DNA from: a virus
Reading direction: 5' to 3' (one strand)
Virus record (IMG/VR): IMGVR_UViG_3300006947_000073
Location: 1-26,333 of that record
DNA: 26,333 nucleotides
Position numbers and translations under genes: made by a program. Of this stretch, positions 1 to 26,333 are shown piece by piece (position 1 is the first letter of the stretch; each line of letters begins with the position of its first letter). The notes beneath the pieces were generated by a model. That model was not told the DNA's origin. It searched no databases and saw only the letters and a program-made list of their open reading frames with translations.

Positions 1-92
1 AAGGGACAAGAGAAGGCGTGATTGCCCCTAGACCTCTTGTGACTCTTGCCTAATAGATTTTCGACAGAAGCTAGTAAAACGGTATATTCCAT
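1..92 (-). CDS. DNA primase, N-terminal fragment (runs off left edge)
   Basis: An open frame starts at an ATG at 92 and runs to the window edge without a stop, giving 30 codons. The residues end in GNHAFSCP, and the next two bases (TT) allow Phe. A CPF-type Cys pair after a short basic, Gly-containing leader is how the zinc ribbon of T4 gp61/DnaG-like phage primases begins; the second Cys pair would lie outside the window. The preceding gene stops 54 nt upstream on the same strand. Zn-binding primases make RNA primers at the replication fork. Only about 30 residues are visible, so the family call is an inference. An overlapping 16-codon open stretch on the plus strand (stop at 51-53) is judged a shadow. 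Confidence 0.55.
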   Translation of the reverse strand, partial: MEYTVLLASVENLLGKSHKRSRGNHAFSCP

Positions 93-146
93 AAAGTGCT
101 GTAACTACTCTATAGTAAAGATATGAAAAAAATCTTAAACTACCAA

Positions 147-587
147 CTAAACGTCAATCATTTTTAATTTACCTGTTTTAGGATGTTCCATCACGTTATC
201 TCCTATAAAATCTAATTCTTCAGGATCTATACCCAGTCTCTGTGCTTCTTTTTCAGTTGCTTCTACCCATTCTTCCGGTATTTGCTGATTTAATTGACCG
301 AGAACTTCCATTGTAATGATACCTAATTTCTCATTTCTCTGTGTTACATCGTAGATAAAAACGAAGTTATTGGTTTTTTTACCTTTGAGTTTTTGTGCAT
401 GTTCAAGTTCTACTGAATCTGTAGTAACTTTTACGGCTTTGCCGTTTAAGAGAAAAACTGTTCCGTAATCTCCTGATGGTTTGTTGCTAATATATACTCC
501 TCCTTGATTTTTAATTTTATCAACCTCATTCTCAAAATCAGGATCATATTGAAGAACTTCTCCTAATGTGATTCTGTGTTTTTTCAT
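147..587 (-). CDS. Minimal protein-kinase-like protein
   Basis: This 146-aa protein carries kinase landmarks in the canonical order. There is a glycine-loop-like GDYGTVF at 39-45, an AVKV lysine at K53, a Glu-rich helix at 57-67, a hinge-like ITMEVL at 91-96, a D126-x4-N131 catalytic-loop spacing (DFIGDN), and KTGKLKMID with D145 placed as the DFG aspartate. The protein ends one residue after that Asp, so the activation segment and C-lobe helices are absent; usual kinases are about 250 aa. It could be a phosphotransferase, an ATP-binding pseudokinase or a relic. I infer the fold from motif spacing only. It lies between an unknown gene (10 nt upstream) and the primase start, and may be co-transcribed with both. 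Confidence 0.6.
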   Translation of the reverse strand: MKKHRITLGEVLQYDPDFENEVDKIKNQGGVYISNKPSGDYGTVFLLNGKAVKVTTDSVELEHAQKLKGKKTNNFVFIYDVTQRNEKLGIITMEVLGQLNQQIPEEWVEATEKEAQRLGIDPEELDFIGDNVMEHPKTGKLKMIDV

Positions 588-597
588 ATTAACAATT

Positions 598-984
598 TTA
601 ATCTAATCCAGATGACTTTCCGGCTTTTCTTTCTTTATCTAGCCAACGTCCTTTGGCGTTTGTATAATCCTCTTTGTCTTGTATAAATTTACTATCGTGT
701 ACTTTTACTTTATCGAACCATGCTGTTGCATGAGGGTAGAACCTTATTTCTACATTACCATATCTGCTTTTAATATCTACTTTCCAGCGTTCTAAAGAGT
801 CTTCATTTCCAATCATTACCATACTATCGGATGGTTCGGGAAATGCTACTGATGATCCGTAATTTCCATCTGTTATTTTTGGAAATATATGTTTGACATT
901 TTCAAATTCAAGATCATTTAGATCATAACCAATCATATTGATCTCATCTTTATTAATCTCCTTTATTATTTTACTTAGTTTCAT
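598..984 (-). CDS. Hypothetical protein, 128 aa
   Basis: I do not recognise this 128-aa protein. It opens with MKLSKIIKEI, an amphipathic start often seen in small marine T4-like phage proteins. It has a central aromatic segment (VEIRFYPHATAWF at about 87-99) and a strongly charged Lys/Asp/Glu C-terminus. There is no signal peptide or membrane helix. It is the first gene after a 173-nt intergenic gap that holds two TATTTATA boxes, one of them 22 nt before this ATG, so it probably begins a transcription unit with the kinase-like gene downstream. No Shine-Dalgarno sequence is visible. Confidence 0.8.
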   Translation of the reverse strand: MKLSKIIKEINKDEINMIGYDLNDLEFENVKHIFPKITDGNYGSSVAFPEPSDSMVMIGNEDSLERWKVDIKSRYGNVEIRFYPHATAWFDKVKVHDSKFIQDKEDYTNAKGRWLDKERKAGKSSGLD

Positions 985-1006
985 TCTTCAGGACTGTGTG
1001 CTTTAG

Positions 1007-1014
1007 TATAAATA
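1007..1014 (-). promoter_or_regulatory. TATTTATA box upstream of 128-aa gene
   Basis: Minus-strand CTATTTATAC ends 22 nt before the ATG at 984. It belongs to the set of gene-proximal TATTTATA boxes. The same intergenic gap holds a second box 76 nt farther upstream. Confidence 0.45.
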
Positions 1015-1090
1015 GCTTTTATGAATGTATTCTAAGTAAAAGATTTACTATATTTAAAAACTGTCTCTATGCATTTGAAATAACTGTACG

Positions 1091-1098
1091 TATAAATA
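1091..1098 (-). promoter_or_regulatory. Second TATTTATA box in the GIY-YIG/128-aa gap
   Basis: Minus-strand TATTTATACG is partly inside one arm of a 10-bp inverted repeat (1095-1104/1140-1149). It is too far (106 nt) to serve the 128-aa gene directly unless the leader is long. Confidence 0.3.
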
Positions 1099-1149
1099 CA
1101 CTAGCTATCGATGGCGGCAGTCATAAACACGCTAAAAACCTAGTGTATT
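1095..1149. repeat. 10-bp perfect inverted repeat with 35-nt loop
   Basis: Arms AATACACTAG (1095-1104) and CTAGTGTATT (1140-1149) are exact reverse complements, in the gap just after the GIY-YIG stop. One arm overlaps a TATTTATA box. It could be a processing hairpin, a terminator without a T-tract, or a small structured RNA. Confidence 0.6.
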
Positions 1150-1157
1150 ACTTTGCT

Positions 1158-1649
1158 CTATTTAAAGTCTTTGCGGTAGAATTTACCTAAGATATTATCG
1201 TTGATGTGAGAACTTAATTCATCCTCCAATACTCCACTCACCATTAGGTGTTTGGTTTCAAAATAGGTAAGTAGTTTTTTATTAGGGACAAACTGTAGTA
1301 TTCTTTTCTCCCAATTCTCAGAAGCATTATCTTCTTTAGATAGTTTTAGTATCTCTTTCTGGGATCCGTAGTAGTATAACCAGTCTGATTCTGTTATTAC
1401 TTTTTGTTTGGCTGGGGTTCTTCCTCCTATTCCTTTTGCCTTTCTTTCTAATCTTAACTCTTCTAAGGCTTTTTTACCAAGTCTTTTATTCCTTTCGAAA
1501 TAAAGAACTTTCTTTCCTATGTATTTTACATCTGTTGGTTTGTGGTAAACCTCGTAGATGAAACCATAAGTTCCTTTTGGCATGTCTGAAATAGATGTGA
1601 TTAACCTTCCTTGGTGAGACCAAGTAGGTACTGTTGGCATATTTTCCAT
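1158..1649 (-). CDS. GIY-YIG family endonuclease (Seg/homing type)
   Basis: This 163-aa protein has a GIY-YIG nuclease core: TYGFIYEVY at about 27-35 followed by KYIGKK at 42-47. The middle part has an ESDWLYYYGS motif (87-96), and YFETKHL (129-135) supplies the likely catalytic Glu. The C-terminus NDNILGKFYRKDF is typical of phage-encoded GIY-YIG proteins of this size. Such enzymes nick or cut DNA and are often selfish homing endonucleases inserted between phage genes; repair or packaging roles are also possible. It sits directly after the tail-fibre genes (16 nt from the S74 fibre stop). There is no DNA-binding repeat beyond the core, so its specificity cannot be judged. Start is at ATG 1649; Met4 is an alternative. 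Confidence 0.8.
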   Translation of the reverse strand: MENMPTVPTWSHQGRLITSISDMPKGTYGFIYEVYHKPTDVKYIGKKVLYFERNKRLGKKALEELRLERKAKGIGGRTPAKQKVITESDWLYYYGSQKEILKLSKEDNASENWEKRILQFVPNKKLLTYFETKHLMVSGVLEDELSSHINDNILGKFYRKDFK

Positions 1650-1665
1650 AATTATAGATTGGTCG

Positions 1666-2904
1666 CTATAAACGAGTTTTTAACTCATCTATCTGTAACT
1701 GCTGCTCTTTAATTGCTTCAATTAATAACGCGACAATTTTATCATAACGTACTGCTTTGAAACCCGTTTCTCGAGTTTGTACTATTTCGGGTAGTACTTT
1801 CTCAATCTCTTGAGCTATTACTCCTATATCCCGGCCTGTATAAAGGTCTTGTTTGTTATTCCAATCAAATGTTACTCCATTAATTTGAGATAGTTTCTCT
1901 AATGGTGATTCAATTGGCACTATATTATCTTTTAGGTTTCTATCTGAAGACTGGTATGCTATAACATCTCCTGATGCTGATATTGCTCCTTTAACTAACA
2001 TACCGTAAGGGCTATCTCCTATTGAAGAAGATATTATTAAACTACCTGATACAGTAACGTCAGTAGCAAATTTTTTCTCTCCTGTAAATGTCTGAGCTGT
2101 AGTTAGGTGAGCTGTATCTGAGTCTAAGTATGCTGATGCTATGATAGTGCCTTGCCATGCTCCTGTTCCTATTGTGCCTACCGTGGTAATACTCGCTTGA
2201 GTAAAGTGTTCATTTGAGGCAAAGTTTGTTGTTGCATCATGGTTTACTTGAGCTGAGCTTGTAATTACACTATCTCCTAATTTTCTTAATATTGTACCAT
2301 CAACTACTATATCATGTGCATTTGCAGTAATTCCATCTCCACCTACAACGTTGATAGTAGCACTAGCGCCTAAAGCTGCGCTTCCTCCACCTGTCAAACC
2401 ATCACCAGCAACATAACTAACTGAATCATTTGCAAGTTGTGAATTTGGTATAGAACCACTTACAACACCATCGGCGTCTAATTTAGTTTTTACATTTGAA
2501 TCAAAATTTGTAACTGTATCTGCATTTACTTGAACAGATGAAGAAACTACTCCGTCTAAATTAAACAGAGTATCCATCTGAGCTGAAGATGAAACTATTC
2601 CTGTTGGTAGTGCTGATGCTACTCCATCTGTAAAAGTTCCTGATGTTGTGTCGAGTGTGATAGCTCTTGAAGTTACTATCGTACCTCCGCCTGTTAATGC
2701 TCCTGTTCCTGTTATGCTTACACCAGAATGATCAATATGGTCATTAGCTACAAAATTAAGTGTACTATCATGATCGACTTGTGCCGATGCAGAAAATACA
2801 TCAGTAAGACCTTGGAAGCCTTCAGAGGCTGTTATTGATCCTACTATTTCTAAGTCATCTGTTATATAAAGTGACCCAGTTAATTTTGAGCGAGTTGATG
2901 CCAT
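1666..2904 (-). CDS. Tail fibre/spike with C-terminal S74 chaperone domain
   Basis: This 412-aa protein has a repetitive Gly/Ser/Thr/Ala-rich shaft at about 1-315, with recurring VSSSAQV-type phrases and GLTGGG turns suggesting a trimeric beta-structured fibre. A peptidase S74 domain follows from about 319. SSDRNLKDNI marks the autocleavage point (Ser with Lys325 as the likely dyad), followed by GRDIGVIAQEIEKVLPEIV and a C-terminal coiled coil. S74 domains trimerise and fold the fibre, then cut themselves off. It is the last and most distal gene of the tail block, as expected for a receptor-binding fibre. The N-terminus (TRSKLTGSLYITDD) probably attaches to neighbouring tail proteins. The S74 assignment is strong; host-receptor binding is inferred. 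Confidence 0.9.
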   Translation of the reverse strand: MASTRSKLTGSLYITDDLEIVGSITASEGFQGLTDVFSASAQVDHDSTLNFVANDHIDHSGVSITGTGALTGGGTIVTSRAITLDTTSGTFTDGVASALPTGIVSSSAQMDTLFNLDGVVSSSVQVNADTVTNFDSNVKTKLDADGVVSGSIPNSQLANDSVSYVAGDGLTGGGSAALGASATINVVGGDGITANAHDIVVDGTILRKLGDSVITSSAQVNHDATTNFASNEHFTQASITTVGTIGTGAWQGTIIASAYLDSDTAHLTTAQTFTGEKKFATDVTVSGSLIISSSIGDSPYGMLVKGAISASGDVIAYQSSDRNLKDNIVPIESPLEKLSQINGVTFDWNNKQDLYTGRDIGVIAQEIEKVLPEIVQTRETGFKAVRYDKIVALLIEAIKEQQLQIDELKTRL

Positions 2905-2908
2905 ACTA

Positions 2909-3475
2909 TTAGGTTATTCTGATTTGCACAAAGTTTCCATTTCGATAAAGACCCCCTACTGGTACTCCACCACTTGCGGCTGCTGTATCATTACCGTATG
3001 TAACGGCGTTTACTTCTGTTAAGATTACATGGCCATCTTTAATAGTCATTGCTGTGCTACCTGTATTAGTTAGTGTAAACGAGCCTGAGGTATATAAACT
3101 TCCTGTTACATCTATAGAACCTGAAAATTGATGTAAGTCTTGAGAGTCGTTTCCAAATACACTAGACCCCGATTGTTGTATAATAGATGAAGAAACATAC
3201 TCAGTGTGAAATTCTTGAGCTGTTATGTTTTCAGTGATTACTAACGAGCCAGTAATTGATGCAATGTTATTTCCGTTTATAGAGCCGCTATAATTTGTCC
3301 ACGATGGTGATGCATTAAACGTTTTCGTAGGACTTGAGCTCTCCGAAGTGTGTAATGTTAAATCACCTGTGAGTGGATTTACAGAAGATGAGTTATAAAC
3401 ATAACGAAGGTTATTATCCATCTCCGTCTGTGTTAACGCACTTCCTTTTAGTACTCTTAATTTGATTTCAGGCAT
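2909..3475 (-). CDS. Tail fibre-associated virion protein, 188 aa
   Basis: The 188-aa product is Ser/Thr/Gly-rich. Its N-terminus (MPEIKLRVLKGSALTQTEMDN) has the form of a fibre or baseplate attachment segment. The centre has short beta-prone repeats (GSIDVTGSLYTSGSFTL) like those of the neighbouring S74 fibre. The C-terminus (GGLYRNGNFVQIRIT) looks like a small capping strand. There is no chaperone or enzymatic motif. The gene lies 4 nt upstream of the S74 fibre, so the two are probably co-translated and may be proximal and distal parts of one fibre. A virion role is inferred from composition and position. Confidence 0.75.
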   Translation of the reverse strand: MPEIKLRVLKGSALTQTEMDNNLRYVYNSSSVNPLTGDLTLHTSESSSPTKTFNASPSWTNYSGSINGNNIASITGSLVITENITAQEFHTEYVSSSIIQQSGSSVFGNDSQDLHQFSGSIDVTGSLYTSGSFTLTNTGSTAMTIKDGHVILTEVNAVTYGNDTAAASGGVPVGGLYRNGNFVQIRIT

Positions 3476-3486
3476 AGTTAATTAAT

Positions 3487-4458
3487 TTACATATCTAATT
3501 TTATTACAAATGTCATATCAGTATTACCGGACTTTGGTAATGGTTGACCTAATTTAGCTACTGCTAATAATTCATTTGCGTCATTATACAATCCTACAGT
3601 TGTAATGTAAGGATTAAATTCGTTTCCTAATACACTATCTTTTAATGTACCATCAGTGTCTTCCACTGCTGTTGGGTGTTGGGTAAAATTAAGATCGTGA
3701 TCTTTTACTTTACAACGTATGTTATATGTATAAATAGGATGAGATGCTTTCCAGCTAATATCTAAATCCTCATTTACTAAATTTGTTGAGCTTTCTGAGG
3801 TGATAATTACAAGACCGTGAGGGTATATTACATCCCCTAATTTGTAACTACTTGTAAAGTTTAATGCAGATGATGCAGATATTATTAAGTTTCCTTCTCC
3901 GTCATCTATAAACTCTCTTCCTGTACCGGTTCTAATTAATTCTTCTAATAAAGGTTCTTGAACATACTCTCCTTCTACATACTCTCCATCTGCACCTTCG
4001 TAAAATGATCCAGAGTAGGCTTGTTGGGCTGTGCTGCCAGATATTTTCATTACGAAAGATCCAGGTTTAATATGTGTACCTACATGCTTTCTTGGTATAG
4101 AGATTATACTAGCCTCAGTATCTAGTTTTCTTGATCCGGTAGAAAATCCCGATTGGAGGAAATTATCAAAAGAACCGGACTGTGCTTTTTCACTTCCTGA
4201 TATAAAATTAGAGTAGTATAGTTGATTAATGCTTTTGAACACTAGGGTGTTATTCCTTGTGTTACTGTTTAGGGTAGAAGTAGAATCAAAGGGGGATGTA
4301 TAATACTCTCCTGAGCTGCTATATGCAAAGAATGTATCTACTCCGAATGTCTGTAACCCATTAGGTGCGCCACTTTCTGAGATGGCGTTATAGCTCTTAT
4401 GAGCTACATAAGATGTTACAAAGACATCTTGTTTGTTTAATTTTTTGTAAGCACTCAT
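3487..4458 (-). CDS. Virion protein, paralogue A (323 aa)
   Basis: This 323-aa protein is homologous to the gene immediately upstream. Both open with a K.x.QDV motif (NKQDVFVTSYVA here) and close with YITTVGxYNDxNxLLAxAKLxxPLxK, followed by a short strand ending in IKLD. The middle is rich in Ser/Gly and beta-prone. It contains a charged loop at about 155-190 (EGADGEYVEGEYVQEPLLEE). The two genes are separated by 3 nt, a classic local tandem duplication. A tail or baseplate surface role is inferred from position among structural genes. No enzymatic domain is visible. Confidence 0.8.
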   Translation of the reverse strand: MSAYKKLNKQDVFVTSYVAHKSYNAISESGAPNGLQTFGVDTFFAYSSSGEYYTSPFDSTSTLNSNTRNNTLVFKSINQLYYSNFISGSEKAQSGSFDNFLQSGFSTGSRKLDTEASIISIPRKHVGTHIKPGSFVMKISGSTAQQAYSGSFYEGADGEYVEGEYVQEPLLEELIRTGTGREFIDDGEGNLIISASSALNFTSSYKLGDVIYPHGLVIITSESSTNLVNEDLDISWKASHPIYTYNIRCKVKDHDLNFTQHPTAVEDTDGTLKDSVLGNEFNPYITTVGLYNDANELLAVAKLGQPLPKSGNTDMTFVIKLDM

Positions 4459-4461
4459 TCA

Positions 4462-5502
4462 TTAATAATCTAACTTTATTCTAACTAAGGCTTCTTTCGT
4501 AAAATCTTTTAATAATGGTTTTGATAGTTTAGCTGTTGCTAATAAATCATTGTTGTCATTATATATACCTACAGTCGTAATATACGATTGAGGACTATTA
4601 ATCATTACATCGTGTCTTAGTTCTCCAGATCCACTTGTGTTAGAAGGATTTGATGAATAGTTAAATTCTGCATTTCTTGCTCTAACAAATACTAGATTAG
4701 AAGAAATTGTTTCTTCTCCATTTAGTTTAAATGAAGCACCGTCTACAACTGCATTAAATATTTTACCTGGATTGGCTCCATTTGCATTATTACCTCTTAC
4801 GGTTCCTAGTGTTATACCTCCTAAAGAGCCTGTAGCATCTAGTGCCGATGCATTAAGTAGTATAAGTCCTACGTCTGGTAAGAATTTACCGTAAGACCCA
4901 TAAGTACCGTCTTTGGTGTAGCCTGAGCTGTTATTAAAGTTACCTGTTGTTACAACGTTTCCTAAAGATCCTGTTACAAGGTCGTAAACTCTACCTGCAT
5001 CTGAAAATGTAGTTGTTGTTACTTGGTTACTATTATCGGTTAGTACTATTCTTTCGTTAGCGTTTGATGGGCATTTTAGTGTTAAAGCTAATGTACCTGG
5101 GAGTAGTTTCTCTTTATATCTAGCTCTTTCAACTGATATGGCGTAAAAATACGAACCAGAATAGTCTCCAAATACAAAGCTGCTTTCTTCATTTGCTAAT
5201 ACCAGTGATCTATATTGACCGAAGACAGTTGAACTAGGAGTTGATCCTGTTACTGCTGTATTAAAATAAGCTGAACCAGACCCCTTTTCATCAGCGTATG
5301 CTAAAGAAAATTGAACGGCAGCTGTTGAATCGTTACTTGCTGTTTGGTATACGTTGTAATAGTACTCTCCTGATGCACCTGCTACCTGGGTAGATGATGT
5401 AATGAAGGTTGCTTGCTCAGTAACTGAGTTGCTCCATATTGTTGAAGTAACAGATTCAGCACTAATTACTACATCCTGAGGATCAAATCTTTTATATGAC
5501 AT
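4462..5502 (-). CDS. Virion protein, paralogue B (346 aa)
   Basis: The 346-aa product pairs with the following gene. It shares the N-terminal DPQDVVISAESV segment and the C-terminal YITTVGIYNDNNDLLATAKL motif, while the middle has diverged in length and sequence (VFGDYSGSYFYA, TLKCPSN and RNAEFNYSSNPS blocks). Conserved ends with a diverged centre suggest an anchoring frame with a variable exposed region. The gene starts at ATG 5502, 10 nt after the previous stop, without a Shine-Dalgarno sequence. It is probably a tail or fibre-related structural protein; the exact role is unknown. Confidence 0.8.
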   Translation of the reverse strand: MSYKRFDPQDVVISAESVTSTIWSNSVTEQATFITSSTQVAGASGEYYYNVYQTASNDSTAAVQFSLAYADEKGSGSAYFNTAVTGSTPSSTVFGQYRSLVLANEESSFVFGDYSGSYFYAISVERARYKEKLLPGTLALTLKCPSNANERIVLTDNSNQVTTTTFSDAGRVYDLVTGSLGNVVTTGNFNNSSGYTKDGTYGSYGKFLPDVGLILLNASALDATGSLGGITLGTVRGNNANGANPGKIFNAVVDGASFKLNGEETISSNLVFVRARNAEFNYSSNPSNTSGSGELRHDVMINSPQSYITTVGIYNDNNDLLATAKLSKPLLKDFTKEALVRIKLDY

Positions 5503-5512
5503 CTGTTATATA

Positions 5513-6169
5513 TTAGTTAGTTTTAGTAATTGTAACCGGTACCGTAATTCTTGCTCCTGAATCTCTACCTATTACTGTTACTGTTGTTTGTAATGTTGTT
5601 ACGGTTCCAAATAAAGTATTAACAGCTGTTGCAGTCATATTTAATGAGGTTCCTATTACGGTTTTAGAAATGTTAGTTCCTATTGTCTCTGTGTTATTTA
5701 GTCTCTCAGCTTCTTGTGTATTAACACCCACTCCTGTAAATGTACCTAATACTCTAGCGTCTGCTATTGTAGCTGCATATCCGTTAGCTTCGAATGTGTT
5801 TGTTGATCCAAGATAGTTTAACGTTTGAGGTGTAATCGCTAAAGATGCTCCTTGTTTTAATGAAATAGCAGCATAACCTAAATCTAGTATAGGTACTTTT
5901 GAAGTACCTCTTGGTAGAGTAGTCAACTTATATTTCATTATTTGGGTTTCGTCTGGAAATGCTTCTAGTAAGGGCATGTTTTCTAATGCTTCTCCGTAGT
6001 ACGCAGAACCTGAGGGATGGTTTGGATTATAAAGTGTATAGTCTATTTCGTCATCTGATAAGGCGAATTGTGTTAGTTTGAAAGAACCGTCCCCTCTAGC
6101 TAACAATTCTCTTCCTTTTTTGGTAAGAATCGCATCGACGGTTACAACTGAGTTATTTAAGTATCCCAT
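5513..6169 (-). CDS. Conserved phage virion protein (218 aa)
   Basis: This 218-aa protein begins with GYLNNSVVTVDAILTKKGRE, followed by LLARGDGSFKLTQFALSDDE and an NPNHPSGSAYYGEALENMPL segment. This N-terminal architecture recurs in structural proteins of marine T4-like phages. The C-terminal half is Thr/Val-rich and beta-prone. It has no signal peptide or enzyme motif. A TATTTATA box lies 21 nt upstream of the ATG in a 55-nt gap, one of the few internal gaps in the tail block, so this gene probably starts a sub-operon running through the fibres. I am confident that it is a structural gene, but its place in the virion is unknown. Confidence 0.8.
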   Translation of the reverse strand: MGYLNNSVVTVDAILTKKGRELLARGDGSFKLTQFALSDDEIDYTLYNPNHPSGSAYYGEALENMPLLEAFPDETQIMKYKLTTLPRGTSKVPILDLGYAAISLKQGASLAITPQTLNYLGSTNTFEANGYAATIADARVLGTFTGVGVNTQEAERLNNTETIGTNISKTVIGTSLNMTATAVNTLFGTVTTLQTTVTVIGRDSGARITVPVTITKTN

Positions 6170-6190
6170 TTTTGTTATTAATTAATTTAT

Positions 6191-6198
6191 TATAAATA
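6191..6198 (-). promoter_or_regulatory. TATTTATA box upstream of 218-aa virion gene
   Basis: Minus-strand ATATTTATAATAAA starts a short AT-rich leader; the box ends 21 nt before the ATG at 6169. The preceding gene ends 55 nt upstream, giving space for a promoter. Confidence 0.5.
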
Positions 6199-6224
6199 TG
6201 TTCATTATTTAATTTATGTTATCT

Positions 6225-7343
6225 TTATACTAAGGAACCACTGATTAAAGCTCCTTTTTCGTTAGTTGTTGCTACGCCACCTGTTTCTAATATATAAAAC
6301 TTAGAGTTAGGAACACGTATGTATCGTTTAATACCTTCATTCCAATCATAAATATGACTACCGGATGTAGGGTATTTACTATATTCTGTAAAGAAATTTA
6401 CTTCGGTTGATGAAGAGTTATTGTTTAAAATATGATAAACAGATCCTGAGTTGGAGCTACTATAGAAGATTCTTTCAGTTTCATCATCTTTAAAGTTAAA
6501 GTAAAAGTTTTCTATTTCTCTTTCGTTTGGATTAATATTTCTTATTGTTGAATCATCTGCGAAGAAATCATGTCTAGAACCTTTAAAGGATATAAAAGAT
6601 AATGATGGCGGATCTTCAAAGAAGATTGGTGTTGTTGTTGTATTTCCAATCTGGTTATATGATGTGCCTATTGGGAATAGTTTTGATCCATTATACCTAC
6701 CGTTTATCCATCCAGTGGAACTATAATTAGACTCCTGTACTTCGGCTTCTAAGCTTCTAGAGGTGGCATTTTCTAATGAAGCAGTAATTTGCTCAAGGTT
6801 ATTTGGTTGTAATTGACTTCTATCTCTATCTACAGAAAACCTAAAGTGGGATGTTAAAGGTTGGGTTGCATTATTTTCTGTTGCTTCGTATTCACTTAAG
6901 TCAATTCTACCTTCTACAAATGGTTCCATATAGACTGTTTTGTCTACTCTGTTACCACTTCCTGTTATTAAGTTATTAAAATAAGGATCTCCCTTTGTAT
7001 ATGTTGACGAACTTAGTAATAAGCCATTATTATCCTGTGCTTCTAGTCTTTCAAATTGTATAAAGTAATAACCGGTCTTTCTTGTTAAATTTAAGGAGCT
7101 GAAATCTAAACGTGATGGTGATTGTGTTAGCTGCCCTGATGATGACATAAAGATAGTAAGGTCATTAAGCTGGTTTAGTGCTCCTTCTACTTCAATTGCA
7201 TTATCACTTTCGAATGGAATTGATACAGCCATTACAACATAATCTCTAAACTCTCCTGAGATTAGGTTAGAGGAAGACATTAGTATATTAATAGACCCGT
7301 CTACTGGTTTTTGATTCGAGAATTCAAGTAGATTAATTGCCAT
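6225..7343 (-). CDS. Structural protein, 372 aa, unknown
   Basis: The 372-aa product is Ser/Asn-rich with many short SSS and GS turns and aromatic residues, consistent with an extended beta-structured virion protein. N-terminal landmarks are INLLEFSNQKP and FRDYVVMAVSIPFES. The C-terminal part contains IYDWNEGIKRYIRVPNSKFY and ends ISGSLV. I do not recognise the family. Its start codon overlaps the stop of the upstream Hint protein gene (TAATG), pointing to translational coupling. Position between repeat-rich tail proteins and fibres suggests a tail-tip or fibre-connector role. Confidence 0.75.
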   Translation of the reverse strand: MAINLLEFSNQKPVDGSINILMSSSNLISGEFRDYVVMAVSIPFESDNAIEVEGALNQLNDLTIFMSSSGQLTQSPSRLDFSSLNLTRKTGYYFIQFERLEAQDNNGLLLSSSTYTKGDPYFNNLITGSGNRVDKTVYMEPFVEGRIDLSEYEATENNATQPLTSHFRFSVDRDRSQLQPNNLEQITASLENATSRSLEAEVQESNYSSTGWINGRYNGSKLFPIGTSYNQIGNTTTTPIFFEDPPSLSFISFKGSRHDFFADDSTIRNINPNEREIENFYFNFKDDETERIFYSSSNSGSVYHILNNNSSSTEVNFFTEYSKYPTSGSHIYDWNEGIKRYIRVPNSKFYILETGGVATTNEKGALISGSLV

Positions 7344-9085
7344 TATTTTATGTTGTGTGTTAGTATTCCGTTGGCGTAATAAACATCATCATCTTCTACA
7401 TTTAATTTATACACGTTTCCGTTATATTCTTCTTGTGTTATAGAAGTAATTTCTACTAAGTCACCATTAATGTTCTCAAAGTAGTCTCCTATTTGTACAT
7501 TAGTTGCTTTTTGTATTAACCATTCAACACCTCTTTTTACTATGTGTAAGTGTCCTGCTGTAGTTTTTATTAATCCATTATTGAAGTTCCAAACAAAAGG
7601 ACTAATAGTTGATGGATTATTTGTTACTGTTGCTGTAGAAGGATTACCGTCTATATTACTACTATGCCACTGTGTAAGTGTTACAGGATCATCTGAGTCT
7701 ACTAATGTTTCAATATGTTTAGAATAGACTGTGTTCCCTATTTCTAAGTTCTGCACTGGTGTTGTTTCTGATATAGATATAGATATTGATGTTCCTTCTA
7801 TAACACAATTGTCTGCGCAGTTTTGAATTGAGGTTACATAACCACTACTGTTTAGTGTTACTAAGTCATTATACCCGCCTAATCCAGATGCTCCATTTTG
7901 GTAGTATCCAGCAGCGGTTGTTACTGTTCCTGTACTATTATTATAAATTCTATCTCCAGGTGATGGTTGTCCAGATCCGTCATGCCAGTGGTTTACAAGA
8001 CTTCCGACAGGGCTACAAGCAGAGACTAGGGAGGCTCCTGGTGGGAACAGTTTAACCAGTGTTAGGTTCAATGCTGATGTAGATGGTGTTATAGACTTAC
8101 TTGGTGTTACACTTGGTGTAATAGATACGGATGGTGTAGCTGATACGGATGGTGTAACGGATACTGAAGGTGTAACTGATACGGATGGTGTTCTACTTGG
8201 TGTAATAGATACGGATGGTGTAACGGATACACTAGGTGTAACTGACACTGATGGTGTTCTACTTGGTGTTACCGTAACTGAAGGTGTGACTGATACGGAT
8301 GGTGTAACTGATACGGATGGTGTAACTGATACGGATGGTGTAACAGATACGGATGTTGTAACTGAATTTCCTGGTGTAGCTGATATTGTAGGTGTTACCG
8401 TAACTGAAGGTGTTCTACTAGGCGTAACTGACACTGATGGTGTGACTGATACGGATGGTGTTACGGATGTACTTGGTGTTCTACTTGGTGTAACTGAAGC
8501 TCCTGGTGTGGATGATAATGATGGTGTTACACTTGGCGTAACTGACACTGAAGGTGTAGGTGAAGCTCCTGGTGTGGATGATACACTAGGTGTTACGGAT
8601 GTACTTGGTGTTCTACTTGGTGTAACTGACACTGATGGTGTTACAGATACACTAGGTGTTGCACTAGGTGTTACCGTAGCTGAGGGTGTAGGTGGTACGA
8701 ATGCAAAGTCATTTGTACATTCAGTAACACTTCTAAATATAAAACTATTAACTCCTTCACCTGTTGTTAAGGTAACTCCATTATTTAAATCATCTTTACC
8801 TAATACGTTTTTATAAACAGTACCTGAGAGAGTTACACTGCCTGTCATAAGAGAAGCTGCTGTATACTCATCTACTATGTCTGCGTATTGACCAACAGCT
8901 GAAGCTGTATAGTCCCAGCCTCCAAACTCTTCTGCATTGGCGTTTGTACCTATTATTTTATTAGCTGCTATTTCTGTATTAGCATATACATAGAATGGGC
9001 CGGCATCTGCAATAGCTCCTTGAGTACTACCTGTCGGTGTATTCTTCCAACCTACTACTTGATATTTATATCCTAAAAATCCCAT
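7343..9085 (-). CDS. PT-repeat tail protein with C-terminal Hint (intein-like) domain
   Basis: This 580-aa protein has four parts. Residues 1-125 form an N-terminal domain (GFLGYKYQVVGWKN...). Residues 130-338 are low-complexity SVSVTP/SRTPS repeats. Residues 351-426 form a Cys-bounded small module (HWHDGSGQPSPGDRIY, AAGYYQNG). Residues 427-578 look like a Hint domain: Cys427 starts CVIEGTSISI (block A), T509-A-G-H512 gives the TxxH of block B, and VYKLNVEDDDVYYANGILTHN gives the final strands with terminal H577-N578. Only Ile-Lys follow, so there is no Cys/Ser/Thr for splicing. Bacterial intein-like domains of this kind can cleave themselves or attach the N-terminal part to another nucleophile. 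A TATTTATA box lies 10 nt before the ATG. The virion location is inferred. Confidence 0.85.
   Translation of the reverse strand: MGFLGYKYQVVGWKNTPTGSTQGAIADAGPFYVYANTEIAANKIIGTNANAEEFGGWDYTASAVGQYADIVDEYTAASLMTGSVTLSGTVYKNVLGKDDLNNGVTLTTGEGVNSFIFRSVTECTNDFAFVPPTPSATVTPSATPSVSVTPSVSVTPSRTPSTSVTPSVSSTPGASPTPSVSVTPSVTPSLSSTPGASVTPSRTPSTSVTPSVSVTPSVSVTPSRTPSVTVTPTISATPGNSVTTSVSVTPSVSVTPSVSVTPSVSVTPSVTVTPSRTPSVSVTPSVSVTPSVSITPSRTPSVSVTPSVSVTPSVSATPSVSITPSVTPSKSITPSTSALNLTLVKLFPPGASLVSACSPVGSLVNHWHDGSGQPSPGDRIYNNSTGTVTTAAGYYQNGASGLGGYNDLVTLNSSGYVTSIQNCADNCVIEGTSISISISETTPVQNLEIGNTVYSKHIETLVDSDDPVTLTQWHSSNIDGNPSTATVTNNPSTISPFVWNFNNGLIKTTAGHLHIVKRGVEWLIQKATNVQIGDYFENINGDLVEITSITQEEYNGNVYKLNVEDDDVYYANGILTHNIK
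8072..8698 (-). repeat. SVTP/SRTPS codon repeat tract 1
   Basis: This is an in-frame degenerate 18-nt unit (SVSVTP), mixed with 12-15 nt variants (TPSRTPS, SSTPGAS), coding residues 130-338 of the Hint protein. Near-identical units would allow copy-number change by slippage. The antisense frame is also open because of the repeat. Confidence 0.9.
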
Positions 9086-9095
9086 TATATTTTAT

Positions 9096-9103
9096 TATAA
9101 ATA
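9096..9103 (-). promoter_or_regulatory. TATTTATA box upstream of Hint protein gene
   Basis: Minus-strand ATATTTATAATAAAAT lies 10 nt before the ATG at 9085, in a 62-nt gap between the two PT-repeat genes. It suggests that the Hint protein can be transcribed separately from the 1255-aa gene. Confidence 0.5.
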
Positions 9104-9147
9104 TTTAAGTTAATGTTTTTTATTTTATTATCCAACTTTTTCATAGT

Positions 9148-12100
9148 TTATATAGTACAGAATGCTGGGTTAATAAATGCTGTTCCAGTCCAGTATTTGT
9201 GTTTAGCTCCATTACTAAAGTACCTTGCTGATGGATACGATGTTGTATTTGATGTTGCCCATACAGATGTTGCTGCATTGAAGGAGGCATGACTAAAGTA
9301 CCAGGTTTCTGGTGAGTTTTCATGTTCTGCACAAGCATCATTTCCTGAGGCTGTATGCCATCCTACTGTAATTGCATACCTAGTAGCAAGAGCTGATTTA
9401 GATGGTGTTACCGTAACTGATGGTGTCACAGATACTGAAGGTGTGACTGATACGGATGGTGTTACCGTAACTGAAGGTGTAACAGATACACTAGGTGTAA
9501 CTGATACGGATGGTGTTACCGTAACTGAAGGTGTGACTGATACGGATGGTGTAACTGATACGCTAGGTGTTCTACTAGGCGTAACTGACACTGAAGGTGT
9601 AACGGACACTGAAGGTGTGACTGACACTGAAGGTGTTCTACTTGGTGTAACTGATACGGATGGTGTAACTGATACGGATGGTGTAACTGATACGCTAGGT
9701 GTTCTACTTGGTGTTACCGTAACTGAAGGTGTGACTGATACTGAAGGTGTGACTGATACTGAAGGTGTAACTGACACTGAAGGTGTTACCGTAACTGAAG
9801 GTGTAACTGATACTGAAGGTGTAACTGACACTGAAGGTGTTACCGTAACTGAAGGTGTAACTGACACTGAAGGTGTTACCGTAACTGAAGGTGTAACTGA
9901 TACTGAAGGTGTAACTGACACTGAAGGTGTAACTGACACTGAAGGTGTTACCGTAACTGAAGGTGTAACTGATACGGATGGTGTAGATGATACTCCCGGT
10001 GTAGTGGATACGCTAGGTGTTACCGTAACTGAAGGTGTTCTACTTGGTGTTACCGTAACTGAAGGTGTAACTGATACTGAAGGTGTAACTGATACTGAAG
10101 GTGTAACTGATACTGAAGGTGTAACTGATACTGAAGGTGTTCTACTTGGTGTTACCGTAACTGAAGGTGTAACTGATACTGAAGGTGTAATGGATGGTGT
10201 TCTACTAGGCGTAACTGATACACTAGGTGTTCTACTCGGTGTAACTGATACTGAAGGTGTTGCACTTGGTGTTGGGGAAACTACCGGAGTAACTGATACT
10301 GAAGGTGTTGCACTTGGTGTAGCGGATGGTGTAACGGATGGTGGTACAAATAAACGTACTTCGAAGTCGCAGTCAAATGACATATCGAATATATTAATAT
10401 CAAATATTAAATTTTTACCAGACTGTTTTTTAAATTTATTACCTCTTGTTATGTCTTGATGTGCTGCTACAATAAGAGAGCCGCTTAATTCACCATTAAA
10501 TGTCGGTGACTCATCATCTACTATTCGTAAAGCTGATCCTGATTTGGTTGGTACATAATCGTTATAGCTGGTGGTTTTATCAAAACTATACAATGAGCCT
10601 ACTTCAAAAATTCCTCCTGATGAACCTGAGATTTGAGCGACTGAAACAGACCCTGTAAAGTCTCTTTGTTCGAAGGAACCTGATACTAGTCTAGCTTTAC
10701 TTCTATCAAGTACGTTTGGTTTAATGATAATACCGGTAGATGCATTTGATCTGGCTGGTATATAGTCTTTTATGGATCTAAATAATGTATTGTCAAAAAA
10801 CCTTATTAAAGATACAAAGTCTTTTAGGTCATATCTACTATTGTCTTTAGTGTAGTCTTCAAGTAAACTTCTTAGCCCTGTATATTTAGTACTGTCTCCA
10901 TCACTTGGTGCGCCGATATAATCGTCAATATTAATACCTCCTGCAGCTGAAGCTGAGTGGTATATTTGTGCGTTGATAGCGTCTGCAGGTGAAAAGCCAA
11001 CTTCAAGAGTATGCTGCCCTGTTGTTCTTTTATATACCTTTCTTCTTATAGTTCTATCAGATAAGAGAGCTGATCCTTCTGCTAGGGACCCAGTAACATC
11101 AACTGTAATTCTATCTAGAGAGCTAGTTACCTGAGTTACTGAACCAGTTATAAATTCTTCTGGTGATAGGAATACATTAGATTCTCTATCTAAATTACCG
11201 TCTATTTTTATTGATAAAATATCGGATGGTACTCCATAACAGTTTATTAGTGCTCTTAAACCTCTTTCGGTACCTTTGGTCTTAGTTAAATAAGGTAGGT
11301 TGTGGTATAATCTCTTATAAACTTCCTGTATGTAGGACTGTTTAGGCATTGGTTGTAAGTACGCCTGAGGTCCGGATGATGCTGTTACATGAGTTGCTAT
11401 AGCATTTGTACTTCCTGATTGGTATTCTTGACCAGTGAAATATGAGAATAAATTCTCTAATGATTCGTTGCTGGAGTATAGTTTAACTCCGAAGCTCTTT
11501 AAAGCATCTCCTACTAAATCTCTTGATATACCATAATGTAGTCTATTATCTCCATCGTATTTATCAGATAAAGCTTTTTGATATATCCATATATTATCGA
11601 AGTGTTGACCGAGCATATACACAAAGGTTAGTGCTTCGTTATTGTCTGCATCTTCTCTTATAAAGGCCGGTATTGCATTCGTTAATGTATTAAAGTTACT
11701 AGTATCGAAGTTGGAAGAAGATTGTATATTATCTGTAAACCATGTAGAGGTTGTAGCCTCACTACTCGATACCAGTGTATAGGGTCGAGATGAATTTGCT
11801 TTTGGCCAAGCATAGCTGCCGCTTTCATAATAAAGAAATCTATCGTAGTGATCAAAATTATCAACTACTCCAGTAATTAAACCTTCGTAATATGCTATAC
11901 TACCTGTTATATCTGTATTATTATTACCGGTTGCTTTTACAGTAGCTATACTACTACTATACCCTTCTACTAATTGTAATTTATATTTAAAGTTTCTTAA
12001 TCTTTCTTCAGCTGAACCAAAGTGTACAAAGTTAGAAAAGTCTGTATGGTCTATACTTATTGCTGAGCCGCTTTCACTAGACAGAGACATTAGTTCGTAG

Positions 12101-12915
12101 TAGGAACTACTTACTGGGTAGCTAAATAATTCGTTAAAGCTATAGAAAGGACTTGGTGTGCCTTGTGTTTCATCTACATTTACATCCCAGTTTGGGCCTG
12201 CTATTTTTGAAAATACTTCTGGATCTGCTATTGTATTGGCTGTTACTTCAAACGCCTGGCTATCACTGATAATATCAACTACTGTTAATATATCTTTAGG
12301 TTTTATTGTTCTGGGTAGTGGTTCGTATAATCTTATTAGTACGGCAGTCTGTTTTTTGTACTGTTGAGTGCTTATATTTACCGCTATTACTAATTTATTT
12401 TCTAAAAAGTTTAATCTAAAGTCACTAAAATAAGAATCGCTATTAATTGCAGCTTCTATATTAGCTGTTGTCTTACGAATAAAATTATCTGTTAATTGAG
12501 CAGATAGTATTCTTAACTCCATTCTATCTTTAGAGATAGTGTCTATAAAGAACTGTGGTTGATTAGATCTCTTACTGTATAAATTATTTACAAAGTTATA
12601 AACAAACCTAATATCACCAGAATTATATCCTAATTCTATTGCATCTTTTGCAGGGTCTAATTCTATTGTAGACTCTCCTGATTTACCTGCTCCTGCTGCT
12701 GTAGCAAGAAAAGAATGACCTTTGTAATTATAAGAAGACTTTAGTAGAGTTCCTGTTAAGTCGTATGCATGTAGTTCAAGATTATTTACTCCTGTTTTGA
12801 AAGTATTAGAAACTTGAAAGTCTCTTACTAATGCTACATCTTTAGCACTATAAGAGTCTATACCTGTTACTTGTTCAGGGGATAGTGAAACTACATTATA
12901 TTCTATTTTAGCCAT
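9148..12915 (-). CDS. Large tail/baseplate protein with long SVTP repeat tract
   Basis: The largest gene in the window encodes 1255 aa. Residues 1 to about 855 are a structured Ser/Tyr/Asn-rich region. It contains a segment around 535-560 (NLPYLTKTKGTERGLRALI) resembling a motif seen in phage tail proteins of the P2 gpI type. Residues about 858-1172 are SVSVTP, TVTPS and SRTPS repeats. The last 80 residues form a compact Cys-bounded module (ACAEHENSPETWYF to NPAFC) reminiscent of the one in the next gene. The repeats probably make an extended rod that displays the terminal module. It follows gp6 and the DNRLRE-like protein, so a baseplate-periphery or long fibre role is likely. The start at ATG 12915 is 9 nt after the previous stop. 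Confidence 0.85.
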   Translation of the reverse strand: MAKIEYNVVSLSPEQVTGIDSYSAKDVALVRDFQVSNTFKTGVNNLELHAYDLTGTLLKSSYNYKGHSFLATAAGAGKSGESTIELDPAKDAIELGYNSGDIRFVYNFVNNLYSKRSNQPQFFIDTISKDRMELRILSAQLTDNFIRKTTANIEAAINSDSYFSDFRLNFLENKLVIAVNISTQQYKKQTAVLIRLYEPLPRTIKPKDILTVVDIISDSQAFEVTANTIADPEVFSKIAGPNWDVNVDETQGTPSPFYSFNELFSYPVSSSYYELMSLSSESGSAISIDHTDFSNFVHFGSAEERLRNFKYKLQLVEGYSSSIATVKATGNNNTDITGSIAYYEGLITGVVDNFDHYDRFLYYESGSYAWPKANSSRPYTLVSSSEATTSTWFTDNIQSSSNFDTSNFNTLTNAIPAFIREDADNNEALTFVYMLGQHFDNIWIYQKALSDKYDGDNRLHYGISRDLVGDALKSFGVKLYSSNESLENLFSYFTGQEYQSGSTNAIATHVTASSGPQAYLQPMPKQSYIQEVYKRLYHNLPYLTKTKGTERGLRALINCYGVPSDILSIKIDGNLDRESNVFLSPEEFITGSVTQVTSSLDRITVDVTGSLAEGSALLSDRTIRRKVYKRTTGQHTLEVGFSPADAINAQIYHSASAAGGINIDDYIGAPSDGDSTKYTGLRSLLEDYTKDNSRYDLKDFVSLIRFFDNTLFRSIKDYIPARSNASTGIIIKPNVLDRSKARLVSGSFEQRDFTGSVSVAQISGSSGGIFEVGSLYSFDKTTSYNDYVPTKSGSALRIVDDESPTFNGELSGSLIVAAHQDITRGNKFKKQSGKNLIFDINIFDMSFDCDFEVRLFVPPSVTPSATPSATPSVSVTPVVSPTPSATPSVSVTPSRTPSVSVTPSRTPSITPSVSVTPSVTVTPSRTPSVSVTPSVSVTPSVSVTPSVSVTPSVTVTPSRTPSVTVTPSVSTTPGVSSTPSVSVTPSVTVTPSVSVTPSVSVTPSVSVTPSVTVTPSVSVTPSVTVTPSVSVTPSVSVTPSVTVTPSVSVTPSVSVTPSVSVTPSVTVTPSRTPSVSVTPSVSVTPSVSVTPSRTPSVSVTPSVSVTPSVSVTPSRTPSVSVTPSVSVTPSVTVTPSVSVTPSVSVTPSVTVTPSVSVTPSVSVTPSVTVTPSKSALATRYAITVGWHTASGNDACAEHENSPETWYFSHASFNAATSVWATSNTTSYPSARYFSNGAKHKYWTGTAFINPAFCTI
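9401..10345 (-). repeat. SVTP/TVTPS codon repeat tract 2
   Basis: A second, longer tract of the same 18-nt unit codes residues about 858-1172 of the 1255-aa protein. Units are more uniform than in tract 1, with runs of SVSVTPSVTVTP. Shared DNA identity with tract 1 could allow recombination between the neighbouring genes. Confidence 0.9.
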
Positions 12916-12924
12916 TTACCTGTA

Positions 12925-13302
12925 TTAGCCGTTTGTATTATTATTGGTATTGGTTTGTGTAAAACTACTAGCCTTCTCTAACTCGAGAGTAAGTATATCA
13001 CTATTAGCTTCTACGAGGTTAGCTCTAAGGCTTGTGATTTCCTCTAGGAGCGGCTGTAATTGATTATCCCCTTCATCTAAATCTACCAGTTCTGAGCTTT
13101 TTCTGATCAGATATTCATGAGAAGAATTAGAGTTTCTTAATGGTATTTCTAAGTAAAGTTTATTATATAATCTAAAAAATTCTTGTACAGTGTCTGTATC
13201 AGGTAACTCTACCGGAGGAACAAATGTTTTGAACCCTCTATCAACAACTCTTTCAAATTCTTTTCTGTTAAAAACAGTTTTCTGTATACTAATTTCAGCC
13301 AT
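12925..13302 (-). CDS. Small baseplate-associated coiled-coil protein, 125 aa
   Basis: This 125-aa protein starts MAEISIQKTVFNRKEFERV. It has a globular N-terminal half with FVPPVELPD and aromatic FFRLYNKLYLEI. A heptad-like helical segment follows at about 78-112 (LLEEITSLRANLVEANSDIL), and the tail is Asn/Thr-rich. It is packed between two tail genes with gaps of 1 and 9 nt. This suggests a small connector or oligomerisation subunit for the 1255-aa protein, but the function is not recognised. Confidence 0.75.
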   Translation of the reverse strand: MAEISIQKTVFNRKEFERVVDRGFKTFVPPVELPDTDTVQEFFRLYNKLYLEIPLRNSNSSHEYLIRKSSELVDLDEGDNQLQPLLEEITSLRANLVEANSDILTLELEKASSFTQTNTNNNTNG

Positions 13303-13303
13303 T

Positions 13304-14410
13304 TTAGGTTACTTTAAATATGTTATCGTTATCTATTATTACTTCACTCCCATCTAAAGAAGAACTAACTAGTATTTTATAGTACCTTTGAGGCTGTAGT
13401 GTATCCATGTATAAATCAAAATAGCTTCCACTACTATCACAACTTATTTTAGTATGTGAACCATTAAACTTAACTACCATTTCATCTGTAAAATCATCTT
13501 TGATTCCCCATAGTGAATTTTCCGGTAAAGCTAGGTTCGTATTATAAATAGATCCAGTGGTAAAACTCCTTGTCGGGTATTTCGGTTTTGCTGCTATTCT
13601 AAATCTCTGTTTGTTGTTGTTTTTATAAGTACCTTTGTTGTTTCTTACACCTACGGTAGCTACATCAGTACTTAGTACACTTAGTGAACCGGTTATAAAG
13701 GATGAATCATCCCAAGCTATTTCTAGATAGGGGCTATATATGGTATTAGTGTCTCTACTGTAGTATCTAAGTTTAGTAGAACTAGTAGTTTCAAACTCAT
13801 ATTCATCGCTTAATTTAACGATAAAGCCGTTATTAACTATAGATTCAGAATGTATTAATGTTACAGCATTAGTAACATCTATTGATAGGTCTAAGTCACT
13901 ATATAGGGGGTATGACTGGCTTGTTTGTAGGTCTAGGCCTAGTGAGCCGGTATACCAGTTTCCTCCACCTGCAGCTTCTCCTGTGTTGCTTCCTGAGAAA
14001 GAACCTGTGGTGTAGCTTAAGAAAGATGAAACAGTCCATGCGTTTGTTGCGCCTGTTGATCTGTTTTTCCAGGTAGCTCCTGTGTTATCCGATGGTTCAT
14101 CGTAATATTTACCAAGTCCATTATCCCATGTAACTGCTAATGGAAAAGATTCTATGCTTATATCATCCTTTAACTCAGTAGCATCTGCTAAAAAGTAGTT
14201 TAAGCTAGCAGAAAATCCACCTGTTACTCTACTATTAAGAGTATTTTGTATTTCAGATAAATCATATTTAGTTAAAATTCTAGATGCTTTTCCTTCATTG
14301 GCTACAGGAAAACCGCCTATTTCTGCTATTTCATCTCTACCAGCATTTGAACCAGATCTCTCTGAGCTGATGAAGGTGTCTTTTTCTGGGTATAGTCTAA
14401 ATATTGCCAT
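13304..14410 (-). CDS. DNRLRE-like tail structural protein
   Basis: The 368-aa product begins AIFRLYPEKDTFISSERSGS, followed by GRDEIAEIGGFP and ASRILTKYDLSEI. This pattern (aligned strands, TFI, N-AGRDEI, then RILTKYDLS) resembles DNRLRE-type beta-sandwich domains found in secreted and phage tail proteins. The C-terminal half has a second beta-rich region with FRIAAKPKYPTRSFTTGSIY. The gene lies 1 nt after gp6 and 1 nt before the 125-aa gene, inside the baseplate operon. A peripheral baseplate or tail-sheath-proximal role is plausible. The domain call is tentative. Confidence 0.65.
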   Translation of the reverse strand: MAIFRLYPEKDTFISSERSGSNAGRDEIAEIGGFPVANEGKASRILTKYDLSEIQNTLNSRVTGGFSASLNYFLADATELKDDISIESFPLAVTWDNGLGKYYDEPSDNTGATWKNRSTGATNAWTVSSFLSYTTGSFSGSNTGEAAGGGNWYTGSLGLDLQTSQSYPLYSDLDLSIDVTNAVTLIHSESIVNNGFIVKLSDEYEFETTSSTKLRYYSRDTNTIYSPYLEIAWDDSSFITGSLSVLSTDVATVGVRNNKGTYKNNNKQRFRIAAKPKYPTRSFTTGSIYNTNLALPENSLWGIKDDFTDEMVVKFNGSHTKISCDSSGSYFDLYMDTLQPQRYYKILVSSSLDGSEVIIDNDNIFKVT

Positions 14411-14411
14411 C

Positions 14412-16235
14412 TTATACTGTTGTTATTCTACCTTTTATGTCTGAATTTGGATACTTTATTTCAAATATACAAGGATCATATGAAGGATATATTACGTTGT
14501 TTCTTTTTGCTGCGTTAACATCGTATTCAAACTTAGAATATGTTGCTCCAACCTTATTAACTATCTCTATTTTCTGTACTGTTTGTACTCCTTTTACTTT
14601 ATCTAACAGTGTTGTTATTTTTGAAATATTAATAGGTTGATTTATGTTTCGATTACTTATTGCAAAGTAGGATTTAACTACATTAGTACAGTTTAGAAGT
14701 ACTTCTCTTCCAGTATGGTTAGGTAAAGCTAATATTTCAAAGTTAAATCCAATATTAACTATAAATGCGTCTTTTATATTAACTGAGTCTGTAAGTAGCA
14801 TATACTCTGATAAGTATTTCTTAAGGTTTTGTTTTAAGTTAGGAGTAGCTGTTGTTACCTTACCGTTATTATCGTAAGCTAATACATACAACGATAAAGC
14901 AAATGGATTATTATTAACTAAAGATTCAGCAGCTTCTCCTTGTGTAGCTTCGTCTTGTGTAATATATGTCTTAGCCACTGATCCGAATCTTGATGGTAAT
15001 GAATTAGCTCTCACACTATAATCTTGCAATGTTACAGCTCTACCCTGTTCACCAAATGCTCTCATAGTATTCTGTCTTATCTCTTCTGTGGAATCTCCAT
15101 CCTTACCTCCTGTTGCTGGAAGTGGGTTAGTGAATGCTAAAGTATTTAAATAGGTATCATCTGTAGCACTTGTAGTTACTGCAGTGGTTCCTGTGATTGT
15201 ATTTGCTGGTACATTAGATACTATGCCTCCTCCTCTAATATACTTTATAGTAAGGGTAGTATTAGATGGAGCTAAACCATACGTTCTAGTAAATAAGAAG
15301 TTTGATGGATCATATGAATGATCTAATCTACTTATTCCTTCTGCATTACCTACACCTACGTTAGCAGGGTTTGGAGTAATTATGTTATCTTCTGAAGGGC
15401 TTACGCCTGATCCAAACTGTAAGTTTAGATCTCCATTTGCATTGAATCTTGTTACATATCTTCTTGGAACTTTTTTAAGTACCATCTTATGAGATACTCT
15501 ATCGCTATCTGAATCTGTGTTAGCTTCATCATCAAATACTGTTTCTTGACCTAAGTAAGGTACTTCTGTCCAACTGTATCCATCTCCATCTGTAACAGAA
15601 ATTATACCAACTATGTCAGTATCTTCAATTGCTACTGTTTGGAACTTTTCTGCATTTCCTATTGGAATTGTAGTAGTAAATACTTCTCCTGAGAATGCTT
15701 TAGCTTTTTTCTTTAGTGTATATTGAGCTGGATGACCTGATTCAATTGAGTGAACTGTTACGTCTGTTGGATCATATGAGCTTGAATAAGAAAAATCTAC
15801 TTGTCTGTCTATAATAAACTGTGGAACTCCTGATGTCTGGGCTGTAAGTTGAGCGTCTTCGTTAACTAATATAGCTTGGTTATAGTTCGGTTGGTAATTA
15901 TATGTCGATCCTAGTGATGCTACTTGTTGGGATATTTCTATTTCTACTTCTGATACTGTAGTCACTTTAGGTCTATATCCTAACATATAAGCTAAGGAGT
16001 ATAAATTTTCTGGGTTCTTAGCATGTTGTACAAATGTCTCTTGTAACTGTATATCTTGATAAAAAGATAATACATCTCCTACATATGAAGCCATTTCTAT
16101 AAACATCATACCAGGTGATGTCGGTGAGAAGTCGTTGTATGAATCAGGAAAATAGTTTTTTGCAAACTCTACTAATTGATTTTTAAAATCAGCGAAATTC
16201 CTATTAACGTATTTTATGTCTTTTTGTTCAGCCAT
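14412..16235 (-). CDS. gp6: Baseplate wedge protein gp6 (baseplate J family)
   Basis: This 607-aa protein is close in size to T4 gp6 (660 aa). The N-terminus has a conserved region at 35-90 (DFSPTSPGMMFIEMASYVGD, LSFYQDIQLQETFVQ, LYSLAYMLGYRP), the hallmark of gp6-like wedge proteins. A baseplate-J-type segment occurs near 370-410 (GGKDGDSTEEIRQNTMRAFG, VTLQDYSVRA). In T4, gp6 dimers form the inner ring that holds the wedges together and responds to baseplate conformational change. The start ATG 16235 overlaps the end of gp25, the same gp25-gp6 adjacency found across T4-like phages and type VI-like injection machines. Confidence 0.92.
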   Translation of the reverse strand: MAEQKDIKYVNRNFADFKNQLVEFAKNYFPDSYNDFSPTSPGMMFIEMASYVGDVLSFYQDIQLQETFVQHAKNPENLYSLAYMLGYRPKVTTVSEVEIEISQQVASLGSTYNYQPNYNQAILVNEDAQLTAQTSGVPQFIIDRQVDFSYSSSYDPTDVTVHSIESGHPAQYTLKKKAKAFSGEVFTTTIPIGNAEKFQTVAIEDTDIVGIISVTDGDGYSWTEVPYLGQETVFDDEANTDSDSDRVSHKMVLKKVPRRYVTRFNANGDLNLQFGSGVSPSEDNIITPNPANVGVGNAEGISRLDHSYDPSNFLFTRTYGLAPSNTTLTIKYIRGGGIVSNVPANTITGTTAVTTSATDDTYLNTLAFTNPLPATGGKDGDSTEEIRQNTMRAFGEQGRAVTLQDYSVRANSLPSRFGSVAKTYITQDEATQGEAAESLVNNNPFALSLYVLAYDNNGKVTTATPNLKQNLKKYLSEYMLLTDSVNIKDAFIVNIGFNFEILALPNHTGREVLLNCTNVVKSYFAISNRNINQPINISKITTLLDKVKGVQTVQKIEIVNKVGATYSKFEYDVNAAKRNNVIYPSYDPCIFEIKYPNSDIKGRITTV

Positions 16236-16645
16236 TATTGTTCAAAATTTATATTCAGAAAGTCTTCTATACCTGTTTCGCTTATCTGGTATGCCATAGA
16301 AAAATTTACTGCATTATTATCAGGGTTAGCAGATGTTACTATCCTTGTTGGTATTACTGCAGGAAAATATAGTTGTAAAGATGATCTTACTTCTGAGTCT
16401 ATTTGTGCTATTTTCTCTTCTGTTAGGTTATCAAATAACAACCTTCTTAAACCTGTTCCAAAGTTAGGATTAAAAAATCTTTCACCCTTGCTGGTTAAGA
16501 AGAAGTTAATTATATTATTCTTAATTGCATCTTTTGTAGTATATGTAGAATTAAATACTGCTTGGCCGGTAAAGGGCAAAGAGACGCCTACTGCCTTACG
16601 AGGCTGTCTATCTAATGGATTAATTCTTTTTACTTCAAATGCCAT
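16235..16645 (-). CDS. gp25: Baseplate wedge protein gp25
   Basis: This 136-aa protein is nearly the same length as T4 gp25 (132 aa). The core motif GERFFNPNFGTGLRRLLF at 54-71 is the family signature: in gp25/TssE proteins a related loop contacts the sheath and gp6. It is preceded by IKNNIINFFLTSK, and a C-terminal beta region ends DFLNINFEQ. gp25 nucleates sheath assembly at the baseplate in contractile tails. Its presence next to gp6 marks the particle as a contractile-tailed myovirus. The gene overlaps gp6 by 1 nt and is separated from the upstream gene by 1 nt. Confidence 0.93.
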   Translation of the reverse strand: MAFEVKRINPLDRQPRKAVGVSLPFTGQAVFNSTYTTKDAIKNNIINFFLTSKGERFFNPNFGTGLRRLLFDNLTEEKIAQIDSEVRSSLQLYFPAVIPTRIVTSANPDNNAVNFSMAYQISETGIEDFLNINFEQ

Positions 16646-16646
16646 A

Positions 16647-17090
16647 TTATGTTAGTTGTCCTTTTGGTTTATTAGAGGCTTCAAAAATAGCCTTTGATTT
16701 CTTTAAAAAATCTAGTTGTGATATATCTATTCCTGGTTCTGGTCCTGTCATCTGTCTAGCTACTGAGTTTGCCATTGAAGGTTGACCTCCTGTAACTGCA
16801 CTTCCCCCGCCCATAATGTTATTATGATCTTCTCCGGTCATATTATTCATTGTCTCATTAAGCATCTCTGTTATAGGAGTTAGGTTTTTAGTTTCTATCT
16901 TCTCGGCAATACTTGATGCTTGTTCTCTTTTTGGAGCTGACCAGCTTGTCTTGCCGGCTTCTGGTGCTGCAGTCATAGTAGTTGGGGTACTTGCTACTTT
17001 GACAGCTTCAGCTAAAATGTCTGTCAATTCTGCTTTTATTGCGGATCTGACTTCTTCTCTGATTATTCTTCTTAAACTATCTAGTTTCAT
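16647..17090 (-). CDS. Hypothetical virion-region protein, 147 aa
   Basis: Residues 1-30 form a charged amphipathic helix (LDSLRRIIREEVRSAIKAEL). The rest is Ala/Thr/Met/Gly-rich and appears disordered (TSWSAPKREQ, NNIMGGGSAVTGG, ARQMTGPEPG), before a short helix DISQLDFLKKSKAIFEA. I do not recognise the family. It lies 1 nt upstream of gp25 and 18 nt after the 432-aa gene. A TATTTATA box sits only 3 nt before the ATG, unusually close if the box acts as a late promoter. It could be an assembly factor or a small baseplate subunit. Confidence 0.7.
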   Translation of the reverse strand: MKLDSLRRIIREEVRSAIKAELTDILAEAVKVASTPTTMTAAPEAGKTSWSAPKREQASSIAEKIETKNLTPITEMLNETMNNMTGEDHNNIMGGGSAVTGGQPSMANSVARQMTGPEPGIDISQLDFLKKSKAIFEASNKPKGQLT

Positions 17091-17093
17091 AAT

Positions 17094-17101
17094 TATAAAT
17101 A
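17094..17101 (-). promoter_or_regulatory. TATTTATA box directly at start of 147-aa gene
   Basis: Minus-strand ATATTTATAATTATG places the box only 3 nt before the ATG at 17090, inside an 18-nt gap. A T4-type start site about 6 nt downstream of the box would fall inside or after the start codon. Confidence 0.4.
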
Positions 17102-17108
17102 TCCTTTA

Positions 17109-18407
17109 TTACAGTAATGCTAATTGTGTATTCAATCTTATTTTAATATCATCCAATATTACCCTACTGCTTGTTGTAAATGTTAGTGGAGATTTTAATA
17201 CTACAGCGCCTATATCTCCGTTATTCCATTGTGCTGCTGCGCCGCTTCTTCTTCTAGCTATAAGAGGTGAGGTTGGATCGTCCTCTACCTTTAATAAATA
17301 GACGTTTCCATCTACTGCTGTAAATAATTCTGAGTTAGGTGGTAGTCCTGCTGTACCTGTGTTGCCTTCACCTCCTAGTGGTTGTCCATCTGGTCCTGTT
17401 CCGAAACCACCTCCATTTACTCCGCCGCCGGTACCTACTCCGCCGCCGCTGCCTACTCCTGTTCCGTCACCACTTCCACCTCCTCCAATTTCGTTTCCAA
17501 ATTGATCAGTTCCAATTACTCCTCCACCACTACTTCCTACACCTGGGTTATTATTATCGTTAAAGTCTCCTAATAGCATTCTTCTTCTTAACCTACTCTT
17601 GATTCCTTCTGGTATAAGGTCTGAAGCTTCCATTTCTGTGAAGATATCTACTAGATCTATCATTATGTCATCAAATCCTTCAGAGTCCAAACCATCTAAT
17701 TCTGCCTGTATTAACCCTAAAGCATCTGATAGTGCTTGTTCTGCTTCATCTAATGATTCTAAAAATTCAGGAGATGGGTCTTCATCAGGTAATCCGGCAA
17801 GTAGTTCACAGTATGCTCCTGCAAATTCGACTACTTCGTTTATCTTATTTAAAATTGACATTGCTGGGCCTAGTGCTTGCTCTAGGGTCTGTGTTAAGGT
17901 TTTGATAGAATTTACTATCTGTGAAATCATCGCTACTATCTTTAATATCTTTTGTCTTATATTATCTATAGATGTAGCTACTGATAAAGGAATACCTATA
18001 CCCGGTGGTACTGCAGTTGGAATTGGTAATGTGAGTATTACTTGTACAATTCTTAGTAGTGCAGCAACTGGTCCTAATAACCTATTCATAGTAGATAATA
18101 GCTTACTTATCACACCGGTAATTTTAGATGCGAAACTATTTAACCTGTCCCGTAGAGAATTTATTGAGTCCATTCTTTCACACATGGATGAAGATACCTT
18201 TTCTGTAATTGCTCCAGTAGCTACCTGTAGTATAATAGCTTTCATCTTACTTAATAGTACCTTCTGTGCTTGTTTAAATTTAGCTTTAATGTTACCTTTA
18301 TTAATACCAATCATTTTACCCAACTTCTCTTTAATGTTAGTATCTTGAAGCCCTGCATCATTTGATTCAGTGCCGGTTACGGTAACGATTTCTTCTTGAT
18401 TGCTCAT
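17109..18407 (-). CDS. Baseplate-region protein with helical hydrophobic core and Gly-rich linker
   Basis: The 432-aa product has a charged N-terminus and then a long hydrophobic, helix-prone region at 45-205 (for example VAALLRIVQVILTLPIP and IVAMISQIVNSIKTLTQTL). An acidic segment follows at 206-262, then a glycine-rich linker at 288-352 (runs such as GGGGSGDGTG). A compact C-terminal beta domain is at 360-432 (VDGNVYLLKVEDD, AQWNNGDIGAVVL). The PIPTAVPPGIGIPLSV segment resembles one I associate with virion proteins of marine T4-like phages, but I cannot name the family. It overlaps the gp5-like gene by 1 nt. It could be a hub, tail-tube-initiator or membrane-interacting tail component; this is inference from context. 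Confidence 0.75.
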   Translation of the reverse strand: MSNQEEIVTVTGTESNDAGLQDTNIKEKLGKMIGINKGNIKAKFKQAQKVLLSKMKAIILQVATGAITEKVSSSMCERMDSINSLRDRLNSFASKITGVISKLLSTMNRLLGPVAALLRIVQVILTLPIPTAVPPGIGIPLSVATSIDNIRQKILKIVAMISQIVNSIKTLTQTLEQALGPAMSILNKINEVVEFAGAYCELLAGLPDEDPSPEFLESLDEAEQALSDALGLIQAELDGLDSEGFDDIMIDLVDIFTEMEASDLIPEGIKSRLRRRMLLGDFNDNNNPGVGSSGGGVIGTDQFGNEIGGGGSGDGTGVGSGGGVGTGGGVNGGGFGTGPDGQPLGGEGNTGTAGLPPNSELFTAVDGNVYLLKVEDDPTSPLIARRRSGAAAQWNNGDIGAVVLKSPLTFTTSSRVILDDIKIRLNTQLALL

Positions 18408-19699
18408 TAGACTCTTCTATTTCTTAAGTTAGGTTCTAAAAATATATTATCTGATAAGGCTGTTTCTTGATCATTTTGTAGCCTATCTAATTCTGCTTTA
18501 ATTGAGTTAGCTGTTGATATCTGTTTTGGGATCCAAGATGATGGTAGGTGAGGTTGTGACATAGAGTCTACTAAACTATATAGGGCTGATATTAAATCTT
18601 TCTGTAAAGTTACCATTGTTCTCCCTAGTACTGCTGGTTCATTTATTTTTGATGTTGATGGACCTTTACCTGCGTTTCTTAATCTTAATGCATTTAGTCC
18701 AATATAGATCTTTTTAGCGTTAAGTACCAGTCTACTGTCTTTTCCTCTTCCATCTAAGTTAATTGAATTAGCAGATAACCCTATTGCTTTGGTTGCTGAT
18801 ATTAGTACGGAGTCTTGTTTAGCGTTAAGTACTATTCTATTTGAATTAATCATTGCTTGGGAGCCAGAGTAAATATTTAGTTCTTCTGGTGGTACTATTA
18901 ATTTACCATCTGGGTCTTCTTGATCACTATCTATAAAAGTAGCTCCAATAAAGCTAACTTTATCACCTGCATCAGTCTCTAAAGAACCTGTTATTGGTAT
19001 TGGGTGAGCTTCTGTTAAGTAAATAGACGTTGCATCTTCATTTATATCTTCTAATATGTTAGTATATCCATCATTGGTTACCCTTTGACCATTTCTAATT
19101 ATGGTTAAAGCTTTCATATTATTAGTTTCCTCTATAAGATCTCCGCTTTTTCTTTCTACTAAATAGGGGCTATCAATTGATTTAGCTCCTGTAAACCTTA
19201 TAGAAGAACCAAACCTGCTCTCTATTATAGTGTCGCCGGGGAAGGGTAGTAGTGGGGCTGTTACACCTGAGTCGATAAAGTTATCATTCTTTTCTGCTTT
19301 AGGGTACTCATTAATCTTGGAATCAGGGTGCGGATTCCAGTGAGGGTGGTTCCATATACCCAATGGTGGGTTATAGTATACTTTCTTTGTACTTGATGTA
19401 TTTGAGTTCTCTTGTGATAGTGGACCTATTTGAAGGTATACCACTTCTTCTAATAGGGGGTAAGTCATAAAGTTCCTACTAATAGGGTATGCCATTCCTA
19501 ATTTATCTACTCTTTGCTGTCTAGAAGAGTCTCCTATAACTCTATACCTAATTGCTCCTATGTCATTATAACTAGTAAAGTTAGGATGTCTTTCAGAAAG
19601 TATTACATCTACTACTCTCGCGGCTACTAAGCCAGGGGTTGAGTGTATACGAACCTTATCAGGAGAGGTAGGATAAAAGGGGTTAAATTGATTCGCCAT
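18407..19699 (-). CDS. gp5: gp5-like baseplate hub/spike protein
   Basis: This 430-aa protein begins with an OB-fold-like region at about 15-90 (VRIHSTPGLVAARVVDVIL, YPLLEEVVYLQIG) as in gp5/VgrG hub subunits. A GDTIIESRFGSSIRFTG motif follows at 155-171, typical of gp5-like proteins of marine T4-like phages. Residues about 285-335 have short repeating strands (SNRIVLNAKQDSVLISATK, INLDGRGKDSRLVLNAKK) fitting a beta-helix spike. No lysozyme domain is present, unlike T4 gp5, so cell-wall degradation would need another protein. It would sit at the tail tip, puncturing the outer membrane. The gene overlaps the upstream 123-aa gene by 17 nt. Confidence 0.75.
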   Translation of the reverse strand: MANQFNPFYPTSPDKVRIHSTPGLVAARVVDVILSERHPNFTSYNDIGAIRYRVIGDSSRQQRVDKLGMAYPISRNFMTYPLLEEVVYLQIGPLSQENSNTSSTKKVYYNPPLGIWNHPHWNPHPDSKINEYPKAEKNDNFIDSGVTAPLLPFPGDTIIESRFGSSIRFTGAKSIDSPYLVERKSGDLIEETNNMKALTIIRNGQRVTNDGYTNILEDINEDATSIYLTEAHPIPITGSLETDAGDKVSFIGATFIDSDQEDPDGKLIVPPEELNIYSGSQAMINSNRIVLNAKQDSVLISATKAIGLSANSINLDGRGKDSRLVLNAKKIYIGLNALRLRNAGKGPSTSKINEPAVLGRTMVTLQKDLISALYSLVDSMSQPHLPSSWIPKQISTANSIKAELDRLQNDQETALSDNIFLEPNLRNRRV

Positions 19700-20054
19700 T
19701 TTTTTCTTCAGTTTCTGATTTATCTTCTACCTCTAGTTCTTCAGTTGATTCTAGTAAAGCAGCTAGTTCAGAAGGGTCAAAGAAGTCGGTTCCGTCACCT
19801 TTGATAGCAGCTGATTCTATTCTTTGTATAATAGCTGCCATTTTGATGAGTGCTTCATCATTCTTTACTCCTATCTCCATGTACTCTTTTATCATAGGTA
19901 CTACTAAGGTAGCGTCTCCTATATTCTCAATTAGGGGTTTTAGTTCTCCTATAAGAGAGCCTACCTGCGATCGAGTTGTGGTGGAGTTATTGTGTATCTC
20001 TTCAAATAAGTCGGATAAAGTCTTGTCTTTAAATATGGTTTTATCTAAGGCCAT
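19683..20054 (-). CDS. Small helical acidic protein, 123 aa
   Basis: I do not recognise this 123-aa protein. It is predicted mostly helical (DKTIFKDKTLSDLFEEIHN, VVPMIKEYMEIGVKNDEALI, KMAAIIQRIESAAIKG) and ends in a very acidic tail (EELEVEDKSETEEKNGES). There is no signal or membrane segment. It is the first gene of the baseplate operon: a TATTTATA box lies 11 nt before its ATG, and its end overlaps the gp5-like gene by 17 nt. The acidic tail could act as a DNA mimic, a chaperone or an assembly scaffold. This is unproven. Confidence 0.75.
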   Translation of the reverse strand: MALDKTIFKDKTLSDLFEEIHNNSTTTRSQVGSLIGELKPLIENIGDATLVVPMIKEYMEIGVKNDEALIKMAAIIQRIESAAIKGDGTDFFDPSELAALLESTEELEVEDKSETEEKNGESI

Positions 20055-20065
20055 GGTATTTTTAT

Positions 20066-20073
20066 TATAAATA
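20066..20073 (-). promoter_or_regulatory. TATTTATA box upstream of the baseplate operon
   Basis: Minus-strand CTATTTATAATAAAAATACC followed by ATG places the box 11 nt before the start of the 123-aa gene, right after the sigma factor gene. It is well placed to drive the baseplate operon. Confidence 0.5.
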
Positions 20074-20075
20074 GA

Positions 20076-20810
20076 CTATTTAACGTAATTTCTATCATGT
20101 ATTATTAGACCTTCTTCTTCATATTTCTGATATAGCTCGTAAAACTCAATTTTTAACTTGGATATCACCCTAGTTAAGTGGGGAGTTTCACAATCTGTCA
20201 TCTCTCTTATGTATATATACAGGGCTTTTTTTTTAAATATACCAATATCATTACGTGTTTTAAAGATAGTTAGTACAGCATCAGCTACTTTTAGTTCGGA
20301 TTCCTTAGAAAACAGTGTTTCTATCCTGTCATACGTCTTCTCTACGAAGAGATCTATAAGCTGACCTAGTGTTAATGCTGAATCATGGTATGGATCTGCT
20401 GTTTTTCCGTACAATCTATCCGTATCGTCTATGTTTTCCTCTAAATTATCGAAGTTTCCGTGCTGGAGGAGCTTCTTATAGTTCTTATTGTTGTAGTTTA
20501 TTAACCATCTCTTAACAATTGTGCCAAAATATGAGAAGGCTTTTGCTCCATATGTAGGATCAAACTTCATAATCTTCTCTTCTAGTAGAACAGTTACTAT
20601 TTCATGCTTTAAATCCTCTATATCCGGTACGTCGGTGTAATAAAACTTGAAAGTATGTATAATATTCTCTGCTAGCTTGTAAAAGGGGTGGTAAATGTGG
20701 TCTGTAAATATCTGAGCTCTGTAGACGTGGTCTGTAGACTCGTTATATCTTACTATATACTCTTCAGTTTCTTTGGTGAAGTAATTAGCTTTGCTTTTTG
20801 CTCTGCCCAT
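20076..20810 (-). CDS. gp55: gp55-like late-transcription sigma factor
   Basis: This 244-aa protein has a sigma-70 region-2-like block at about 60-110: DIEDLKHEIVTVLLEEKIMK, then FDPTYGAKAFSYFGTIVKRW and LINYNNKNYKK. This is the FDP-x-G-x-AFSYF-x-x-IVKRWLIN pattern of T4-like gp55 proteins. A C-terminal helical region (GIFKKKALYIYIREMTDCET to YELYQKYEEEG) resembles a helix-turn-helix tail. In T4, gp55 directs host RNA polymerase to TATAAATA late promoters with the gp33 and gp45 co-factors. It probably serves the late structural genes around it. Start ATG 20810 overlaps the upstream TM protein gene by 26 nt. Confidence 0.85.
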   Translation of the reverse strand: MGRAKSKANYFTKETEEYIVRYNESTDHVYRAQIFTDHIYHPFYKLAENIIHTFKFYYTDVPDIEDLKHEIVTVLLEEKIMKFDPTYGAKAFSYFGTIVKRWLINYNNKNYKKLLQHGNFDNLEENIDDTDRLYGKTADPYHDSALTLGQLIDLFVEKTYDRIETLFSKESELKVADAVLTIFKTRNDIGIFKKKALYIYIREMTDCETPHLTRVISKLKIEFYELYQKYEEEGLIIHDRNYVK

Positions 20811-21093
20811 ATGATTCAGGTACGTGGAATTTATCCAATTCCTCTTGTACTATTTTTAATTGATTAAAAAAGTAACCTGTCTCATCATCCGATTGGAATA
20901 CTCCCTTGGAATCGAGTTCTTTTAAGTGGGCTTGTGATTGTTTTATGGTATCTGATAGATTATTGATGAAATTAACCTGTTCTTCAACGGCATCTTCATA
21001 TTTCTCCACTCTTATCAACAGATTTCTCACTGCATAGCTTAAAATTGCTATAACAGCACCTAGGGCAACGTATATTACTATAGGATCCACCAT
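20785..21093 (-). CDS. Membrane-anchored coiled-coil protein, 102 aa
   Basis: Residues 3-25 form a single hydrophobic segment (DPIVIYVALGAVIAILSYAV). A long charged helical stretch follows, consistent with a coiled coil (VEKYEDAVEEQVNFINNL, SQAHLKELDSKG, FFNQLKIVQEELDKFHV), and the end is basic (SYGQSKKQS). It is probably an N-out single-pass inner-membrane protein whose coiled coil lies in the cytoplasm, but the topology is not certain. It sits between the HD hydrolase (1 nt upstream) and the sigma gene (26-nt overlap). A spanin-like or holin-like lysis role is possible but unsupported by any lysis partner seen here. Confidence 0.75.
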   Translation of the reverse strand: MVDPIVIYVALGAVIAILSYAVRNLLIRVEKYEDAVEEQVNFINNLSDTIKQSQAHLKELDSKGVFQSDDETGYFFNQLKIVQEELDKFHVPESYGQSKKQS

Positions 21094-21094
21094 A

Positions 21095-21829
21095 TTATAA
21101 TTTTTTTATTGTGTTTAATAGTCCTTTTGAAGAATTAACCTTCTTTCCTGTGGAGCTACTTGTTTTTTGCACCTTAGCAACTGTACTTCCCTTGGATACT
21201 AGCCATTTATCGTACTCTACCTTAGAAGCTAGGAAATCTGCAGCATGTAGTATGTTTACTATTGATGTTTTCATCCTAGAGTTAGGGTTATTGCTAAAGA
21301 AGTATGGTTTATTACCTTCTGCGAACAGTCCATCGTGGCATTTGATGGCTAGGTACTCTTTTTCTGAGGTTTTAATACCATATTGCTGTAAGGTAAATAG
21401 AGATCTGTCCGGTACTAGCATAAATGTTAAATCCCCGTTGGGTGTATACATTTCGTTTAGTTTATCCTGTCTCCATTTGTCGGTCTGGGGTATATAGCTT
21501 GCTAAATCTTTTGTTCCTATCTTACCTAGGTCGTGAAACAGGCCTGAGAATACTAATTCTTCCATTGTGAAGTCAATAGTACCTCCCATCTCTTCATACA
21601 ACCTGGATTGTTTAACTGCATACTGTATTACTCTGTTAACATGGTCGACATAACCGCCTGGGAAGGCGTTGTGGAACCAAGTCTTACCACTAGCTGGGGC
21701 CATTACATAGGTATCGGCAAGATCCTCAAGCATGATGTTAATATCATTCTTTCGATCTCCGATGTACTTGTCTACTATCTTTAAATGTAGATCCCAATTT
21801 TTCTGTATTTCCTCTGCTTTCAATGCCAT
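21095..21829 (-). CDS. HD-domain phosphohydrolase
   Basis: This 244-aa protein has a clear HD metal-binding set: H63 in GGYVDHVNRV, H99-D100 in FSGLFHDLGKIG, H165-D166 in AIKCHDGLF and D198 in ILHAADFLASK. HD proteins hydrolyse nucleotides, cyclic or modified nucleotides, or phosphate esters; the substrate cannot be read from sequence. In phages they may alter nucleotide pools or degrade host signalling nucleotides. A basic Ser/Lys-rich tail follows at 215-244 (SSSTGKKVNSSKG). It is the first gene after a 215-nt AT-rich gap and leads the cluster HD, TM protein, sigma factor, so it may be made before the structural genes. No Shine-Dalgarno sequence is present. Confidence 0.88.
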   Translation of the reverse strand: MALKAEEIQKNWDLHLKIVDKYIGDRKNDINIMLEDLADTYVMAPASGKTWFHNAFPGGYVDHVNRVIQYAVKQSRLYEEMGGTIDFTMEELVFSGLFHDLGKIGTKDLASYIPQTDKWRQDKLNEMYTPNGDLTFMLVPDRSLFTLQQYGIKTSEKEYLAIKCHDGLFAEGNKPYFFSNNPNSRMKTSIVNILHAADFLASKVEYDKWLVSKGSTVAKVQKTSSSTGKKVNSSKGLLNTIKKL

Positions 21830-22044
21830 ATTATATAAGGTACGAATTATTATTCAATTAAACAACTTATCTATAAGTATATAAGTAAGTTAACTAAAAT
21901 GTAAGACTATCCTTCCTTAGTTAACTAATCTTCTTATTATTTTTTTATATTAAAATATATTATTTATAATTAACTATTATATTCTTTTTATTATATAAAT
22001 CTTAATACATTATAGAAGTTAGTGAAAATTTTGCAGAATGGCAA
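21830..22044. other. AT-rich gene-free gap, 215 nt
   Basis: This gap lies between the lipoprotein and HD genes, with long A/T runs and the inverted repeat at 21888-21926. It also holds a plus-strand TATTTATA (21961-21968), equal to TATAAATA on the minus strand. I see no ORF with a start codon. It probably separates two transcription units. Confidence 0.5.
21888..21926. repeat. 10-bp perfect inverted repeat in AT-rich gap
   Basis: Arms AGTTAACTAA (21888-21897) and TTAGTTAACT (21917-21926) flank a 19-nt loop. On the plus strand a T-rich run follows. For minus-strand transcription no T-tract follows, so a standard terminator for the lipoprotein gene is not shown. Confidence 0.55.
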
Positions 22045-22617
22045 CTATTCCACAATAAATTTTTCTATATAGTGATCTTTTTCTAAACTAGTATTAGCAT
22101 ATTCCCATAACACCTTCATATACAATGATATAGTGTCACCAACTAACTCTGGCGGAAATGGTCCCACTGTTCTCTTAGAGGTACTTACTCCGGCGTGATC
22201 GGAGAAGTATATTCTAGTATTGTTCTGCACTATAGGGAGAATGGTTCCTTCGAACTGACTCAAATATACTATTGTATCCCTAACTGGAATAGGTGTACCT
22301 TGGTAGTTTTCCAACCCGTTATAGGGGGAGTAAAGAGGAATGGTGAAAGCTATTGAGTCTCCAAGTACCCAATACGTATCTGTATCGAACCTTGCACTTG
22401 TTATCCCCCCTAATACCTTATCTGCCACTACATTTACTGAGAAATAAGGGTAGAATTCTCCACTCCAATCTAAAGGTACATGATAGTAGCCATTTTCATC
22501 TACATCAACAGGGAATATCATCTCTGCATCAGGGTCTGTAAATAAAAAATCTATTTCATCTACAGGAGAGCAGGCAAGTAAATTAAAAATAAGCAATAGT
22601 GTTATTATATATTTCAT
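22045..22617 (-). CDS. Predicted lipoprotein, 190 aa
   Basis: The first 16 residues (MKYIITLLLIFNLLAC) form a lipoprotein signal peptide with lipobox LLAC and Cys16 as the lipidation site, followed by SPVDEIDF. The mature part is beta-prone with an acidic, aromatic character (DENGYYHVPLDWSGEFYPYF, VGPFPPELVGDTISLYM). It resembles short Bacteroidota surface lipoproteins in composition rather than a known phage family. It would be attached to an envelope membrane. Possible roles are superinfection exclusion, phage receptor blocking or host surface change; I cannot choose. It is downstream of three small genes on the same strand and followed by a 215-nt AT-rich gap. Confidence 0.8.
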   Translation of the reverse strand: MKYIITLLLIFNLLACSPVDEIDFLFTDPDAEMIFPVDVDENGYYHVPLDWSGEFYPYFSVNVVADKVLGGITSARFDTDTYWVLGDSIAFTIPLYSPYNGLENYQGTPIPVRDTIVYLSQFEGTILPIVQNNTRIYFSDHAGVSTSKRTVGPFPPELVGDTISLYMKVLWEYANTSLEKDHYIEKFIVE

Positions 22618-22623
22618 AGTATA

Positions 22624-22953
22624 TTAAGTTCTAGATGCTGAAATAGCGTTAGTCTGTTCATAATAAGGAGAATTAACAATCTTCTCATCATTAACAGCAA
22701 AAACTTCTTTATTAGAGGCAAACATAAATAATTTTCCGTTAGTATGTTCAATAGTTTCAAACTCTAAGTCTTTAAGCTTAGGCATTCCCTGAGGTGGTTG
22801 CTGAATAGGTTTAGTATATCTCCTAGGTCCATCGAAAGATCTAAAATCCTTAGACGTAGTTCTATACCAGACGCCGTTAATAGATACCTCTAATACTGCC
22901 TCAGTAGGGAAGTCATAGTATAATTTCTCTAATCCACCAGTCTTTTCAGCCAC
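22624..22953 (-). CDS. Hypothetical protein, 109 aa, GTG start
   Basis: This gene begins at a GTG (22953) that overlaps the upstream stop (TAGTG), so translation is probably coupled. The protein is 109 aa, beta-prone, with VLEVSINGVWYRTTSKDF and a Pro/Gln-rich turn (PIQQPPQGMPKL), ending PYYEQTNAISASRT. I do not recognise the family, and there is no membrane segment. The codons near its 3' end contain an 18-nt sequence repeated at 24705-24722. It belongs to the small-gene cluster 23557-22624 of unknown function. Confidence 0.75.
   Translation of the reverse strand: MAEKTGGLEKLYYDFPTEAVLEVSINGVWYRTTSKDFRSFDGPRRYTKPIQQPPQGMPKLKDLEFETIEHTNGKLFMFASNKEVFAVNDEKIVNSPYYEQTNAISASRT
22650..22667 (+). 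repeat. 18-nt direct repeat, copy 1
   Basis: The sequence tagtctgttcataataag lies in the 3' part of the 109-aa gene (antisense of codons YYEQT). An identical 18-nt copy is at 24705-24722 in an intergenic gap. Confidence 0.85.
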
Positions 22954-23279
22954 TATATAACCTGTTTAGTTAACTTCATCTTAGTTAGATCAAAATTGAA
23001 ACTAGTTCTCTGATTCATCATATCGAAAGTATAAGCTCTTAAAGTAGTGGGCTTAACATTAAAGTTCATCCCTCGAAAATTAGAATCGTCATATATGGAG
23101 TAACTCATACTACTATCACTCACACCACAGTCCCATGCTTTAATAATGAACTCTTTATCAATCCACCCCACATTAACACGAGCTACAGGGTAAGTAACCG
23201 ACATCTTATCACCGTCCACCATAGATTGGATAGCTAATTTAATCTCTTTACTTGCCGCCTTAGTCTCTCTGTAATTCAT
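22953..23279 (-). CDS. Hypothetical protein, 108 aa
   Basis: The protein starts MNYRETKAASKEIKLAIQSM with an amphipathic helix. A mixed central region follows (SVTYPVARVNVGWIDKEF, IIKAWDCGVSDSSMSYSIY), and it ends with FDLTKMKLTKQVI. It is small and soluble with no recognisable domain. The stop overlaps the next gene's GTG start. The upstream leader is extremely A/T-rich with no Shine-Dalgarno sequence. Function unknown. Confidence 0.75.
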   Translation of the reverse strand: MNYRETKAASKEIKLAIQSMVDGDKMSVTYPVARVNVGWIDKEFIIKAWDCGVSDSSMSYSIYDDSNFRGMNFNVKPTTLRAYTFDMMNQRTSFNFDLTKMKLTKQVI

Positions 23280-23293
23280 AACTTTTATTTTTT

Positions 23294-23557
23294 TTAATTA
23301 AACAATGTGATTAGTTTATCAATGTCCCCTCTAGTCTGCCATCCTTTCGGATCACCCACAAACTCCCCGTCATCATCTATCGCAGCTACTTCGAATTTAA
23401 CAAAATCATCAGGACTCTTTCCAGCCTCTCTAGGAAGGCTATACAGCCCAGGTCCTGCTACAACAGATAACTCTATACCGCTATCAAGCATTAGTAGCCC
23501 TTGAACCGCCCCTTTTAAAGAATGAGCTTTCCAGTTTATATCTTTGAATGTTTTCAT
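23294..23557 (-). CDS. Hypothetical protein, 87 aa
   Basis: An 87-aa protein with residues FKDINWKAHSLKGAVQGLL, VAGPGLYSLPREAGKSPDDF and DDDGEFVGDPKGWQTRGDID. It looks like a small globular acidic protein, with no membrane segment or known motif. It is preceded by an 88-nt gap with a minus-strand TATAAATA sequence 19 nt upstream, the T4 late consensus in its usual orientation. It may head the cluster running through the lipoprotein gene. Function unknown. Confidence 0.7.
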   Translation of the reverse strand: MKTFKDINWKAHSLKGAVQGLLMLDSGIELSVVAGPGLYSLPREAGKSPDDFVKFEVAAIDDDGEFVGDPKGWQTRGDIDKLITLFN

Positions 23558-23645
23558 AACCTTTATTTTTACTAATTATTTATACTTAAATATACGAAAA
23601 ATAACTCGGGTAGGCAACTAATTTAGTGGTTATTTTTTAAATATA

Positions 23646-24581
23646 TCACTGTATAATATGATGATACAAGAGCTCAGCTAACCCCTTGTGATCGTATGAG
23701 TTAGGATGTTCCCCTCTATATGAACTATCTTTCTCCGTAAGCCACTGTCTCCAAGAAGAAGATCCATTAGGGAATATGTACATATCTGAGTGAATTAAAT
23801 CTCCCCCGTATTTAACTCCTCCTCCGAACAGGTTAGTTAAGTTCGATGAAATAGCTTTACTGTATGCTATTACATCACAGAGGTTATTAATAAAAATACA
23901 TTTGATATTGTTTACCCTACAGTAAGAACTAATAAGATCCATCTTCATCTTTACCTCATCCTTTAGAATGCTTATATTAGAAAAGTGTTTAGCTGATATA
24001 TCCCAATAAGTCTCCCACTCCTCCTTACTTAGGTATGGAAAAGTAGATTTTCTAAAAAACTCAACATTATCATTAGTCGTCCCGTTATAAACTAAATCAG
24101 AATATGAAAAATGATACCATATACCACCCTCCTCATCGTAACGCTCTGTACGCATCAGTTCAGACAGGCCCACTATGACTGCAGCCTTTTTACCACTATA
24201 TAAATCACCAGAAGACTTTATCCAGTTATATGCAGTTCTGAATATATAATCATTACCAGCTCCAGTAGCAGAAAGGTTAACTGGTTTAGCTCCAAATTTA
24301 GCTGCTAATAGGTTAATAAAAGACTTTTCCCTCCAGTTTATATGTTTGAATGTATTGTTATCCAGCCAATCTTTATCCTCCAACTTTGTATCCACCCAAT
24401 CTTTATCCCCCAACCTTGTATCCACCCAATCTTTATCCCCCAACCACCCTGTTGTTTCAGCACGACTGTAGTAAGAAGCATATTCAGACAGAAAACGTGT
24501 ACGTAATGGATTCTCCCCCTCGATAGCACCCTTAAAGAAAGAACATCCAACGGCGCATATAACTTTTATCTCTTCTGTCAT
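23646..24581 (-). CDS. SGNH/GDSL-like hydrolase with internal tandem repeat
   Basis: This 311-aa protein has SGNH-type blocks: VGCSFFKG at 11-18 (Ser14 in the GDS position), GAGND at 107-111 (Asn110), and EHPNSYDHKG at 291-300, where H292 or H297 could be catalytic. Residues 46-75 are three copies of a 10-residue unit (WLGDKDWVDT, RLGDKDWVDT, KLEDKDWLDN). SGNH hydrolases act on esters, often acetylated polysaccharides or lipids; here it could modify capsule or glycan on the host surface, or be part of the tail. The substrate cannot be told. Pattern spacing supports the fold only moderately. A TATTTATA box lies 18 nt upstream of the ATG. Confidence 0.6.
   Translation of the reverse strand: MTEEIKVICAVGCSFFKGAIEGENPLRTRFLSEYASYYSRAETTGWLGDKDWVDTRLGDKDWVDTKLEDKDWLDNNTFKHINWREKSFINLLAAKFGAKPVNLSATGAGNDYIFRTAYNWIKSSGDLYSGKKAAVIVGLSELMRTERYDEEGGIWYHFSYSDLVYNGTTNDNVEFFRKSTFPYLSKEEWETYWDISAKHFSNISILKDEVKMKMDLISSYCRVNNIKCIFINNLCDVIAYSKAISSNLTNLFGGGVKYGGDLIHSDMYIFPNGSSSWRQWLTEKDSSYRGEHPNSYDHKGLAELLYHHIIQ
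24357..24446 (-). repeat. Three 30-nt in-frame tandem repeats
   Basis: Three adjacent 30-nt units encode 10 residues each within the SGNH-like gene (cores GDKDWVDT, GDKDWVDT, EDKDWLDN). The DNA copies are almost identical, implying recent duplication. Confidence 0.85.
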
Positions 24582-24599
24582 AACGTTTTTATGTGTGTA

Positions 24600-24607
24600 T
24601 ATAAATA
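24600..24607 (-). promoter_or_regulatory. TATTTATA box upstream of SGNH-like gene
   Basis: Minus-strand CTATTTATATACAC ends 18 nt before the ATG at 24581. Confidence 0.45.
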
Positions 24608-24648
24608 GTGGGTGGGAAAGTTAAGCGGGTATAAACAGCGTAGCTCGC

Positions 24649-24662
24649 CGCGCAAAAGCGCG
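24649..24662. other. GC-rich hairpin with AAAA loop
   Basis: CGCGC-AAAA-GCGCG is a stable 5-bp stem in a GC-rich patch of otherwise AT-rich DNA, between the 158-aa and SGNH-like genes. No T-tract follows on either strand. Confidence 0.5.
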
Positions 24663-24704
24663 CAAATGTTGCCACGAAAAATACTACCTATCCATCCAAG
24701 TCAA

Positions 24705-24722
24705 TAGTCTGTTCATAATAAG
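24705..24722 (+). repeat. 18-nt direct repeat, copy 2
   Basis: This is an exact copy of the sequence at 22650-22667, here in the gap between the 158-aa and SGNH-like genes. The flanks differ, so the duplication is limited to this word. Confidence 0.85.
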
Positions 24723-24750
24723 ATAGAATACACCCAACACCACTATACAC

Positions 24751-25227
24751 TTAAATAGAATCAAAGAGAGCTTGTATATCCATACCAGCCTCTAGGGTGT
24801 GTGGCGGTTGATCGATCGGTGGTAAGTAACAGGCATCTATGTATGATTTAACAATAGCACAGTATTCATACCCCTCTCTCTCTTCGAAGTATATTCTAAG
24901 GGTGTCTAGCATGTGTAGGACCTTACGATAATTGTGCTGTTTGGCTTGTTTCTCTATACTGGGCGTTTTATTTAAATCTATTCTCTTTAGATTGTTTACA
25001 AGCTTTATGAAGTATTTATGTTTTACTTTATGCTTAACTTTGGAGTACTGAGCCGGGTATTGTTGTGTTTGAATTTGATTAAGAATAGAATAGTTCTCAA
25101 AATACCTAACAAAATCACCTAATACAAAGCTCACCTCTCTATCATCTAACTCTACGGAGTGTTCTTTATAGATCTCTTCATCGTTTTTATCGAATATATC
25201 TAATATGTTCTTATCTATCTCTCTCAT
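24751..25227 (-). CDS. Hypothetical protein, 158 aa
   Basis: This 158-aa protein starts MREIDKNILDIFDKNDEEIY. It has helical character (FVLGDFVRYFENYSI, KVLHMLDTLRIYFEE), a basic middle (YSKVKHKVKHKYFI) and the C-terminus TLEAGMDIQALFDSI. There is no membrane segment or recognised domain. It is the most upstream gene of the minus-strand region, facing away from the plus-strand micro-operon across a 213-nt divergent gap. A TATTTATA box lies 18 nt before its ATG. Function unknown. Confidence 0.75.
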   Translation of the reverse strand: MREIDKNILDIFDKNDEEIYKEHSVELDDREVSFVLGDFVRYFENYSILNQIQTQQYPAQYSKVKHKVKHKYFIKLVNNLKRIDLNKTPSIEKQAKQHNYRKVLHMLDTLRIYFEEREGYEYCAIVKSYIDACYLPPIDQPPHTLEAGMDIQALFDSI

Positions 25228-25245
25228 TAATCACTAATATATACC

Positions 25246-25253
25246 TATAAATA
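25246..25253 (-). promoter_or_regulatory. TATTTATA box upstream of 158-aa gene
   Basis: Minus-strand CTATTTATAGG ends 18 nt before the ATG at 25227. It is the most upstream box of the long minus-strand region. Confidence 0.45.
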
Positions 25254-25419
25254 GTTGGAATTCTCCTTAAATCTTCGTATATTATATTATATAAGGCTGG
25301 TAACTGTTCTATGGCCAATAAGTGCTATATAGAGAGATTCTGCAGAATTTTTTTATTACGTATTTACTGTATTATGTGTAAAAAGTTATTTTGAGTATTC
25401 ACCATAGAGTACCCAGTAC

Positions 25420-25425
25420 TATAAT
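25420..25425 (+). promoter_or_regulatory. Possible -10 element for plus-strand micro-operon
   Basis: TATAAT sits 15 nt before the ATG at 25441. Directly before it is an AGTAC-CCA-GTACT inverted repeat (25408-25420) that could be an operator. A TTGAGT upstream is too far (about 23 nt) for a standard -35, so this is weak. Confidence 0.25.
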
Positions 25426-25440
25426 AAGAAACATAGATAG

Positions 25441-25599
25441 ATGAATAATAAACAATACAATACAACAAGAAGTATGAAACCTACCTCAGAGAAGGACTTA
25501 CTTGAGAAAAATACACAGAGGATAGAAAAAGCACTAGACAATAAAAGCTTATTATCCACAGGTTCTCCTTTCTTCCATCATAAAACAAAAGATAAATGA
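25441..25599 (+). CDS. Small hypothetical protein, 52 aa
   Basis: This 52-codon ORF is the first of the plus-strand micro-operon. The product starts MNNKQYNTTRSMKPTSEKD and ends GSPFFHHKTKDK. It is basic and charged with no membrane helix, unlike its four neighbours. Its stop overlaps the next start in an ATGA arrangement (25596-25599), the strongest evidence that it is a real gene. A possible promoter (TATAAT at 25420-25425, with a nearby AGTAC-CCA-GTACT inverted repeat) lies just upstream. Function unknown. Confidence 0.6.
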   Translation: MNNKQYNTTRSMKPTSEKDLLEKNTQRIEKALDNKSLLSTGSPFFHHKTKDK

Positions 25600-25688
25600 A
25601 AGATAAAGAAGACTATTGGATCATGTTAATAGCCGGTGGGATGTTAATCATACTTGTGTATTGGATGGTATATAACATGGGTAATTAA
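25596..25688 (+). CDS. Small membrane protein, 30 aa
   Basis: A 30-codon ORF giving a single hydrophobic helix (about residues 8-26, WIMLIAGGMLIILVYWMV), flanked by charged KDKED and a short polar end. It overlaps the upstream gene by 4 nt (ATGA), which argues for translational coupling. It is probably inserted in the inner membrane. It is too short for a family call. Confidence 0.55.
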   Translation: MKDKEDYWIMLIAGGMLIILVYWMVYNMGN

Positions 25689-25694
25689 CACTGT

Positions 25695-25811
25695 ATGCAA
25701 CCAACACTAGTTATAGTATGTCTTATTGTATCTATAGTATTTATACTAAAGAAGTATGTATTTAATAAGTCTAAAGATGGATGTAATGACGGCGATTGCG
25801 GTTGTGGATGA
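25695..25811 (+). CDS. FeoB-associated-like Cys-rich membrane protein, 38 aa
   Basis: This 38-aa protein has one N-terminal membrane helix (TLVIVCLIVSIVFILKKY) followed by a short Cys/Gly/Asp-rich tail, KDGCNDGDCGCG, with three clustered Cys after a basic linker. A short TM segment followed by a CxxxxCxC-type tail is the layout of the FeoB-associated Cys-rich membrane proteins, which are encoded beside ferrous iron transporters in many Bacteroidota. If it is related, the phage carries a host-type iron-associated peptide. The exact role of that family is unclear and the match is by architecture only. It overlaps the next gene by 4 nt. Confidence 0.6.
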   Translation: MQPTLVIVCLIVSIVFILKKYVFNKSKDGCNDGDCGCG

Positions 25812-25924
25812 TGTATAATATCTTCTACCCGTCTACCACCATGGAGGCAGTAATAATTATGATTATATACGTCATCGGCATTAAACAAGTATTTAAACTA
25901 ATAAATCCAAAGGATGAACAATAA
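25808..25924 (+). CDS. Small membrane protein, 38 aa
   Basis: The start ATG overlaps the stop of the Cys-rich gene (ATGATG), with a second ATG three bases later. The 38-aa product has a hydrophobic helix at about 12-26 (MEAVIIMIIYVIGIK) followed by a charged end KLINPKDEQ. It is a single-pass membrane protein with no recognised family. The downstream gene starts 11 nt inside it. Tight nesting of starts and stops supports a co-translated micro-operon. Confidence 0.55.
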   Translation: MMYNIFYPSTTMEAVIIMIIYVIGIKQVFKLINPKDEQ

Positions 25925-26003
25925 ACTTATAGAGAGAATAATAAGAGGAATGATGATAGGAGGTCTTATATACCTACTTATAACCATGTTCAACAATATA
26001 TAA
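25914..26003 (+). CDS. Small membrane protein, 29 aa
   Basis: A 29-codon ORF, MNNKLIERIIRGMMIGGLIY followed by a hydrophobic end. It starts inside the previous gene (11-nt overlap) and is the last member of the plus-strand micro-operon. A short basic amphipathic N-terminus precedes one membrane helix. After its stop comes a gene-free, GC-elevated stretch. No family can be named. Confidence 0.5.
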   Translation: MNNKLIERIIRGMMIGGLIYLLITMFNNI

Positions 26004-26174
26004 ATATATATTACTATATACTCTAAATTTGATCAGAGAGATATTACTAGGTATGGGCCAGCCCAGCCGACTACGTACCGGTAAGGGAACTCTACTGGCA
26101 GTGTTATAGCAAGATGATCTAAAGCTACAGGCAAGTGTACATCAGGTGTAGGTCAGGAGTCCATCAGTTGGACC
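26004..26174. other. Gene-free GC-elevated stretch
   Basis: There are 171 nt without a convincing ORF on either strand. The part from about 26041 to 26174 has roughly 49% GC by hand count, clearly above its surroundings. It contains a TGGG-CCAG-CCCA hairpin near its start, a TACCGGTA palindrome, and GTCCA-TCAGT-TGGAC near its end. It may be a structured RNA or the terminator region between converging units. Confidence 0.4.
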
Positions 26175-26330
26175 TCAACATGGACACACAATCCATATCA
26201 TTACATAGAAGCAGAAGATAGTAAAGCCTATGAAGGTCACCCCTACTATTAAGTCTATTGCACCACTATACCTCTTAAAGCCTCCTAGTTTACTGAGTAT
26301 CTTTGTTAGTCTATCCCTTTTCTTCTTCAT
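26175..26330 (-). CDS. Small membrane protein, 51 aa, at right edge
   Basis: A minus-strand ORF at the window's right end, starting at ATG 26330. The product has a strongly basic start (KKKRDRLTKILSKLGGFKR) followed by a long hydrophobic helix (about 24-48, AIDLIVGVTFIGFTIFCFYV), and ends IVCPC with two Cys. It converges on the plus-strand micro-operon across 171 nt. The basic N-terminus favours a cytoplasmic N-end. It resembles its plus-strand neighbours in size and type. No family is recognised. Confidence 0.55.
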   Translation of the reverse strand: MKKKRDRLTKILSKLGGFKRYSGAIDLIVGVTFIGFTIFCFYVMIWIVCPC

Positions 26331-26333
26331 ATA

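Follow-up and report, generated by a model that had tools for sequence, protein, structure and literature searches.

We analyzed a 26,333-nt stretch of DNA (hereafter the window; positions 1 to 26,333 of IMG/VR record IMGVR_UViG_3300006947_000073) from an uncultured marine virus of the T4-like type; Flavobacterium phage immuto has a related tail cluster (67.5% nucleotide identity between immuto and the window over 44% of a 7.5-kb query). The gene of interest lies on the minus strand at 7343-9085 (codons from 9085 to 7346, stop codon at 7345-7343) and encodes a 580-aa protein. Its neighborhood includes a gene for a gp25-like baseplate protein (16235-16645), a fibre gene with a C-terminal Peptidase_S74 self-cleaving chaperone (1666-2904, minus strand; Pfam match at 3.9e-17) and, on the same strand at 9148-12915, the gene of a 1255-aa PT-repeat tail protein, whose C-terminal domain ends in Cys-Thr-Ile-stop and carries no Hint domain in the window. 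From this gene neighborhood, we infer that the 580-aa product is a tail protein as well.

The 580-aa protein can be divided into an N-terminal domain (residues 1-128; 8702-9085, minus strand), which was used to find homologues, a Pro/Thr/Ser/Val-rich repeat linker (residues 133-337; 8075-8689, minus strand), a C-terminal domain containing Cys357 and Cys423 (residues 338-426; 7808-8074, minus strand), and, directly after it, a predicted type-A BIL-like Hint domain (residues 427-578; 7352-7807, minus strand), beyond which only the dipeptide Ile-Lys remains (7346-7351, minus strand). Orthologues were detected on IMG/VR contigs L001-L004, L015, L016, L017 and G004-G007, with 75-80% identity in the N-terminal domain for L015, L016 and L017. 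The AlphaFold2 model of the N-terminal domain had a pLDDT of 39.5 and was unusable for placing the protein. Two long plus-strand frames (8286-8816 and 9443-10459) oppose the PT-repeat regions and are probably by-products of the tandem repeats rather than genes. Elsewhere in the window, a 30-base tandem repeat (24358-24445; 2.9 copies, 94% matches) is located inside the ORF at 23646-24581, where it gives repeated DWVDTRLGDK-like peptides.

The original prediction placed a Hint domain at the C-terminal end of the protein on the basis of intein-like landmarks, and the translation contains them exactly as claimed: Cys427 followed by VIEGT, TAGH at residues 509-512, THN at residues 576-578 and the final Ile-Lys. 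In loose form, these landmarks were recovered in 109 of 200,000 shuffles of the domain. Profile searches and structure prediction, both proposed along with the prediction, pointed in the same direction. Searched alone, the window sequence matched Pfam Intein_splicing (2.6e-5 to 2.8e-4) and PT-HINT, in both cases under the cut-off (the curated one for Intein_splicing), and its 209-aa C-terminal piece scored 17.5 bits against NCBIfam TIGR01443 (intein C-terminal region; cut-off 15.6). Such single-sequence matches to Hint families are weak but consistent, and they are suggestive of a Hint domain. When the family profile was compared with solved structures, the best match was the BIL domain 2LWY (3.6e-6), followed by the Tetrahymena BIL2 structures; of the 11 family members, 10 matched PT-HINT and 10 matched Intein_splicing.

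Residues 338-580 were modeled with AlphaFold2 from 11 relatives, at a mean pLDDT of 85.8. Foldseek searches with this model yielded 56 PDB chains at E<=0.001 (best E 9e-9); the matches listed were BIL, intein or Hedgehog domains, and the first five were BIL domains. Superposition by VIA-align gave a Z score of 20.5 to Tetrahymena BIL2 (rmsd 1.7 over 138 residues) and of 18.5 to the Clostridium BIL (2LWY), in a register that places model residue 90 (Cys427) on intein residue 1 and residue 241 (Asn578) on the last residue. In a viral structure library, the top matches included proteins of the sizes of phage NCTB gp132, gp136 and gp135 (1304, 506 and 153 aa) and uncultured-phage proteins named 'Hint domain containing'. 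The predicted structure settles the question and confirms residues 427-578, as modeled, as a genuine Hint domain. A chance motif match is ruled out by the structure together with residue conservation.

Conservation of the catalytic residues was then examined in 22 divergent phage Hints drawn from several groups, with a mean pairwise identity of 29%. In this alignment, invariance is limited to His512 in block B (TAGH; 7550-7561, minus strand) and His577-Asn578 in block G (7352-7357, minus strand), the predicted site of Asn cyclisation; the probability that three invariant columns are all catalytic is about 2e-5, with the qualification that part of the set was found by a His-Asn-containing pattern with motif-set boundaries and is not fully independent for His-Asn. 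No selection step made use of His512, and the profile and tblastn searches recovered relatives without requiring His-Asn. Cys427 (7805-7807, minus strand), the predicted nucleophile of the N-S acyl shift, is replaced by nothing other than Ser among the relatives: 19 of the 22 Hints start with Cys and 3 with Ser, and block B has Thr in 19/22 and His in 22/22. Ser was seen in L029, L060 and one G006 copy. Diverged relatives on other marine contigs retain the Cys/Ser nucleophile together with the block B His and the terminal His-Asn. Among five distant phage Hints, 5 of 8 invariant columns are catalytic (p about 9e-8). This conservation could partly be structural. The dN/dS ratio of the Hint (0.12-0.43) indicates purifying selection. 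The residue preceding Cys427 varies among relatives (N, Y, F, L, C, Q or A), so that selection on the cleavage site is not visible. Taken together, the fold, the profiles and the conserved catalytic residues bear out the proposed terminal Hint on a tail-cluster protein.

The missing +1 nucleophile, another element of the prediction, has likewise held up: only Ile-Lys follows Asn578, with matching tails in relatives. In near and distant orthologues, His-Asn is followed by a final dipeptide (IK, FK, DK or DR), and one Hint copy on the neighboring protein ends in QEIGVH, which makes the +1 residue Ile, Phe, Asp or Gln in the window family. If the window relatives, NCTB, SNUABM7 and Afa-NA1 are considered together, the +1 residue is never Cys or Ser and is Thr once. 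Retention of the terminal Lys merely through overlap of the stop codon with the next ATG is possible for the closest relatives, but L025, L058 and L063 keep it without such an overlap.

By every testable feature of sequence and model, the domain appears to be a type-A BIL-like Hint: it combines the Hint fold, an N-terminal Cys/Ser, the block B Thr-x-x-His, a C-terminal His-Asn and a lack of +1 nucleophile with a length of 152 aa (130-155 aa in type-A BILs), no homing endonuclease and a variable protein region. Class 1 inteins occupy a conserved site inside an intact host protein and are followed by a +1 Cys/Ser/Thr and a functional C-extein, whereas the window Hint is terminal, without downstream extein, and is followed by Ile-Lys-stop. 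A canonical intein with an overlooked C-extein is ruled out, since the frame stops at 7345-7343, where the next gene starts. The Hog domain of Hedgehog has a sterol-recognition region after the Hint and no terminal His-Asn, whereas here His-Asn is present and the protein ends two residues further on. A pretoxin is ruled out because PT-HINT pretoxins carry a toxin domain past the Hint and this protein ends after it.

With regard to chemistry, type-A BILs form an N-terminal thioester and cyclise the terminal Asn of their His-Asn, a +1 Cys/Ser/Thr not being obligatory (PMC4031507; see also PMC5874633). They are reported to splice through attack of the freed amino group on the N-terminal thioester, although with cleavage products dominating (PMC4031507; PMC9185962), and BILs that lack a +1 nucleophile cleave by default (PMC7664689). 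By contrast, one review holds that type-A BILs are unable to ligate (PMC7765530). The earlier statement that this domain cannot splice is thus too strong, given the ligation without +1 nucleophile reported in PMC4031507 and PMC9185962, despite the disagreement of the review. Because the C-flank has two residues, splicing would only re-attach Ile-Lys, and the practical outcome would be removal of the Hint.

The junction between the Hint and the rest of the protein offers a further clue. Where a Hint is present, its first residue lies 0-4 residues past the last Cys of the preceding C-terminal domain. A similar domain, as judged by eye, ends the Hint-less 1255-aa neighbor two residues beyond its last Cys, and the Hint-less ends of the large protein read Phe-Cys-Thr-Ile-stop in the window, Phe-Cys-Ile-Ile in G002 and Met-Cys-Met-Ile in G001. 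The junction therefore lies at a natural type of C-terminus, and a cleaved product would end much like the Hint-less neighbor.

Homologues of the large protein (~1,260 aa) with a terminal Hint were found on L025, G004 and G006; both adjacent tail proteins are Hint-bearing in G004, G006 and G007, and the large one in G008. In the tree, the large-protein Hints form one group (support 99/97), a pattern consistent with one duplication of the Hint module that was then kept in place. Exact 48-bp words are shared by the repeats of the 580-aa and 1255-aa genes in the window, a plausible route for exchange between them. Of 62 large-protein homologues whose C-terminus is visible, five terminate in a Hint, with or without a short tail after it (L097 and L100 among these show the same end), and the other ends are highly variable. 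The five include L097/L100 (4597-8838) and L140 (4543-8763), which have a different type of Hint close to the C-terminus and a short tail after it (HNKGEDDPGRTYC... and HNKEELNYQEQC...), apparently an independent acquisition. The 580-aa homologues located through the N-terminal domain lie on contigs whose copy is Hint-bearing. In the complete 160-kb genome of Immutovirus immuto, no Hint was detected at family-profile sensitivity, and genes 162 and 163 adjoin at the place of the window's 580-aa gene. No relatives were found in bacterial genomes at the sensitivity used.

Considering sequence and model together, we regard a self-processing Hint acting as a shed C-terminal cap as the best explanation, with a probability of roughly 0.6. 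By analogy with characterized Hints, the protein probably removes its own C-terminal part as virus particles are made. The last 152 residues before Ile-Lys would be a type-A BIL autoprocessing Hint fused directly to a variable, repeat-bearing tail protein. Cys427 would take over the peptide bond after Asn426 to form a thioester (an ester where Ser is present), which would then undergo hydrolysis or, on occasion, resolution by the freed Ile-Lys, while cyclisation of Asn578 would free the two-residue tail. These steps follow Hint/BIL chemistry, and the fold, catalytic residues, missing +1 nucleophile and junction come from the present analysis. In this way, the virion would receive a protein whose C-terminus lies near residue 426, and the 17-kDa Hint would be discarded. 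Such a Hint would most likely serve as a temporary C-terminal cap, shed after folding or assembly of the appendage; its role, but not its chemistry, would then resemble that of the Peptidase_S74 chaperone, which another fibre of the cluster carries. Against a shed cap, N-terminal cleavage alone needs no terminal His-Asn, as Hedgehog without it illustrates; its strict conservation along with the two-residue tail is not fully explained, and simple release accounts poorly for the joint retention of His-Asn and the terminal basic residue.

Among the alternatives, the one that survives best, though still unlikely, is a Hint fold that persists as a stable knob at the terminus or as a binding domain, with any reaction being slow or accidental. 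The tandem Hints of another phage family (two to three per protein; L064 and L066) do look modular, but conservation is highest at the block B His and at the terminal His-Asn, and position 1 is occupied only by Cys or Ser, both chemically competent.

It had also been proposed that Hint chemistry might release the N-terminal part or transfer it elsewhere; as to release, autoprocessing is plausible, while transfer to a virion or host nucleophile is possible but not favored. Under transfer, which we rate below the non-cleaving module and as rather improbable, the Cys427 thioester would be attacked by a nucleophile of another virion protein or of the host surface, and the PT-repeat protein would become covalently attached by its C-terminus. 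It can be likened to Hedgehog with cholesterol and to the BILs of ciliate polyubiquitin loci, which are reported to activate ubiquitin-like proteins; the Tetrahymena BUBL1 locus is reported to supply a ubiquitin-like protein in activated form with no consumption of energy (PMC9200820), and BUBL1 BIL2 is the closest solved fold (Z 20.5). In addition, the terminal Lys/Arg is widely kept, and the two adjacent Hint tail proteins of G004, G006 and G007 suggest that two reactive termini may share one structure. However, no acceptor, substrate-binding extension or partner gene was identified, conservation is lacking at the residue before Cys427, and cleavage is the default for BILs of this kind. A built-in ligase, in which the terminal Hint would hand over the residue-426 thioester to an amine or thiol, either of the neighboring tail protein, itself Hint-bearing in related phages, or of the host surface, is less likely still; if true, it would mean that the appendage is covalently fixed without a separate enzyme.

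Splicing as the purpose of the domain, with residue 426 ligated to the dipeptide by type-A BIL chemistry to give a mature end ...Asn-Ile-Lys, is very unlikely. Lys before a stop codon is common in AT-rich genomes, the added dipeptide has no obvious benefit, and the BILs studied give mainly cleavage products. Such a purpose would nevertheless be in line with the retention of His-Asn and the terminal [I/F/D][K/R] even where no next-gene start overlaps the stop codon, and ligation without a nucleophilic side chain is on record for type-A BILs (PMC4031507). The least probable reading by our estimate, a former class 1 intein that lost its C-extein by truncation and is decaying, would agree with the two-residue C-flank, the absent +1 nucleophile and a Hint-less neighbor that could be taken for an empty site, located two codons ahead of its stop. 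However, decay is ruled out by dN/dS, which shows purifying selection, and by conservation, eight diverged orthologues keep the same architecture, four contigs have it on the neighboring gene with Hints that form one well-supported group, there is no endonuclease or its remnant, terminal Hints occur in unrelated phages too, and the frequent inactivating changes required in relatives are not seen.

By analogy with known Hints, self-removal appears to be the likeliest outcome, with transfer onto a second molecule less likely. Although this type of domain is known, there is little description of its recurrent placement at the very end of phage tail proteins. A literature search, with subscription papers mostly outside its reach, found no paper on BIL domains on phage tail proteins. 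The recurrence of terminal Hints on tail proteins in unrelated phage lineages, jumbo phages included, provides a simple testable setting, in which the protein in a purified virion is trimmed at the Hint junction, intact or cross-linked. If it is trimmed, the Hint would join Peptidase_S74 as a means of finishing tail appendages; if cross-linked, phages would own an enzyme-free means to bond them.

Several known systems can be compared with the window domain. Type-A BILs (Clostridium thermocellum BIL, PDB 2LWY; the related Tetrahymena BUBL1 BIL2, PDB 6Y75/6TMM) are alike in fold, Cys start, block B Thr/His, terminal His-Asn, non-nucleophilic +1 residue, length of about 150 aa and variable protein region; unlike them, the window domain, whose activity is predicted from sequence and model, is terminal on a phage tail-cluster protein with two residues after it. 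The terminal arrangement is not unique to the window phage, and some records already name the domain. The view that a Hint on a phage tail protein would be unusual is thus too strong, as terminal Hints occur in several phage groups and tail proteins of phage NCTB (LT598654) are annotated with intein domains: gp136, gp135 and gp132 ('contains intein domain', 'intein domain protein' and 'large intein domain protein' among the NCTB annotations) have a C-terminal Hint ending in His-Asn plus 3-7 residues with a non-nucleophilic +1 residue. These Hints are detected by the window family profile at 5e-23, with the usual Cys start in 2/3 of the proteins. NCTB differs in being a jumbo phage unrelated to the window phage, in its collagen-like or other N-terminal parts and in the glycine linker before the Hint in two proteins. 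Erwinia phage SNUABM_7 gp117 and Alcaligenes phage Afa-NA1 also have a collagen-like tail protein with a terminal Hint and His-Asn plus 10-12 residues, but SNUABM_7 has Thr at +1, and canonical splicing chemistry is possible there.

Other phage Hints were also observed. A second protein family (starting MKGTFFSSDF...LRLLEINTDT) has terminal Hints, up to 2-3 in tandem, that end in His-Asn-Lys(-Val/-Lys)-stop; its members are L064 (1627-3924, minus strand; G001:C1), L066, L048, L050, L052, L039 and L046, and one copy shares a contig with the window orthologue L017. L065 (1074-2798, minus strand; G009:C1:91500-97000) encodes a 575-aa phage protein with a Hint between an N-terminal part and a Laminin_G_3 lectin-like domain, where His-Asn is followed by Lys and a type-A BIL may separate or join two real domains. 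Vibrio phages 1.265.O/1.266.O (L010 2393-4486, L011 1294-3417) have intein-like Hints with a +1 Cys in a protein encoded near portal/capsid genes. The class 1 inteins of phage terminases have the same fold and catalytic residues as the window Hint, but they lie inside a conserved protein and have a +1 Cys/Ser/Thr and a real C-extein (e.g., L032-L037), neither of which applies to the window Hint. Finally, Peptidase_S74 (endosialidase chaperone), although its fold and chemistry are unrelated to Hint, offers a parallel as a self-cleaving C-terminal domain of a phage fibre.
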